Source of the DNA: an uncultured Verrucomicrobia subdivision 3 bacterium
GTDB taxonomy: Bacteria > Verrucomicrobiota > Verrucomicrobiia > Limisphaerales > UBA11358
Reading direction: 5' to 3'
Length of the DNA stretch: 64,000 bases
Assembly: GCA_903878805.1 (NCBI GenBank)
Contig: CAIRJF010000012.1
Span: 1 to 64,000, forward strand
Shown in pieces: positions 1 to 64,000 of this stretch (positions within the stretch are counted from its first letter, which is position 1; each line of letters opens with the position of its first letter). The notes beneath the pieces are model-generated. The model saw nothing but the letters and a program-made list of their open reading frames with translations, did not search any database and was not told the origin of the DNA. The position numbers and the translations under genes are program-made.

Positions 1-138
1 GCGGTAAGCCAACAACCCGGCATCAGACGTTATCTTGGATCCGTGAAACTCCAACTTCAAACGAGTATCGAAAGCCATCCGCAGACCTTGTTTTTTGCCT
101 GCACCCGTTGGATTCGCCGTTTTTTGTTGGTTGGACAT
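1..138 (-). CDS. IS1380-family-like transposase, N-terminal fragment truncated by window edge
   Basis: Manual minus-strand translation from ATG at 138: [46 protein letters not shown]...; the '[18 protein letters not shown]' motif resembles IS1380 transposase N-termini. Not in the supplied ORF track. Confidence 0.6.
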
Positions 139-190
139 AGATGAAAGCCTTTGTTTATGCGGCTTCAGTGTAAGTCCATAACATCAGCTT

Positions 191-514
191 GTGAAGTTTA
201 TTTGGGAAATATGGGATGAAATGTCTTTTATGAAAACTTGCCCAAATTGCGGCAAAGCAATATCTCAACATTGGGATCGCTGTCATAATTGTAATTTCAA
301 ACCTAGTAAATATAGGGGCTTTGTTCGTGAGGCTAAAGTGTCGCCCGATGTTCCCCTCCCTCCTAAATATTTTAAATGTTTAAACTGTGGCTCGGAAATT
401 GAATATCGCCTTGCGATAGCTATGAACCTGCACAAAGGTTTCAAGTGTGAATCTTGTCGAGATAAACCTCAAAAAATAAGGCCGCTTGTGGCGGAGCAAC
501 GCACACTTCTTTAG
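191..514 (+). CDS. small zinc-ribbon protein (two CxxC pairs), hypothetical
   Basis: CPNCGKAISQHWDRCHNC and CLNCGSEIEY...CESC motifs; GTG start at 191, or internal ATG. Confidence 0.5.
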   Translation: MKFIWEIWDEMSFMKTCPNCGKAISQHWDRCHNCNFKPSKYRGFVREAKVSPDVPLPPKYFKCLNCGSEIEYRLAIAMNLHKGFKCESCRDKPQKIRPLVAEQRTLL

Positions 515-1017
515 GACGCTGCCTCGCAAACTTCTTCCGGCTCAAGTTCAACTGGCTCTTTCAGTGCCGCTGGTTTAGCCCGCTTCATGCCAGCGCCAAG
601 TTCGGTTAGCTTTGCCGCCGCCAGCGGCGGGATGCCTCGCATCTCCCGCTTGAGCCGTTCCAAGTCAATCCATGTCCGCGTGCATTGCGCGCGGTCACGC
701 GCCGAAGTCGTCTCATCGTGAATCGCCTGTAAAAGCGAGGTTTGAAGCGCCTTCGCGTCGTAATATGTGGGGCCGTATCTCATACTTGGCGGGGAATCTA
801 CTACGGGTTTCGGGGGCGTGCAAGGGGCTGAAAACTTTACCATGCCACCGCCGATTTCAAGCTCGTTCAACGCTGTTTTCCAAAACCTGAATCCCCGTCG
901 CAAGACAGGGATGTTATCAAACACCGACACAAAATTGGGGGCTGCCGGGTGGGTGGTGCGGTGACGGTCTGGCGCAAAAAAGGGACTCCTCGGAAAAAAC
1001 AATTCAGGGTGTATCAC
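511..1017 (-). CDS. hypothetical protein (accessory region; start uncertain)
   Basis: Open frame only; no family recognised. Confidence 0.35.
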   Translation of the reverse strand: MIHPELFFPRSPFFAPDRHRTTHPAAPNFVSVFDNIPVLRRGFRFWKTALNELEIGGGMVKFSAPCTPPKPVVDSPPSMRYGPTYYDAKALQTSLLQAIHDETTSARDRAQCTRTWIDLERLKREMRGIPPLAAAKLTELGAGMKRAKPAALKEPVELEPEEVCEAAS

Positions 1018-1132
1018 GAATTATAGGTGTGAGAACCACTCGCACCGGACGAACGGCTGGCAGGCTGCCGGTGAGAGTGTCAACCAACAGCCAAGCCTGC
1101 GCTAACAGGTGCCAGCCAGAAACGAGAGTGAA

Positions 1133-2017
1133 ATGAACAATGACGCATATCAAGTCATTACCGATAGAATCGTCGCGCAATTGGAGCGCGGCGTTGTGCC
1201 GTGGCAAAAACCGTGGCGGGGCGGCGAACAAATGCCGCGCAACCTCATCAGCGGGCGCGACTATCGCGGCGTGAACGTGTTCCTGCTGCACGCCATGAGC
1301 TACGAATCCCCGTATTGGCTCACCTACAAACAGGCCAGCGAACTGGGCGGACACGTCAAAAAGGGCGAACGGGCCTGCCCGGTCGTGTTCTGGAAACGGC
1401 TGCAAGTGGCCGACATGACCGAGCCGACAGGAAACAAGGCTATCCCGTTCCTGCGCTATTACAGCGTGTTCAATGTCGCGCAGTGTGAAGACATTCCGGC
1501 GGATAAAATCCCCGTCCAGAGCGTCACCAAGCGCGAGCATTGCCCAATTGCGGCGGCGGAAAGCATCGTTGCGGCCATGCCCAAGCTGCCGGAAATCAAG
1601 CACGGCGGCGGGCGTGCCTGCTACTCGCCAAGTCTGGATTGCGTCACCATGCCGGTGCCGGAACGATTCCAGAGCGGGCAGGATTACTACTCCGTGTTGT
1701 TTCACGAATTGACGCACAGCACCGGCCACGCCTCCCGGCTGAACCGCAAGGGCATCAGCGGCGAAGAGGGCGAATGGTCGGCGTTTGGCTCGACCCCCTA
1801 CGCCAAAGAGGAACTGGTGGCGGAAATGGGCGCGGCGTTCCTGTCCGGTCAGGCTGGCATCGTCGAGCGCACGCTGGACAACTCGGCGGCCTATGTTCAG
1901 GCATGGCTGGCAAGGCTTAAGGAAGACCGGCGCTTGATTGTGCAGGCGGCGGCGGCAGCGCAGAAGGCGGCGGACTTCATCCTTGGCAAGACATGGGAAG
2001 AAAAGGAGGAAGCATGA
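1133..2017 (+). CDS. ArdC-like antirestriction protein (ssDNA-binding N-domain + zincin-like metallopeptidase)
   Basis: YQVITDRIVAQLERGVVPWQKPW... and HELTHSTGHASRLNR (HExxH) ... KEELVAEMGAAFL; start chosen at MNNDAYQ. Confidence 0.85.
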   Translation: MNNDAYQVITDRIVAQLERGVVPWQKPWRGGEQMPRNLISGRDYRGVNVFLLHAMSYESPYWLTYKQASELGGHVKKGERACPVVFWKRLQVADMTEPTGNKAIPFLRYYSVFNVAQCEDIPADKIPVQSVTKREHCPIAAAESIVAAMPKLPEIKHGGGRACYSPSLDCVTMPVPERFQSGQDYYSVLFHELTHSTGHASRLNRKGISGEEGEWSAFGSTPYAKEELVAEMGAAFLSGQAGIVERTLDNSAAYVQAWLARLKEDRRLIVQAAAAAQKAADFILGKTWEEKEEA

Positions 2018-2232
2018 AGGCGCGCACCCTCAAGATTGAAGCCAGCGGCGATTTCTGGCGTGGCACCGTCACGCCGAAAATTCGGCTGGCTGGTCAATGG
2101 CTGGAACGGGCCGGGTTCAAGCCCGGCAACCGGGTCGTGGTTCAAGTCAGCGAGCAAGGAACATTGACCCTGCGGTTCGTGGATCAACTCAACGATTGCA
2201 ACAACGACAAACAAAGCGCCCAACCGCTTTAG
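2014..2232 (+). CDS. SymE-like (type I toxin-family / SpoVT-AbrB-fold) small protein
   Basis: MKARTLKIE...TPKIRLAGQWLERAGFKPGNRVVVQVSEQGTLTLR matches the SymE pattern; preceded by AGGAGG; ATGA overlap with the ArdC stop. Confidence 0.65.
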   Translation: MKARTLKIEASGDFWRGTVTPKIRLAGQWLERAGFKPGNRVVVQVSEQGTLTLRFVDQLNDCNNDKQSAQPL

Positions 2233-2311
2233 AACTCTAAAAGTGGCCCAGAAGTGGCCCAGAGAGAAATTATTGGACTAAAAAACAAGCCTGTTTTCCA
2301 CACCCAGAAAA

Positions 2312-2340
2312 GCAAAAAACCCCTGAAAAATCAGGGGTTT
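2312..2340 (-). terminator. Rho-independent terminator downstream of tRNA-Phe
   Basis: Perfect 10-bp stem AAACCCCTGA(2317-2326)/TCAGGGGTTT(2331-2340), loop AAAA; on the minus strand followed by a T-run. Confidence 0.7.
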
Positions 2341-2347
2341 AATTGAG

Positions 2348-2423
<76 letters not shown>

Positions 2424-2481
2424 GACCGTGGGGCGCAGATGAAATCAAACTTGCGCGCCAAAGACAAGCGGCAAATCCACT

Positions 2482-5190
2482 TCAAACAATCTGCGGTTGC
2501 ACCATTTCCGGGTCCACGCCCAAGTCTTTGATTGCTTGTGCGACGACTTTGCGGTCAATCAGCTTTTTCTCGGCGAGCGCGTAGAGCGTGCCGATGACGG
2601 TGGACTCGACATCCACACCGAAGAACCGGCGCAAACGTCCGCGCGTGTCGCTGCGGCCGAAGCCGTCTGTGCCGAGCGTGAACAAGCCGCCGGGAACCCA
2701 CGGCGCGATCTGATCGGGAACAGTCCGGATGTTGTCGGACACGGCGACGAATGCGCCTTGTTCTTTCGCGAGCAGGGTCTCGACGTAATTTTTCTTTGCT
2801 GGCAAGGTCGGATGCAGCATGTTCCAGCGCTGGGTGCGAATGGCGTCGGTGCGCAACAATTTGTAGCTCGTCGCGCTCCAGACATCGGCGCTGACATCGT
2901 ATTTTTCGGCGAGAATTTCCTGCGCCTTCAACGCTGATTGCATGATGGAGCCGCTGCCGAAAATGTGCGCCTTGGTTTTTTTGCCTTCCGCGCCGGGCTT
3001 GAATTTGTAAAGCCCTTTCAAAATTCCGTCTTCGCAATCCGCCGGCATCGCGGGCATGACGTGATTTTCGTTGTAGACAGCGAGATAATAAAAAATGTCT
3101 TCCTGCTCAACATACATCCGGCGCAAACCGTCAGTGACGATGACAGCGAGTTCGTAACCGAATGCCGGATCGTAAGGCAGACACGTCGGAATCGTGCTCG
3201 CATGCAGCAGGCTGTGGCCGTCCTGATGTTGCAGACCTTCGCCATTGAGCGAAGTGCGTCCGCTCGTTGCGCCAAGCAAAAAGCCTTTTGCGCGAATGTC
3301 GCCCGCCAGCCAGAACAAATCACCGACGCGCTGCGGACCGAACATTGAATAATAAATGTATAACGGAACCATCGGCACGCCGTGCGAGGCGTAGCTCGTG
3401 CCCGCCGCGATGAACGAAGACATCGCGCCGGTTTCGCTGATGCCTTCTTCGAGAATCTGGCCATCCTTCGCCTCGTGATAATATGAGAGCGATTTGCTGT
3501 CCACCGGCTCGTAAAGCTGGCCTTTGGGCGAATAAATTCCAATTTCACGAAACAACGTGTCCAGGCCAAATGTCCGCGCCTCGTCGGGAATGATCGGCAC
3601 CAGATGCTTGTTCAAACCTTTGTGCTGAAGCATGAGGCTCAACAACCGTCCGAACGACATTGTGGTCGAGGCTTCGCGCGCGGAGCCTTTGGTGAGTTCG
3701 GCAAAATGCTCCAGCTTCGGCACATCAAGCGTCACCGGCTTGACGATGCGCGCCGGCACAAAGCCGCCAAGCGCCTTGCGTTTTTCCAAAAGGTATTTTG
3801 TCTCGACGCTGTCCGGCGCGGGACGGAAAAACGGCATGTCCGCAATCACGTCGTCGCTGATCGGAATGTTAAAACGCTTGCGGAACTCACGGAGCTCCTT
3901 CTCGTTCATTTTTTTCTGCTGGTGCGAAATGTTTTTGCCTTCGCCCGCCTCGCCGAGGCCGTAACCTTTAACAGTTTTTGCGAGAACAACCGTCGGCTGA
4001 CCTTTGTGCTCGGTCGCCGCTTTGTAGGCCGCATACATTTTGCGAACATCGTGACCGCCGCGCAGGAGTTTGGAAATCTGTTCGTCGGTGAGATGATTCA
4101 CTAGTTCAAGCAATTGCGGATATTTGCCAAAGAAATGTTTTCGCGTGTAACTGCCCGGCTCGACGATGTATTTTTGATAATCGCCATCCACGCATTCGTC
4201 CATGCGCTTGAGCAGCAGACCAGATTTGTCGCGCTTGATAATTTCATCCCACTCGGTTCCCCAAATGACTTTGATGACATTCCAACCCGCGCCACGAAAC
4301 AATCCTTCCAATTCTTGAATAATTTTTCCGTTGCCGCGCACAGGCCCGTCAAGGCGCTGCAAATTGCAGTTCACGACCCAGACAATGTTGTCGAGGTTCT
4401 CGCGCGCCGCCAAAGTGATAGCACCGAGTGATTCTGGTTCGTCCGATTCGCCGTCGCCGAGAAACGCCCAAACGCGCGGCTCTGTTTTCCAGTTCACCAG
4501 ACCACGCGCTTGCAAATAGCGGTTAAAGCGCGCCTGATACAGCGACATGATTGGGCCGAGGCCCATCGAGACGGTAGGGAATTGCCAGAATTCCGGCATC
4601 AAATACGGATGCGGATAAGATGACAAACCGCCGCCCGGCGCGAGTTCCTGTCGGAAATTTTGCAAATGCGATTCGTCCAGACGGCCTTCGAGATACGCGC
4701 GCGCATACATTCCCGGCGCCGCGTGACCTTGGAAATAAATTTGATCGCCGGGAAAATTTTCCGAACGGCCACGGAAAAAATGATTTTGCGCGACCTCATA
4801 AAGGGTCGCGGAAGATGCAAACGATGCAATGTGTCCGCCGACATTCGTGTTCGAGTTCGCCTTCACCACCATCGCCATCGCGTTCCACCGGATGATGCTC
4901 TTGATGCGGCGCTCAATGTCGCGGTCGCCCGGATAAACCGGTTGGTCGGCGGCAGGAATCGTGTTGACGTAAGGCGTATTTTGTCCTGCTACCGGACGCG
5001 GTTCAGCGCGCAACTGGCTGGCAAATTTTTCCAGCAATTCCGCCGTGCGCTCCGCTCCGCGACTTTCCAGCGCAAGTTCGAGAACGGATTGTAAAGATTC
5101 GTCCAGCTTGTCGCCGTTGCCGTTGGTGGCGGTCGAGGTGACGCCGCTGCGCGAACCCGAACCGTAAATTTCTTTTTTGGATGATTTCAC
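2482..5190 (-). CDS. aceE: pyruvate dehydrogenase E1 component, homodimeric type
   Basis: GHIASFASSATLYEVAQNHFFRG, VWAFLGDGESDEPESLGAI, ISETGAMSSFIAAGTSYA motifs; full length 902 aa. Confidence 0.95.
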   Translation of the reverse strand: MKSSKKEIYGSGSRSGVTSTATNGNGDKLDESLQSVLELALESRGAERTAELLEKFASQLRAEPRPVAGQNTPYVNTIPAADQPVYPGDRDIERRIKSIIRWNAMAMVVKANSNTNVGGHIASFASSATLYEVAQNHFFRGRSENFPGDQIYFQGHAAPGMYARAYLEGRLDESHLQNFRQELAPGGGLSSYPHPYLMPEFWQFPTVSMGLGPIMSLYQARFNRYLQARGLVNWKTEPRVWAFLGDGESDEPESLGAITLAARENLDNIVWVVNCNLQRLDGPVRGNGKIIQELEGLFRGAGWNVIKVIWGTEWDEIIKRDKSGLLLKRMDECVDGDYQKYIVEPGSYTRKHFFGKYPQLLELVNHLTDEQISKLLRGGHDVRKMYAAYKAATEHKGQPTVVLAKTVKGYGLGEAGEGKNISHQQKKMNEKELREFRKRFNIPISDDVIADMPFFRPAPDSVETKYLLEKRKALGGFVPARIVKPVTLDVPKLEHFAELTKGSAREASTTMSFGRLLSLMLQHKGLNKHLVPIIPDEARTFGLDTLFREIGIYSPKGQLYEPVDSKSLSYYHEAKDGQILEEGISETGAMSSFIAAGTSYASHGVPMVPLYIYYSMFGPQRVGDLFWLAGDIRAKGFLLGATSGRTSLNGEGLQHQDGHSLLHASTIPTCLPYDPAFGYELAVIVTDGLRRMYVEQEDIFYYLAVYNENHVMPAMPADCEDGILKGLYKFKPGAEGKKTKAHIFGSGSIMQSALKAQEILAEKYDVSADVWSATSYKLLRTDAIRTQRWNMLHPTLPAKKNYVETLLAKEQGAFVAVSDNIRTVPDQIAPWVPGGLFTLGTDGFGRSDTRGRLRRFFGVDVESTVIGTLYALAEKKLIDRKVVAQAIKDLGVDPEMVQPQIV

Positions 5191-5278
5191 TTGGCTAAAC
5201 TTTCTTTTGCGGATGCAAAGTCAACGCCCGAAGAATAAACTGGATTTCTGCGCGCAACAACTGCGAAATGATGCTTCC

Positions 5279-6022
5279 ATGAAACGGCTCGACCTCACGC
5301 TTCGCTCACCCGCTGAAAATCTCGCGGCGGACGAAGCCGTTCTGGATTGGTGCGAAAGCGGTGCCGGCGAAGAAACCCTCTTGTTTTGGGAACCAAGCGA
5401 AACTTTCGTCGTCGTCGGTTACGCGAACAAAGTGGCAACCGAAGTGAATGTCGCCGCGTGCGAAGCGAAAGGAATCCCTATTTTCCGGCGTTGCTCCGGC
5501 GGCGGAACCGTCGTCCAAATGGCTGGCGGACTGAATTACTCACTTATTTTGCGCATTGATGAAAATTCGCCCACGCGCACCATTACTGCAGCCAACCAGT
5601 TCATCATGGGAAAAAATCGTGCCGCCATCGCGTCCCTCTTTCCCAACTCCCAGCTTCCATCTGCTGACTCCTTGATTTCCGTGCGCGGCCATACTGACCT
5701 TTGTCTCGGCGACGTAAAATTCGCTGGCAACTCGCAGCGCCGCCGGAAAAATTTCTTACTTTTTCACGGAACCCTGCTGCTCAACTGCAATTTGAATTTG
5801 ATCAGCGAACTGCTTTTGATGCCGTCGTTACAGCCGGATTATCGCGCCAGCCGCCCACACTCCGATTTCGTAACGAACTTGAATTTGTCCGCCGAAAAAG
5901 TGAAAGCCGCGCTCGCAAACGAGTGGAATGCAAATGAAGAATTAAAAAATCCACCGCTCGCAGGAGTTTCCCAACTCGCCCGCGAAAAATATTCAACGCG
6001 CGAATGGAATTTTAAATTTTAG
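5279..6022 (+). CDS. lipoate--protein ligase family protein
   Basis: MKRLDLTLRSPAENLAADEAVLDW...RRCSGGGTVVQMAGGLNYSLIL typical of LplA/BPL_LplA_LipB domain; start moved to internal ATG. Confidence 0.85.
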   Translation: MKRLDLTLRSPAENLAADEAVLDWCESGAGEETLLFWEPSETFVVVGYANKVATEVNVAACEAKGIPIFRRCSGGGTVVQMAGGLNYSLILRIDENSPTRTITAANQFIMGKNRAAIASLFPNSQLPSADSLISVRGHTDLCLGDVKFAGNSQRRRKNFLLFHGTLLLNCNLNLISELLLMPSLQPDYRASRPHSDFVTNLNLSAEKVKAALANEWNANEELKNPPLAGVSQLAREKYSTREWNFKF

Positions 6023-6594
6023 AGTCGTTCCGCCAAAGCCGCCTGGCTCTTTGCAAAAATCTCCTCGTGCAGCGAGTTGCCGTGCGCATCAATCGTCACC
6101 ACCGCCGGAAAATCAACCACTTCCAATTCCCAGATCGCCTCCGGCGAACCGAACTCTTCCTTGAAGTAAACATTGCGGACTTTTTTCACACACTCGGCCA
6201 GCACCTGTGCCGCACCGCCGATGGCGTGCAGATACACGCAGCCATATTCCTTGCACGCCGCCTGCGTCTTCGCGCCCATGCCGCCTTTGCCGATGACGCC
6301 GCGCAAACCAAAATCGCGGATGACCTGCCATTGATACGGCTCTTCGCGAATCGAAGTCGTCGGCCCCGCCGCCGTGCATTTGAAAGTTCCATCCACCTGC
6401 GGCATCATCACCGGCCCGCAGTGATAAATAATTCCGTCCTTGAAACTCACGCCCGCCGGCAGCTTGCCACCCTCATGCAAATACTTATGCACCGCGTCGC
6501 GCCCGGTGAACACGACGCCGGAAATCAAAACTTCGTCGCCGACTTTCAGCGCGCGGACTTTTTCTTCAGTAAATGGAAAACTTAATTTCGTCAT
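6019..6594 (-). CDS. fumarate hydratase / tartrate dehydratase class I, beta (C-terminal) subunit
   Basis: VLISGVVFTGRDAVHKYL...IYHCGPV...AAGPTTSIREEPY...GKGGM motifs. Confidence 0.88.
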   Translation of the reverse strand: MTKLSFPFTEEKVRALKVGDEVLISGVVFTGRDAVHKYLHEGGKLPAGVSFKDGIIYHCGPVMMPQVDGTFKCTAAGPTTSIREEPYQWQVIRDFGLRGVIGKGGMGAKTQAACKEYGCVYLHAIGGAAQVLAECVKKVRNVYFKEEFGSPEAIWELEVVDFPAVVTIDAHGNSLHEEIFAKSQAALAERL

Positions 6595-6652
6595 AAAATT
6601 TTGAAATGCGCATTTACAGTCGCAATTGCAACCGTAATGGAAAAGCTAAAAA

Positions 6653-8308
6653 TTATTTCAACAACGCCTCCGCGTGTTTGCGCGCGGCCTCGGTCTGGCC
6701 GCCGAGCATTCGCGCGAGTTCCGTGACGCGGGATTTTTTGTCGAGCAACGTGATTTCGGAAATTGTTCGGCCATTTTTCACGAGCTTGGTGACGACGTAA
6801 TGCGCGTCCGCCGCCGATGCGACCTGCGGCAGATGCGTGATGCAAAACACCTGTCTTTTCGAGGCGATCTGCCGCATTTTTTCGCCCACGACATTCGCCG
6901 TTTCGCCGCCGACGTTGGCGTCCACTTCGTCAAAAACTAAAACAGGAATTTCATCTTCCGCCGCCAAAACCGTTTTCAGGGCCAACATCACCCGCGCCAT
7001 TTCGCCGCTCGACGCGATTGCGCGCAATGGCTTGGCTGGCTCGCCCGGATTGGGCGCGAACTGGAATTCAATTTCGTCCTGACCGGAAGTAGACGGCTGC
7101 GCGGCAGCGGAAATCGCCACGTCAAACTTGCTCTGCTTGAAGCCCAAATCTTCCAACTGTTTGCTCACGGCTTTGGCAAGTTGCGGAATCACTTTCTTGC
7201 GCGCGGCGGAAATTTTTTTGCCCGCGCTCGCAATTTCTGAATCCAGTTTTTGCAACGCCGCATTCAGCCGCGCCAGTTCCGCGTCGCGACTTTCAAGCGA
7301 CTGCAATTTGGTTTTCGCCTCGTCGCCAAACGCGATGACTTCTGCTAGCGTCGCGCCGTATTTGCGTTTCAGCGAGTGAATCAAATTCAAACGCTCTTCA
7401 ACTTCCGCGAGCCGCGCGGGATCCACGTCCACCTTGTTGGCGTAACGCGACAATTCCGTCTGCAACTCGCGCAACGTCTCACCCGCCTGCGCGTGCAGCG
7501 CGACCAGATTTTCCGCGCCGGCATCCACGCGCTGCAATTCCGCCAGCACACGACCGATGACGCCGGATTGGGTGATCAACGAACTTTCATTCTCGCTCAA
7601 AGCGTCAATCGCGGCCTGGCTCAATTGCAATAATTTCGCGGCGTTGCTGGAACGAATAAATTCTGCTTCGACGGATTTTTCTTCGTCCGGCTGCAAGCGC
7701 GCGGCGGAAATTTCCTGCACCTGAAAGCGAAGCAAGTCCAATTGCTGCGCGTAAGTTTTTTCGTCCACGATGAGCGCAGATTTTTCATTTTCCAAAACAG
7801 CGCGGCGGCGGATAAGTTCGCTAAATTCTTCACGCGATTTTTCCAAACCGCCGAACGCATCGAGAATCAAAAGCTGTTTGCCCGCGTGAAGCAACGACTG
7901 GTGATCGTGCGGGCCGTGCATGTCCACGAGCCATTCGCCAATCGTAGCGAGCGTGGCGAGCGTCGTCGCGGAACCGTTGACGAACTGGCGGTTCGTGCCG
8001 CTGGCGGAAAAATTTCGTTTCAAGACGAGCTGGTTTTCCTCGCACGGTTCCAATCCATTTTCTCCCAGAAAGTTTTTTAGCGGCGCGCGGAGTTTCTTTA
8101 CGTCAAAAACGGCTTCGACGGAACAGCTTTCCTCGCCGCTGCGGATGAGCGTGCGGTCGGCGCGTTCGCCCAATACCAAATTCAGCGCGCCGATAATGAT
8201 GGACTTGCCCGCGCCAGTTTCGCCGGTGATGACGTTGCAACCGGGCTGGAGTTCCAGCGTGAGGTCGCTCACAAGGGCGAGGTTTTTGATGCGCAAGGTC
8301 GTCAACAT
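6653..8308 (-). CDS. recN: DNA repair protein RecN
   Basis: MLTTLRIKNLALVSDLTLELQPGCNVITGETGAGKSIIIGAL ... ASSGEMARVMLALK ... VLVFDEVDANVGG; start at the internal ATG. Confidence 0.93.
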   Translation of the reverse strand: MLTTLRIKNLALVSDLTLELQPGCNVITGETGAGKSIIIGALNLVLGERADRTLIRSGEESCSVEAVFDVKKLRAPLKNFLGENGLEPCEENQLVLKRNFSASGTNRQFVNGSATTLATLATIGEWLVDMHGPHDHQSLLHAGKQLLILDAFGGLEKSREEFSELIRRRAVLENEKSALIVDEKTYAQQLDLLRFQVQEISAARLQPDEEKSVEAEFIRSSNAAKLLQLSQAAIDALSENESSLITQSGVIGRVLAELQRVDAGAENLVALHAQAGETLRELQTELSRYANKVDVDPARLAEVEERLNLIHSLKRKYGATLAEVIAFGDEAKTKLQSLESRDAELARLNAALQKLDSEIASAGKKISAARKKVIPQLAKAVSKQLEDLGFKQSKFDVAISAAAQPSTSGQDEIEFQFAPNPGEPAKPLRAIASSGEMARVMLALKTVLAAEDEIPVLVFDEVDANVGGETANVVGEKMRQIASKRQVFCITHLPQVASAADAHYVVTKLVKNGRTISEITLLDKKSRVTELARMLGGQTEAARKHAEALLK

Positions 8309-8447
8309 ACTAAATAAATCTATTTCGCACATTTGAACGAGAAAAGAATCGTTCGGCAAAGAGAAAATCAATATCCACAGTAGCAAATGCGTTGTTAGGA
8401 TTGGCAAGCGCAGTTGACACGATCTTTATGGCGAATATAGTTGGCAA

Positions 8448-9135
8448 ATGAGGAATTCATTTATCGCTCTAATTTTCGGCTTAATCGTGCTGGAACCGAG
8501 TTATTCCAAAGCTGAATTTGGATTGGTTGGATTGGTTTCTGTTTGGCACGGTCAAAATAATGCGCGGGACAGTGTGGGTCAAAATAATGGCTATCTTCTA
8601 GGGAACACTACCTATGGTAATGGAAGAATTAGAAAAGCGTTTGAATTTAATTCAGTTGGTGACGGCGTGATTGCACCAACGGCAGGCCTGCCAACCGGAA
8701 CAGCCAATCGAACAATTGATTGCTGGGTGTTCATTGACTCCTATATTGACGGAGCCGAATCATTTTTTGCGGGCTACGGAAATTTTGGCGCTGTAGGTGA
8801 ATCCTATCATGTCGGTGCTTACACGGATCACAGATTGTATTTTTCGCAATGGGGCGATGGCATATTTGGCCCCGTTCTCAACACCGGCCAATGGTATCAT
8901 GTTGCTGTAACCAGCATCGGAACGAATAACATTACACTCTATTTAAATGGGAAAATTGTGGCAAAAGGTGCTTTGAGCTTCAACACGCCGCCTGACACAA
9001 CATTCTACATTGGTGGAGTGGACGCGCCATACAAATATTCGGCAAACCATCGGATTGGTGGACGAAGTGGAAGTTTATAATCGCGCACTTACGCCAGATC
9101 AAATTAAGAGAATATACCAAGTCGGAAGACGTTGA
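8448..9135 (+). pseudogene. LamG/concanavalin-A-like domain protein with apparent 3' frameshift
   Basis: ORF 8448-9080 ends ...NHRIGGRSGSL*; the +1 frame continues VDEVEVYNRALTPDQIKRIYQVGRR* (9058-9135), the usual LamG C-terminus. Confidence 0.65.
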
Positions 9136-9217
9136 ATTTAAGCTCGGCATTTTTCTAGAAAGTTTTTGAGCCGCTTTTCATTCGCCGAATTTCCGGCTTC
9201 TGCTAATTTGGCGCGGC

Positions 9218-10006
9218 ATGGCGTTTGAATTTACATTCCTCGGCAGCGGCACTTCGCAGGGCGTGCCAATCATCGGCGTGGAGTATCCGCCGGAATATCT
9301 GGCGAATCCAAAAAACTGGCGCACGCGTCCGGCCATTTACATCGCCACGGATAAAGTGAAACTCGTCGTGGACACGCCGCCGGAATTTCGCCTGCAATGT
9401 CTGCGCGAAAAAATAAATCATCTCGACGCCGTGCTGGTCACGCACGCGCACGCGGATCACGTTTTGGGCATGGACGATTGCCGACGCTTTTGCGATTTGA
9501 ACAGCGGCACGGCGCTGCCGATTTACGCGAGCGAGGCGACGATGGCTCACCTGCGCCGCGTGTTCATTTACGCTTTTCACCAAGGGCCGTGGCCGAAAGG
9601 TTATTTTATTCCCGAAGAAAAAGTGATTGCCGGTCCGTTTGAAATCGGGGATTTGAAAATCACGCCGTTTGATTTGCCGCATGGTCGCATGACGACGACG
9701 GGATTTTTGTTTGAGCAAGATGGGAAAAGGCGGCTTGCGTATTTAAGCGACTGCAAAGAAATTCCCGAACCGGTTTTGGAACGGATTCGCGGCGTGGAAA
9801 TCGCCGTGCTTGATGCGCTGCGCTTCAAGCCACATCCCACGCACATGTGCCTCGACGAAGCGTTGACGGCGGCGCGGCGCATCAACGCGGGGCGCACTTA
9901 TTTCACGCACCTCACTCACGATTACGACCACGACAAATCACAGGCGGAATTGCCGGACGGCATCGCGCTCGCGTGGGACGGATTGAAAGTGGCGAGTGAC
10001 GTGTGA
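9218..10006 (+). CDS. MBL-fold metallo-hydrolase (PhnP-like)
   Basis: [14 protein letters not shown] ... [18 protein letters not shown]. Confidence 0.85.
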
Positions 10007-10073
10007 AAAATTCCCGATGAAGCGATTTCTAACGACACGACACAGAGGGCAAATTTCTTCATACTTCGGCATC

Positions 10074-11237
10074 ATGAAAAAAATTCACATATTTTGCCTC
10101 GTGTCATTGGCCGTGCTGCCGGCATTTTCCAAATTGTTTGCGCAAGCGAACCCGGATGACGAATCGTTTATGCCGGCCAATCCGCCGGGTATGAAGCTCA
10201 TGGCCAGCCACGATACGCCGGCTTATCGCGCGGCAAAACTTTTTCAGCGCGGCGTCAACCTTGGCGATTATCTGGAAGCCGGGCGCTGGGGCGTGAAGAT
10301 TCCCGCCGCTGATTTTGCGCAGATGAAACGCGAGGGCTTCGATCACGTTCGTGTGCCGGTTGGCTGGCATCGTTATGCGGGCGGCGCGCCGGATTTCACG
10401 CTTTCGCCGGAAATTTTCGCGCGGGTGGATTTTGCCGTGACCAACACGCTCGCCAATAAAATGGCGGTGATGATCAACATTCATCATTTTGATGAACTGG
10501 ACAAAGATCCCGCCGCGGCGACGGATGAATTTATTAAAATCTGGCGACAGGTCGCGGCGCATTACAAAAATTTCCCCAACACGCTCGCGTTTGAACTGGA
10601 TAATGAGCCGCATGACCAGGCGACGACGGCATTGATGAATCCGATTTACGCAAAAGTCATCGCGGCCATCCGTGAAACGAATCCGCAGCGCACACTGTTC
10701 GTAGAACCGGGCGGCTGGGGCAGCATCAACGAATTGAAAAACTTGGTGCTGCCGCCGGACGATAACGTGATTGTGTCGGTGCATTGCTACGAGCCGTTTC
10801 ATTTCACGCATCAGGGCGCGGGCTGGGTCGGCGCGGATTTCCAGCAGACGGGCATTGTTTTTCCCGGTCCGCCCGCCGCGCCGCTTGTGCCGGACATGAG
10901 CCTGAACCCGAAACCGTGGGTGCTGGAATGGATTAAAAAATACAACACGCTGGCGACAGAAAAAAATCCGAGCAGCGCGCGGGCATTTACGGAAAGGCTA
11001 AAATATGTCCGCGCGTGGTCGGATTTTTACGGGCGTCCGATTCACCTCGGCGAATTTGGTGCTTACACGAAAGCCGATGCGCAGTCGCGCGCGAATTTTT
11101 ACGCAGCCTTCCGGCGGACGGCGGAGGAACTAAAAATCGGCTGGTGCATTTGGGATTGGAACGCCAATTTCCACTATTGGAACGCGGTGGAAAACCGCGC
11201 CGTGCCCGGAATGCACGCGGCGCTTTTCGGCAAATGA
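10074..11237 (+). CDS. secreted glycoside hydrolase family 5 (cellulase-like)
   Basis: Signal peptide MKKIHIFCLVSLAVLPAFS; FQRGVNLGDYLEAG, HVRVPVGW, LAFELDNEPHD, PIHLGEFGAY, WCIWDWN. Confidence 0.85.
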   Translation: MKKIHIFCLVSLAVLPAFSKLFAQANPDDESFMPANPPGMKLMASHDTPAYRAAKLFQRGVNLGDYLEAGRWGVKIPAADFAQMKREGFDHVRVPVGWHRYAGGAPDFTLSPEIFARVDFAVTNTLANKMAVMINIHHFDELDKDPAAATDEFIKIWRQVAAHYKNFPNTLAFELDNEPHDQATTALMNPIYAKVIAAIRETNPQRTLFVEPGGWGSINELKNLVLPPDDNVIVSVHCYEPFHFTHQGAGWVGADFQQTGIVFPGPPAAPLVPDMSLNPKPWVLEWIKKYNTLATEKNPSSARAFTERLKYVRAWSDFYGRPIHLGEFGAYTKADAQSRANFYAAFRRTAEELKIGWCIWDWNANFHYWNAVENRAVPGMHAALFGK

Positions 11238-11274
11238 ATTGAACCGACGGGAACCTAGACAGTCAAACCAGCAC

Positions 11275-12891
11275 ATGAAATTTTTGCGAACCATTCTGTC
11301 GGCTTGCGCACTGTTGCTGTCGGCGTGGCTGGCGCATGGCGACGGCGAGGAAGTAGTGGTGATTTACAACACGGAGATGCCCGGTTCGAAGATGGTTGCG
11401 GAGCATTACGCGGCGGCGCGGCAGGTTCCGCCGAACCAGATTTTTGGTTTCGGCCTCACGACCAATGAAGTTATTTCGCGGGCAGACTTCACGGATTTTT
11501 TGCAGAAGCCGCTGGCCGACCGGTTGGAATCCGCCGGGTTCTGGAAGTTTGGCGAGGTCACCACGCCCGCCACCAACGGCGAGCCGGAATTGACGAACAT
11601 CCGCGTGGTGCAATCCAAAATCCGCTACGTCGTGCTGTGTTACGGTGTGCCACTAAAAATCGCGCCCAGCACCGGCAAGGACGAGCCGGCGGCCAGGTTC
11701 ATGCGCGCGGAGCTTCGCAGCAACCAGGCGTCGGTGGATTCCGAACTTGCGTGGCTGCCGCTGGTGAAAATGAAAATTCCGCTGGCCGGCCCGCTGGCGA
11801 ATCCATTTTATCTTTGCACCAACCGCGCGGCCATGAACTGCACGAACGGAATTTTGCTGGTCTCGCGGCTTGACGGGCCGAGTGCAGACATCGCCAATCA
11901 TCTCGTGGACAAAGCTATGGAGGCCGAAACCAACGGGCTTTGGGGGCGGGCGTATTTTGACGCGCGCGGTTTGAGTCCGGCCAACACAAACTATTATGTC
12001 GGCGATTTCTGGATGCTGGCCGGAGCGGAGGTCAGCCGACAGCTTGGCTTCGAAGTCGAGGTGGACACGAACGAGGCGACTTTTCCCGCCGATTTTCCGA
12101 TGAGCCACATCGCCATTTATGCTGGCTGGTATGCGTTCGATCCGTGCGGGCCGTTCATCGCGCCGAAAATGGAATTCATGCCCGGCGCCATCGCGTATCA
12201 TCTGAATTCCTTCAGCGCCGAATCCGTGCGCACGGCCACGCAACATTGGTGCGGCCCGCTGCTCGCGCGCGGCGTTACCTGCACGATGGGCTGCGTGTAT
12301 GAACCGTATCTGCAATTCACGCCAAACATCGCCTTCACGTTGCAGGCGCTCGGCAGCGGTTACACGTTTGGCGAAGCCGCATGGACATCGCAAATCGCCT
12401 TGTCGTGGCAGACCGCCGTCATCGGCGACCCGCTGTATCAGCCATTCAAAAAATCCTCGCAGGAACTGCACGCCGAATTGTCGCGCGCAAAAAATCCGCT
12501 GATTGAATGGTCGTTTGACCGGCTTATGTGCCTCGACCTAGCGCACGGTTTGCGCCCGGCGCAACTATTTTCCTTTCTTGAAAATCTCCCGCTCACGACG
12601 CAAACCGCCGTGCTGTCCGAAAAACTCGCCAATCTTTACGATGCTTCCGGCAAACCGAGTTCCGCGATTGATGCGTGGCAGAACGCACTTAAATTAAATC
12701 CTTCGCCGCAGCAAGAAATCCGCATCCGGCTTACGCTCGGCGAAAAACTTGTCGCACAAGAACGCAACGCGGAGGCGTTGGATGATTATCGCGCGCTCAT
12801 CGCCGAAGCGCCGGATTATCCTGGCCGCAGCGGCATTGACGACAAGCTCAAGGTGCTGGAGCAAAAAGCTGCCGACGCAAAAAAACCCTGA
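11275..12891 (+). CDS. TIGR03790-like secreted protein with C-terminal TPR-like region
   Basis: Signal peptide; VVVIYNTEMPGSKMVAEHYAAARQVPPNQI; YVVLCYGVPLKI; CTMGCVYEPYL. Confidence 0.7.
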   Translation: MKFLRTILSACALLLSAWLAHGDGEEVVVIYNTEMPGSKMVAEHYAAARQVPPNQIFGFGLTTNEVISRADFTDFLQKPLADRLESAGFWKFGEVTTPATNGEPELTNIRVVQSKIRYVVLCYGVPLKIAPSTGKDEPAARFMRAELRSNQASVDSELAWLPLVKMKIPLAGPLANPFYLCTNRAAMNCTNGILLVSRLDGPSADIANHLVDKAMEAETNGLWGRAYFDARGLSPANTNYYVGDFWMLAGAEVSRQLGFEVEVDTNEATFPADFPMSHIAIYAGWYAFDPCGPFIAPKMEFMPGAIAYHLNSFSAESVRTATQHWCGPLLARGVTCTMGCVYEPYLQFTPNIAFTLQALGSGYTFGEAAWTSQIALSWQTAVIGDPLYQPFKKSSQELHAELSRAKNPLIEWSFDRLMCLDLAHGLRPAQLFSFLENLPLTTQTAVLSEKLANLYDASGKPSSAIDAWQNALKLNPSPQQEIRIRLTLGEKLVAQERNAEALDDYRALIAEAPDYPGRSGIDDKLKVLEQKAADAKKP

Positions 12892-12895
12892 ATTC

Positions 12896-13717
12896 ATGGC
12901 TGTTTTCTTCGATACACACGCGCACCTTGATTATCCCGAATACGAAAAGGATTTTTCAGAAGTCCTTGGACGCGCGCAAGCTGCCGACATCACCAAAATC
13001 ATTTCCATCGGCACGAGCCTGGACAGCAGCCGCCGCGCACTTGCGCTCGCGGAAAAATTTCCGACGATTTACGCCGCCGTCGGCTGGCATCCGAGCGAGG
13101 CGCTGACCGCGCCGGAAGATTTGCGTCCGGCCCTGCGCGAACTTGCGTCGCATCCCAAAGTCGTCGCCATTGGTGAAACCGGTTTGGATTATTATCGGCT
13201 GCCGAGCTCACAGAACGGCAGCGCAGCGGACGATGCGCATTACAAAAAACGGCAGACGGAAATTTTCCAGCAACAACTTGAAGTCGCGGCGGAATTTAAT
13301 TTGAACGCTGTCATCCACCAGCGCGCATCGTTTGACGACACGCTGGCGCAATTAAAAGCGTTCACCGGAAAAGTGCGCGGCGTTTTCCATTGCTTCGGTG
13401 AAAGTGTGGAACGGCTCAAACAGATTTTGGAAATCGGTTCGCTCGTGAGCTACACTGGCATCGTGACTTTTAAGAACGGCCAGAACATCCGCGCCGCCGT
13501 GGCCGCGACGCCGCTGGATAAATTCATGCTGGAAACAGATTGCCCGTATCTCGCGCCCGTGCCGTATCGCGGCCAGCGCGGCGAACCGGCGTTCGTGAAG
13601 GAAATTTCCGAGACCATCGCACAGGTGAAAATGATTCCGGTGGATGAATTGAGTGCGGCAACGTGCCACACCGCATATGAATTTTTTCCCAAATTGGCCG
13701 CGCCGACCAATGCGTGA
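12896..13717 (+). CDS. TatD family hydrolase/DNase
   Basis: MAVFFDTHAHLDYPEYEKDF...VVAIGETGLDYY...LETDCPYLAPVPYRG. Confidence 0.9.
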   Translation: MAVFFDTHAHLDYPEYEKDFSEVLGRAQAADITKIISIGTSLDSSRRALALAEKFPTIYAAVGWHPSEALTAPEDLRPALRELASHPKVVAIGETGLDYYRLPSSQNGSAADDAHYKKRQTEIFQQQLEVAAEFNLNAVIHQRASFDDTLAQLKAFTGKVRGVFHCFGESVERLKQILEIGSLVSYTGIVTFKNGQNIRAAVAATPLDKFMLETDCPYLAPVPYRGQRGEPAFVKEISETIAQVKMIPVDELSAATCHTAYEFFPKLAAPTNA

Positions 13718-14498
13718 AGAACTGCAAATCCGCATCCACGGCGACGCGACGTTGCCGACGTTAATTTATCTGCCGGGCATTCATGGTGATTGGACGCTGG
13801 TGGGCGATTTCCGAAAAAATCTGACCGGTAAAGTGCGATTCGTGGAATTCACCTACCCGCGCACAATTGAATGGTCCTTGGATAATTATGCGGCCGCCAT
13901 CGAAAACGCACTCGCGCAAAATGAAATTCGCAGCGGCTGGCTATTGGGCGAATCTTTTGGTTCGCAGATACTGTGGGCACTCGTCGGGCGACAGCAGTTT
14001 TCCATACACGGACTGATTCTCGCAGGCGGTTTTGTCCGACATCCTACGCCGTGGGCGGCGCGCGGAATGAAGCGTGGCAGCGGCCGGCTGGCGCTTGCAG
14101 TGCTGACGCCGATGGTCAAAGGCTACGGCAAGATCGCCCGCTGGCGTTACCGAAACGCACCGGAAACACTTGCCAACATTCAGGAATTTGTCGCCCGCCG
14201 AACGCCCGTTGATTTCCACGCTGCGCGGCACCGCCTTCATCTGCTGGCGGAAAATGACCCGCGCCCCATTGCGCGTGCTAGTCCGCTGCCGTTATTTTAC
14301 CTCACCGGTTGGCTCGACCCGATTGTGCCGTGGCCGTTTGTGCAAAGCTGGCTAAAGAAAAATTGTCCATCATTGCGCACCGTAAAAATCATCCGCACCG
14401 CCGACCACAACGTCCTTGGCACAGCACCAAAGAAATCGGCCGAGACAGTTCTGGCCTGGATGGAAAAGCCGGATGCTCGCTTTGCAGTTGCTGGCTGA
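13710..14498 (+). CDS. alpha/beta hydrolase
   Basis: TLIYLPGIHGDWTLVGDF ... WLLGESFGSQI (GxSxG-like) ... LTGWLDPIVPW ... ADHNVL; overlaps the TatD stop. Confidence 0.7.
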   Translation: MREELQIRIHGDATLPTLIYLPGIHGDWTLVGDFRKNLTGKVRFVEFTYPRTIEWSLDNYAAAIENALAQNEIRSGWLLGESFGSQILWALVGRQQFSIHGLILAGGFVRHPTPWAARGMKRGSGRLALAVLTPMVKGYGKIARWRYRNAPETLANIQEFVARRTPVDFHAARHRLHLLAENDPRPIARASPLPLFYLTGWLDPIVPWPFVQSWLKKNCPSLRTVKIIRTADHNVLGTAPKKSAETVLAWMEKPDARFAVAG

Positions 14499-14529
14499 AG
14501 AATCCGTTTTATATTGCGGCGGCAAGCGT

Positions 14530-14796
14530 ATGACCAAACAGCAAATCCTCGACCTCTATTTTCTCGACGCGCGGCACAAGCTGATTGAAATCGCCGCGTT
14601 TCTCGACCGCGCGGAACGCGCGACCGGCAAAGAAGATTTCCGCCTGAAAAGTTTCCGCGCCGCGCTCGCCAAGCTGGATGGCAAAAAGAAAAATCGCGCG
14701 AAGAATGTTTTACTCACGTTCAGTGATCCAACAACGAAGCCGATTGCCAAGGCGGCGGGAAAAGGCGCGGTTGGTGGATATTCCAAAACCAAATAA
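14530..14796 (+). CDS. conserved hypothetical small protein
   Basis: [46 protein letters not shown]; good coding character between neighbours. Confidence 0.6.
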
Positions 14797-14801
14797 TTGT
14801 C

Positions 14802-15602
14802 ATGCGCTACATCGAACCGCACGCCCACATGGTCAGCCGCACGACGGATGATTACGAGCGCATGGCGCTCGCCGGTTGCGCGGCCGTCTGCGAACCGGCG
14901 TTCTGGGCGAGCTTCGACCGCAGTTCGCCCGCCGGATTTTTCGATTATTTTTCCCAACTTACCGAGCACGAACCGAAGCGCGCAGCGAAGTTCGGCCTGA
15001 AACATTTCTGCTGGCTGTGCATCAATTCCAAAGAAGCCGAGGATGTAAAACTTGCGGAAGAAGTCATTGCGTTGATTCCACAATTTATCGGACGCAAAAA
15101 CGTTCTCGGCATCGGCGAAATTGGCTTGAACAAAAATTCGCGAAACGAACTGCGCGTTTTGGAAATGCAGGTGGAAGTCGCGGCGAAATATAACCAATTG
15201 ATTTTAGTCCACACGCCGCATCTCGAAGACAAACTTAAAGGAACCAGATTGATTCTCGACGTTTTGAAAAATGACCAACGCATTTCGCCGGAGCGCGTCA
15301 TCATTGATCACGTTGAAGAACACACGGTCGAAATGGTTTTGGACTGTGGCATGTGGGCGGGCATGACGCTGTATCCCGAAACGAAATGCACACCGGCACG
15401 GGCGATTGACATTTTAGAAACTTACGGCAGCGAACGCATCTGGATGAACAGCGCGTGCGATTGGGGCGTGAGCGATCCGCTGGCCGTGCCGAAAACCGCG
15501 CTGGAAATGAAGAAGCGCGGGCACCTAGCCAAGGCGATTGAGAACATTATTTTCTCAAATCCAAAAAAGTTTTTGCGCCAGTCGCTTAATTTCAAGTTGT
15601 AG
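14802..15602 (+). CDS. TatD-like metal-dependent hydrolase
   Basis: [26 protein letters not shown] ... [11 protein letters not shown] ... [12 protein letters not shown]. Confidence 0.75.
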
Positions 15603-16293
15603 CGCCGCCGACCAACACCACGAACTCGCCTTTCAAGCTGCGCTTCGCCGCGATTTCCAGAAGCTGTGCCGGTTTGCCGCGCAGAAACTCCTCAAATTTT
15701 TTTGTCAACTCACGCGCCAGCACCACGTCGCGTTCGGGAAAAGCTTCATTCAATTCGCCCAGAAGTTTTTCGATGCGATACGGCGATTCGTAGAAAACCA
15801 TTGTGCCGACAACCGTTTTCAACGATTCCAATTTATTGCGGCGTTGACCGGATTTGTGAGGCAGAAAACCGGCGAAATGAAATTCCTCCGTCGGCAAGCC
15901 GCTCGCGGTAAGTCCGGCAACGAGTGCGCACGCGCCGGGAATCGCCTCGACGCGAAAGCTGGCGGCGATTGCGGCTTTGACGACGCGTTCGCCGGGATCG
16001 CTGATGCCAGGACTACCGGCGTCCGTGACGAGCGCAACTTTCTCGCCACGCCGGAGACGCTCGATGATTTCCTCGCTGCGTTTGGCCTCGTTGAATTGGA
16101 AATAACTCAGCAGCGGTTTGCTGATGCCAAAATGTTTCAGCAACTGACCGCTGTGGCGCGTATCTTCGGCGGCGACGACATCGCACTCGCGCAGAACGCG
16201 CAGCGCGCGGAGCGTGATGTCCTCGAGATTGCCAATCGGCGTGGCGACGAGGTAAAGCGTGCTGGCAGTTAGCGGCGGCAATTCGGCGTTCAC
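15592..16293 (-). CDS. rsmI: 16S rRNA (cytidine(1402)-2'-O)-methyltransferase
   Basis: [36 protein letters not shown] ... [16 protein letters not shown] start proposed at 16293. Confidence 0.9.
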
Positions 16294-16342
16294 GGCTTGA
16301 CTTAAACAGATAATTGGGCGGAAATAAATCGGATTTATTAGA

Positions 16343-16675
16343 ATGAAACCCGCCACAAAATTCGCCCTCGTCCTCGTCACTGCGCCGGATTTGAAGACGG
16401 CGCGCTCGCTGGCTAAAGCCGCGTTGAGAGCCAAACTCATTGCCTGTGTGAATCTCGTTCCCAAAATTGAATCGCATTACAGGTGGCGGGGAAAAATGGA
16501 ATCAGGCGCGGAAGTTCTGCTGATTCTTAAAACGACCAAATCAAAATTGCCCGCACTGGAGAAACTGGTTGTCGGAAAACATCCATACGACACGCCGGAG
16601 TTTATGGTGCTAACAGTGGCGGCGGGCAGCGGGAAGTATCTGGACTGGCTGGCGGTAAGTTGTCGCGGAAAATAA
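16343..16675 (+). CDS. cutA: divalent cation tolerance protein CutA
   Basis: LVTAPDLKTARSLAKAALRAKLIACVNLVPKIESHYRWRGK...EVLLILKTT...HPYDTPE. Confidence 0.92.
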   Translation: MKPATKFALVLVTAPDLKTARSLAKAALRAKLIACVNLVPKIESHYRWRGKMESGAEVLLILKTTKSKLPALEKLVVGKHPYDTPEFMVLTVAAGSGKYLDWLAVSCRGK

Positions 16676-16709
16676 TTGAATCGCCGGAAAGTCGGATTAA
16701 ATTGGGATT

Positions 16710-17435
16710 GTGAGTCAGGCCGATTTCATTCCGCTGATGCTGCTTGCCATGATGGGGCTGGCTTTGGGAATTTGTTTTATGATTCTTGGTTGGATGCTGG
16801 CGGTGCATCGCCGTAGTCGGCTCGCGCAAAGAAACCTTTCCTCGGCGCAGAATTTTTTCCCGTTTCAGCCGCCTGTCCTGCGGCGGCCAGATTGCTGGCT
16901 GGCCATCCGCGCGGTTTCGCCGGAGGCGGTGAAGATTGCGCTGGGCTTGAACCGGTCGCAGCCGTGTTCGTGGGCAGAAGGGCTGGCGGGCGACCATGAA
17001 TTTTTCATCAGCCCGCGTATGAATGGCTGGGTGATTGTCACCGGCTTGGGTCTGCCGAATCCCACTGACGATGTGGACGCGACGTTTTTATTTCTCACGG
17101 CGTTGAGCCGGCAGCTCGGCCATGTGCAGTTTTTTTACGCAAGTCGTCTGTTCCATCATCATGCATGGGCACGGCTGGACGACGCTTGCGTGACGCGCGC
17201 CTATGCGTGGACGGGCGAGACGGTTTGGAACCAGGGCGGGGTGACGTTACCGGAGATCGAGGTGGACTTGAAGCTATTCGGCTACGGCGAATACTCGGCG
17301 ACGTTGTTGGACGCGGAAAGAAATTTTGAAAAAGTGTCGCAGCTCGCCGCGCGCTGGAGCCTCGACCCGGCGCAGGTTAAATTGAATTCGTTTCGCCCGG
17401 CCACGGGCATCGCGGGCGAATCGGCGTTCGGTTGA
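16710..17435 (+). CDS. hypothetical membrane-anchored protein
   Basis: GTG-start ORF with N-terminal TM helix; conserved-looking composition. Confidence 0.6.
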   Translation: MSQADFIPLMLLAMMGLALGICFMILGWMLAVHRRSRLAQRNLSSAQNFFPFQPPVLRRPDCWLAIRAVSPEAVKIALGLNRSQPCSWAEGLAGDHEFFISPRMNGWVIVTGLGLPNPTDDVDATFLFLTALSRQLGHVQFFYASRLFHHHAWARLDDACVTRAYAWTGETVWNQGGVTLPEIEVDLKLFGYGEYSATLLDAERNFEKVSQLAARWSLDPAQVKLNSFRPATGIAGESAFG

Positions 17436-17495
17436 AAATTTTTATTGCGCAAAAGGCGGGGCGGGCGCAAAGTTTGCGGCGAGGAAAGGAATCCC

Positions 17496-18086
17496 ATGTC
17501 ATTCAGCATCCAACTCGAACTCCAGAAATTTCCCAAGACCGTCAAGCTCAAGAACGGCAAAAAAGCCACGCTGCGCCTGTTGCAAGCGACCGATGTGAAG
17601 GATTTTCACAAACTGTTTCTCGACATCCCGGAACACGAGCGGATGTTCATCAAGCATCGCGTGCAGGACATCAAACTCATCCGCGAGTGGTGCCGGAACA
17701 TGGACGTGGGCCGCAATCTGCCGCTCGTCGGTATCGTGGACAAAAAAATTGTCGGCGTCGCGACTTTGCACCAGCGGCTCGGCGGCTGGAAACGGCACAT
17801 CGGCCGTGTGAACGTGCTGGTGCATCCGAAATTTCGCGGCATTGGCCTGGCGCGCACGCTCATCAGCGAGACGCTCGACATCGCGCGCCGCGCCGGCTTG
17901 GAACGCGTCGAGGCGGCCTTCATCGCAGAACAGGACGCAGCGATGAAAATGTTCGCGATGTTCGGCTTCAACCAGCTTGTGCGCCTCGATGATTATGTGA
18001 AAGACATGACCGCCATCACGCACGACTATGTCTTGATGGGGCTCGATTTGCGGACGGATGAAGAATACGCAAGCGCGGCGGGTTGA
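17496..18086 (+). CDS. GNAT family N-acetyltransferase
   Basis: VGVATLHQRLGGWKRHIGRVNVLVHPKFRGIGLARTLISETLDIARRAGLERVEA. Confidence 0.85.
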   Translation: MSFSIQLELQKFPKTVKLKNGKKATLRLLQATDVKDFHKLFLDIPEHERMFIKHRVQDIKLIREWCRNMDVGRNLPLVGIVDKKIVGVATLHQRLGGWKRHIGRVNVLVHPKFRGIGLARTLISETLDIARRAGLERVEAAFIAEQDAAMKMFAMFGFNQLVRLDDYVKDMTAITHDYVLMGLDLRTDEEYASAAG

Positions 18087-18157
18087 AATAATTTTTAGTT
18101 TTTAATTGTGAGTTTTTAGTTAACTCAAAACTAAAAGTTCAAAACATAAAACGGATT

Positions 18158-18505
18158 ATGCCTCCCGAAGTCTGTCCCAACTGCGGTGCGGTCATACCGC
18201 TAAAGGCGAAGGCCTGTCCCGGCTGCGGTTCGGATGAAATGACCGGCTGGTCAGATTCCGCCCGCGCCGACAATCTTGGAATCCCGCAGGAGGATTTTAA
18301 TTACGAGAATTTTGTAAAAGAGGAATTTGGTTCCCGTCGGCTCAAACCGCGCGGACTCCACTGGGTTTGGTGGCTGACCGCGCTAGTGCTGGTGGCGTTG
18401 TTCCTGATTTTCTGCCTGCGTTGCGCCACAATTCTTTTTGATACTCGCGGCCGAGTTCTTCCCAAAGTTTGCTGCCACCAAGAAACGGCGGATTGCCGAC
18501 GATGA
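18158..18505 (+). CDS. zinc-ribbon membrane protein, C-terminus replaced at an insertion/deletion junction
   Basis: CPNCGAVIPLKAKACPGCG plus TM helix WWLTALVLVALFLIF; residues after ~18,420 are antisense of the adjacent R-M gene. Confidence 0.6.
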   Translation: MPPEVCPNCGAVIPLKAKACPGCGSDEMTGWSDSARADNLGIPQEDFNYENFVKEEFGSRRLKPRGLHWVWWLTALVLVALFLIFCLRCATILFDTRGRVLPKVCCHQETADCRR

Positions 18506-20084
18506 CATCACACTCCGGCCAAGCGCGTTCAACATAGACTTTGAACAAATTATCTTGGCTCTGGTGTTCTTCTGCACGCGCGGCTTTCAAGTTCTTGGCC
18601 TTTTTCTTAAAAGTTTCGTGCATGAGCGCGTCTTTGTTTTCAAAGCCGTCCAGCACGCGCAAGACGGGCGTGCGGTCATTGTCAAAACCGTTATCGCGCC
18701 GCCATTGCAGGAAACCAATCTGCACGGACACTTGAGCCAACTCGTAAGCGTAAGGATTGATTTCAATCGCCTTCAACTGCTGCACACTGGCTTGCGGCTT
18801 GAAATCAAAACCAATCTGCGTGGCAAAGGTGATGACTTCCTTTTCCAAGTCCAAAAGCAGTTGCAAGGCGACGTAAAGAAAGTTGCCGCTGCCGCACGCG
18901 GGGTCTAGCACGGTGATGGATGAAATCTTTTTCAGTAACGCGGCAACCTTGTCTTTTTGCTCTTTGCTGCCTTTGCCCTTTTTGATCGCGGGCGTGAGTT
19001 CGCCTTTGAGCGCAGACCATTCACGGCGCAAGGGTGACATCAAAACAGGTTCAACGAGCGTGCGAATATCCGTCTCGCTAGTGTAGTGCGCGCCAAGCTG
19101 GGCGCGCTGGCTTTCGTCCAAGGCGCGTTCAAAGAGCGTGCCCATGATGGACGGCTGAATGAATTGCCAATCCGCTTCGGCGGCTTCGACGAGGGCTTTT
19201 AGTTCCTGCTCGTTCAATTCAAAAACCGTTGCTTCCTCAAACAGATGGCCGTTGAAATGGCGGATTTTGTCTTTGCCGAACATCCCGCCTTTCGCCATGA
19301 CTTTGAACAGACTTTCGCACGCGGCGGAGAACTGCTTGGCGTCGTCCAGCGCGGTTTTGACAATCTCGGTGAACAGGCGCGGCGGCAAAAGCCCGCTGTC
19401 CTCGGCGAAAAAGCAAAACACGATGCGATTCAAAAACCGGGCTATGCGAAGATTTTTGCGCTGCGCAAAGTTCACTTGCTTGCGCGTCTTGGCGTCGGCA
19501 ATTTCCACGCTTTCACGCTTCTGCAATGACTTGGCAACCTCGGCAATTTTCGCCGCTAGTTTCTCGGTAACTTCCGCCGTGGTGTGCTTGGGCTTTAAGT
19601 CATCGGGGTCTTCAAACAACGCACGCAGCACGCGCCAATTTTTTGGCTCGTCAATTTCGTCGTTGGTAAATTCGTAAACTTCCTGAACCGTGCCGTTGAA
19701 ATTGGTTTTGACAATGTAGCGGTCAAAATCACAAACGACCAGCAACGGTGGATTTTCCAGCGATTCGCGGTAACGAAGCAATTGCCGATAAGCGGCGTCG
19801 AGGTCTTTCTTTTCCCCTTTGTATTCAAAGGCGAAGAAACCGCGTTTCCAGACATCAGCAAAGCCGCGTTCCTCGGGTGCAGCATCGTCAGGTGTGTCCA
19901 GATCAAACTCGGCATCTTTGACGACGCGTTTCTGATAGCAGAAAAAATCTTTGCCGCTGGGGTCGGCTTCATTGGGCGTCTCTTGACCCAGCAACCGGCA
20001 CAGGTCGTCAAAGTGGCTGATGTAGGCGGAAGTTTCCTTGCCCTCGTAGCGAGACCATTTCTTTTTGAATTCGGCGGCGGTCAT
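18342..20084 (-). pseudogene. type IIG (MmeI/YeeA-like) restriction-modification enzyme, truncated after methylase motif IV
   Basis: Nuclease-like FAFEYKGEKKDLDAAYRQLLRYRESLENPPLLVVCDFDRY; methylase motif I LDPACGSGNFL, motif IV NPPF; homology ends at NPPFLGGSKLWEELGREYQKELWR, so the target-recognition region is absent. Confidence 0.8.
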
Positions 20085-20175
20085 TTTAATTCCCCATAAA
20101 CCGGCAATGGCGCAAACGATAGCAAGGGCAATGCGTCGGCGGCAAGCGTGCGCTATCCACTGCGCCAGCCATTCA

Positions 20176-20236
20176 AGACGGAAACGGCGATGGGTTCGCA
20201 GCGCATTTAGCGGAGAATTCAACGCTGTTTCCGTCT
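20176..20236. repeat. inverted repeat upstream of the R-M gene
   Basis: AGACGGAAACGGCGATG (20176-20192) vs reverse complement of 20220-20236 (AGACGGAAACAGCGTTG): 15/17. Confidence 0.7.
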
Positions 20237-20254
20237 AGCCATCTAGTTCCCGGA

Positions 20255-20483
20255 GCGACGAAACTTGGTTGTCGTAATGAAGCGATGGCATGGGCAAGCG
20301 TAGCGGTGCGCGCAGTCCGGTCGCGTGGGCACTTGGGGCAAGCCAGTCTGTTGGTTTGGTGAATTGAAAATTTACCTGACCGGCAGTCTGGCTTGGGGGC
20401 GGGTGGATTTTACGCGACGGGCGAGCACACAGGCGAAGTCGAGTCCATGACGGCGCGGAGTGGAGACAGCCAAGTTTCGTCGC
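20255..20483. repeat. MITE-like segment bounded by 19-bp terminal inverted repeats
   Basis: GCGACGAAACTTGGTTGTC (20255-20273) vs reverse complement of 20465-20483 (GCGACGAAACTTGGCTGTC): 18/19; internal hairpin 20339-20350/20384-20395 (11/12). Confidence 0.55.
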
Positions 20484-20493
20484 GACATTTTCG

Positions 20494-20530
20494 TTGACAA
20501 CCAATGATAACATTGTTAATCATTGACAAC
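20494..20530. promoter_or_regulatory. operator-like dyad within putative promoter of the 20531 gene
   Basis: TTGACAAC direct repeats at 20494 and 20523 flank AATGATAAC-ATT-GTTAATCATT dyad, ending directly at the proposed ATG. Confidence 0.5.
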
Positions 20531-21070
20531 ATGGCGAACGAAAGCGATAAACCGACACGGCTGGTGGACATTGGCCGGAAACTGGTAAACCACTCCAAGT
20601 CTGCGGAATTCTCCGCGGCGCGGGGCTTGGTCATTGAGTTGTTCCCTTTCATTTTCGAGGCTTCGGAGCGCATGAGCGCCCGCGCCATCAGCCGTTTTTT
20701 GGCGGAACACCAAAACATCAAATTGAGCGCTGTGACAATCACCAAGGCATTAAACGATCCGAAGAAAAGCTGGCTCGCCTTCTTTGAAGGCATCGAGTCT
20801 GCCGCCATCGTCACGGCAAAATATTTTCGCCCTTCGTCCTTCAAGTTCCTCTTTGTAACCAAAAGTGAGTATGAAACTAGGGTCGCACCAGATGCTACTG
20901 GCAAAATTACCCAAGCTTTTACACATGGAGTCAGAGCTTTCATGCAGCCAGAGCGCGCCGAGGCACACAAATTTTTAATAGAAAAATGGTTTAGTATTGC
21001 GCTCGCCACCCGACTGAAAGCCAAAACTTTTCTGGATGAGCATTTAATGGAGTTGACCGATAATTTATAA
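20531..21070 (+). CDS. hypothetical protein, possible regulator, in integrase module
   Basis: MANESDKPTRLVDIGRKLVNHSKSAEF...RAISRFLAEHQNIKLSAVTITKALNDPKKSW (HTH-like segment). Confidence 0.55.
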   Translation: MANESDKPTRLVDIGRKLVNHSKSAEFSAARGLVIELFPFIFEASERMSARAISRFLAEHQNIKLSAVTITKALNDPKKSWLAFFEGIESAAIVTAKYFRPSSFKFLFVTKSEYETRVAPDATGKITQAFTHGVRAFMQPERAEAHKFLIEKWFSIALATRLKAKTFLDEHLMELTDNL

Positions 21071-21085
21071 GGTTCAAAAGTAACA

Positions 21086-21316
21086 ATGGAAGACAAGGCA
21101 ACAAACACAGACACACTTGATCGGCTAATGACTTTGGCAGAAGTAGCCAAGACGATTGGCCGGAGTGTTCGACATGTGTGGCGTGAAATCAGCCGTGGCA
21201 ACCTGCCTGAACCGGTGGCTGGGCGGCCAGCCCGTTTATTTTTATCGGATGTGCAAAACTATTTGAAGCGGTTGCGTGATGAACGCGACGGCAACACCAA
21301 TCAAGGAAAGGCATAA
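21086..21316 (+). CDS. AlpA/excisionase-like HTH protein
   Basis: LMTLAEVAKTIGRSVRHVWREISRGNLPEPVAGRPARLFLSDVQNYL. Confidence 0.65.
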   Translation: MEDKATNTDTLDRLMTLAEVAKTIGRSVRHVWREISRGNLPEPVAGRPARLFLSDVQNYLKRLRDERDGNTNQGKA

Positions 21317-22664
21317 AATTATGATTCAAACACTTTACCGGCCCAAACGGATGCGCGACGGCAAGCGGATTGTGTCCCGGCTATATTCGGCGCGAATTCG
21401 CATTGATGGCGAGCGCAAGATTTTAAACATTCCGCTCGGCGTATCAGATAAACAGGTAGCCCAAGAAAAATTGCGTCTATTGGTGCAAGAGAAAGAAAAA
21501 GAGTTGCATGGGCTATTATCGCCGAGAGCCATACGCGACGCGGCTCAAGTGCCGCTGCTGAATCACCTTCAGGATTTCATCGGTGATTTGCGCGCCAAAG
21601 GTCGGAATGAACAATACATTGACGAACTCGAAAACAAATTAAAGTTGCTTCAAAAGTGCTGCGGGTGGCAACTCGCGAAAGATGTCACTGCCGATTCGTT
21701 TGTTAAATGGCGTAGCGCAGAAACGAAATCACCAAAGACACTGAATGAATATCTTGCCAGCGTAAAAGCGTTGTTCCAATGGATGATTAAACAAGGGCGA
21801 ACCACCTTCAACCCGCTCGCGATGGTGCAAAAGGGAGAGACGCGCGGCAAAGAAGTTCGCAAGCGTCGTGCCTACACGGATCAGGAAATGCAAAAGCTGC
21901 TCAACGTGGCTGGCGAACAGCGGATTTTATACATCATGGCGGCACTGACCGGCATCCGGCATGGTGAATTCAAAAAACTATGCTGGGGCGATGTGAATCT
22001 GAATTCTGAAAAGCCTTCGGTTATGGTGCGCGCCTCAATCGGCAAAAATAAAAAGCTGGCGTGTCTGCCGCTGCACCCGGCGTTGCTGGTGGAATTATTA
22101 CGTCATCGTCCGGCGAATGCGGTTGGCGGCGATTTAATTTTTGGAAAACGGGTTCCACGATCGGTCATCTTTAACCGCCATTTGCAAGCGGCGGGCATCT
22201 CCAAAAAAGATTCACAGGGGCGGGTGGTGGACTTTCATTCGTTCCGACACACGTTCTGCACCTACTTGCATCTTGCAGGAGTGCCGTTGCGTGAGGCAAT
22301 GGAATTGATGCGACATAGCGATGCGCGTTTGACGATGAGTATTTATGCCGACTCGTCGTTGTTTGCACTCCGTCCGGCGGTTGAAAAGCTGCCGTGGAAT
22401 TATTCAAAAAATGACGCACAAATAGACGCACAAACTTTAGGCGCAGGGGGTCATTTGCCGTCGCTGACTGTCACAGTAGATGAGCCGGTAAAAAGTGAAA
22501 TTAACCCAATAGAAATGGGGCTAAAGTCGCTGTCGGTCACAGTGTGTCACGGACAGTCAGAAAATGGGAAATGGTCGGAGCGACAGGATTCGAACCTGCG
22601 ACTTCGTGGACCCAAACCACGCGCTCTAGCCAGGCTGAGCTACGCTCCGAACCAAACTTGCTGA
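21276..22664 (+). CDS. tyrosine recombinase/integrase (real 3' end uncertain)
   Basis: Core-binding domain, LTGIRHGEFKKLCWGD, FHSFRHTFCTYLHLAGVPLREAMELMRHSDARLTMSIYA; the ORF continues antisense through tRNA-Pro. Confidence 0.9.
   Translation: MMNATATPIKERHKIMIQTLYRPKRMRDGKRIVSRLYSARIRIDGERKILNIPLGVSDKQVAQEKLRLLVQEKEKELHGLLSPRAIRDAAQVPLLNHLQDFIGDLRAKGRNEQYIDELENKLKLLQKCCGWQLAKDVTADSFVKWRSAETKSPKTLNEYLASVKALFQWMIKQGRTTFNPLAMVQKGETRGKEVRKRRAYTDQEMQKLLNVAGEQRILYIMAALTGIRHGEFKKLCWGDVNLNSEKPSVMVRASIGKNKKLACLPLHPALLVELLRHRPANAVGGDLIFGKRVPRSVIFNRHLQAAGISKKDSQGRVVDFHSFRHTFCTYLHLAGVPLREAMELMRHSDARLTMSIYADSSLFALRPAVEKLPWNYSKNDAQIDAQTLGAGGHLPSLTVTVDEPVKSEINPIEMGLKSLSVTVCHGQSENGKWSERQDSNLRLRGPKPRALARLSYAPNQTC
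22572..22649 (-). tRNA. tRNA-Pro (anticodon TGG), CCA encoded
   Basis: Minus strand CGGAGCGTAGCTCAGCCTGGCTAGAGCGCGTGGTTTGGGTCCACGAAGTCGCAGGTTCGAATCCTGTCGCTCCGACCA. Confidence 0.95.
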
Positions 22665-22755
22665 CGCTGAAACTAACGCCCAAGGTTAGCCGAATCATTT
22701 GCCTTATTGCCAGCTTGAATCTTGATAACTTTGGCCCCCTCAATGCGTGGCGCTT

Positions 22756-23607
22756 TCACTGTTTTTTGGCCAGCGCGCTCTCCACGGCAGCGCCGAGGGC
22801 TTCGCCGCGCAAATCAGTGCCGATGATTTTGCCGTCCGCACCGACGAGAATTGTGAAGGGAATGGATTCCACGCCGTATTTTACCGCGAGCTTGTTGCTC
22901 CAGCCTTGCCCGTCAGAAAATTGCGGCCACGTCATGCCCTCCTGTTTTTTCAAAAAGGCATCGAGCTTGTCGCGGTCGGAATCCAGACTGACGCCGATGA
23001 TTTCAAAACCGTCACCGTGGTGTTTTTTGTAGGTGGCGATGACGTTCGGCAGTTCGCCCCGGCAAGGGCCGCACCACGTCGCCCAGAAATCAATCATCAC
23101 AACTTTGCCTTTCAACGCGCCGACGGAAATCGGGTTGCCGTTCAAATCTTTTTCGCTGAAATCGGAAAACGCCGCGCCGGGTGCGAGGGCGGTCTGGACT
23201 TTTTTCGCCTCGGCCTGTTTGTCCATCATTTGCAGGATCTGGCCGGCTTTCTTGCCGAGCCGGGTGTCGGGATAATCGTTTTTGATTTTTTCAATCAGGA
23301 CTTTCGCTTGGCCAGGATTTTCGAGCACCTGATCATAAAGCATGGCTTCCATGTAAACTATCTGCGCGACGCTGTCGGTCTTTTCCCCGGCGTGTTTGGC
23401 AATCAACTTGTCAAACGCCGCGATGTCTGGGGCGAGGTCGGCCGCCGTGCTTTGACCCGCCTTTAATTTGGTCTGGATGCCCTCGACAATCGCTTGCAGT
23501 TCCGGATCCATCGCCGAGTGCGCGGAATTGGTGGTCTGGGCGGTGAGGCTGAACGGCGCAAGCAGCGCGGTGGCGAGCAATAGTAGGGAAATAGTTTTTG
23601 ATTTCAT
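22756..23607 (-). CDS. secreted TlpA/redoxin-family thioredoxin-like protein
   Basis: Signal peptide; LKGKVVMIDFWATWCGPCRGELPNVIATYKKHHGDGFEIIGVSLD. Confidence 0.88.
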   Translation of the reverse strand: MKSKTISLLLLATALLAPFSLTAQTTNSAHSAMDPELQAIVEGIQTKLKAGQSTAADLAPDIAAFDKLIAKHAGEKTDSVAQIVYMEAMLYDQVLENPGQAKVLIEKIKNDYPDTRLGKKAGQILQMMDKQAEAKKVQTALAPGAAFSDFSEKDLNGNPISVGALKGKVVMIDFWATWCGPCRGELPNVIATYKKHHGDGFEIIGVSLDSDRDKLDAFLKKQEGMTWPQFSDGQGWSNKLAVKYGVESIPFTILVGADGKIIGTDLRGEALGAAVESALAKKQ

Positions 23608-23707
23608 GGTCAAAAGGATGCCTGACGATTTCAGGTTTTGTGGCTCGGGGCAAATGTTTTTGAAACAATCTTGACAGCTGGGGCATTTCCGTAGTTATCT
23701 TAATTTA

Positions 23708-24919
23708 ATGATCTACGTCCCCTCCCGCATGGGCCAACTCAACCGGCGCGCACTGCTCCGGCAGTTGCAAAAGCTCGGCGTGGCGTCGCGGGCGGAACTG
23801 GCCAAGGCGCTTGGCATGAGCCAGCCCACGGCGGGCAAGATTGTAGACGAGCTTCTCACCGCCGGGGTGCTGGAGGAAATTGAAGTGGCTGAAACTGTCG
23901 ACAAGGGAACCGGCGTGCGCGGACGTCCCGGACGCCAGTTGCAGTTGAACCAGTCCCGGCCGCGGCTGCTGGCCATCCAGCTTGGCCTGCAGGAAACCAA
24001 CGTGGCCGCCCTGGCGTTGGGGATTCCCGTTGCGGACCAATGGCATTTCACTTTTGAGATCATTAAGAACGAGAAGAATCCGGCCCGCACTTGGGAAAAA
24101 TCCCTGCGCGCCGCCGCCCAAAAAATCGGCGGGCAAAATTTCCTAGGTGTGCTGTTGAGCGTGCCCGGACTGGTGGATGAGCCGTCCAACCGCATTTTAT
24201 TTTCCCCAAACATCCATTGGACGGAAAAAGCTGATCTAGCGAAAACTGTCCGCCGCATCTGGAACGTGCCGGTTTTGCTCGTGCAGGAGGAACGTGCGCT
24301 GGCGCTCGGCCATCATCTCGCCAATCCCGCCAGCGAGGATTTTTTGCTCGTGGATTTTGGCGAGGGCGTCGGCGGCGCGGTCATTGTGGGCGGTAAGCCG
24401 CTTCCCAGTCCGCTGCCGATCAGCGGCGAAATTGGCCACACGCCCGTGCTCGGCAACCGCCGACTGTGCGGCTGCGGCGCGGTCGGGTGCATGGAAACGC
24501 TCGTGTCCCTGCGCGGTCTGTTGGAAAGTTTTGCCACCGCCACGTGCGGTAAAAAAAATTCCTGGGCGCAGCTTCGCGAACACATTTCCGCGCACGGTCT
24601 TGAAGCGTGGCTCGCGCGGTCGCTGGATGCCGCCGCCGTCGCCATCGCCGGTTCGCTGAATGTTTTGGGGCTGCGCCGCGTCGTGATCACGGGCAGCCTC
24701 ACGGAATTGCCGCCGTCCGTGCTCGCGCATCTGTCCGCTGCCGTGCAGAACGGTTCAATGTGGGCCAAGTTCGGTTCCGTCGAATGCACCGCCGCGCCGC
24801 GCCGCCGCACCGCCGGCCTCATCGCCATTGGCATTGATCGCATGGTCGTCCCCGATTCTTTTCCGCAAAAACTTTCCTTAACCAAGTCACGCCCAAAACC
24901 GGGCGCGCAAAATCCGTGA
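23708..24919 (+). CDS. ROK family transcriptional regulator (XylR-like)
   Basis: N-terminal wHTH (SRAELAKALGMSQPTAGKIVDELL), ROK domain GEIGHTPVLGNRRLCGCGAVGCMETLVS. Confidence 0.88.
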   Translation: MIYVPSRMGQLNRRALLRQLQKLGVASRAELAKALGMSQPTAGKIVDELLTAGVLEEIEVAETVDKGTGVRGRPGRQLQLNQSRPRLLAIQLGLQETNVAALALGIPVADQWHFTFEIIKNEKNPARTWEKSLRAAAQKIGGQNFLGVLLSVPGLVDEPSNRILFSPNIHWTEKADLAKTVRRIWNVPVLLVQEERALALGHHLANPASEDFLLVDFGEGVGGAVIVGGKPLPSPLPISGEIGHTPVLGNRRLCGCGAVGCMETLVSLRGLLESFATATCGKKNSWAQLREHISAHGLEAWLARSLDAAAVAIAGSLNVLGLRRVVITGSLTELPPSVLAHLSAAVQNGSMWAKFGSVECTAAPRRRTAGLIAIGIDRMVVPDSFPQKLSLTKSRPKPGAQNP

Positions 24920-24945
24920 ACCCATAAACCAGTCAACCAAAACAA

Positions 24946-26259
24946 ATGAAAGCTGCATTCCCCGAAATCACTGAAATCCGTTACGAAGGTGCGTCCTCCA
25001 AAAATCCGCTCGCATTCAAGCATTATAATGCCGAGGAAATTATCGCGGGCAAAACCATGCGCGATCATTTGCGCTTCGCCGTCGTTTACTGGCACACGTT
25101 TCGCGGCACGGGCAGCGATCCGTTCGGCGCGGGCACGATGCAGCGGCCGTGGGACGATGGCACGAACTCCGTCAAAAATGCGCAAAACCGCGTCCACGCC
25201 GCGTTCGAGTTCATCCAGAAGCTCGGTGCGCCGTATTATTGCTGGCACGATCGCGACGTGGCGCCGGAAGGCAAAACGCTCGCGGAAACAAACAAGAATT
25301 TTGACGCGGTCGCCAAGGTTTTGCAGGCCGAGCAAAAGCGCACCGGCATCAAATTATTGTGGGGCACGGCGAATGCCTTTTCCAATCCGCGCTATATGCA
25401 CGGCGCAGGCACGAGCTGCAACGCCGACGTGTTCGCTTACGCCGCCGCGCAGATCAAGAAGGCGATGGAAGTGACGCACGAACTCGGCGGCGAAGGCTAC
25501 ACGTTTTGGGGCGGACGCGAAGGCTACATGACGTTGCTCAACACCGACATGAAACGCGAACTGGATCACCTCGCAAAACTGTTGCACCTCGCCGTGGATT
25601 ATAAAAAACAAATTGGTTTCAAAGGCCAGTTTTACATCGAGCCGAAACCGAAAGAGCCGACGAAGCATCAATACGATTCGGATTCTGCCGCGTGCCTGAA
25701 CTTCTTGCGCGAATATGATTTGCTGCCGCACTTCAAACTGAACATTGAGACGAACCACGCGACGCTCGCGGGCCACACGATGCAGCACGAACTCGAAGTC
25801 GCCGGCGCGGCGGGCGCGCTCGGCTCGATTGACGCGAACACTGGCGATGAGTTGCTCGGCTGGGACACGGATCAATTCCCGACGAACATTTATCTCACGA
25901 CCTACACGATGCTTTCGATTTTGAAATACGGCGGGCTGACGACTGGCGGCGTGAATTTCGACGCGAAAGTGCGGCGCGAAAGTTTCGAGCCGGTGGATTT
26001 GTTCCACGCGCACATCGGCGGCATGGACGCGTTCGCGCGCGGGCTGAAAATCGCGGTGGCAATCCGCAAGGACGGACGACTCGCGGAATTTGTGAAAGCG
26101 CGTTACGCCTCGTGGGATTCCGGCATCGGCGCAAAAATCGAATCCGGTAAAACCAGTTTGAGAGAACTGGAAACTTACATTTTGAAAAAAGGCGAGGCCG
26201 CCGCCAACAACAGCGGTCGCCAGGAATTCCTCGAAAACCTCATCAACGAATTTATCTGA
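24946..26259 (+). CDS. xylA: xylose isomerase
   Basis: FRHTFRG-like [61 protein letters not shown]. Confidence 0.96.
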
Positions 26260-26342
26260 AAACTTAATTGCCAAGCTTCGCTAATCGGTGCTAATCGAAT
26301 TCCAACAGCGAAGATAGTCGCACATTGGCGGTTTAAAAAATT

Positions 26343-27857
26343 ATGAGCATCAACTTAAAACAGTTTGAAGTCTGGTTTGTCACGGGCAGCCAGCATCTTT
26401 ACGGTCCGGAAACTTTGAAGAAAGTCGCCGAGCATTCGCAGCAAATTTCCAAGGCGCTCAATGCGTCGCCCGCAATTCCGGTGAAAGTCATTTTCAAGCA
26501 GGTGCTCGTGACGCCCGACGCGGTCACAGAACTTTGCCAGGCCGCGAACAATGCGAAAAACTGCATTGGCTTGATTACTTGGTGCCACACGTTTTCGCCG
26601 TCAAAAATGTGGATCAACGGCCTCAAGCAGCTCCGCAAGCCGGTCGCGCATCTACACACGCAATATAATCGTGACATTCCATGGGCGACGATTGACATGG
26701 ATTTCATGAACATGAATCAGGCCGCACACGGCGACCGCGAGCACGGGTTCATCTGGAGCCGCTTGCGCTTGAGCCGCAAGGTGGTCGTCGGTTTCTGGCA
26801 GGAAAAATCCACGCAGGAAAAACTTGGCGCGTGGGCGCGCGCGGCGGCCGCATGGGCGGACTGGCAGACCGCGAAGTTCGTGCGTTTCGGCGATAACATG
26901 CGCGAAGTGGCCGTGACCGAAGGCGACAAAGTTTCCGCGCAAATCAAATTTGGTTTCGCCGTCAACGGCTACGGCGTCGGCGACTTGGTGAAAGTCGTCA
27001 ATGCAGTTTCGGAAAAGGAAATTGACGCGCTCGTGAAAACTTACGAGGCAGCTTACGAAATTTCCGCCGACTTGAAAAAAGGCGGCAAGCGCGCGAAGTC
27101 CGTTCGTGAAGCCGCGCGCATCGAACTCGGTTTGCGCGCATTTTTGACGGCGGGAAATTTCAAAGGTTTCACGACGACGTTTGAAGATTTGCATGGCCTC
27201 GTGCAGTTGCCCGGCCTCGCGCCGCAACGTTTGATGGCCGACGGTTTTGGTTTTGCCGGCGAAGGCGATTGGAAAACTGCCGCGCTCGTTCGCGCGATGA
27301 AGGTCATGGCGAGCGGACTCCAAGGCGGCACTTCGTTCATGGAAGATTACACTTACCATTTGCAGCCCGGAAACAAATTGGTGCTCGGCGCGCACATGCT
27401 GGAAATCTGTCCGAGCATCGCGGACGGAAAAGTTTCTTTGCAGGTGCATCCGCTCGGCATAGGCGGCAAGGCCGATCCGGCGCGCCTGGTGTTCAACACG
27501 CCTCCGGGCGCGGCACTCAATGCGGCGCTGATGGATTTTGGCAACCGGTTTCGTCTGCTCGTCAACGAAGTGGATGTCGTCAAACCGGAACAGCCGATGC
27601 CGAAATTGCCCGTGGCGCAGGCCGTTTGGAAATGCAGTCCGAATTTCGAGGACGCGTGCGCGGCGTGGATTTACGCGGGCGGCGCGCATCACACTGGTTT
27701 CAGCCACGCGGTCACGACGGAGATGCTCGAAGACTTTGCGGCCATCGCCGGAATCGAAGTTGTCGTGATTGACGCGGATACGAAATTGCGCCAGTTCAAA
27801 CAGGAATTGTTGTGGAACGAAACCGCGTATGGTTTGAAAGGCGGCTGGGTTTCCTGA
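26343..27857 (+). CDS. araA: L-arabinose isomerase
   Basis: [21 protein letters not shown]...[14 protein letters not shown]...[10 protein letters not shown]...[13 protein letters not shown]. Confidence 0.96.
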
Positions 27858-27873
27858 TTCAAAATTAAAAGCA

Positions 27874-29550
27874 ATGAGTGTCAAATATACCATCGGTCTC
27901 GACTACGGCACGAATTCGGTTCGTGCGCTCATCGTCAACGTCGCCAACGGCGCGGAAATTGCCGCCGCCGTTTGGACTTACGCGCACGGAACGCAGGGCG
28001 TGATTCTTGCGCGCGACCCGAATCTCGCGCGGCAGCATCCGCTGGATTATGTCAACGGCGCAGAGATCACGATCAAGCAGGCGCTCGCGGCGGCAAAAAA
28101 AAACGTGAAAGGATTTAGTGCCGAGCAAGTCATCGGCATCGGCGTGGACACGACCGGCAGCACGCCGTTGCCGGTGGATGCGAACGGCCAGCCGCTCGCG
28201 TTCAATAAAAAATTTGCGGACAATCCCGCGGCGATGGCGTGGTTGTGGAAGGATCACACCGGCGTCAACGAAGCCGCCGAGATCACCGCCCTCGCAAAAA
28301 AAATGCGTCCGCAATTTCTCGCGAAATGCGGCGGCACGTATTCGAGCGAATGGTTTTGGAGCAAGATTTTGAAATGCCTGCGCGTCGCGCCGGAAGTTTT
28401 CAACGCCGCGCATTCGTGGATTGAACTCGCGGATTTTGTTCCCGCCGAACTGACCGGCACGCTCGCGCCGGAAAAATTTATCGCGGGCGTCTGCGCCGCC
28501 GGCCACAAGGCGATGTGGAACGCCAAGTGGGGCGGTTATCCCGACGTGGAATTTCTTTCCAAATTAAATCCGAAGCTCGCGCAACTGCGTTCGCGTCTGA
28601 CGCCGCGCGTTTATTCGATTGACAAATCCGTCGGCGGACTTACCGAAAGCTGGGCGAAGAAAACGGGTTTGACGGCGGGAATTCCCGTGGCCGTCGGCGC
28701 GTTCGACGCACATCTCGGCGCGGTCGGATCCGGCGTGGCGCCGGGAACGCTGGTGAAAATCATCGGCACGAGCACCTGCGACATCGCGATTTCGCCAAAC
28801 ACAAAAAAACTTGCCGATGTGCCGGGACTTTGCGGCATCGTGGACGGCAGCGTCTTGCCTGGGTATTTCGGACTCGAAGCGGGTCAATCCGCCGTGGGTG
28901 ATTTGTTCAACTGGCTCGTCAATTATATTGAGCCGGGTGGAAAAAAAGTTTTATCGCATCGCGCTTTGGACGAGGCGGCGCTGAAATTGCATCCGGGCGA
29001 AAGCGGTTTGCTCGCGCTGGATTGGAACAATGGCAATCGCACTGTGCTCGTGGATCAAAAACTCACTGGCCTGCTCATCGGCCAGACGCTTTACACGACG
29101 CCGGCAGAAATTTACCGCGCGCTGGTCGAGGCGACGGCGTTTGGCGCGCTGACGATCATCAATCGGTTTGAGGAATACGGCGTGAAGATTTCGTCGGTCG
29201 TGAATTGCGGCGGCATTGCGGACAAGAGCACGCTCACGATGCAGATTTATGCCGACGTGACGGGGCGGACGATGAAAGTTTCGCGTTCGGCGCAAACCTG
29301 CGCGCTCGGTTCGGCCATCGCGGTGGCGGTCGTGGCGGGCGCGCATAAAAATTATGCGGCGGCGCAAAAGGCGATGACGGGTTTGAAGCCGAAAATTTAC
29401 AAACCGAATGCGAAGGCGCACGCAACGTATCGCGAGTTGTATTCGGTCTACAAAGAATTGCATGATGCGTTTGGCACGAAGGAATGGAACGGAAATTTAT
29501 TCGGTGTAATGAAAAAGCTGATTGAGATTCGCAGTCGCGTGAGACAATAA
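27874..29550 (+). CDS. araB: ribulokinase
   Basis: YTIGLDYGTNSVRALIVN ... GIGVDTTGSTPLP ... AFDAHLGAVGSGV ... VNCGGIADKS. Confidence 0.95.
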   Translation: MSVKYTIGLDYGTNSVRALIVNVANGAEIAAAVWTYAHGTQGVILARDPNLARQHPLDYVNGAEITIKQALAAAKKNVKGFSAEQVIGIGVDTTGSTPLPVDANGQPLAFNKKFADNPAAMAWLWKDHTGVNEAAEITALAKKMRPQFLAKCGGTYSSEWFWSKILKCLRVAPEVFNAAHSWIELADFVPAELTGTLAPEKFIAGVCAAGHKAMWNAKWGGYPDVEFLSKLNPKLAQLRSRLTPRVYSIDKSVGGLTESWAKKTGLTAGIPVAVGAFDAHLGAVGSGVAPGTLVKIIGTSTCDIAISPNTKKLADVPGLCGIVDGSVLPGYFGLEAGQSAVGDLFNWLVNYIEPGGKKVLSHRALDEAALKLHPGESGLLALDWNNGNRTVLVDQKLTGLLIGQTLYTTPAEIYRALVEATAFGALTIINRFEEYGVKISSVVNCGGIADKSTLTMQIYADVTGRTMKVSRSAQTCALGSAIAVAVVAGAHKNYAAAQKAMTGLKPKIYKPNAKAHATYRELYSVYKELHDAFGTKEWNGNLFGVMKKLIEIRSRVRQ

Positions 29551-29555
29551 ATTTT

Positions 29556-30254
29556 ATGCTCGAAAAATTAAAAGCTGAAGTCTGCGCGGCGAATTTGGAT
29601 TTGGTTCGCAAAGGGCTGGTCATCGAAACTTGGGGCAATGCGAGCGGCGTTGATCGCGAGCGCGGGTTGGTGGTCATCAAGCCGAGCGGCGTGCCTTACG
29701 ATGACATGAAGCCTAAGCACATGGTCGTCGTCTCGCTGGCCGATGGCAAATTGGTCGAAGGAAATTTGAAGCCGAGTTCGGACACGGCAACGCACTTGGT
29801 TTTGTATCGCGCGTTTCCGAAAATCGGCGGCGTGGTGCACACGCACAGTTTGTTCGCGACGGCGTGGGCGCAGGCGCAACGCGGGTTGCCTAGCTATGGC
29901 ACGACGCAGGCGGATTATTGGTATGGCGACGTGCCTTGCACGCGCTTGCTGAAGCCAGCGAAAATTAAAAAGGATTACGAGGCGAACACAGGCGAGGTCA
30001 TCGTGGAAACTTTTCGTAAATTAAAATTTGATCCGCTGCAGCATCCGGCGGTTTTGGTGGCCAGTCACGGGCCGTTCGCCTGGGGCAAGAGTGTGGCGGA
30101 GGCGGTTCACAATGCGGGCGTGCTGGAATTTATTGCACGATTGAACGGCGAGACGCTGCGCATCAATCCGAAATTGAAGCCGATGCAAAGTGTGTTGCTG
30201 GAAAAACATTTTCTTCGCAAGCACGGCGCGAATGCTTATTATGGCCAGAAATAA
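29556..30254 (+). CDS. araD: L-ribulose-5-phosphate 4-epimerase
   Basis: [29 protein letters not shown] ... [16 protein letters not shown] ... HGPFAWG. Confidence 0.95.
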   Translation: [232 protein letters not shown]

Positions 30255-30276
30255 ATTCTCAAACCGCAGAAAAATC

Positions 30277-31434
30277 ATGAACAAGATCATCCAACTCATC
30301 ACTGTCACGTCGCTGGGACTTTTTGCGGCGTGCTTAACCGGCTGCAACACTATGTCAAACACCCCCAAAGGAAACATCACGAAAGCGGATTTCGGCCAGA
30401 CCCCCGCCGGCGAGGCCGTGGAACTTTACACGCTGACCAACAGCCACGGCATGACGGCCACCATCATGAATTACGGCGGCATTGTGACGTCGCTGAAAGT
30501 GCCGGACAAGAACGGCCAGCTCGGCGACGTGGTGTTGGGTTACGACAACCTGGAAGGCTATCTCAAAAGCTCGCCGTATTTCGGCGCGCTCATCGGGCGT
30601 TACGGCAACCGCATCGCGCACGGGAAATTTTCTTTGGATGGTGTCGAATACACTTTGGCGACGAATAATGGCGTAAATTCGCTGCACGGCGGGCTGAAAG
30701 GTTTTGACAAGCAGGTGTGGACGGCGCGGGCGTTGCCGACGGCAAACGGTCCGGCGCTCATCCTGACTTATGTGAGCCGGGGCGGTGAGGAAGGTTATCC
30801 GGGCAACCTTTATGTCACGGCAATTTATACGGTCACGGAAGACAATGCGTTGCGGCTGGATTTCACGGCGACGGCCGACCGCGACACAGTCTGCAATCTT
30901 ACGCATCATTCATACTTCAATTTGCGCGGCAGCGGAGATGTGCTTGACCATGTTGTCTATATCAACGCCGATACTTTCACGCCGGTGGACAGCACGCTTA
31001 TCCCGAACGGCGAACTGTATCCGGTGGCGGGAACTGCGTTTGATTTCCGCACGCCGACACCGATTGGCACGCGCATCAACAACACGAACGACGAACAAAT
31101 CAAGCTCGGCGGCGGTTACGACCACAATTGGGTTTTGAACAAGCAGGGCAACGAGCTTTCGCTCGCCGCGCGCGTCAGCGAACCGACCAGCGGTCGCACG
31201 CTGGAAGTCTGGACGACGGAACCGGGCACGCAGTTTTACACCGGAAATTTTCTCGACGGTTCCATCACCGGCAAGGGCGGCTGGACTTACCAAAAGCGCG
31301 ACGCCTTCTGTTTTGAGCCGCAGCATTTCCCTGACTCGCCCAACCATCCCAACTTTCCGACGACCGAGTTGAAGCCGGGCGAAACTTACAAGAACACCAT
31401 CATCTATCAATTCTCCGTCAAGCAAACCAACTAA
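30277..31434 (+). CDS. aldose 1-epimerase with lipoprotein-like signal
   Basis: MNKIIQLITVTSLGLFAACLTGC; TATIMNYGGIVTSLKVPD...IGRYGNRIAHGKF...THHSYFNLRG...FCFEPQHFPDSPNHPNFP. Confidence 0.9.
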   Translation: MNKIIQLITVTSLGLFAACLTGCNTMSNTPKGNITKADFGQTPAGEAVELYTLTNSHGMTATIMNYGGIVTSLKVPDKNGQLGDVVLGYDNLEGYLKSSPYFGALIGRYGNRIAHGKFSLDGVEYTLATNNGVNSLHGGLKGFDKQVWTARALPTANGPALILTYVSRGGEEGYPGNLYVTAIYTVTEDNALRLDFTATADRDTVCNLTHHSYFNLRGSGDVLDHVVYINADTFTPVDSTLIPNGELYPVAGTAFDFRTPTPIGTRINNTNDEQIKLGGGYDHNWVLNKQGNELSLAARVSEPTSGRTLEVWTTEPGTQFYTGNFLDGSITGKGGWTYQKRDAFCFEPQHFPDSPNHPNFPTTELKPGETYKNTIIYQFSVKQTN

Positions 31435-31452
31435 ACCAACGACCAACTGACC

Positions 31453-32439
31453 ATGAAAAAACTTCAATCCATTTTTGCCGCAGTTTGCGTCGCGGCGCTT
31501 GTTTCCGGCTGTGGCAAATCTGATTCTTCCGCAAATGGCGGCGGGCCGGCTCCGGCGGCCGGCAAAAAACTGAAGCTGGCGTTCGTCTCCAACAACGCGG
31601 CGACGTTCTGGACGATTGCACGTTCGGGTTGCGACGCAGCGGCGGCGGAACTTGGCAATGTGGACGTGGATTTTCGGATTCCCTCGACCGGCAGCGCTGC
31701 CGAGCAGCAGCAGATTCTCGACGACCTCGTCGCGAAAGGTGTTGATGGCATCGCGGTCAGCCCGATTGACCCGAAGAACCAGATTGATTTTCTGAACAAG
31801 ATCGCGGCCTCCACGTTGTTGATCACCTGTGACAGCGATGCGGCGGACAGCAAACGCGTCTGCTACATCGGCACGGACAATTTCGCGGCGGGGCAGCAGG
31901 CCGGCAAGCTGATCAAGGAAGCGCTGCCCAACGGCGGCAAGATCATGGTGTTCGTTGGTTATGCCGACGCACAAAACGCCAAAGATCGTTTTGGCGGCAT
32001 CAAGAATGAACTTGAAGGCTCGAACATCGAAGTCATTGACCTCCGCACCGATGATACGGACACGGTTCGGGCGCAGAAAAATGCCGAAGACACGCTTGTA
32101 AAATATCCCGACATCTCCGCGCTCGTCGGTCTTTACAACTACAATGGCCCGGCAATTTTGAATGCCGTCCGTTCAGCAGGCGCGGCGGGAAAGGTGAAAA
32201 TTGTCTGCTTTGATGAGAATGCCGAGACGCTTGACGGCGTGGCCAGCGGCGACATTTATGGCACGGTCGTCCAGCAGCCGTTTGAGTTCGGCAAACAGTC
32301 CATCACCAAGATGGCGAAGTATCTCGGCGGCGACAAAGCCGCGCTCGCCGGCGGCAAGCAGATCATCCCCACGCGTAGCCTGAAGAAGGATGACATTGCC
32401 GGCTTCAAGGCTGATTTGGCAAAAATTCTCGGCAAATAA
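31453..32439 (+). CDS. sugar ABC transporter substrate-binding protein (RbsB-like)
   Basis: Lipobox VSGCG; KLKLAFVSNNAATFWTIARSGCDAAAAELGNVDV...GVDGIAVSPIDP. Confidence 0.88.
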   Translation: MKKLQSIFAAVCVAALVSGCGKSDSSANGGGPAPAAGKKLKLAFVSNNAATFWTIARSGCDAAAAELGNVDVDFRIPSTGSAAEQQQILDDLVAKGVDGIAVSPIDPKNQIDFLNKIAASTLLITCDSDAADSKRVCYIGTDNFAAGQQAGKLIKEALPNGGKIMVFVGYADAQNAKDRFGGIKNELEGSNIEVIDLRTDDTDTVRAQKNAEDTLVKYPDISALVGLYNYNGPAILNAVRSAGAAGKVKIVCFDENAETLDGVASGDIYGTVVQQPFEFGKQSITKMAKYLGGDKAALAGGKQIIPTRSLKKDDIAGFKADLAKILGK

Positions 32440-32452
32440 AATTAAAACTGAG

Positions 32453-32502
32453 AAATACTCAATCCATGCGACATAATTTTCGTTCTCATGTTTAGAGTAT
32501 TT
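32453..32502 (+). promoter_or_regulatory. SBP/ATPase intergenic stem-loop
   Basis: AAATACTC (32453-32460) / GAGTATTT (32495-32502), perfect 8-bp arms in the gap between the two ABC genes. Confidence 0.35.
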
Positions 32503-32526
32503 AGCGGCTGAATAAATTAAGAAATC

Positions 32527-34050
32527 ATGAGCAACGGCCCGCTTCTTTCCATGCGCGGAATCGGCAAACGGTTCCCCGGCGTCATCGCGTTGGACAACGT
32601 CTCGCTCGACATCGGCGCGGGCGAGGTCGTCGCGTTGTGCGGCGAGAACGGTGCAGGCAAATCCACGCTGATGAAAATCCTCGGCGGCGTCTATCAGCCG
32701 GATGCCGGGGAAATTTTGATGGACGGCGTGGCGGTGAAAATCAACAACGTCACCGATTCGATGAAATTGCGCGTCGCCTTTATTCATCAGGAGTTGAACG
32801 TCCTCGACAATCTTGACGTGGCGGCGAATGTGTTTCTTGGCCGCGAGCCAAAAAATGCGCTCGGCCTGATTGACTTCAAAAAAATTCACGCGGACACGGA
32901 GCCGTTGCTCAAGCGCCTCGGCCTCGATGTTTCCAGTAAAACGCCGTTGGAAAAATTGTCCATCGCGCAGAAGCAGATGGTGGAGATTGCGAAAGCGCTG
33001 TCGCTTAATTCGCGCATCATCATCATGGACGAGCCGACGTCGAGTCTCACGTTGACGGAGACGGACCGCTTGCTGGAACTGGTATGTGAATTAAGCGAGC
33101 AGGGCGTGAGTGTCGTTTATATTTCGCATCGCCTCGGCGAAGTGGAGCATTGCGCCGACCGCGTGGTGGTCTTACGCGACGGCAAGAATGCCGGCGAACT
33201 GCCGCAATCCGAGGTCAGCCACGACCGCATTGTGAGCCTCATGGTCGGTCGCGAAATCAAAAGTTGCTACACTGCTTCCGCCGGCGCAAAGACACCGGGT
33301 TATTTCAAAGTCCGCAACGCGCGTTCCAGCCGTTACCCGGCGAAGACCGTTGAGTTCGATGCGGCGCGTGGCGAAATTTTGGGATTCGCCGGACTGGTCG
33401 GGGCCGGGCGCTCGGAAATTGTCAAGGCCATGGTCGGCCTCGATAATGGCGGCAGTGCCGAGGTCACGATTGGAGACGAAAAAATTTCCATCAATAAACC
33501 CGCCGATGCCATTGGCCACGGAATTTTTCTGGTGCCGGAAGATCGGCGCGGCGAAGGTCTCGTCACGGCGATGACCGTGCGCGAAAACACCACGTTACCG
33601 TCGTTGGAAAAATATTCCACATTCAACCTCATCAGCCAGAAACGCGAACGCAAGGTAACGGACGAGCAGATTAAATCGTTGAAAATCAAAACGCCGAGTG
33701 GCGAGGCACTGGTTTTGAATTTGAGCGGCGGCAACCAGCAAAAAGTCGTCCTCGGCAAATGGCTCTCGATGAATCCGAAGGTGATGATTCTTGACGAGCC
33801 GACGCGCGGGATTGATGTTGGCGCTAAGGCGGAAATTTACCGGCTCATGCGCGAACTGGCCGACGGCGGCGGCGTGATTCTGATGATCAGTTCCGACATG
33901 GAGGAAGTTTTGAATGTCAGCGACCGCGTGGCCGTGATGCACGAGGGCAAAATCACCGGCGTCCTTGAACGCGCGGATTGTAACGAGGAAAACGTGATGA
34001 ATCTCGCCGTCGGCAAAACCATCTCGGCGGCAAAAGCGGCGGTGAATTGA
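32527..34050 (+). CDS. sugar ABC transporter ATP-binding protein (RbsA/XylG-like, two ABC domains)
   Basis: CGENGAGKSTLMKILGG; IIMDEPTSSL; LSGGNQQKVVLGKWLSMNPKVMILDEPTRGIDVGAK. Confidence 0.92.
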   Translation: MSNGPLLSMRGIGKRFPGVIALDNVSLDIGAGEVVALCGENGAGKSTLMKILGGVYQPDAGEILMDGVAVKINNVTDSMKLRVAFIHQELNVLDNLDVAANVFLGREPKNALGLIDFKKIHADTEPLLKRLGLDVSSKTPLEKLSIAQKQMVEIAKALSLNSRIIIMDEPTSSLTLTETDRLLELVCELSEQGVSVVYISHRLGEVEHCADRVVVLRDGKNAGELPQSEVSHDRIVSLMVGREIKSCYTASAGAKTPGYFKVRNARSSRYPAKTVEFDAARGEILGFAGLVGAGRSEIVKAMVGLDNGGSAEVTIGDEKISINKPADAIGHGIFLVPEDRRGEGLVTAMTVRENTTLPSLEKYSTFNLISQKRERKVTDEQIKSLKIKTPSGEALVLNLSGGNQQKVVLGKWLSMNPKVMILDEPTRGIDVGAKAEIYRLMRELADGGGVILMISSDMEEVLNVSDRVAVMHEGKITGVLERADCNEENVMNLAVGKTISAAKAAVN

Positions 34051-34130
34051 GTTTTTGGCCGCAGTTTATTGCAGCCGGTTTCAACCGGGTGTTTCAGCTG
34101 CACCCTTAATTTTTAGTCGGTGGCCGGATT

Positions 34131-35141
34131 TTATCTTGCCCCAATCAGAGCCGCGACTTTCTCGGCAATTATTTTTTCACAGCGGGCGACTTCCTCTTTT
34201 CGCAAATTCAAATAATCGTCGGCGATACTTTGCAGGTCGTCTACGTTGTAGAGATAGACGTTGTCGAGTGAATTGACGGCGGGGTCAATGTCGCGCGGCA
34301 CGGCGATGTCAATCAGCAGCAGCGGGCGATTTTTGCGGCGCTTCATCAACGGCTCCAGCTTGGCGCGATCCAAAATATGCTGCGGGGCGGCGGTGCTGCT
34401 GATGGCGATGTCAATGCGCTCAAATTCCTCCGGCCAATGCTCAAACGGCACGGCGCGTCCGCCGAGTTCGGCGGCGAGCGTCGCAGCGCGTTCGGGCGAA
34501 CGGTTGGTGACGGTGATTTTTTTTACGCCGCGCGATTGCAACGCGCGCGCCGTTTTCTCGCTCGTCTCGCCGGCGCCGATGACGAGGACTTCATGCTCGG
34601 CAAGCGAGCTGAAAATTTTTTCTGCGAGTTCCACGGCGGCGGACATGACGGAAACGCTGCCGCGCTGGATGTTCGTCGCGGTGCGGATGTGTTTGGCGAC
34701 GTTGAAGGCGCGTTGGAAGGCCTTGTTCAGCCGCGCGCCGGTGTGCTGGTGCGCGAGTGCAAGTTCGTAGGCGTCCTTGAGCTGGCCAAAAATTTCCGTC
34801 TCGCCGATGACCATGGAATCAAGACCGCTCGCGACTTTGAAAAGATGGTTCAGACTTTGCGGTTCGGCGAATGAATAAATTTCATCGCCGAGCGCTCTCT
34901 CGAAGGCGTGGTGGGCAATCAGAAACTTTTTAATTTCTGCGCACGCCGCGTGCGGGGCAAGCGTAGTCGCGGCATAAATTTCCACCCGGTTGCAGGTCGA
35001 GAGAATGGCTGCTTCAGTGGCAATTCCCGATTCACGCAGGGCGGCGAGCGCATCGGGAATGGTTTCGTCGGCAAACGCGAAGCGTTCGCGCAGTTCCACG
35101 GGCGATGTGCGATGGCTCAAACCGATGACGACAACGCTCAT
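34131..35141 (-). CDS. hemA: glutamyl-tRNA reductase
   Basis: MSVVVIGLSHRTSPVELRERFAF...STCNRVEIYA...GETEIFGQLKDAY; start corrected from the extended ORF. Confidence 0.94.
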   Translation of the reverse strand: MSVVVIGLSHRTSPVELRERFAFADETIPDALAALRESGIATEAAILSTCNRVEIYAATTLAPHAACAEIKKFLIAHHAFERALGDEIYSFAEPQSLNHLFKVASGLDSMVIGETEIFGQLKDAYELALAHQHTGARLNKAFQRAFNVAKHIRTATNIQRGSVSVMSAAVELAEKIFSSLAEHEVLVIGAGETSEKTARALQSRGVKKITVTNRSPERAATLAAELGGRAVPFEHWPEEFERIDIAISSTAAPQHILDRAKLEPLMKRRKNRPLLLIDIAVPRDIDPAVNSLDNVYLYNVDDLQSIADDYLNLRKEEVARCEKIIAEKVAALIGAR

Positions 35142-35959
35142 TGATTGTGCAGGCTGGAAAAGTGGTTGGTGATGCCAAACGTCAGCAGCAAAAACACGAA
35201 GGCGATGACAATGCCGATGGTGAACCGCCGCGTGGAGCGTCCGAAAAAAAGCCGCGCCACAAGCAATTCCAAATACACCAGCCACATGAGTGCCGACCAG
35301 ATGACTTTTGGGTCGGAGAAATAACGGTCGCCGACGGGGCGTGGCAGTTGCGAGCCGGTGACGAGGCCGATGGTGAACAGCGCGAAGCCGGTGAGCGTCA
35401 GCCGCAGCGTGATGAGTTCGAGCCGCTGGATGGATGGCAGCAGCGAGAGCAACGCGCGGAGCTTGTGAAATTTCAAGTCGTGCTGCTGCATCAAGAACAT
35501 CGCCGCCGCGACCGCCGCCAGACCGAATGCGCCGTAGGATTGGAGAATCGTCGCCGCGTGCAGGCTGCGGAGCGCGCCGGAAAATTCCGGTTTTAATCCG
35601 TGCGGCGGATCGAGCGACGGCATCAGCGCAAAAATTCCGACCGTGAACAAAACCGGCGCGGTGAACGCGGCGAGAAATTTGAAGCGCGGCAGTAGCGAGT
35701 AAACCAGACACGCGAGGCCGAGTGCCCAGAGCAGGAAGGTCGTCGCTTCATAGAGATTGTTGACGGGGCAACTGTGCAGCGTCATGCCGCGTTTGAACAT
35801 TGCGAGCGTGTGGAGCGCGACGCCAGCGGCGAGCAAAAAATAATTCGCCCATTCGTCGCGGCGAAATCCTTTGCGCCAGAGAAAAACGGAATAGAGTGTG
35901 CTCAAACCGTAAAAAATTACGGCGAGCAAAAAACAATGCCGGTCGGTGAACCAAGCCAT
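35138..35959 (-). CDS. cytochrome c biogenesis protein CcsA/ResC-like
   Basis: Polytopic; NNLYEATTFLLWALG; SLHAATILQSYGAFGLAAVAAAMFL; TGSQLPRPVGDRYFSDPKVIWSALMWLVYL. Confidence 0.85.
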   Translation of the reverse strand: MAWFTDRHCFLLAVIFYGLSTLYSVFLWRKGFRRDEWANYFLLAAGVALHTLAMFKRGMTLHSCPVNNLYEATTFLLWALGLACLVYSLLPRFKFLAAFTAPVLFTVGIFALMPSLDPPHGLKPEFSGALRSLHAATILQSYGAFGLAAVAAAMFLMQQHDLKFHKLRALLSLLPSIQRLELITLRLTLTGFALFTIGLVTGSQLPRPVGDRYFSDPKVIWSALMWLVYLELLVARLFFGRSTRRFTIGIVIAFVFLLLTFGITNHFSSLHNQ

Positions 35960-36029
35960 GCGATAGGTTAAGGGCGAAGCGGGCTGGTGCAAAGCGGCAA
36001 GTTGTTTCCGCCATTGAACCGATAGCAAA

Positions 36030-36983
36030 ATGAATTACTTTGCGGCTGTGAAATGTCGTTTAGCCATCGTCATTCTGATTGCCAGCAGTTGGCTCGCGCC
36101 TGCGCAAAAGAATGAGCCGACGATTGACGTCGGCGGACTGTTCGATGCCGCGCAACAATTCGCGCAGGACAATCTCGATCCCGACGTGCTCAAGGCGTTG
36201 CAGCAAGTGGACCGCGACAAGGTCGAGGATTTTCTCAAAAACTATCAGGCGTATCTTCAGGGCGATTATGTTTTGGATGTCGCGCAGTTGAAGGACGCTG
36301 CGACGACCATTCTGCCATTGCTGGACGCGCACGAGGAAACTCAACCTTATGCCGCGTGGCTGCGGTCGCGACTGGATTATTTCGACGTGGTGGAAGAATT
36401 AAAAACCATCGCGCCGCCACCGCCAGCGCCGGGAACAAACCAGCCGCCGCGCGCCGCGAATCCGTCCTTCGCCGTGGAGCAACAGGTCTGGGTGAAAGAA
36501 GTCGCGCCGCGTCCGTGGCCGGAAGCTGCTAAGAAATTTGTGCCGCAATTGAAAATTATTTTTGCCGCCGAACACGTTCCGGTGGAACTCGTGTGGCTCG
36601 CGGAAGTGGAATCTGGTTTTGACGCACACGCGGAGAGTCCGGTGGGTGCGGTCGGCATGTTTCAACTCATGCCGGCGACGGCGAAAGACCTCGGCTTGAG
36701 TTTATTTCCCTTCGACGAGCGCAAACAGCCAGACGCAGCGGCGCACGCGGCAGCCAAGTATTTGCGGTATTTGCACGGCAAGTTTGGCGACTGGCGACTC
36801 GCGGTGGCGGCTTACAACAGTGGCGAAGGCACAGTGCAAAGGCTGTTGAAGCGTTATGAGGCGACGAGCTACGAGCGGATTGCGACGCATCTGCCAGCGG
36901 AAACGCAAATGTATGTGCCCAAAGTCGAGGCGACCATTTTGCATCGCGAAGGCGCGGCGTTGGAAAATTTAAAAGCCGCTTAA
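36030..36983 (+). CDS. lytic transglycosylase (SLT domain)
   Basis: VPVELVWLAEVESGFDAHAESPVGAVGMFQLMPATAKDLGL ... LAVAAYNSGEGTVQRLLKR. Confidence 0.9.
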   Translation: MNYFAAVKCRLAIVILIASSWLAPAQKNEPTIDVGGLFDAAQQFAQDNLDPDVLKALQQVDRDKVEDFLKNYQAYLQGDYVLDVAQLKDAATTILPLLDAHEETQPYAAWLRSRLDYFDVVEELKTIAPPPPAPGTNQPPRAANPSFAVEQQVWVKEVAPRPWPEAAKKFVPQLKIIFAAEHVPVELVWLAEVESGFDAHAESPVGAVGMFQLMPATAKDLGLSLFPFDERKQPDAAAHAAAKYLRYLHGKFGDWRLAVAAYNSGEGTVQRLLKRYEATSYERIATHLPAETQMYVPKVEATILHREGAALENLKAA

Positions 36984-37741
36984 ATCTTCCGTAAGGAACC
37001 GTCGGCTTGCATGGCTGCGACCAGATTAAAAATGTCGCGTTGCGCGCAAAACGCCACGTCGTCGCGCAGATCAGGATTCGCGAGCAGACGCTGGCCGTTT
37101 TCGGATGTGCCGATACTTTTCTCCAGATTCGTCAGCATGGCCTGCACATAAGCGGCGCGGGCAGCGGTCGAATTGGCGGACTTGCTTGCGTGTGTATTTT
37201 TGCCGGATGAAAGCAAATCCACCAGCGCGCCCGCCGCGATGATGTCTTCCGCCGCCGGATTTTCGCCCGTGCCGGCGCAGACGAGGAGAATTTCATTTTG
37301 CCCGCGCAGAAAATCCGCCGTGGCCGCGAGGTTCAGGAATGACGCGGCCAAAACGATTTTTGCTTTGGCGCACGCCTGCAATGCGCGTGTGCCGTTGGTC
37401 GTGGTGCTGACAATAATTTTTCCGCGCACGCGTTCCGGCGTGTATTCGCGAGGCGAATTGCCAAGATCGAAATCAATGCCGTTTGCAGAAATGCGGACGC
37501 CATTGCGCTCGCCGCCCAACAAAATCATTTCTGCCTTCTGCCTTCTGCCTTCTGCCTTTTTCCAGTCCAGCGCCTCGGCGATTTCGCTGACGGGGATGAT
37601 GGCTTGGGCGCCGTGGTGCAGCGCGGTCACAAACGTGCTGGTCGCGCGCAGCACGTCGAACACGACGCACGCGGTCGCGCGCAGATCGCGTTGGGCGAGC
37701 GCGGGCAATTCCGCCGGCGTCAGGATGGTTTCAATTTTCAT
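36980..37741 (-). CDS. comB: 2-phosphosulfolactate phosphatase ComB-like
   Basis: ACVVFDVLRATSTFVTALHHGAQAIIPV ... LLGGERNGVRI ... DLGNSPREYTPE ... STTTNGTRALQAC. Confidence 0.88.
   Translation of the reverse strand: MKIETILTPAELPALAQRDLRATACVVFDVLRATSTFVTALHHGAQAIIPVSEIAEALDWKKAEGRRQKAEMILLGGERNGVRISANGIDFDLGNSPREYTPERVRGKIIVSTTTNGTRALQACAKAKIVLAASFLNLAATADFLRGQNEILLVCAGTGENPAAEDIIAAGALVDLLSSGKNTHASKSANSTAARAAYVQAMLTNLEKSIGTSENGQRLLANPDLRDDVAFCAQRDIFNLVAAMQADGSLRKI
37529..37556 (-). repeat. (TTCTGCC)x4 heptanucleotide tandem repeat inside comB
   Basis: Four exact 7-bp units read directly; encodes the AEGRRQKAE stretch. Confidence 0.9.
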
Positions 37742-37810
37742 TTTGCGTCGCGCGAAGGTCGCGAAGGCGGCGAAGAAATTTGCAGGCTATCTACATATTA
37801 GGCTGCATTT

Positions 37811-38395
37811 TCAATCGAAAATGTAAAACCATTTATCATTAAGTCGTCTTCCCATCCAGTCGTTTTTTATCCACCAATCATCTGGCGGATTCTCGCCTGA
37901 TGAGCGATATAAATATCCCCAATGCTTGACTGGAAAACTACCGCCAACGAAAAACGTAACTGTCAAAATTCCGTTGGTCGTTCTGTCAGCCCAAACCGCA
38001 TAGGCCAACTTTGCGTCCGGGCCAGATAAAACCACCCGCGTCGGCGTGTTAGACACTACAATCTGACCGCCTTCCATCTGCTGAATAAGAGCTGTGTAAC
38101 GCGGCATCACTCGTGCAAACCCTGCATCCATCAAGTGAGGCGAAACGCTTCTAGTGACAACCATAGTCGCCATACAAATAGCCACCGGAATAAATGCTCG
38201 AAAACGGCAACGCTGCCAACAGGTAAACACACACACGATGCTGGCAATCCATGCCGCAAAATACGCGACATTCACTGGCATCGTGAGCAGCTTAATTACA
38301 TTAGACTGCCACCAATCAAATGCAAAAACCGCAAGAAGCAAAATGGCGCAAATCGGCGTGACTATTTTTCCGATGGGTGGCATATGCAGTCTCAC
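37811..38395 (-). CDS. hypothetical membrane protein
   Basis: N-terminal TM helices; coherent ORF. Confidence 0.55.
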   Translation of the reverse strand: MRLHMPPIGKIVTPICAILLLAVFAFDWWQSNVIKLLTMPVNVAYFAAWIASIVCVFTCWQRCRFRAFIPVAICMATMVVTRSVSPHLMDAGFARVMPRYTALIQQMEGGQIVVSNTPTRVVLSGPDAKLAYAVWADRTTNGILTVTFFVGGSFPVKHWGYLYRSSGENPPDDWWIKNDWMGRRLNDKWFYIFD

Positions 38396-38504
38396 ATTGT
38401 ATTAAATCGCAATCCATGCACATTCGCGGGCATGATTGATTTTTGCAATTTCAGTTTTCATCAGGCTTATGAAAGTTGACCGGCAAATTTTTATCAAGCA
38501 AAAG

Positions 38505-39398
38505 CTATTTCAATTTCGTCCGCATGTAATGAAAAAGATATTGCTGGGCGTAACCGGCGTGCGGGCCGAAATGCGTGGCGGCAAAGCGGCGCAGGCGTGG
38601 CGCGCTGGCGCGGCGGCGCGGGAAATAAAGCCGTTGCAGCGCGCGTTCAATCCAGACATCCACGGGAAACGCGGAATCAAATCCGTAGGCGAAGAGCAAA
38701 ACGCAGTCGGCAATCTTCCCGCCCACGCCGCGCAGTTTCATCAGTTCCGCGCGCGCTTCGGCGTAATTCAGCGTGCGGATTTTTTCCAGATCGAATTTCC
38801 CCTCGGCAATCTGCCGCGCGGCGGCGAGGAGGTTTGGCGCGCGGAAACCCATTTTGCAGGCGCGGAGGTCGGCTTCGGTGCAGGCGGCGAGGCGTTCGGC
38901 GGATGGGAATGAGTAAAACAAATCGCCCCTCATTCGACCTTCCGCCACCTTCTCCCCGTCGGACGTGGAGAAGGACGGGATGAGGGGATTTCCAAAACGT
39001 TCGCAGAGCAGGGCGGTGATCTGCCGGATTTGGACAATCTGCTTTGTGGAAGACAAAATGAACGACGCGAGGCATTCCCACGAGTCTTGCCGGAGTAATC
39101 GCAATCCGGGACAAGCGGCGACGGCGGCACGCATCGGTTCGTCGTCGGGAAAAGTTTTCAGGACGGCAGACAAATCAGTTTCCGTTTGCAAAAACTGGCG
39201 GAGAAAATTCCAGTCGCCGACCGGCGCGGAACTGGCGGCATGGATGCCATGTTCAACTTGCGTGAGCTGGACGAATTTGTTTCCGACGACGCCGTGCCAG
39301 GAATTTTCATTTTTTTGCCAGCGAAAAACCTGGCCGGAATCAAGCGTGGCCGCGAGGTCGTAATCGCGGACGGGCAGGAGGATTTCCGACGCGGGCAT
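38505..39398 (-). CDS. 8-oxoguanine DNA glycosylase (OGG1/AlkA-like)
   Basis: DLAATLDSGQVFRWQ ... DSWECLASFILSSTKQIVQIRQIT ... LMKLRGVGGKIADCVLLFAYGFDSAFPVDVWIERAL. Confidence 0.88.
   Translation of the reverse strand: MPASEILLPVRDYDLAATLDSGQVFRWQKNENSWHGVVGNKFVQLTQVEHGIHAASSAPVGDWNFLRQFLQTETDLSAVLKTFPDDEPMRAAVAACPGLRLLRQDSWECLASFILSSTKQIVQIRQITALLCERFGNPLIPSFSTSDGEKVAEGRMRGDLFYSFPSAERLAACTEADLRACKMGFRAPNLLAAARQIAEGKFDLEKIRTLNYAEARAELMKLRGVGGKIADCVLLFAYGFDSAFPVDVWIERALQRLYFPRRRASAPRLRRFAATHFGPHAGYAQQYLFHYMRTKLK
38926..38987. repeat. palindromic interspersed repeat inserted in frame in the OGG-like gene
   Basis: CCCCTCAT (38926-38933)/ATGAGGGG (38980-38987) and CCTTCTCC (38948-38955)/GGAGAAGG (38967-38974). 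Confidence 0.75.
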
Positions 39399-39401
39399 GA
39401 T

Positions 39402-40085
39402 TCAGGATTTTCCCAGATTCAGATTTGGCACGAGCGACGGGGCTTTCGCGAACGCGCGCGGAAAAAATTTCTTTCCGAAAAATTGCCAGACCAATTCAAT
39501 CGCCACCGCCGCCGCCGCCGCGTAGCCTGCGCCGATGAGCGCGCCCGCCAGCACGTCGCTCGGATAATGCACGCCGTTGTAGATGCGCGAAAAAGATACG
39601 CTCAGGGCGAGTGGCAGCATGAACCACAGGCTGCGGCGGTAGAATAAAAAGAGCGTCATAGTGGCGGCGAAAAAATTGGCGGCGTGCGCGGAGGGCATGC
39701 TGTTATGACTGCCTTTGTCGGCAGCCATGTTGATGCCGTCAATGTTGATTTCCGGCGCGACGTAGCCTTTGCCGACGACGCCGAAGAGCCGCGCCTCCGG
39801 CACCGTGACGAATGGCCGTGCGCGATGGACGGCTTGTTTGATCGGATTGCAAATTAAACCGTCATTCGTCGCGACGATGAAAAGTGTGAACACCACGCAC
39901 AGTCGCAAACGGCGGTTTCCGAAGATTAGCAGGGCGAGGCCGACGGCGATGGCGAGGCCGAGAAAATAATTCTTCACGCCGTTGCTGCCGCTCAAGACCG
40001 GCATCAGCCAGTCGAAGAAAGGATTGACGAGCGAACGGTTGCCAAACAGGAACAGTTTCGTGTCGAGTGCTTGCAGCCAGTGCAT
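39402..40085 (-). CDS. PAP2-family phosphatase
   Basis: KQAVHRARPF ... NSMPSAHAANFFAATMTLFL ... YNGVHYPSDVLAGALIGAGYA. Confidence 0.85.
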   Translation of the reverse strand: MHWLQALDTKLFLFGNRSLVNPFFDWLMPVLSGSNGVKNYFLGLAIAVGLALLIFGNRRLRLCVVFTLFIVATNDGLICNPIKQAVHRARPFVTVPEARLFGVVGKGYVAPEINIDGINMAADKGSHNSMPSAHAANFFAATMTLFLFYRRSLWFMLPLALSVSFSRIYNGVHYPSDVLAGALIGAGYAAAAAVAIELVWQFFGKKFFPRAFAKAPSLVPNLNLGKS

Positions 40086-40139
40086 CGCGGGAAAGGTAGC
40101 GGGAAAACTGAAGTTGGAAAACTGAATTGCGTGCGGCGA

Positions 40140-40904
40140 TTATTTCGGCGGCGCTTGCGGAAAATTGATTTGTTCTTTCACTTCAAAACGAAACATCCGC
40201 TTTTGCATCCAGCGCACGGCGAACAAATCATAAATCGTGACGAACAGCCGGTTCATCACGCCGTAGTTGCTCTGGCCGGTGAGCCGCGTGTGGTGGCTGA
40301 TGGGAATTTCGGTGACGACAAAACCTTCAATGCGAAACAGCGTCGGCATGAAACGGTGCATGCCTTTGAAAAATTTTAATCGGGCGGCGCATTCGCGCTT
40401 GAAGATGCGATAGCCGCAGGCGGAATCGCTGACGGTTTCTTGCGTAATGCGATTGCGAATGCCGTTGGCGATTTTGGAAGAAACTTGGCGCACCCAGGAA
40501 TCGCCTTGCGCGCGCGCGGCCACGCGCGAGCCGCAGACACAGTCGGAATCGCCGCGCTGAATGGCTTCGAGAAAGCGCGGCAGTTCGCGCGGATGATTTT
40601 GCAAATCGGCGTCGAGCGTGGCAATGAAACGACCAGTCGCTGCTTGAATTCCGGCCCACACGGCGGCGGACTGACCGCAGTTACGATTGAGTCGCACGGC
40701 GCGAATGCGTTTGTCGTCAGCACCGAGCTTTTGCAGAATGTTCCAGGAATCATCGCGGCTGACATCGTCGGCGATGACGATTTCGTATGAAATTTTAAGC
40801 GGTTCGAGCGCGTCGCGGATGGCGGTAACGAGCGGAATCAGATTTCCCTGTTCGTTGTAGCAGGGCGCGACGATGCTCAAGGTGGGCGTTTCCATCGTGC
40901 TCAA
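40140..40904 (-). CDS. glycosyltransferase family 2 (DPM/ArnC-like)
   Basis: LSIVAPCYNEQGNLIPLVTAIRDAL...DDVSRDDSW...ATLDADLQNHPRELPRFLE. Confidence 0.9.
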   Translation of the reverse strand: MSTMETPTLSIVAPCYNEQGNLIPLVTAIRDALEPLKISYEIVIADDVSRDDSWNILQKLGADDKRIRAVRLNRNCGQSAAVWAGIQAATGRFIATLDADLQNHPRELPRFLEAIQRGDSDCVCGSRVAARAQGDSWVRQVSSKIANGIRNRITQETVSDSACGYRIFKRECAARLKFFKGMHRFMPTLFRIEGFVVTEIPISHHTRLTGQSNYGVMNRLFVTIYDLFAVRWMQKRMFRFEVKEQINFPQAPPK

Positions 40905-41428
40905 TACGCGACGAGCGAGCGCACGGGAAAATCTTTCAGGTGTTTGCGACCATCGAGAAATTTCAGCTCGATGAGAAAGACGGCTTCCAAAATGTTCCCA
41001 CCGAGTTTTTTCACGAGCGAGGCGGCCGCGCCGGATGTGCCGCCGGTCGCGAGCAAATCGTCCACGAGCAGCACGCGCGCGCCGGGTTTGATGGCGTCGG
41101 TGTGGAGGGCGACGGCGGCGTGGCCGTATTCGAGGGCGTAATCTTGTTCAATAGTGGAGAAGGGCAGCTTGCCTTTTTTGCGGACGGGCACAAATCCGGC
41201 CTGCAGTTTCGTTGCGGCGGCGGCGGCGAAAATAAATCCGCGGGCGTCAATGCCCACGACCGCGTCAATGCTGCCGGGCGTAAATCTTTCGGTCAGCAAA
41301 TCAATCGCGCCGGCGAACAAACGCGCGTCGGCGAGCACGGGGGTGATGTCTTTGAACTGGATTCCCGGCTTGGGAAAATCTGGGACGTTGCGGATGGCGG
41401 CTTCAATTTCAGCGGCGGTTACGGGCAT
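40901..41428 (-). CDS. apt: adenine phosphoribosyltransferase
   Basis: IRNVPDFPKPGIQFKDITPVL...VVGIDARGFIFAAA...VLLVDDLLATGGTSGA. Confidence 0.94.
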   Translation of the reverse strand: MPVTAAEIEAAIRNVPDFPKPGIQFKDITPVLADARLFAGAIDLLTERFTPGSIDAVVGIDARGFIFAAAAATKLQAGFVPVRKKGKLPFSTIEQDYALEYGHAAVALHTDAIKPGARVLLVDDLLATGGTSGAAASLVKKLGGNILEAVFLIELKFLDGRKHLKDFPVRSLVAY

Positions 41429-41431
41429 AGT

Positions 41432-42448
41432 TCAAACTTCCTTGTGTTTGGATTTTTCAAGTTTCTCAATCATCTTGCGGAGCTTGCGCAGCGCGAGGTT
41501 TTGGATCTGGCGGACGCGTTCGCGCGTGACGCCGAATTTTTCGCCGATTTCTTCCAAAGTTTTCTCGTTGCCACCGTCCAGCCCAAAGCGGTAGCGCAGG
41601 ATCGTCGCCTCCCGTTCGTCAAGATGTTTGACCATGTCCTGCAACATGCCGGTGACGGTCTTGTCTTCGAGCTCGTCGTAAGGATTCACGGCGCGATCAT
41701 CCTCAACAATTTCAGAGTAAGTATTGGAGTCATCGTCACCCACGGGCGCGTCCAACGACGCGGGGCGGATGGACGCGGTGCGCATCTGCGAAACGCGCGC
41801 GGCGGTCGTGCCGAGTTCGGCGGCGAGTTCTTCGTCGGTCGGTTCACGGCCAAATTCCTCCTGCAACTTCATCGCCGTGCGGCGCATCTTGGAAATTTTA
41901 TCAACGAGATGAACCGGTAGACGAATGGTCTTCGACTGATTCGCGAGCGCGCGTTTGATGGACTGCTTGATCCACCACGAACCGTAGGTGGAAAGCTTGC
42001 CGCCCTTGGCCGGGTCAAAGCGTTCGACGGCTTTCATCAAGCCGATGTTGCCTTCGGAAATCAAATCCAGCAGCGGCAAACCTATGCCTTCGTAGTCGCG
42101 CGCGATTTTCACGACGAGACGCAGGTTGGCCTTGATCATGTGCTCGCGCGCCTTCTTGTCGCTTTTTTTAATTTTGGCGGCGAGTTCGATTTCTTCCTGC
42201 GGTGTGAGCAATTTCACCAGACCGATTTCGCGCAGATAAAGGCGGATGGAACTGTCGCCATCCATGCGCTCGGCTTCGCGGCGGAGAAACTGCGTCGTAT
42301 CGCCTTCGGCCGGTTTGGTGATGGGCAAATCCGAGGGAACCGTGATGGGCGGCGACGGCGGCGTGACGATGGGTGGTTTGGCCGGAACGGAAATTTTCTT
42401 TTTCCGCTGCACCGGCTTTGACTTGCGTTGAACTTTTTTTGCCGCCAT
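41432..42448 (-). CDS. RNA polymerase sigma-70 family factor (RpoD/RpoS-like)
   Basis: SIRLYLREIGLVKLLTPQEEIELA ... LRLVVKIARDYEGIGLPLLDLISEGNIGLMKAVERFDPAKGGKLSTYGSWWIKQSIKRALANQSKTIRLPVH. Confidence 0.93.
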   Translation of the reverse strand: MAAKKVQRKSKPVQRKKKISVPAKPPIVTPPSPPITVPSDLPITKPAEGDTTQFLRREAERMDGDSSIRLYLREIGLVKLLTPQEEIELAAKIKKSDKKAREHMIKANLRLVVKIARDYEGIGLPLLDLISEGNIGLMKAVERFDPAKGGKLSTYGSWWIKQSIKRALANQSKTIRLPVHLVDKISKMRRTAMKLQEEFGREPTDEELAAELGTTAARVSQMRTASIRPASLDAPVGDDDSNTYSEIVEDDRAVNPYDELEDKTVTGMLQDMVKHLDEREATILRYRFGLDGGNEKTLEEIGEKFGVTRERVRQIQNLALRKLRKMIEKLEKSKHKEV

Positions 42449-42511
42449 GAGTGGAAAAAGTTAAACGCGCGGCGTTGAGCCGCCAAGCAAATTAACTCAA
42501 TTCGGCAAACT

Positions 42512-43198
42512 TCAATTCCGGCTGCGCGAGGCGGAAATGTAATACAGCAGCGTCAGCAGCGAGCCGACCAGCGCGGCGACGTAGGTCAGCGCGGCGGCGT
42601 CCAGAACTTTCGCCACGCCCGCGCGTTCATCCTCGCGCACGAGGCCGAGGCGAAAAAGTTGCTCCTTGGCGCGACTGCTGGCGTCGTATTCCACCGGCAG
42701 CGTGATGAGCTGAAACAAAGTGATGATGGCGAAGACCACGATGATGATGGGCAACATGACTTTCATCATGCCCATGATCCAGCCGAGCAGCAAAATCCCG
42801 CCGTAAATCGTGCTGGCAAACTGCGTGATTGGCACGAGCGCCATCCGCAAATTGAGCATCGCGTAAGCGGCCTGATGTTGCAGCGCGTGACCAGACTCGT
42901 GTGCTGCCACACCGACGGCGGCGATGGAATTGCCGTTGTAATTTTCCGAGGACAAAAACAGCGCGCGTTTCGTCGGGTCGTAATGGTCGGTCAACTGGCC
43001 TTCCACTTCTTCCACCGGCACGTCATTGAGACCGGCGTTGTCGAGAATACGCCGCGCCGCCTGCGCGCCCGTCAGTCCGGATTCCACCGGCACCTGACTG
43101 TATTTGCCAAAGGCGGAATGCAACTTCATCTGCGCCCACAGGCCGATGAGCAGGCCGGGCAGCATCACGAACAACAGGTATTTGTAATCCCAAAACAT
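42512..43198 (-). CDS. zinc metallopeptidase (YugP-like)
   Basis: VGVAAHESGHALQHQAAYAMLNLR (HExGH) with TM helices. Confidence 0.9.
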   Translation of the reverse strand: MFWDYKYLLFVMLPGLLIGLWAQMKLHSAFGKYSQVPVESGLTGAQAARRILDNAGLNDVPVEEVEGQLTDHYDPTKRALFLSSENYNGNSIAAVGVAAHESGHALQHQAAYAMLNLRMALVPITQFASTIYGGILLLGWIMGMMKVMLPIIIVVFAIITLFQLITLPVEYDASSRAKEQLFRLGLVREDERAGVAKVLDAAALTYVAALVGSLLTLLYYISASRSRN

Positions 43199-43318
43199 AA
43201 AATTATTTTAATCAGTGAATGGATGGACAGCGCTGCTGAAAAAAGATTCAAACGCACGCATATAATCTGCCGGAATTAAATCACAAAAAACGGACGCGCG
43301 CAACTTCGTCACGGCAGT

Positions 43319-43528
43319 TCAATCTTCCGGTTGGTCGAGGTGTGCGCCCGGCGGCAGGTCGGCGTATTTCTCAAAATGTTCCGGCTTCAGCGGCTCGGAA
43401 ATCGCGTGTGCGGCGTTGAACCATTTGCCGAGGTCAACCAGCTTGCAGCGGTGCGAACAGAACGGCCCGTATTTTTCCGCGAACCAGTCGCCGGACTTCT
43501 GGCAGGTCGGGCATTTGACAGGACGCAT
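43319..43528 (-). CDS. yacG: DNA gyrase inhibitor YacG-like zinc protein
   Basis: VKCPTCQKSGDWF...YGPFCSHRCKLVDLGKWFN. Confidence 0.88.
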   Translation of the reverse strand: MRPVKCPTCQKSGDWFAEKYGPFCSHRCKLVDLGKWFNAAHAISEPLKPEHFEKYADLPPGAHLDQPED

Positions 43529-43530
43529 GG

Positions 43531-44100
43531 CTATTGGGTCTCGGCGGCAATCTGTTTCAGGTCGCCGATGATGTTGTCCGTGTCAGCCGCCGACGCGCCA
43601 GCGTCGGCAAGAATTTTTTTCACGCCGTCGAGCAAGGTCTGTTGCTGCGCGGCGGAAAGGTGCGCGCCGTTGAACAACGCATGGAGGTCGCGTGCGAGCA
43701 GGGAATTTTGATCGGTCAAAATTTTCTTTCCGCTGACGGCGCTCACCAGATGCCCGGCGAGTTTGCGGATGGACGCGATCGCAGCTTTTTTGTCCGTGGC
43801 GGCGGCAGAAAGATGTGTCATCAGCGAGGCGCGCTGGTCGGCTCCGGCTTGCGCGTCTGCCGCCTGTGCGAGCACGTCCAAATCCGCGCGCAGGTTGGCG
43901 ATGTTTTGGAGCGTGGTGAGCAGCGCGGGATCGGTCGGCGGTGCGGCGGGAGTCTGCGGCTGCGTCGGGGTGACGCCTTGTTGCGCGTCGCTCTGGCTTA
44001 CGTCGCGCTTGGCCTGTTTTTTGCCGAGGTCGTAATTCACATCGGCGCGGCTGGTAGCGGCCAACGCCAGCGTGAACGCCAGAATGGCAAGCGCATTCAT
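43531..44100 (-). CDS. hypothetical secreted protein
   Basis: Signal peptide MNALAILAFTLALAATSRA; start corrected. Confidence 0.55.
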   Translation of the reverse strand: MNALAILAFTLALAATSRADVNYDLGKKQAKRDVSQSDAQQGVTPTQPQTPAAPPTDPALLTTLQNIANLRADLDVLAQAADAQAGADQRASLMTHLSAAATDKKAAIASIRKLAGHLVSAVSGKKILTDQNSLLARDLHALFNGAHLSAAQQQTLLDGVKKILADAGASAADTDNIIGDLKQIAAETQ

Positions 44101-44104
44101 AAAG

Positions 44105-46414
44105 TCACTGGCCGATGGTAAGTGCAGGTTTCTTGCCGAGCAGGGAAATGTAATCCAGCAAAATACTCTGGGTTTCGTCCAGCATCGGGTCAAACGGCGG
44201 CGATTTCTTTTTTGCGGCAGTCACGGTATTCGTGGATGTCACGGCGGCCGCCGAGTTGGTCACGCTCAAATTCAATTGATTGGTTTGTGCCGACTCGGCC
44301 AGGGTGTCTTCATTGGCTGGTTTAAATTCCGTCAGCCCCGGCAGCTCGGAATTTTTCACGGTGATTTCATAAACCTTCACGCCGTCCGGCTTGCGCGCGG
44401 AGCGTTCGGCATCGCGCGCCTGGTTCTGGAGGAAAATGCGCTCGCGATCCTTTATCGCGTCATGCTCGTTCAGGGACGCGGTTCTCTCGGCCTGCGCTTT
44501 TACGAACTGCGCGATGTCCTGCTTGACGTAAAGAAAATCCTGGTTCGTGGCGAGGCGGTTATTCGACTGCGCCTTGAGCGCAGCGAGGTAAGGCTGCACG
44601 AGGTTGAAATTTTCATAGCTGGCGGGCTGAATCGTGTCCCACGGCAGCGGATTTTCCAGCGCGGCCTCGCCGACATCCTTGGAATAGTCAATGACGTCCG
44701 GCAAAACGATGTCTGACGCGACGCCCTTGAGCTGGGTGGACGCGCCGCTGACACGGTAGAATTTACGGATGGTAATCTTGATGGTTCCGGGATCGTTCGA
44801 CGCGCCGCGATCTGTCGAGAGCATATACGGCTTGAGCGGATTTAGGTTTTGCACCGTGCCTTTGCCGTGCGTAGAGGCGTCACCGACGATGAGCGCACGG
44901 CCATAATCCTGCAACGCGGCGGCGGCGATCTCCGCAGCGGACGCGCTGAAATGGTTGATCATCACCACGAGTGGCCCGTCGTAAAGTTGCGCGGGGTCGG
45001 GATCGGAATTCGCCTGGACCGAGCCGTCGGGATTGCGCGCCTGCACCACCGGGCCGTCCTTGATAAACAGGCCGGTGAATTTGATGGCCTCGTCCAGCGA
45101 GCCGCCGGGATTCGTGCGCAGGTCAATAATGATGCCGGAAACTTTTTCCGCCTTGAGCCGATTGACCAGCTTGGCGACATCCACCGTGGTGCTCTTCGGA
45201 GTGGTGTTGCCGTCACCGCCCAAGTTGACCGTCGCGTAAAATGACGGCAGGTCAATGATGCCGATGCGTTTGCCGTCCGGGTATTCAATCAACTTCGCCT
45301 TGGCTTCGGAATCTTCCAGCTTGATTTCGTCGCGGATGAAGGTGACGACTTTCCGTGCGCTGCGATCGGTGACGGGGCTGATGGTCAGGCGCACCTCCGT
45401 GCCTTTCGATCCGCGAATCTGCTGGACGACTTTTTCCAAATCCATGTCCACCACGTCCACCGGCGGCTTGTCGCCCTGCGCGACGGCGATGATGCGGTCA
45501 TTTTCAAAAACCTGTTTGCTTTTCGCTGCCGGGCCGCCCGGCACGAGCGAACGGATGGTGCAATAGCCGTCATCCTCGCCCAATTGCGCGCCGATGCCGA
45601 AAAGCGAAAGATTCATGCCGATGGAAAAATCCTGCGCCTTGGGCGCGCTGAAATAATCCGAGTGCGGATCGTAGGCGTGGCAAAGGCCGTTCAAATACGC
45701 CGTCAAAACGCCGTCACTGTCCCAGTTCGTCGTCATGCGCAGGTTCCATTCGTAATGCCGTTCCAGCGTGGCGGGAATGTTCGTGATCGCGGCCGCCGGC
45801 AGCTTGACCACGAAGCTGTCATTCGTCGTGATGATTTCGCGCGACAATTTTTCCTGCAAATACTCGTAGCGCAGCCGCTGTTTCCAGAGCGTTTCCGCCT
45901 CGGCCAAATCTTTCGGGAACGGCGCGTGCCGCCGGTCGAGCATGATTTTTTCGTCCGAGTTGAACTTGAATTTGTCCTCCTTCAGCAAGTCCATCACATA
46001 CGCGTCGTGCTGCTGGATGCGTTCGGCGTAGCGGTCATAAACCGCGAAGGCCGGCGTCAAGTCCGCCGTGCCATGCTCCAGTGTCAGCTTGTCGAGGTTG
46101 GTGCGGTAGATGTCAAACTCCGCCAGATCGCTCTGCAGAAAATTTTCATGGCGCGGGTCGAGCGAATCAATGTAGCCGTCGAAAAACTTTTCGGAAATCC
46201 CTTCGTCGAGTGGCTGCTGCGAGTAATGGAATTCCTCCAGCAAACGCGCCGCAACGTGCGCGATGCGGGCATCGTTCGGGCCGGGCTTGAGACCCGTGGC
46301 CGTCGGCGGGGGCAGGGTGGGGGATGTGGAATGGCCGGTCTCGCAACCCGCCCAGATGGCCAGCGCGATGGCCGGGATCAGCAGCGCCACGGAAAAATTT
46401 CTGACTCGATACAT
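44105..46414 (-). CDS. prc: carboxy-terminal (tail-specific) processing protease, S41/PDZ
   Basis: GIIIDLRTNPGGSLDEAIKFTGLFI ... VVMINHFSASAAEIAAAALQDYGRALIVGDASTHGKGTVQNL; start approximate. Confidence 0.88.
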   Translation of the reverse strand: MYRVRNFSVALLIPAIALAIWAGCETGHSTSPTLPPPTATGLKPGPNDARIAHVAARLLEEFHYSQQPLDEGISEKFFDGYIDSLDPRHENFLQSDLAEFDIYRTNLDKLTLEHGTADLTPAFAVYDRYAERIQQHDAYVMDLLKEDKFKFNSDEKIMLDRRHAPFPKDLAEAETLWKQRLRYEYLQEKLSREIITTNDSFVVKLPAAAITNIPATLERHYEWNLRMTTNWDSDGVLTAYLNGLCHAYDPHSDYFSAPKAQDFSIGMNLSLFGIGAQLGEDDGYCTIRSLVPGGPAAKSKQVFENDRIIAVAQGDKPPVDVVDMDLEKVVQQIRGSKGTEVRLTISPVTDRSARKVVTFIRDEIKLEDSEAKAKLIEYPDGKRIGIIDLPSFYATVNLGGDGNTTPKSTTVDVAKLVNRLKAEKVSGIIIDLRTNPGGSLDEAIKFTGLFIKDGPVVQARNPDGSVQANSDPDPAQLYDGPLVVMINHFSASAAEIAAAALQDYGRALIVGDASTHGKGTVQNLNPLKPYMLSTDRGASNDPGTIKITIRKFYRVSGASTQLKGVASDIVLPDVIDYSKDVGEAALENPLPWDTIQPASYENFNLVQPYLAALKAQSNNRLATNQDFLYVKQDIAQFVKAQAERTASLNEHDAIKDRERIFLQNQARDAERSARKPDGVKVYEITVKNSELPGLTEFKPANEDTLAESAQTNQLNLSVTNSAAAVTSTNTVTAAKKKSPPFDPMLDETQSILLDYISLLGKKPALTIGQ

Positions 46415-46644
46415 GGTGATGGGCATGAACACAATTTGACCCAGCATAACCCAAACCGTTCACCGGGGAAAACAAATTGCGCAGTAATTCGCCGGGTAAA
46501 TTTTTCGGTTCGGCAGTGAGTCGCCAAAAAATCAGCGCTTCGATGGACGTATTTTTGCGCGCTTTGAAAAATTCGGCTGGCTGGCGGCGGGAAAACCTGT
46601 TAAATCGCTTGGCGTCTAAACCATTGTCGGCGGCCATTGACCGG

Positions 46645-49089
46645 ATGAATCCAAACAAATACCAAGCGCTGCTGGTCAGCTCGGACCATAAACTCGCGGA
46701 ATCGCTCCTGCTGGTCGCCCGGCTGGACGGCAGCACGCTCGGCGCGGTGAATAATTATGCGGACGCGCTCAAGTATGCGCAGGCGCATCCGCCGGATTTT
46801 ATTTTTCTGGACTTGAAGGGCAACGAGGCGGACAGCCTGAACTTGTTGCGGCAGTTCAAGCACAATCCGCCGCCGCTACCGGTTTTCACCATCGGCCTAG
46901 GCGTGGCGGGCGATACTTCGGCGACGTTGCGGGCGTTTGATCTCGGCTTGAATGAATACGTCCAGCCGCCGGTCGAAAACGCGTTGCTCCGGGCGCGGCT
47001 GGCGTCCGCGCTGCACCTCAAGAAACGGTTGGAGGAATTGACGCGCAAGCAGATGGACTTGACGGATGCCTGCCGCCTAGCCGAGGCGAACTCGCGGGCG
47101 AAGTCGGAGTTTCTTGCGACGATGAGCCACGAGATTCGCACGCCGATGAACGGCGTGGTTTCGATGACGGGCTTGCTGATGGAGACGTCGTTGACGCCGG
47201 ATCAGCGCAGTTATCTGGAGACGATTCACAGCAGCAGCGAAGCGCTGTTGAACATCATCAATGACATTTTGGATTTCTCCAAGATTGAGGCGGTCAAGAT
47301 GGAGCTGGAGCGGCGCACGTTTGATTTGCGCGGTTGCATTGAGGAATCGCTGGATCTGCTCGCGCCGCGCGCGAACGAAAAAAAACTCGAGCTGGCTTAC
47401 GAGGCGATGGATGTTATTCCCGCGCAGGTCGAGGGCGACGGGCTGCGGCTGCGGCAGGTGCTGGTGAATTTGGTGGGCAACGCGGTGAAGTTCACCGAGC
47501 GCGGCAGCGTCACGATTGGTGTGGAAAAACTTTTGCCGTCGCCAGCGGAGGCGGAAAATCCTTCGGCCTTGCGATTGCATTTCACGGTGCGCGATACGGG
47601 CATCGGCATTCCACCGGACCGGCTGGCGCGGCTGTTCCGGCCGTTCACGCAGGCGGATGTTTCCACCGCGCGCAAATATGGCGGCACGGGCCTGGGTCTG
47701 GCCATCAGTCGTAAGTTGGTGGAGTTGATGGGCGGACGGATGTGGGCGGAAAGCGTCACGGGCGAAGGTTCGACGTTTCATTTCACCGTCGGTCTGACCG
47801 TGCCGGACGGTTCCGCGCCGCCGCCGCACGCGAAACGTCAGTTGCAACTGGCGGACTTGAAAATTTTAATTTTGGAGGACAACGCCACCGTCAGGAATTT
47901 GCTGTTTGAACTCTGCCGTCGCTGGGGGATGCAGCCGCAGGCGGTGGAAAATCAGTCGCAGGCGCAGGACTTGTTCCGCAAGGGCATGACGTTTGATTTG
48001 GCGCTGGTGGATTCCACGCTGCCGGGGCTGGACAGCGCGGTCGTGGCGGCGGAACTGCAAAAATTTCCGGCGGCGGCGATGATGCCGGTGGTGTTTCTCA
48101 CCGCGCTCGGAAAAAAAGACGTCGGCGCGAACGACGCGCATGTGATGTTCGCCCACACGGTCAACAAGCCGGTGCGCCCGGCGCAGTTGTGTGCCATCTT
48201 GGAGCGCGCCCTGTTAAGTCCACGCATTCCGACGGGACAGGCGGCGCCGGCCAAGGCCGAGGATTCGCTCGCGGTGCGGCTGCCCCTGCGCGTTTTGATT
48301 GTGGACGATAATGCGATCAATCAAAAAGTCGCCGTGCGCATGTTGCAACAACTGGGTTATCAGCCGATGGTCGCGGCGAATGGCCGCGAGGCGCTGGAAG
48401 CCATCGAGCACGATCCGTTCGACCTCGTTTTCATGGATGTGATGATGCCGGAGATGGACGGATTGGAGGCGACGCGGCAGATTCGCAAACGGCAGATGGG
48501 CGGCGAGCAGAAAAATTTCCAGTCGCGCATCATTATTTGCGCGATGACCGCGCACGCGATGGCGGGCGACCGCGAAAAGTGCATTGCCGCCGGCATGGAT
48601 GATTATCTGGCGAAGCCGGTCCGTCCCAAAGACGTGCGCGACATGGTTGAGAAGTGGGGCGGAAAAATCGCGCTCGATTCGGGCGCACTGCGTCAGCCTG
48701 CCGCCGTCAATAATACCGAGGAACCACCGGTGGATTTGGCGCGGATGAGAGATTTGACCGACGGGAACCTCGACAATTTGCTTGAGCTCGTGGAAATGTA
48801 TTTTACGCAGACGCAAAAACAGTTTGTCCAGATGCGCGAGGCTATCCGCGATGGCAAGGCTGACGCCTTGCGTCGCGTGGCGCACAGTTGCGCGGGCGCG
48901 AGCGCGACGATGGGCATGACGCACCTCGTTCCGCGTTTGCGCGAACTGGAAAAGCTCGGCGCGACCGGCGCATTGCCGGGCGTTGAGCCGATTTGTGACG
49001 CCGCCGCCAGCGAGTTTGAGCGCGTCCGGGAATTTTTGAAGGCGCAGCCGGAACTCGCGCGCGTTATTGCCAACCTTAATCCCGCATGA
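46645..49089 (+). CDS. hybrid sensor histidine kinase: pseudo-REC - HisKA - HATPase - REC - REC - Hpt
   Basis: FLATMSHEIRTPMNGVVSMTGLL; GTGLGLAISRKLVELMGG; LRVLIVDDNAINQKVAVRML...VFMDVMMPEMDG; Hpt AHSCAGASATMG. Confidence 0.9.
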   Translation: MNPNKYQALLVSSDHKLAESLLLVARLDGSTLGAVNNYADALKYAQAHPPDFIFLDLKGNEADSLNLLRQFKHNPPPLPVFTIGLGVAGDTSATLRAFDLGLNEYVQPPVENALLRARLASALHLKKRLEELTRKQMDLTDACRLAEANSRAKSEFLATMSHEIRTPMNGVVSMTGLLMETSLTPDQRSYLETIHSSSEALLNIINDILDFSKIEAVKMELERRTFDLRGCIEESLDLLAPRANEKKLELAYEAMDVIPAQVEGDGLRLRQVLVNLVGNAVKFTERGSVTIGVEKLLPSPAEAENPSALRLHFTVRDTGIGIPPDRLARLFRPFTQADVSTARKYGGTGLGLAISRKLVELMGGRMWAESVTGEGSTFHFTVGLTVPDGSAPPPHAKRQLQLADLKILILEDNATVRNLLFELCRRWGMQPQAVENQSQAQDLFRKGMTFDLALVDSTLPGLDSAVVAAELQKFPAAAMMPVVFLTALGKKDVGANDAHVMFAHTVNKPVRPAQLCAILERALLSPRIPTGQAAPAKAEDSLAVRLPLRVLIVDDNAINQKVAVRMLQQLGYQPMVAANGREALEAIEHDPFDLVFMDVMMPEMDGLEATRQIRKRQMGGEQKNFQSRIIICAMTAHAMAGDREKCIAAGMDDYLAKPVRPKDVRDMVEKWGGKIALDSGALRQPAAVNNTEEPPVDLARMRDLTDGNLDNLLELVEMYFTQTQKQFVQMREAIRDGKADALRRVAHSCAGASATMGMTHLVPRLRELEKLGATGALPGVEPICDAAASEFERVREFLKAQPELARVIANLNPA

Positions 49090-50267
49090 AAAAAATCCTG
49101 ATCATCGAGGACGACCAGATTGTCGCCAACGTCTATCGTAACAAACTGGCGGTCGAAGGCTACAAGGCCGAAGTCGCGGGCGACGGCGAGTCGGGGCTGA
49201 AGGTGATGCGCACGTTTCAGCCGGATTTGATAATTTTGGATCTGATGTTGCCGACCATTTCCGGCGTGGATGTCATCCGGGAAATCCGCAAAGAACTGGA
49301 TTTTACCAAGGTTCCCATCATTGTATTTTCCAACACCTACCTGACCAACCTCATTCAGGAAGCGTGGCGGGCGGGCGCGAACAAGTGCCTCTCCAAATCC
49401 AACTGCTCGCCAAAGGATTTCATTGATGTGGTCCGCCACACCATCGGCGACAGCGGCGCGATTCCGCAGTCGGCTCCGGCGGCCACCGATCCCTCGGCCG
49501 GCAAGTCCGGCAGCTTGAGTTCGGACAAAGACGCCGAATTTCAGGCGGACTTGCGGCAGACCTTCATTGACAGCCTGCCTTCCACACTTTACGCGATGCG
49601 CATGGGCATGCAGGGACTCATCAAATCGGAAAATGAACTCACCCGGCTGCGCCATGTCTATGATTTGTATCGCCGCGTCCACGCATTGAACGGCAACGCG
49701 GCGCTTGCCGGGATGGTGCAGATCGCGCACATGGCCTCCGCGTTTGAGGCGCTGCTCAAAGAAATTTACGAGAAGCCGAAAAACATCAACGCCTCCTCCA
49801 CCCGCACCGTCGCCGCCACCGTGGATTTTTTGGGACTGCTCTTTGAGCGCGGCACACAGGCCGGGCGGCAGGAATTGACCGCCTCAAAAATTCTCGTCGT
49901 GGATGACGAGGCCATCTCGCGCCGCGCCGTCGTTTATGCGCTGGAAAAAGCCAAGCTCAAATCCGTCAACGTCGAAGAGCCGGAACAAGCCCTGCGGCTG
50001 CTCGAGGAAAATGACTTCGACCTTATCTTCCTCGACGTGGACATGCCCGGTATGACCGGCTACGAACTGTGCGCCAAGCTCCGCGCCATGCCGCACCTCA
50101 AAAAAACGCCCGTGGTTTTTGTGACTAGCCTCAACGACTTCGAGAACCGCACCAACTCTACCATGGCCGGCGGCAACGACTTCATCGCCAAGCCGTTTCT
50201 CTTCATCGAGCTTACCGTCAAGGCGCTGATTTACGTCATGCGCGCACGACTGCCGCCCAATCGTTGA
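49086..50267 (+). CDS. response regulator with REC - Hpt-like - REC architecture
   Basis: KKILIIEDDQIVANVYRNKL...LDLMLP; RRVHALNGNAALAGM; SKILVVDDEAISRRAV...FLDVDMPGMTGYEL. Confidence 0.85.
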   Translation: MKKILIIEDDQIVANVYRNKLAVEGYKAEVAGDGESGLKVMRTFQPDLIILDLMLPTISGVDVIREIRKELDFTKVPIIVFSNTYLTNLIQEAWRAGANKCLSKSNCSPKDFIDVVRHTIGDSGAIPQSAPAATDPSAGKSGSLSSDKDAEFQADLRQTFIDSLPSTLYAMRMGMQGLIKSENELTRLRHVYDLYRRVHALNGNAALAGMVQIAHMASAFEALLKEIYEKPKNINASSTRTVAATVDFLGLLFERGTQAGRQELTASKILVVDDEAISRRAVVYALEKAKLKSVNVEEPEQALRLLEENDFDLIFLDVDMPGMTGYELCAKLRAMPHLKKTPVVFVTSLNDFENRTNSTMAGGNDFIAKPFLFIELTVKALIYVMRARLPPNR

Positions 50268-50893
50268 TGCTCCACAGCGAATTCATTCCCGCGCCGGAAA
50301 AAGATTCCCGCCGCCTCTTTGTCGTCCTGCACGGCCTGGGCGATTCGATAGACGGCTGGCGCTGGCTACCCGGCGCGCTCAGTTTGCTGGACATGAACTA
50401 TCTCCTCGTCAACGCGCCCGACGAATATTACGGCGGCTATTCGTGGTTTGAATATCCCGGCGACATTGCCCCCGGCATCCATCGCAGCCGGAAATTATTG
50501 TTTGAACTGCTGGACGACTTGCGCGCGAAAAATTTTCCAGCCGAACAAATCACGCTCGGCGGATTTTCACAAGGCTGCCTCATGTCGCTGGAAACCGGTT
50601 TGCATTATCCGCACCGGCTCGCCGGCATCGTTGGCATCAGCGGCTGGGTTTTTGAAATCGAGAATTTAATCCGCGATCTCACGCCCGTCGCCAAATCGCA
50701 ACGCCTGCTCATCACGCACGGCCACTTCGATCCTATTCTGCCGTTCGCCGAAGTGCGGGAACAAGTCCGCCAGTTAAAAGCCGCCGGATTAAACGTCGCG
50801 TGGCACGAGTTTCCAAAGGAACACACCATTCACGGCACGGAAGAAATCGCCGTCATCCGTGACTTCGTGAATGCTGGCTACGTCGGAAAATAA
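50264..50893 (+). CDS. alpha/beta hydrolase, phospholipase/carboxylesterase family
   Basis: RRLFVVLHGLGDSIDGW ... ITLGGFSQGCLMSLETGLHYP ... HGHFDPILPF. Confidence 0.85.
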   Translation: MMLHSEFIPAPEKDSRRLFVVLHGLGDSIDGWRWLPGALSLLDMNYLLVNAPDEYYGGYSWFEYPGDIAPGIHRSRKLLFELLDDLRAKNFPAEQITLGGFSQGCLMSLETGLHYPHRLAGIVGISGWVFEIENLIRDLTPVAKSQRLLITHGHFDPILPFAEVREQVRQLKAAGLNVAWHEFPKEHTIHGTEEIAVIRDFVNAGYVGK

Positions 50894-50924
50894 AGCGGGA
50901 AAAATAATTTTTCCTGCCGCCAAT

Positions 50925-51155
50925 TCAAATCTTAACTTCGCGGTTTGCGCCCGGCATCCAGATTTGTTCCGGGCGTGACGATGCTTCTTCCTGCCAGCTC
51001 ACCGCGTTCGCGACCGCCGCGCGCATTTTTGCGAACCACCATTGTGCCCGCGTCACGCGGGCGCGCGGACGACCGTAAATGCGGCGCTGCATCACGCCAT
51101 GGAAGCCCAGTTCAAGTTGTTGATCCAGCCGTTGGTTTTGTTCGTTGGTAGTCAT
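50925..51155 (-). CDS. hypothetical protein
   Basis: Short ORF MTTNEQNQRLDQQLELGFHGVMQRR; coherent start. Confidence 0.5.
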   Translation of the reverse strand: MTTNEQNQRLDQQLELGFHGVMQRRIYGRPRARVTRAQWWFAKMRAAVANAVSWQEEASSRPEQIWMPGANREVKI

Positions 51156-51263
51156 AATTTAATTTCAATTACGACACCACTTTCGCAGAGCGGGTGGGAC
51201 ATTGGCTGTCCAAGCTAAAGATTTCCCAAAAAACTTTTTGAAGGAAATTTGCGCGGGAAAAAA

Positions 51264-51623
51264 TCAGCGCAATTCAATCACGTCGCCGGCCTCCAGCGGC
51301 ACGTCCGTGCCGTTGGCCAGATCGCTCACGTCCATCGCCGCGCTCTCGCCTTGCCGCGTGATGATGATCGCCTTTGGCGGTTCTGCGCCCGTGTAGTTGG
51401 CCGTGGCGATGGCCTGCGCCAGCGTCAGTCCGGCGATCCAAGGCACTTGCGGATTCTGCACCGCACCGATGATGGTCACACCGTTGTATTGCGCGAGCTG
51501 CTGCCGCAACGCCGAATTCTGCCCCGCTAGATAAGCGTTCTGCGCCTGCATCCGCGATTTTGATTTCGTCGTGCAGCCGGCTGCCGCGAATGCCAGAAAC
51601 AAAATTGCGAACACCAGTTTCAT
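51264..51623 (-). CDS. SLBB-domain-containing lipoprotein
   Basis: Lipobox AAAGC; VTIIGAVQNPQVPWIAGLTLAQAIATANYTG...LEAGDVIEL. Confidence 0.7.
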   Translation of the reverse strand: MKLVFAILFLAFAAAGCTTKSKSRMQAQNAYLAGQNSALRQQLAQYNGVTIIGAVQNPQVPWIAGLTLAQAIATANYTGAEPPKAIIITRQGESAAMDVSDLANGTDVPLEAGDVIELR

Positions 51624-52387
51624 CTCGCTCCCATTTCAGCTTTCCATACCGCCACCGCCGATTTGATTTCCGCCGCGCAGTTTGCTTTCGGTTTCACAAA
51701 ACGCGGTGTGAACCATGGAAAACTTCCCGTCAGATCATGTGTCACCAAAATCTGTCCGTCACAATCCGGCCCGCTCCCGATGCCGATGGTCGGCGCGGAA
51801 ATCGTTTCTGAAATCTCCTTCGCCACCGGCGGCGTCACCAGTTCCAGCACAATCGCAAATGCGCCCGCATCGCTCAAAGCCTTGGCATCATTGATTAATT
51901 TATGATGCTCGGCTTCCTGCTTGCCCTTGATTTTGTAACCGCCTTCTTCCAAGACGTGCTGGGGCAACATTCCCAGATGTCCGCAAAACGGAATTCCCGC
52001 CGCAATGATGGCCTGCACTTGCGGCAAAATTTCCGCGCCGCCTTCCGCCTTCACAAATTCCGCGCCAGCCGCGACCAGTTTTTTTGCGTTCACCACCGCG
52101 TCGGAAACCGTCTCGTAACTTTTGAACGGCAAATCTCCGCCCAGCAGAGCGTTGGTTTTGGCGCGCGCGGCAGCGCGGACGTGATGCTCCATTTCGGCCA
52201 TCGTGACATGCGTTGTATCGGGGTAACCCAACACCACCATGCCAAGCGAATCGCCGACCAGTAGCAGCGGCACGCCCGCCTCGTCGAGCAGTTTCGCCAT
52301 CGGAAAATCATACGCCGTGAGCGCCGCGATTTTCCCCCCGCGACTTTTCATCGCGCAAATTTCAGCAACGGTGACTTTGGAATTCAT
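51620..52387 (-). CDS. panB: 3-methyl-2-oxobutanoate hydroxymethyltransferase
   Basis: IAALTAYDFPMAKLLDEAGVPLLLVGDSLGMVVLGYPDTTHVTMAEMEHHVRA...FCGHLGMLPQ. Confidence 0.95.
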   Translation of the reverse strand: MNSKVTVAEICAMKSRGGKIAALTAYDFPMAKLLDEAGVPLLLVGDSLGMVVLGYPDTTHVTMAEMEHHVRAAARAKTNALLGGDLPFKSYETVSDAVVNAKKLVAAGAEFVKAEGGAEILPQVQAIIAAGIPFCGHLGMLPQHVLEEGGYKIKGKQEAEHHKLINDAKALSDAGAFAIVLELVTPPVAKEISETISAPTIGIGSGPDCDGQILVTHDLTGSFPWFTPRFVKPKANCAAEIKSAVAVWKAEMGAR

Positions 52388-53397
52388 TTGCTGAAACTTG
52401 CCACCAATTCCTCTGGCGTGGTCACCGCCGTGCCGACTTTGCCGACGACAATTCCCGCTGCGTGATTGGAAAGAATCGCTGCCTCAATCGGCGAAGCTCC
52501 GGCGGCAATCGCCAAAGTGAAACTCGCGATCACCGTGTCGCCCGCGCCGGAAACATCAAACACTTCCTGCGCGACCGTTGGGATGTGAAACGGCTTCTGC
52601 CCGCGCTGGCACAGCAACATGCCGAGTTCGCCGAGCGTGATGAGCAGCAACGCCGGATTCAATTCTTTCAACAAACGTTCCGCGACTAACATCAAATTTT
52701 TGTCCGCCAACGGATTCGCGTTCTTCGTTTCATCCAGAAAATCTGCGAGTTCAAATGCCTCTTTGCGGTTTGGGGTGATGAGCGAAAGGCTGCTCAAGTT
52801 CAGATGATGCACCGGTTTCGGGTCGAGGCTCAACCACACGCCGCGCGCGTGGCACAGCGATTTGATTTCGTTGAGCAACGGCTGTGTCACCACGCCTTTG
52901 CCATAATCACCGACGATGACCGCGTCCGCCTTGGCGATTTTCTTTTTGAACTCCGCAATCAAACCGGCGTTCGTCTTGGCGTCTAGCGCGCCGCGCGTCT
53001 CGCGATCCACGCGCACGACTTGCTGCTGGTGCGCGACGATGCGCGTTTTGATGCTCGTGTGCCGCGCGGAAGATTTCACCAGACCGCCGCAGCCGATGCT
53101 TTGTTTGCCTAAAAGTTTTAACAATTTTCGCGCGGCGTCGTCATTGCCAATCGTGCCAAAAAGTTCCGCCGGCGTGGCGAGCGAAACCAGATTGCGCGCG
53201 ACGTTCGCCGCACCGCCGGGCATAAAGCTCTCTCGCGAAAAATCCACCACCGGCACCGGCGCTTCCGGCGAAATGCGCGACACGCCGCCCCAGATGAACT
53301 GGTCGAGCATCACGTCGCCGACGACCAACACGCGGGTCTTTTGCGCGGCGACCAAAATCTGCCGGACGCGCGAGGCGGATAATTTATTTGCACTCAT
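52384..53397 (-). CDS. PfkB-family sugar kinase, D-glycero-beta-D-manno-heptose-7-phosphate kinase-like (RfaE1)
   Basis: VLVVGDVMLDQFIWGGVSRISPEAPVPVVDF...MPGGAANVARNLVSLA...DVSGAGDTVIASFTLA. Confidence 0.9.
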   Translation of the reverse strand: MSANKLSASRVRQILVAAQKTRVLVVGDVMLDQFIWGGVSRISPEAPVPVVDFSRESFMPGGAANVARNLVSLATPAELFGTIGNDDAARKLLKLLGKQSIGCGGLVKSSARHTSIKTRIVAHQQQVVRVDRETRGALDAKTNAGLIAEFKKKIAKADAVIVGDYGKGVVTQPLLNEIKSLCHARGVWLSLDPKPVHHLNLSSLSLITPNRKEAFELADFLDETKNANPLADKNLMLVAERLLKELNPALLLITLGELGMLLCQRGQKPFHIPTVAQEVFDVSGAGDTVIASFTLAIAAGASPIEAAILSNHAAGIVVGKVGTAVTTPEELVASFSK

Positions 53398-53506
53398 TTT
53401 GTTTTAGCCACAGATGAAACACGGATTGAATACAGATGAAAACAAAACATTTTGCTAAATTTATCTGCATTTCATCTGTTATCAAGTTGTTAACCCGGCT
53501 GTCCAT

Positions 53507-55375
53507 TTATGTGTCCGCGCCAGGGCTGGTTTCCTTCGCCGCCCAGTCAAGCCATTCGCTTAACACAATCAGCGTCCACAATGCGCGGGCATGATCGGCT
53601 TTTAACTGGCAGTGTTCGGAAAATAATTCGAGGGCCGCCGCCGGGCGGACGCCGACTTGTTCCAGCCGCGGGTTGCCCAGCAACGTCGCCGCCCAGTCGC
53701 GCAGCGGCCCGCGCAACCAGCGGCCGATCGGCACGGATAATCCGCGCTTGCGCCGATGCACAATGGATTTTGGCAGATAACGCAACGCGTAATCTTTCAG
53801 GAAAATCTTTGTGGAAAAATTGTGCACGCGGTCTGCCGCCGGCAAACTTGCGGCAAAGGCCATGACCGATTCGTCCAAAAACGGCGTGCGCAGTTCCAGC
53901 GCGGAACTCATGCTCGCGCGGTCGGCTTTCGTCAACAACCCTTCCGCGAGCAGGCTTTCGAGATCCCAGCGCTGGACGTGGTCCAGAAGCAGTCCGTCCT
54001 TGTGGTTGCCAACGCGCGCCGCCGCCAGCGGAATGCCTAACCGCGACAGAATTGGGGGCGGAATGTTGGACATCCACAATTCATGCCGCGTCATGCCGTC
54101 CAACTCCGCGCCCAGCACGAACCGTTTGAGCAAAAATGAAATGGTCATTTTTTTGTCGCTGACTGGAAGCGACTCGACCGTGCGCCGGATGCTGGCGCGT
54201 AGCCACGCTGGCAGGCTGGCAAATTTTTCGGCTATGCCCGCACCAATATACGTTGGGTAGCCGCCGAACAATTCATCCGCGCCTTCTCCGACAAGCGCCA
54301 GCGGCACGTCTTCCGCCGCGCGCCGCGCGAGCAGCGCGGTGGGCAGCCACGCCGGATCGGCCAGCGGTTCGCCGCTGGTTTTAATCAACAATTTCAGGGC
54401 TTCCGGCAAGTCTTCCGGTTCCACCCAGACGGTCACCGGTTCCAGTTTCAACGATTTTACGACGGTTTCTGCAATATCACCTTCGTTGAACGACTCGACT
54501 TTGAACCGCAGCGTGTAGGCTTTCAGCGAGCGCGCCGGATGCAGTGACCGGGTGACGGCGGAGACCAGCGACGAATCCAGTCCGCCGCTCAAGAACAATC
54601 CGAAGTCTACGTCCACATCGCTTTGCCGCCGGACGGCTTCACGAAATATTTTATCGAAGGTTTCCAGCGACGGTTTTTGCTTGGGCGTCTCGACATTTTT
54701 CCAACGCCAGTAGGTTGAGCGCCGGACGCCGTGCGCTTCAATCTGCACGATGCCGCCGGGCGGAACTTTTTCAACGTTCGCAAAGGGCGAGGACGGTGAG
54801 ATGAACAGCCCAAATTGCAGGTAGCGTTGCAGGGCGGTCTGGTCGAATTTGACCGGTAGCTTGCATTCGGAAACGAGGCTCCCGAGTTCGGTCGCGAAAA
54901 TCACGTTGCCGCCGGTCTGCGTGAAAAACAACGGACGCTCGCCCGCGCGATCACGCACCAGCGTCAGTCGCTTATCCCGCGGATCCCAAACGGCGATGGC
55001 AAATGCCCCGACCAGTTTTTCCGCGAACGCCTCGCCGAGTCCCAGATACAATCCGGGAATCACCGCCACGTCGGTGGCTTGTTGCACCGGTCGGCCTCGT
55101 TCGGCCAGCCAGCGGCGCAGTTCCTGATGGTTGTCAATTTCACCGTTGCAGACCGCGACTACGCCGCTGGCGGCGTCAATCATCGGTTGCTTGCCGTCAT
55201 CACCGCCGCGGATGGCGAGGCGCGTCGCGCCGAGCACGGCGGCTTCGGAAGTGTTCGAGCCGACGTCATCGGGGCCGCGGTGCGACAGCGCCTGCAACAT
55301 CGCATTGACGCGCCGCCGAACCGATTCCGGCTGGCGTTCACCCGCGATGCTGACGATGCCACAGATGCCGCACAC
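53507..55375 (-). CDS. asnB: asparagine synthase (glutamine-hydrolysing)
   Basis: MCGICGIVSI...LSHRGPDDVG...FGLFLSGGLDSSLVSAV...LVGEGADELFGGYP. Confidence 0.93.
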   Translation of the reverse strand: MCGICGIVSIAGERQPESVRRRVNAMLQALSHRGPDDVGSNTSEAAVLGATRLAIRGGDDGKQPMIDAASGVVAVCNGEIDNHQELRRWLAERGRPVQQATDVAVIPGLYLGLGEAFAEKLVGAFAIAVWDPRDKRLTLVRDRAGERPLFFTQTGGNVIFATELGSLVSECKLPVKFDQTALQRYLQFGLFISPSSPFANVEKVPPGGIVQIEAHGVRRSTYWRWKNVETPKQKPSLETFDKIFREAVRRQSDVDVDFGLFLSGGLDSSLVSAVTRSLHPARSLKAYTLRFKVESFNEGDIAETVVKSLKLEPVTVWVEPEDLPEALKLLIKTSGEPLADPAWLPTALLARRAAEDVPLALVGEGADELFGGYPTYIGAGIAEKFASLPAWLRASIRRTVESLPVSDKKMTISFLLKRFVLGAELDGMTRHELWMSNIPPPILSRLGIPLAAARVGNHKDGLLLDHVQRWDLESLLAEGLLTKADRASMSSALELRTPFLDESVMAFAASLPAADRVHNFSTKIFLKDYALRYLPKSIVHRRKRGLSVPIGRWLRGPLRDWAATLLGNPRLEQVGVRPAAALELFSEHCQLKADHARALWTLIVLSEWLDWAAKETSPGADT

Positions 55376-55377
55376 GG

Positions 55378-57126
55378 TTATGGCACTTTCAGGAGCACGC
55401 CGAGATACTGCGGCGTGAATGGTTGGATGTCGGCCGGCTGAACGCCTTGGATGGCTTCCAATTTAGGTCGGTCTTTTTCGCGCGCGACCAGATAAACCTG
55501 GTTGGAGCGCGCCGCAATCCAATGGTCAAAATTTGTGACGGCCACGAGGTTGGCCGGCCAGGCCGGGTCGTTCTTCAAGCGATACAAGATATAATTACTC
55601 GAACTGGTCAGCTCCCGGCCGTCCTTGGTGAAAAGGGTAGCGGTGCGGTTCAGGTAAAACGGCAGGCCGTTCGGAAAACATTCGAGAAAAGCCAGCTTGG
55701 TTTCCGGCGGCAGCGCTTGAATTTTTTGGGCCAACGGTCGCGCGGACTTATAATTAAAGACCGTTTCAATCGCATTAAGATTTAGCCCGAATAGCAGCGG
55801 TGGAAACACGGCAAAAATTACAAAGCAAAGTCCGGCGTCGCGGCGCGACCGCGCTAGCAACCCCAGTGCCGCAAACCCTGCCAGCAAAATAATCGGGATA
55901 AAAAAGTGATGGCCCAAATCTTCGGCCGTCGCCTGCGGAAGCCCCAGCGGCTTGGCGAGCGAACCCATGCGCGGTGCCAGGACTATCGCCGTCGTCATCA
56001 CCAGCAGGCACAAAATTGTAAACGTAATCGCCGAACGAAAAATAATCCTCGCGGCTTTCCCGTTCGGGTTCGCCATCGCCGTCTGAAAAAGCCGCGCGAG
56101 GAGAATGCCGCTGGCCACGGTCACGGTCAAAATGTAGCCGGGCAGTTTTGATTTTGAGAGCGAGAAAAAAATCACGACCACCACCGCCCAGACGACGCAC
56201 AACCGGTCGGCGGATGTCATGATTTTTTTATTTTTCCACGCCGCCACGCCCGCCTCGGGCAAAATAAAGCTCCACGGCAAAAACAGGCCGAGAATAATCA
56301 GCGCGTAGAAATAAAACGGCTGCGTGCGATGAAACGTCGTGGTCGTGAACCGGTGGAAGGATTCTTCGATCAGGCCGTAGTGGGGAAAGTCGGGGTGTTG
56401 CAGCGAAAGCCCGATGAACCACGGCAGCGTCACGCCGAAGAAAATCAGCAGGTTCAGCGGGGCGAAAAATCGTTGCCACACACCGACGCGACCTTCCACG
56501 CGATGAATCACGAACAGCACCAGACCAGGAAGCAGAAAGCCCACGGGTCCTTTCACGAGCGTCGCCAGACCCGCCGCCAGCGCGCCGAGCAGATACCAGT
56601 TCCGCCGGGATTTCCCATCACTTTCTTCAGCGAGATAACCGGCGAAAATTGCCGCCGTCACGAAGAACGCCAGCGTCATGTCGAAGATGACCGTGCGCGA
56701 GAACACGATGTAGAGCGGCATGGTCGCGATGATAGTGACCGCCATGACGCCACAGCGTGCGTCAAACACGTGACGACAAAAGGCAAAGGTTATTGCCAGC
56801 AAGGCCAGACCAAACAACGTCGAGGGCAGGCGCGCGGCAGTTTCATTGTTGCCAAACGCGGCGAGCGAGAGCGCGACGGTCTTGAAAAAAAATGCCGGTT
56901 TGTCGAGGTAGGTGATACCGTCGTAGGTGGGGGTTAGCCACGCGCCGGATTCCTTCATTTCGCGGGCGACCTCGGTGTTCCGGCCCTCATCGGGCTGGAG
57001 CAGCGGCAGGTTTCCGAGTTTGAAAATCAGGGCCAGCCCCACTACGGCCAGGGCGAGCAATATCCACGCGGTTTGTGATTTCGGAATTAAAGATGGACGA
57101 CGTGATTCGATGTGAATATATCGCAA
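55378..57126 (-). CDS. ArnT-like glycosyltransferase (GT39/83)
   Basis: LLQPDEGRNTEVAREMKESGAWLTPTYDGITYLDKPAFFF with multiple TM helices. Confidence 0.85.
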   Translation of the reverse strand: MRYIHIESRRPSLIPKSQTAWILLALAVVGLALIFKLGNLPLLQPDEGRNTEVAREMKESGAWLTPTYDGITYLDKPAFFFKTVALSLAAFGNNETAARLPSTLFGLALLAITFAFCRHVFDARCGVMAVTIIATMPLYIVFSRTVIFDMTLAFFVTAAIFAGYLAEESDGKSRRNWYLLGALAAGLATLVKGPVGFLLPGLVLFVIHRVEGRVGVWQRFFAPLNLLIFFGVTLPWFIGLSLQHPDFPHYGLIEESFHRFTTTTFHRTQPFYFYALIILGLFLPWSFILPEAGVAAWKNKKIMTSADRLCVVWAVVVVIFFSLSKSKLPGYILTVTVASGILLARLFQTAMANPNGKAARIIFRSAITFTILCLLVMTTAIVLAPRMGSLAKPLGLPQATAEDLGHHFFIPIILLAGFAALGLLARSRRDAGLCFVIFAVFPPLLFGLNLNAIETVFNYKSARPLAQKIQALPPETKLAFLECFPNGLPFYLNRTATLFTKDGRELTSSSNYILYRLKNDPAWPANLVAVTNFDHWIAARSNQVYLVAREKDRPKLEAIQGVQPADIQPFTPQYLGVLLKVP

Positions 57127-57231
57127 ATGTCTTTTGGTGAGGCAAGCTTATCCTATGATTTCCGCCGCCGAACCCGCGTTTTATTTTAATCTCTGTGCAC
57201 CATGCTCAAAAAACAATGACAGCGTCACTCT

Positions 57232-58014
57232 TTAATTCAGAAACGCCGTCAACGGACTTGTCGCGCTCGCCGTTTCACTTTGCGCGCCGAGGCCGATTTC
57301 AAAGGCCGCGCGCCCGGCTTCCACCGCGTGTTTGAACGCGATGCCCATGCGGTTCGGATCATTCGCCACGGCGATGGCGGTGTTCACCAGCACAGCGTCC
57401 GCGCCGAGTTCCATCGCCTCCGCCGCGTGGCTCGGCGCACCGATGCCGGCATCCACCACCACCGGCACCGTGGCTTGCTCAATAATGATTCTGATCTGGT
57501 CGCGCGTCTGGATGCCGCGATTCGAGCCGATGGGCGAACCGAGCGGCATCACCGTCGCGCAACCGACTTCCTGCAACCGTTTCGCCAGCACGGGATCGGC
57601 GTTGATGTAGGGCAGCACGGTGAAACCTTCCTTCACGAGAATCTCCGCCGCCTTGAACGTCTCAATCGGGTCCGGCAGCAGATAGCGCGGGTCAGGATGG
57701 ATTTCGAGCTTCACCCATTTCGGCAGACCGGCGGCGACGGCGAGGCGCGCGAGGCGGACGGCTTCTTCGGCGTTCATCGCGCCGCTGGTGTTGGGCAGGA
57801 GTAGATATTTTTTCGGGTCAATGAATTCGAGGATGTTCGCGAACGGATCTTTTTTGCCCGACAAATCCGCGCGGCGCAACGCGACGGTGACCATTTCCGT
57901 GCCGCTGGCGGCGAGCGCATCGCGCATGGCTTCCGGCGACGGAAATTTTCCCGTGCCGAGAATCAGGCGCGAACCGAACGTGCGTCCGGCGATGACCAAA
58001 GGTTTGAACGACAT
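57232..58014 (-). CDS. thiG: thiazole synthase
   Basis: [33 protein letters not shown]...[30 protein letters not shown]. Confidence 0.95.
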
Positions 58015-58120
58015 TCGGGACAATTTAGAAAATTGCGGCGAATTGTCGAGGCAGGATGCGGGAACAACGAACCACGCCAACGGCGGTTGGCTCCGGCGAC
58101 TGGTTAGGCCACATGGTCAT

Positions 58121-58366
58121 TTACAAAAGCCCTCCTGAATCTCCACCGACATAATCTCTCTGTCGCGCTGCAATCTTCCGCTCTTTCTCGTCCGCCGCAA
58201 GTCTGGCCTGACGCTCTGCTACTACCGCCGTCTCTTTTTTATCCAAATCCTCAAGCTCTGCCGCACTAAACAGTAACTCCGGCGGCAACTCTGCGCCACA
58301 ATAACCACACGTCTTGAGGCGTCGGTTGTAAATCACTCCACTGCATTTTGGACATTGGTAACTCAT
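58121..58366 (-). CDS. zinc-ribbon hypothetical protein
   Basis: MSYQCPKCSGVIYNRRLKTCGYCGAELPPELLFSAAEL. Confidence 0.65.
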   Translation of the reverse strand: MSYQCPKCSGVIYNRRLKTCGYCGAELPPELLFSAAELEDLDKKETAVVAERQARLAADEKERKIAARQRDYVGGDSGGLL

Positions 58367-58512
58367 AAGGCGTAATGTGGCCTAACTATGTATTCGACCG
58401 TAGTGCGTGCACGACCCAGTGCACAGATGATTTCACTTCGGCCTTTATTAACCATGGTTCAATGAAAGCGGACGGGCGAATTGCTGTCAAAGATTATTCC
58501 CGTCAGTAAATT

Positions 58513-59142
58513 TCACTTCACCCGCACACTCGCCAGTTGGCTCCACGCGCTGGCGCCGTGGGCGTTGGTGGCGCGGACGCGGAACCAGTATTTCGCGCCG
58601 CTGACCAAGCCTTTCACCAGACACTTTTGCGGGAAGCTGGTGTCTTCGTGCTGCCAATGGTCGGCGGCCGGCGGGTCGGTGTGCCACTGAATCTCAAACG
58701 CGCAACGGCGCAGGGTGCGTTGCCAGCGGAGTTGCGCCTCGCCCTCGTTATCCGTGGGGACTGCGCGAAGATTCGTCGGGGCGTCGGGCAGGCCGACGGG
58801 GGTGCGCGTCTGCTTGGCGAGTTCCAAACCGGCCGCTTGCATCGCGGCGGGATCATACTTCGTGACGAGGGAAATTCCTTGCGCTGTGCCGGTGGCCGCC
58901 GTGCGCAAATTAGCGAGGTGCGTGTTGCGGTGGGTTATCTCCGACTTCAATTCCGCGCGCAACGTGGCGATGCGCAGATGACTCGCGCGGGCGGCGGCGG
59001 TGTGCGCGCGCAAATCCTCGAGCCGCGTGACCTTCTGCTTGTGTTCCGTGGGCATAGAATCGGCGGCGGTGACGAGGCGCTCGCCCATCGTAATCTGTTC
59101 GAGATGATTTTTATTCCGGAAATCGAGTTTGTGAGCTTGCAT
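58513..59142 (-). CDS. fibronectin type III domain protein
   Basis: DAPTNLRAVPTDNEGEAQLRWQR...GLVSGAKYWFRVRATNAHGASAWSQLASVRVK. Confidence 0.75.
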   Translation of the reverse strand: MQAHKLDFRNKNHLEQITMGERLVTAADSMPTEHKQKVTRLEDLRAHTAAARASHLRIATLRAELKSEITHRNTHLANLRTAATGTAQGISLVTKYDPAAMQAAGLELAKQTRTPVGLPDAPTNLRAVPTDNEGEAQLRWQRTLRRCAFEIQWHTDPPAADHWQHEDTSFPQKCLVKGLVSGAKYWFRVRATNAHGASAWSQLASVRVK

Positions 59143-59190
59143 AAGTGATGTCTTCGTCTTGGCACCGAGGAAAATGACCGTGCCGGTTAC

Positions 59191-59566
59191 CGTTTAAGCC
59201 ATAAAACACGGTTTTATGGTGATAAAGCAAAGAAAACACGTCATGGCGTCGAACAATTATGTTTCAAAATATAAAATAGAGCCAAAAAGTTGTCAATCAA
59301 AAGCATGGCGACGAGATTAAAATGATTCAAAAAGTGAAATAGCAACAAAGATGCGAGGAAACAACGTCAGGCTACGAGGTAAATAGGTTTCAAAACCAGA
59401 AAATGAAATATAATCCTGAAACTTCCTAGCATGGATACGAAACAAAAACATCTCTAAAACAAAAATAGAGACAAAATAATGACGTTGCCTATTTATGGAA
59501 CGATGCAAATAGGTTTCTAAATTAGAAAATGAGCCATTAAAACGTTGTGCGAAAGCCTAAAAAGGT
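59191..59566 (-). repeat. diverged ~63-bp periodic array, AT-rich
   Basis: Five 23-bp blocks starting at 59261, 59324, 59387, 59450, 59513 (exactly 63 bp apart) plus CATGGnnACGA-type blocks ending at 59252, 59314, 59377, 59440, 59503. Confidence 0.85.
59199..59219. other. perfect hairpin CCATAAAAC-ACG-GTTTTATGG
   Basis: 9-bp perfect stem, 3-nt loop, about 57 bp upstream of the FN3 gene start. Confidence 0.8.
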
Positions 59567-59870
59567 CGTGATTAAGTCTGGATATTGCGGGTGGAAGTCG
59601 GCGGACGAGGTTTTAAGGTCAGGCCACGGCGGGGGCAAGCGATGGGGTTTAAGCGCGTGATGATGACTTGGCAAAGTTTCATCATGGCGGCGATGGCGAT
59701 TCCCTCTCCCCGTCCAAATATGGCGTGGGTAAGGAAGCGGGGAGCTAAAAGATAATCCGGTTTGACCTCCTCACCCCGGCCCTTTCCTCCTTTGGGGGAG
59801 GCGAGGGGGGAAGAAAGGTTGCCCGCCAGTCATGCGGTCACGCGCGCAAATCATTCCCGCCTTATCCGTG

Positions 59871-60332
59871 TTTCATCTGTGCCTATCTGTGGCGAAAAAT
59901 TTCCGCCGCAACTTTACGCGGGCAATTGCGAAAAGCGGTAGAGGGCTACCGCACTCCAAGACGCTGACGCGCGGATCGAGGATGGCGAAAACGCAGAGCG
60001 TCTGGGAGTGCTCCAGCCCTCTGGAGCTTGGTCAGGACGCGCTCTGGTATCGGCAACGTGATTTACCAAAGACCAACGGACCGTCTTTTCCAAAATCTAT
60101 GTTTCATCTGTGCCTATCGGTGGCGAAAAATTTCCGCCGCAACTTTACGCGGGCAATTGCGAAAAGCGGTAGAGGGCTACCGCACTCCAAGACGCTGACG
60201 CGCGGATCGAGGGTGGCGAAAACGCAGAGCGTCTGGGAGTGCTCCAGCCCTCTGGAGCTTGGTCAGGACGCGCTTTGGTATCGGCAACGTGATTTACCAA
60301 AGACCAACGGACCGTCTTTTCCAAAATCTATG
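59871..60332. repeat. 231-bp tandem direct duplication, two near-identical copies (plus start of a third)
   Basis: TTTCATCTGT starts at 59871, 60102 and 60333; copies 59871-60101 and 60102-60332 differ at about three positions seen by eye. Confidence 0.9.
59940..60022. repeat. imperfect inverted repeat (REP/MITE-like hairpin) within each 231-bp unit
   Basis: AGAGGGCTACCGCACTCCAAGACGCT (59940-59965) vs reverse complement of 59997-60022: 22/26; second copy at +231. Confidence 0.8.
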
Positions 60333-60361
60333 TTTCATCTGTGCCCAGCGGTGGCGAGCCA

Positions 60362-63274
60362 TCACGGCTTCACCGTGACGTGGTCGAACAACGTGGAGTT
60401 CAGCACGGCGTTGTTGTGCGCGGTGAGCGCGAGGCCGATGGAAAGATTTTTGTTCAGCACATTGGTCACGCTGCCGGCGGTGATCCAGTTCGTGCCATCG
60501 GCGGAAACGTAACCACTGAAGAGATGGCCGTTGCGGATGAGCTTGAGCCAGTGCGGGAGTTTCGCTTCGGGGCCGTCGGCGCTCGCGCTCGCGCCATCGG
60601 TGGTGGCGCGGGATTGCAACACGGAACCGCCCTGGCCGGTGACGCCGAGGAAAACATATTTCGCCCCGGCGGCATCATTCTCGCGCAGCATCACGCCGGC
60701 TTTCGCCCACGGGTCGGTGTATTGCACGGACACCACGTGCGCGATGATGCTGCCATCGCCGCTCATCGGGTGGCTGGCAAAATGAAAGGCGTCGGCGTTC
60801 TCCCAGATGTCGCTGCCGGAGGCGAGGAGGTTGTAGCCGTCGTTGACAAAACTGGCGTCGCCGCTTACACCGACGTTGCCGATGTCCGCATCGCTCCAGC
60901 CTTTGGGCAAGGTGGGCGCGTTGGCGTGCAGGGTGGCAATCCATTTGGCGATGACGGCAACGGCTTTGTCGTCCACGACATTCTTGCCGAGCGGCGGCAT
61001 CTGGTTTTCGCCCACGCGACTGACGCGATAGAACAGAATGGATTTATTCGTGTCGCCGGGAACAATGACTTTCGCGCCGGCAATGCCGAGTTGATTGGCG
61101 ACCGCGCCGTTGATGAGATTTTGTTTCTTGAGCGGCGTCTCGAAGCGCGCATCAAAGAACGCTCCAGCACCGCCGGGGCGATGGCACATGGAGCAATTGG
61201 CGTCGAGGTAGGAGCGGACGCGGAGCTGGAGAGCGGCGCTGGCGTTCGTGATGTTGACGAGTTTGGGATAGCGGAAGATTTTGCGGTCGTCGAACGCGGC
61301 GTCGAACAGTCCGAGATGGCCGAGCGTGTGGAGTTGATTCGCCGTGACGCCGTTCGGATAGGTGTAGTTGCCATTGAGCTGGCGCGTCTTGAGGCCGAGC
61401 ACGCCGCCGGAAGCAATCGTGTGGCAGGTCAAACAATCCTGGCGGCCGGGATAAAACCAGTTCTGCGTGCGCGTGCCGGTGGCGGTCTTAATCTCAATCG
61501 GCTCGGTGAGGCCGCTGGTGACGAGGTCGGCATCGCTGTTGTCCGCGCGCCATTTGTAGCTCGCACCGTAAACGTAGTTGTTCGTGTCGCGCACCATGAT
61601 GCGCGTTTCGAGGCGGCGGAGGATTTGCGGATTCGTGTCGTCCACGGGCAAGTCGAAGTTTTTCACGAACACGGAGCCGGCGGGGAAGGTCCATTCGCCA
61701 TTTGCGGAAAAGTTGATGACGGTGTTCGTCGGAATCGTGAACCAGCGTGACTTGATAGCGCCATCCGACCACAACGGCGAGTTGGGCGCGTAGGGAATCA
61801 GATAATTCGCCGGCACGAGATTCGTGAGGTCGGAGAACAAACCGGTTTGCGAAATCAATTTTGGCAAAACTTTGGTCGGTGGTGGCGGGCCGCCGCGTTG
61901 CAGCTTGTAAATCTTCCCACCGATGCTGCTCATCTGGCAGAAGTAAAGTTCGCCATTCGCATCCGTGCCGAAAGAAGAAAGGCCGTTGTAATCCGTGCCG
62001 GCGTTCGGGCCGTTGCCGCGCGGCATGACGCAGAGGAGAGTTTTTTTGACGGGCGTCGCGGTCTCGTCGAGCGCCCAAACGGTGCGCATGACGTTGTCGC
62101 CGAAAATATATTTGCCGCCAAGATCGTGGGCGAATTCCTGTCCGCGATAAACGTAGCCGCCGATGACGGCGCGACCATCGGTGTGCGGATAATCGAGCAA
62201 CGGCCCGCGACTGATGCCGAGGTAAGGCGCGGTCAGCTTGCCGAGATTGCCTTCGCAGCGGTTCCACTGAAAGTTCAGCGCGGACTCGCCGGGATTGATG
62301 ACGTCAATTTCTTCGCGCGAACTTTCGCCGACGTCGCCGATGAAAATCTTTCCGCTCGGCGGATCAATCGTCATGCGATGCGGACTGCGCAAGCCGAGAC
62401 AAAAGAATTCCTCCAGCACATTGGATTGACCGACGAAGGGATTATCGTTCGGGACGAAATAATTTGCCGTGAAGCCGCCCGTCGGCTGGCGCGGCGGTGC
62501 GTGGCTCACGTCGCCACCGCGACAATCCACATCAATGCGGAAGACGCCGGAGTAAAGACTCTTGTTGATGATCTGGTCGTTGTCGCCCACGGAATTATCA
62601 CCGTCCGTCCAATACAGAAAACCATTCGTTGGATGAAAGAACATGCCGCCGCCGTGATGCCAGACGGTTTGATTCGTGAGGTCCACGAAGATTTTTACGG
62701 AATCGAGAATCGCGACGCCGTTCGCATCGAGCGTGTAGCGTTCAAGGCGGTCGTGATAGGTGTCGGGCAAATTGGGAACGGGCCGTGACGTCGGCGAGCC
62801 GGCGACCGTGCCGGGTTTCACCCAAGTATAATAGACGAACATGAAATGGTTCGTCGCGAAGCCGGGATGAAACGCCACGCCGAGCAAACCGGAATCGTCC
62901 CAGCCCTGACATTGATCGTGGATGTCGAGAACGAGTTTCTTCTCGGTGACACCGGAAGCATTATCAAACGTCCACACGCGGCCTTCGCGTTCCCACACGC
63001 AGAGTTGATTGGAATCGGGAACGTGCGTGAGGCCGACGCTGTTCGTGAAAAAAAGATTCGTGAACGCGACGACCGCCGACCAGTTGCCGGAAATGGCGGG
63101 CGCGACTTCGGGCATGACGCCATTGAGAAACGCGCCGATGGCGGGGCGATTGGCGAGAGCGAAAGTTTTATTGGCGATGACGGCGGCAGGTTTTGCCCCG
63201 GCGGATAAAAAGAAACTGACCATCAAAATGAGGGACAGCAGCCATTGGCGATTTTTGAGGAACGATTTGATCAC
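60362..63274 (-). CDS. PQQ-type sugar (glucose/sorbosone) dehydrogenase-like beta-propeller with two CxxCH motifs and C-terminal ConA/DUF1349-like domain
   Basis: LLGVAFHPGFATNHFMFVYYT; GDVGESSREEIDVINPGESALNFQWNRCEG; CLTCHT and CSMCH; C-terminal SGDGSIIAHVVSVQYTDPWAKAGVMLREN. Confidence 0.85.
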   Translation of the reverse strand: MIKSFLKNRQWLLSLILMVSFFLSAGAKPAAVIANKTFALANRPAIGAFLNGVMPEVAPAISGNWSAVVAFTNLFFTNSVGLTHVPDSNQLCVWEREGRVWTFDNASGVTEKKLVLDIHDQCQGWDDSGLLGVAFHPGFATNHFMFVYYTWVKPGTVAGSPTSRPVPNLPDTYHDRLERYTLDANGVAILDSVKIFVDLTNQTVWHHGGGMFFHPTNGFLYWTDGDNSVGDNDQIINKSLYSGVFRIDVDCRGGDVSHAPPRQPTGGFTANYFVPNDNPFVGQSNVLEEFFCLGLRSPHRMTIDPPSGKIFIGDVGESSREEIDVINPGESALNFQWNRCEGNLGKLTAPYLGISRGPLLDYPHTDGRAVIGGYVYRGQEFAHDLGGKYIFGDNVMRTVWALDETATPVKKTLLCVMPRGNGPNAGTDYNGLSSFGTDANGELYFCQMSSIGGKIYKLQRGGPPPPTKVLPKLISQTGLFSDLTNLVPANYLIPYAPNSPLWSDGAIKSRWFTIPTNTVINFSANGEWTFPAGSVFVKNFDLPVDDTNPQILRRLETRIMVRDTNNYVYGASYKWRADNSDADLVTSGLTEPIEIKTATGTRTQNWFYPGRQDCLTCHTIASGGVLGLKTRQLNGNYTYPNGVTANQLHTLGHLGLFDAAFDDRKIFRYPKLVNITNASAALQLRVRSYLDANCSMCHRPGGAGAFFDARFETPLKKQNLINGAVANQLGIAGAKVIVPGDTNKSILFYRVSRVGENQMPPLGKNVVDDKAVAVIAKWIATLHANAPTLPKGWSDADIGNVGVSGDASFVNDGYNLLASGSDIWENADAFHFASHPMSGDGSIIAHVVSVQYTDPWAKAGVMLRENDAAGAKYVFLGVTGQGGSVLQSRATTDGASASADGPEAKLPHWLKLIRNGHLFSGYVSADGTNWITAGSVTNVLNKNLSIGLALTAHNNAVLNSTLFDHVTVKP

Positions 63275-63364
63275 AACCGGAACGCGTTAAGTTTCCCCGC
63301 TGCGCGCCCGCCGTCAAACTTTTATGTTTCACAATTTACCATCGACAGATGGATCGGGTGATAA

Positions 63365-64000
63365 TTATTGCGAAGGCGTGCCGTCGTAAGCCCAATTGAT
63401 GTCCGGGTTGCCAGGATCGCCAATCTTGGTGCCCTTCGCGTAGGCCAGATAGGTGTATTTGAAATAAGCGGAGTGGCCGTCGAGGAATGTCAGGTTGGCG
63501 CCGGCGGCGTGGCGCGCGGAGAGATGGTTGAGCGAGCCGCGGGCGGCACCGAGATCGTTGAGCGGGTTCGCGCCGTAAAACGGTTTCTCGCCGGAGTTGG
63601 CGCGGACATCGGAAAAAAAGACAAAGGCCGAGGAATGCAACACCATGGTGGCCTTGAAGGGAGAACCGGCGGGCGTCGCGCCGTTGGTGCCTTTGAAATT
63701 TATCCCGTAACTGAACGCCACCCGATTCAGCGGATCCACATTATCGGCGGGCAGGAAACGCGCGGCGGGGCAATTGAAAATGCTTTGGCCATTCACGAAG
63801 TTGGTGGGGTTGGCGGCGTATTGCCAAAGGGCATTTTGCGAGACATACGCCGGCAGGACGTTAAACCAGGCGCTATTTCCGTAGCCGGCGGCGGCAAAAC
63901 CGGCGAGGTCAGTCCAAAGAAGATTGTCCTGATCATAACCGCTGCGGGCTCCGGGCGTGTTGTTGGCGATGCTGAAATCAGGAAAAATCTGATTGTTGTC
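63365..64000 (-). CDS. prepilin-type (DUF1559/H-X9-DG-like) protein, N-terminus beyond window
   Basis: ORF frame is open to the window edge (DNNQIFPDFSIANNTPGARSGYDQDNLLWTDLAGF...); C-terminal ARHAAGANLTFLDGHSAYFKY. Confidence 0.7.
   Translation of the reverse strand, partial: DNNQIFPDFSIANNTPGARSGYDQDNLLWTDLAGFAAAGYGNSAWFNVLPAYVSQNALWQYAANPTNFVNGQSIFNCPAARFLPADNVDPLNRVAFSYGINFKGTNGATPAGSPFKATMVLHSSAFVFFSDVRANSGEKPFYGANPLNDLGAARGSLNHLSARHAAGANLTFLDGHSAYFKYTYLAYAKGTKIGDPGNPDINWAYDGTPSQ

Follow-up and report, generated by a model that had tools for sequence, protein, structure and literature searches.

The intergenic tract that adjoins an FN3-family gene in the window (the whole 64,000-nucleotide stretch of DNA analysed here) probably belongs, as a diverged example, to a class of intergenic DNA arrays of Verrucomicrobiota that, judging from their sequences, would carry helically phased candidate sites for one or more dimeric DNA-binding proteins. 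The array is detectable as a 21-bp lattice at 59216..59642 (positions 1001-1427 of the window locus, L002, converted to window coordinates), comprising about 20 slots with a weak distal end and a dyad-symmetric profile (p=0.002). What the sequences themselves show is a lattice of dyads that retained its spacing as sequence similarity was lost, a link to FN3 genes and no coding or hairpin signature.

An earlier note on this DNA had described five 23-bp blocks spaced 63 bp apart, and we found all five at the positions given there: site 1 (GTTTCAAAATATAAAATAGAGCC, 59261..59283), the degenerate site 2 (GATTCAAAAAGTGAAATAGCAAC, 59324..59346), site 3 (GTTTCAAAACCAGAAAATGAAAT, 59387..59409), which keeps the 63-bp register and is the most decayed, site 4 (ATCTCTAAAACAAAAATAGAGAC, 59450..59472) and site 5 (GTTTCTAAATTAGAAAATGAGCC, 59513..59535). 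Over 59261-59575 the identity at lag 63 was 0.536 and at lag 126 0.540, compared to 0.305 (sd 0.028) in shuffled sequence, and none of 3000 dinucleotide-preserving shuffles matched the lag-63 identity of the array when all lags from 10 to 129 were checked. Summed across all unit pairs, identity amounted to 333/630 versus 192 (sd 11) after shuffling, where the maximum was 230. Hence the 63-bp period is real and the self-similarity at this lag significant, although the basic quantum of the array turned out to be 21 bp and not 63. The units of the window are approximately 53% alike and are separated by zero indels over 315 bp. The tract is also markedly AT-rich, as the note had said, with a GC content of 0.33-0.35 versus 0.55-0.65 around it.

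A further palindrome, CCATAAAACACGGTTTTATGG (59199..59219), occupies the next lattice slot towards the FN3 gene and is centred at 59209, 63 bp away from site 1 (centre 59272); it differs from the 23-bp blocks, and the array is thus one unit longer at the FN3 side. A secondary conserved block, CATGGnnACGA with variants, was read directly at 59242..59503, about two 21-bp slots past each site, and corresponds to the conserved columns 51-54 of the 63-bp unit. Most units contain this block, which has a one-base shift in the partial unit at 59198. With units only ~53% alike, the array was absent from the Tandem Repeats Finder output for the window. The same program reported two other repeats, namely a 231-bp unit present 2.1 times at 98% identity at 59869-60357, a recent duplication in the interval from the array to the next gene, and a perfect heptamer run of TTCTGCC (4.3 copies) at 37529-37558.

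The FN3-family gene adjoining the array (58513..59142, minus strand) encodes a protein of 209 aa that matches PF00041 (E=3e-8). In an AlphaFold2 model with a mean pLDDT of 71, in which residues 1-30 fall below 50 and are unreliable, a long helix (residues 32-95) is followed by a fibronectin type III domain, and no evident DNA-binding fold was seen when the model was viewed by eye. Searches of the protein against Pfam, PHROGs and NCBIfam returned general FN3 or tail-protein matches only, and a protein search of phages and plasmids gave no match. At 21 loci (e.g., L012, L015, and L029), a recurrent, tail-fibre-like neighbour with a start resembling MAFDPTKPADHAQIVSAELRNQFNGL was observed downstream of the FN3 genes, and the FN3 proteins of L011, L012, L029, and L031 carry an N-terminal leader of the YDTPGLTYDSGVLYDD type. 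From the neighbours and the fold, we would guess that the FN3 family is adhesin-like.

Arrays related to that of the window are present in sister genomes, contrary to one of the outcomes that the note had named as refuting its observation, and homologues of the FN3 gene there have upstream arrays with lags that are multiples of 21 bp. Among 56 distinct FN3-family loci, which are related and thus not statistically independent, a clear 21-bp array was found upstream in 42, a 20-bp array in one and a 22-bp array in one, while 12 were without a clear array, some owing to the short stretch available; most of the genomes are drafts and the array-calling thresholds were fixed during the work. The FN3-linked arrays are 147-420 bp long and end at variable distances from the gene, 36-597 bp before the start of the FN3 domain (median ~190). 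The sequence of the unit varies among loci. L005, which is syntenic with the window locus and has the same thiG-like neighbour, carries a unit unrelated to that of the window except for one GGTGCTA palindrome, and as far as the two sequences tell, position and period are retained while the sequence is lost.

The 23-bp blocks themselves proved to be degenerate copies of a palindrome, GGYKCTA-N9-TAGMRCC, that is present in the arrays of six relatives. When a weight matrix built from the relatives only was run over the 64-kb window, site 1 (14.9 bits), site 5 (9.8 bits), site 4 (6.6 bits), and site 2 (3.4 bits) were ranked 1 to 4 in this order, and site 3 came at rank 243, not scoring as a site when taken alone. 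The form GGYGCTA-N9-TAGCRCC (third base Y or A) has 12 strict copies in 2.3 Mb, all of them belonging to arrays of related species that lie near FN3 genes, and a search of 117 relatives revealed further arrays with the palindrome, several of which lie away from FN3 genes. In the scanned arrays of the six relatives, the strict pattern GGNNCTA-N9-TAGNNCC gave 35 sites, at most 17 of them in one genome (G007), and neighboring sites were 63, 84, 105 or 126 bp apart, 23 of the 24 spacings being multiples of 21; the exception is a 50-bp spacing in L224. Motifs are also shared between arrays of one genome. GGYKCTA is common to four G007 loci, two G017 loci (L085 and L223) have a motif of the TTTCCCA...TGGGAAA type in common, and in the source genome a TTCCCT...AGGGAA motif occurs both at L061, which has an FN3 gene, and at L105, which does not. 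In L223, a single GGCGCTA palindrome fills one slot and the lattice continues unbroken on both sides with no phase shift. Such sharing of motifs suggests either that each motif class has its own trans-acting factor or that arrays have been copied. A search for a regulon, in which the motifs were sought as single sites outside arrays, yielded them at about the frequency expected by chance.

Dyad symmetry of the unit, measured as the profile against its own reverse complement with column-permuted controls, was significant (p<0.05) in 34 of 40 arrays. The earlier note had offered a decaying repeat protein with 21-residue units as one reading, and since 21 and 63 are divisible by three, some arrays contain an open frame and the array of L007 runs in frame into its FN3 gene, a protein built of 21-residue or 7-residue units deserved consideration. 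One minus-strand frame does show [LF]E[TMS] every 21 residues, which is a consequence of the DNA period; this frame, like every other frame in the window tract, contains stops. In addition, 0 of 38 arrays had codon-position bias among their units at p<0.05, which largely refutes a protein repeat, and arrays with units of 20 or 22 bp exist (L011, L196, and L066), so that we regard this explanation as extremely improbable. In L066 the 22-bp array (1068-1368, oriented) is composed of two alternating unit types.

The RNA array that the note had also considered, or a 5′ leader, would account for the many hairpin-capable units and for the window tract folding slightly better than shuffled sequence (z -2.1). 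Covariation across the dyads was, however, slight, the mean z of 0.34 (se 0.13, 68 axes, 4% above 2) being small yet greater than zero, and window positions 57000-64000 matched no Rfam model at E values up to 1. Half-site pairing in the strict sites of the six relatives (48/70) did not differ from within-genome shuffles (45.3, sd 3.2; p=0.25). With no clear compensatory pairing and with arrays adjoining genes of any orientation, we find an RNA element very improbable. Unlike half-sites combine freely, e.g., GGCGCTA with TAGAACC, as would be expected if protein subunits read the half-sites independently. The combination of dyads, no codon pattern and hardly any covariation thus favors protein-read DNA sites over coding sequence or RNA hairpins. 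Simple intrinsic bending by A-tracts was considered as well and rejected, since the AT content oscillates at 21 or 10.5 bp hardly more than expected.

A census of the source genome (1.96 Mb, 86%) showed that its clear non-coding arrays all have the 21-bp quantum except for one of 20 bp, corresponding to about eight arrays per 2 Mb. A coding repeat of 42 bp, reading approximately YQTYGQTPTTTVPG per unit on the reverse strand as judged by eye, was seen at positions 1-310 of L131, at the end of contig C31 of this genome. Arrays without FN3 genes were located between convergent genes (L105, L198, and L223), between co-directional genes (L196, L195, L182, L207, L222, and L226) and between divergent genes (L224 and L225), the genes having been called by ourselves on the basis of reading frame and codon composition; the array of L198 overlaps a reading frame, yet sits in the gap between its convergent neighbors. 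Arrays are therefore not confined to FN3 genes, although they are strongly enriched there, and since they are found in gaps of all orientations, a promoter-only role is unlikely for all of them. The FN3-negative relative G001 had no non-coding arrays in 324 kb, where one or two would be expected at the density of the source genome, so this observation carries little weight.

Plasmid Rep iterons, ParR/parC repeats and tandem operators are examples of iteron or phased operator arrays, in which tandem sites of ~20 bp are spaced by whole helical turns and are apparently read by dimers. Direct repeats at whole helical turns were likewise found here, both in the 42 of 56 FN3-family loci and in the strict-site spacings. 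In contrast to iterons, the present arrays are chromosomal and intergenic, several occur per genome, the unit is private to the array or motif class, and no Rep or Par gene was seen alongside, but often an FN3 gene. CRISPR arrays share the regular spacing, whereas the present arrays have a 21-bp quantum and units that are all related and degenerate, with no unique spacers. A CRISPR array was rejected for the window tract, as its units are 53% alike, its conserved columns extend across both halves of the unit and there is no division into repeat and spacer. An apparent CRISPR with a period of ~66 bp and a repeat containing GCCGCACCCGAATTTGGAATCAAGGCAAAGC lies at ~13104-14500 of L228, where the same scan picks up a harmonic at ~66 bp.

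A resemblance is also seen to REP/BIME elements, extragenic palindromes that are dispersed by a Y1 (RAYT) transposase or a similar enzyme, in which case the arrays would be clusters of palindromes. REPs are reported to exceed 100 copies per genome and to form clusters, often with regular spacing and alternating orientation (PMC2817692). Our palindromes are extragenic and clustered regularly too, several motif classes occur per genome and are shared within it, some clusters lie between convergent genes, and Y1 transposase domains (PF01797 above cut-off) were present in G000 (two), G017 (five), and G003 (one); none was detected in G007, a weak absence given that this genome is a 91%-complete draft of ~350 contigs. 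On the other hand, the palindromes are low in copy number (the 35 strict sites above, with few pattern hits elsewhere in 117 genomes), mostly in arrays and diverse in sequence, their hairpin pairing is not clearly conserved, and the 21-bp lattice runs on through the motif change in L223, making REP/BIME-like spread an unlikely origin. We hold a similarly low opinion of neutral, functionless minisatellites that arose by replication slippage with the 21-bp unit as a quirk of the mechanism, even though the arrays of L073 and L077 are nearly homogeneous and apparently expanded recently, and although the unit sequence differs at most loci, that of the syntenic L005 included. Slippage alone predicts neither dyad symmetry nor one genome-wide quantum, nor does it predict sites that recur at 63, 84 or 105 bp while the DNA between them differs, and the window units have diverged to 53% identity with no indels. 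A chromosome-organising or partition site, i.e., a centromere-like or loop-anchoring array with no gene-regulatory function, would agree with some eight arrays in 2 Mb, with the length of the FN3-linked arrays and with the occurrence of non-FN3 arrays in gaps of every orientation, convergent ones included. Since it does not explain why the arrays strongly favour a single gene family (42/56 loci) and is difficult to reconcile with several motif classes per genome, we consider such a site to be quite doubtful.

The reading that we prefer is that of phased protein-binding sites. Each array would be a lattice of dyad-symmetric sites placed every two helical turns (21 bp), a spacing that puts all sites on the same face of the helix. 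One or several proteins that bind DNA sequence-specifically as dimers may occupy the sites, stacking side by side on one face of the DNA into a nucleoprotein filament or wrap. With less certainty, we suggest that such a complex, where it lies ahead of FN3 genes, might set or insulate their transcription. The chance-level frequency of isolated sites counts against this explanation, being unlike most transcription-factor regulons, and the variable distance between array and FN3 gene together with the arrays between convergent genes argue against a plain promoter operator. The reading of the earlier note as a regulatory or structured array, diverged in sequence at a strictly kept spacing, is supported as far as DNA is concerned. 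A broader proposal, which is possible but which we put forward only tentatively, is that the arrays constitute an element class defined by geometry and not by sequence, i.e., two-turn-phased dyad lattices with their own protein for each motif class, a phylum-wide link to adhesin-like FN3 genes and change of motif at kept phase.

The array class is apparently undescribed, as none of the open-literature results listed in our searches describes such arrays. Standard tools can miss these arrays because their spacing is conserved while their sequence is not, as seen from the blank results of Tandem Repeats Finder and Rfam for the array of the window. If the tract is indeed a protein-binding array, it would represent a widespread nucleoprotein system in these genomes that has been easy to overlook, it would offer a direct test of selection on helical phase alone, and it may provide a clue to how the multi-copy FN3 gene family is controlled.
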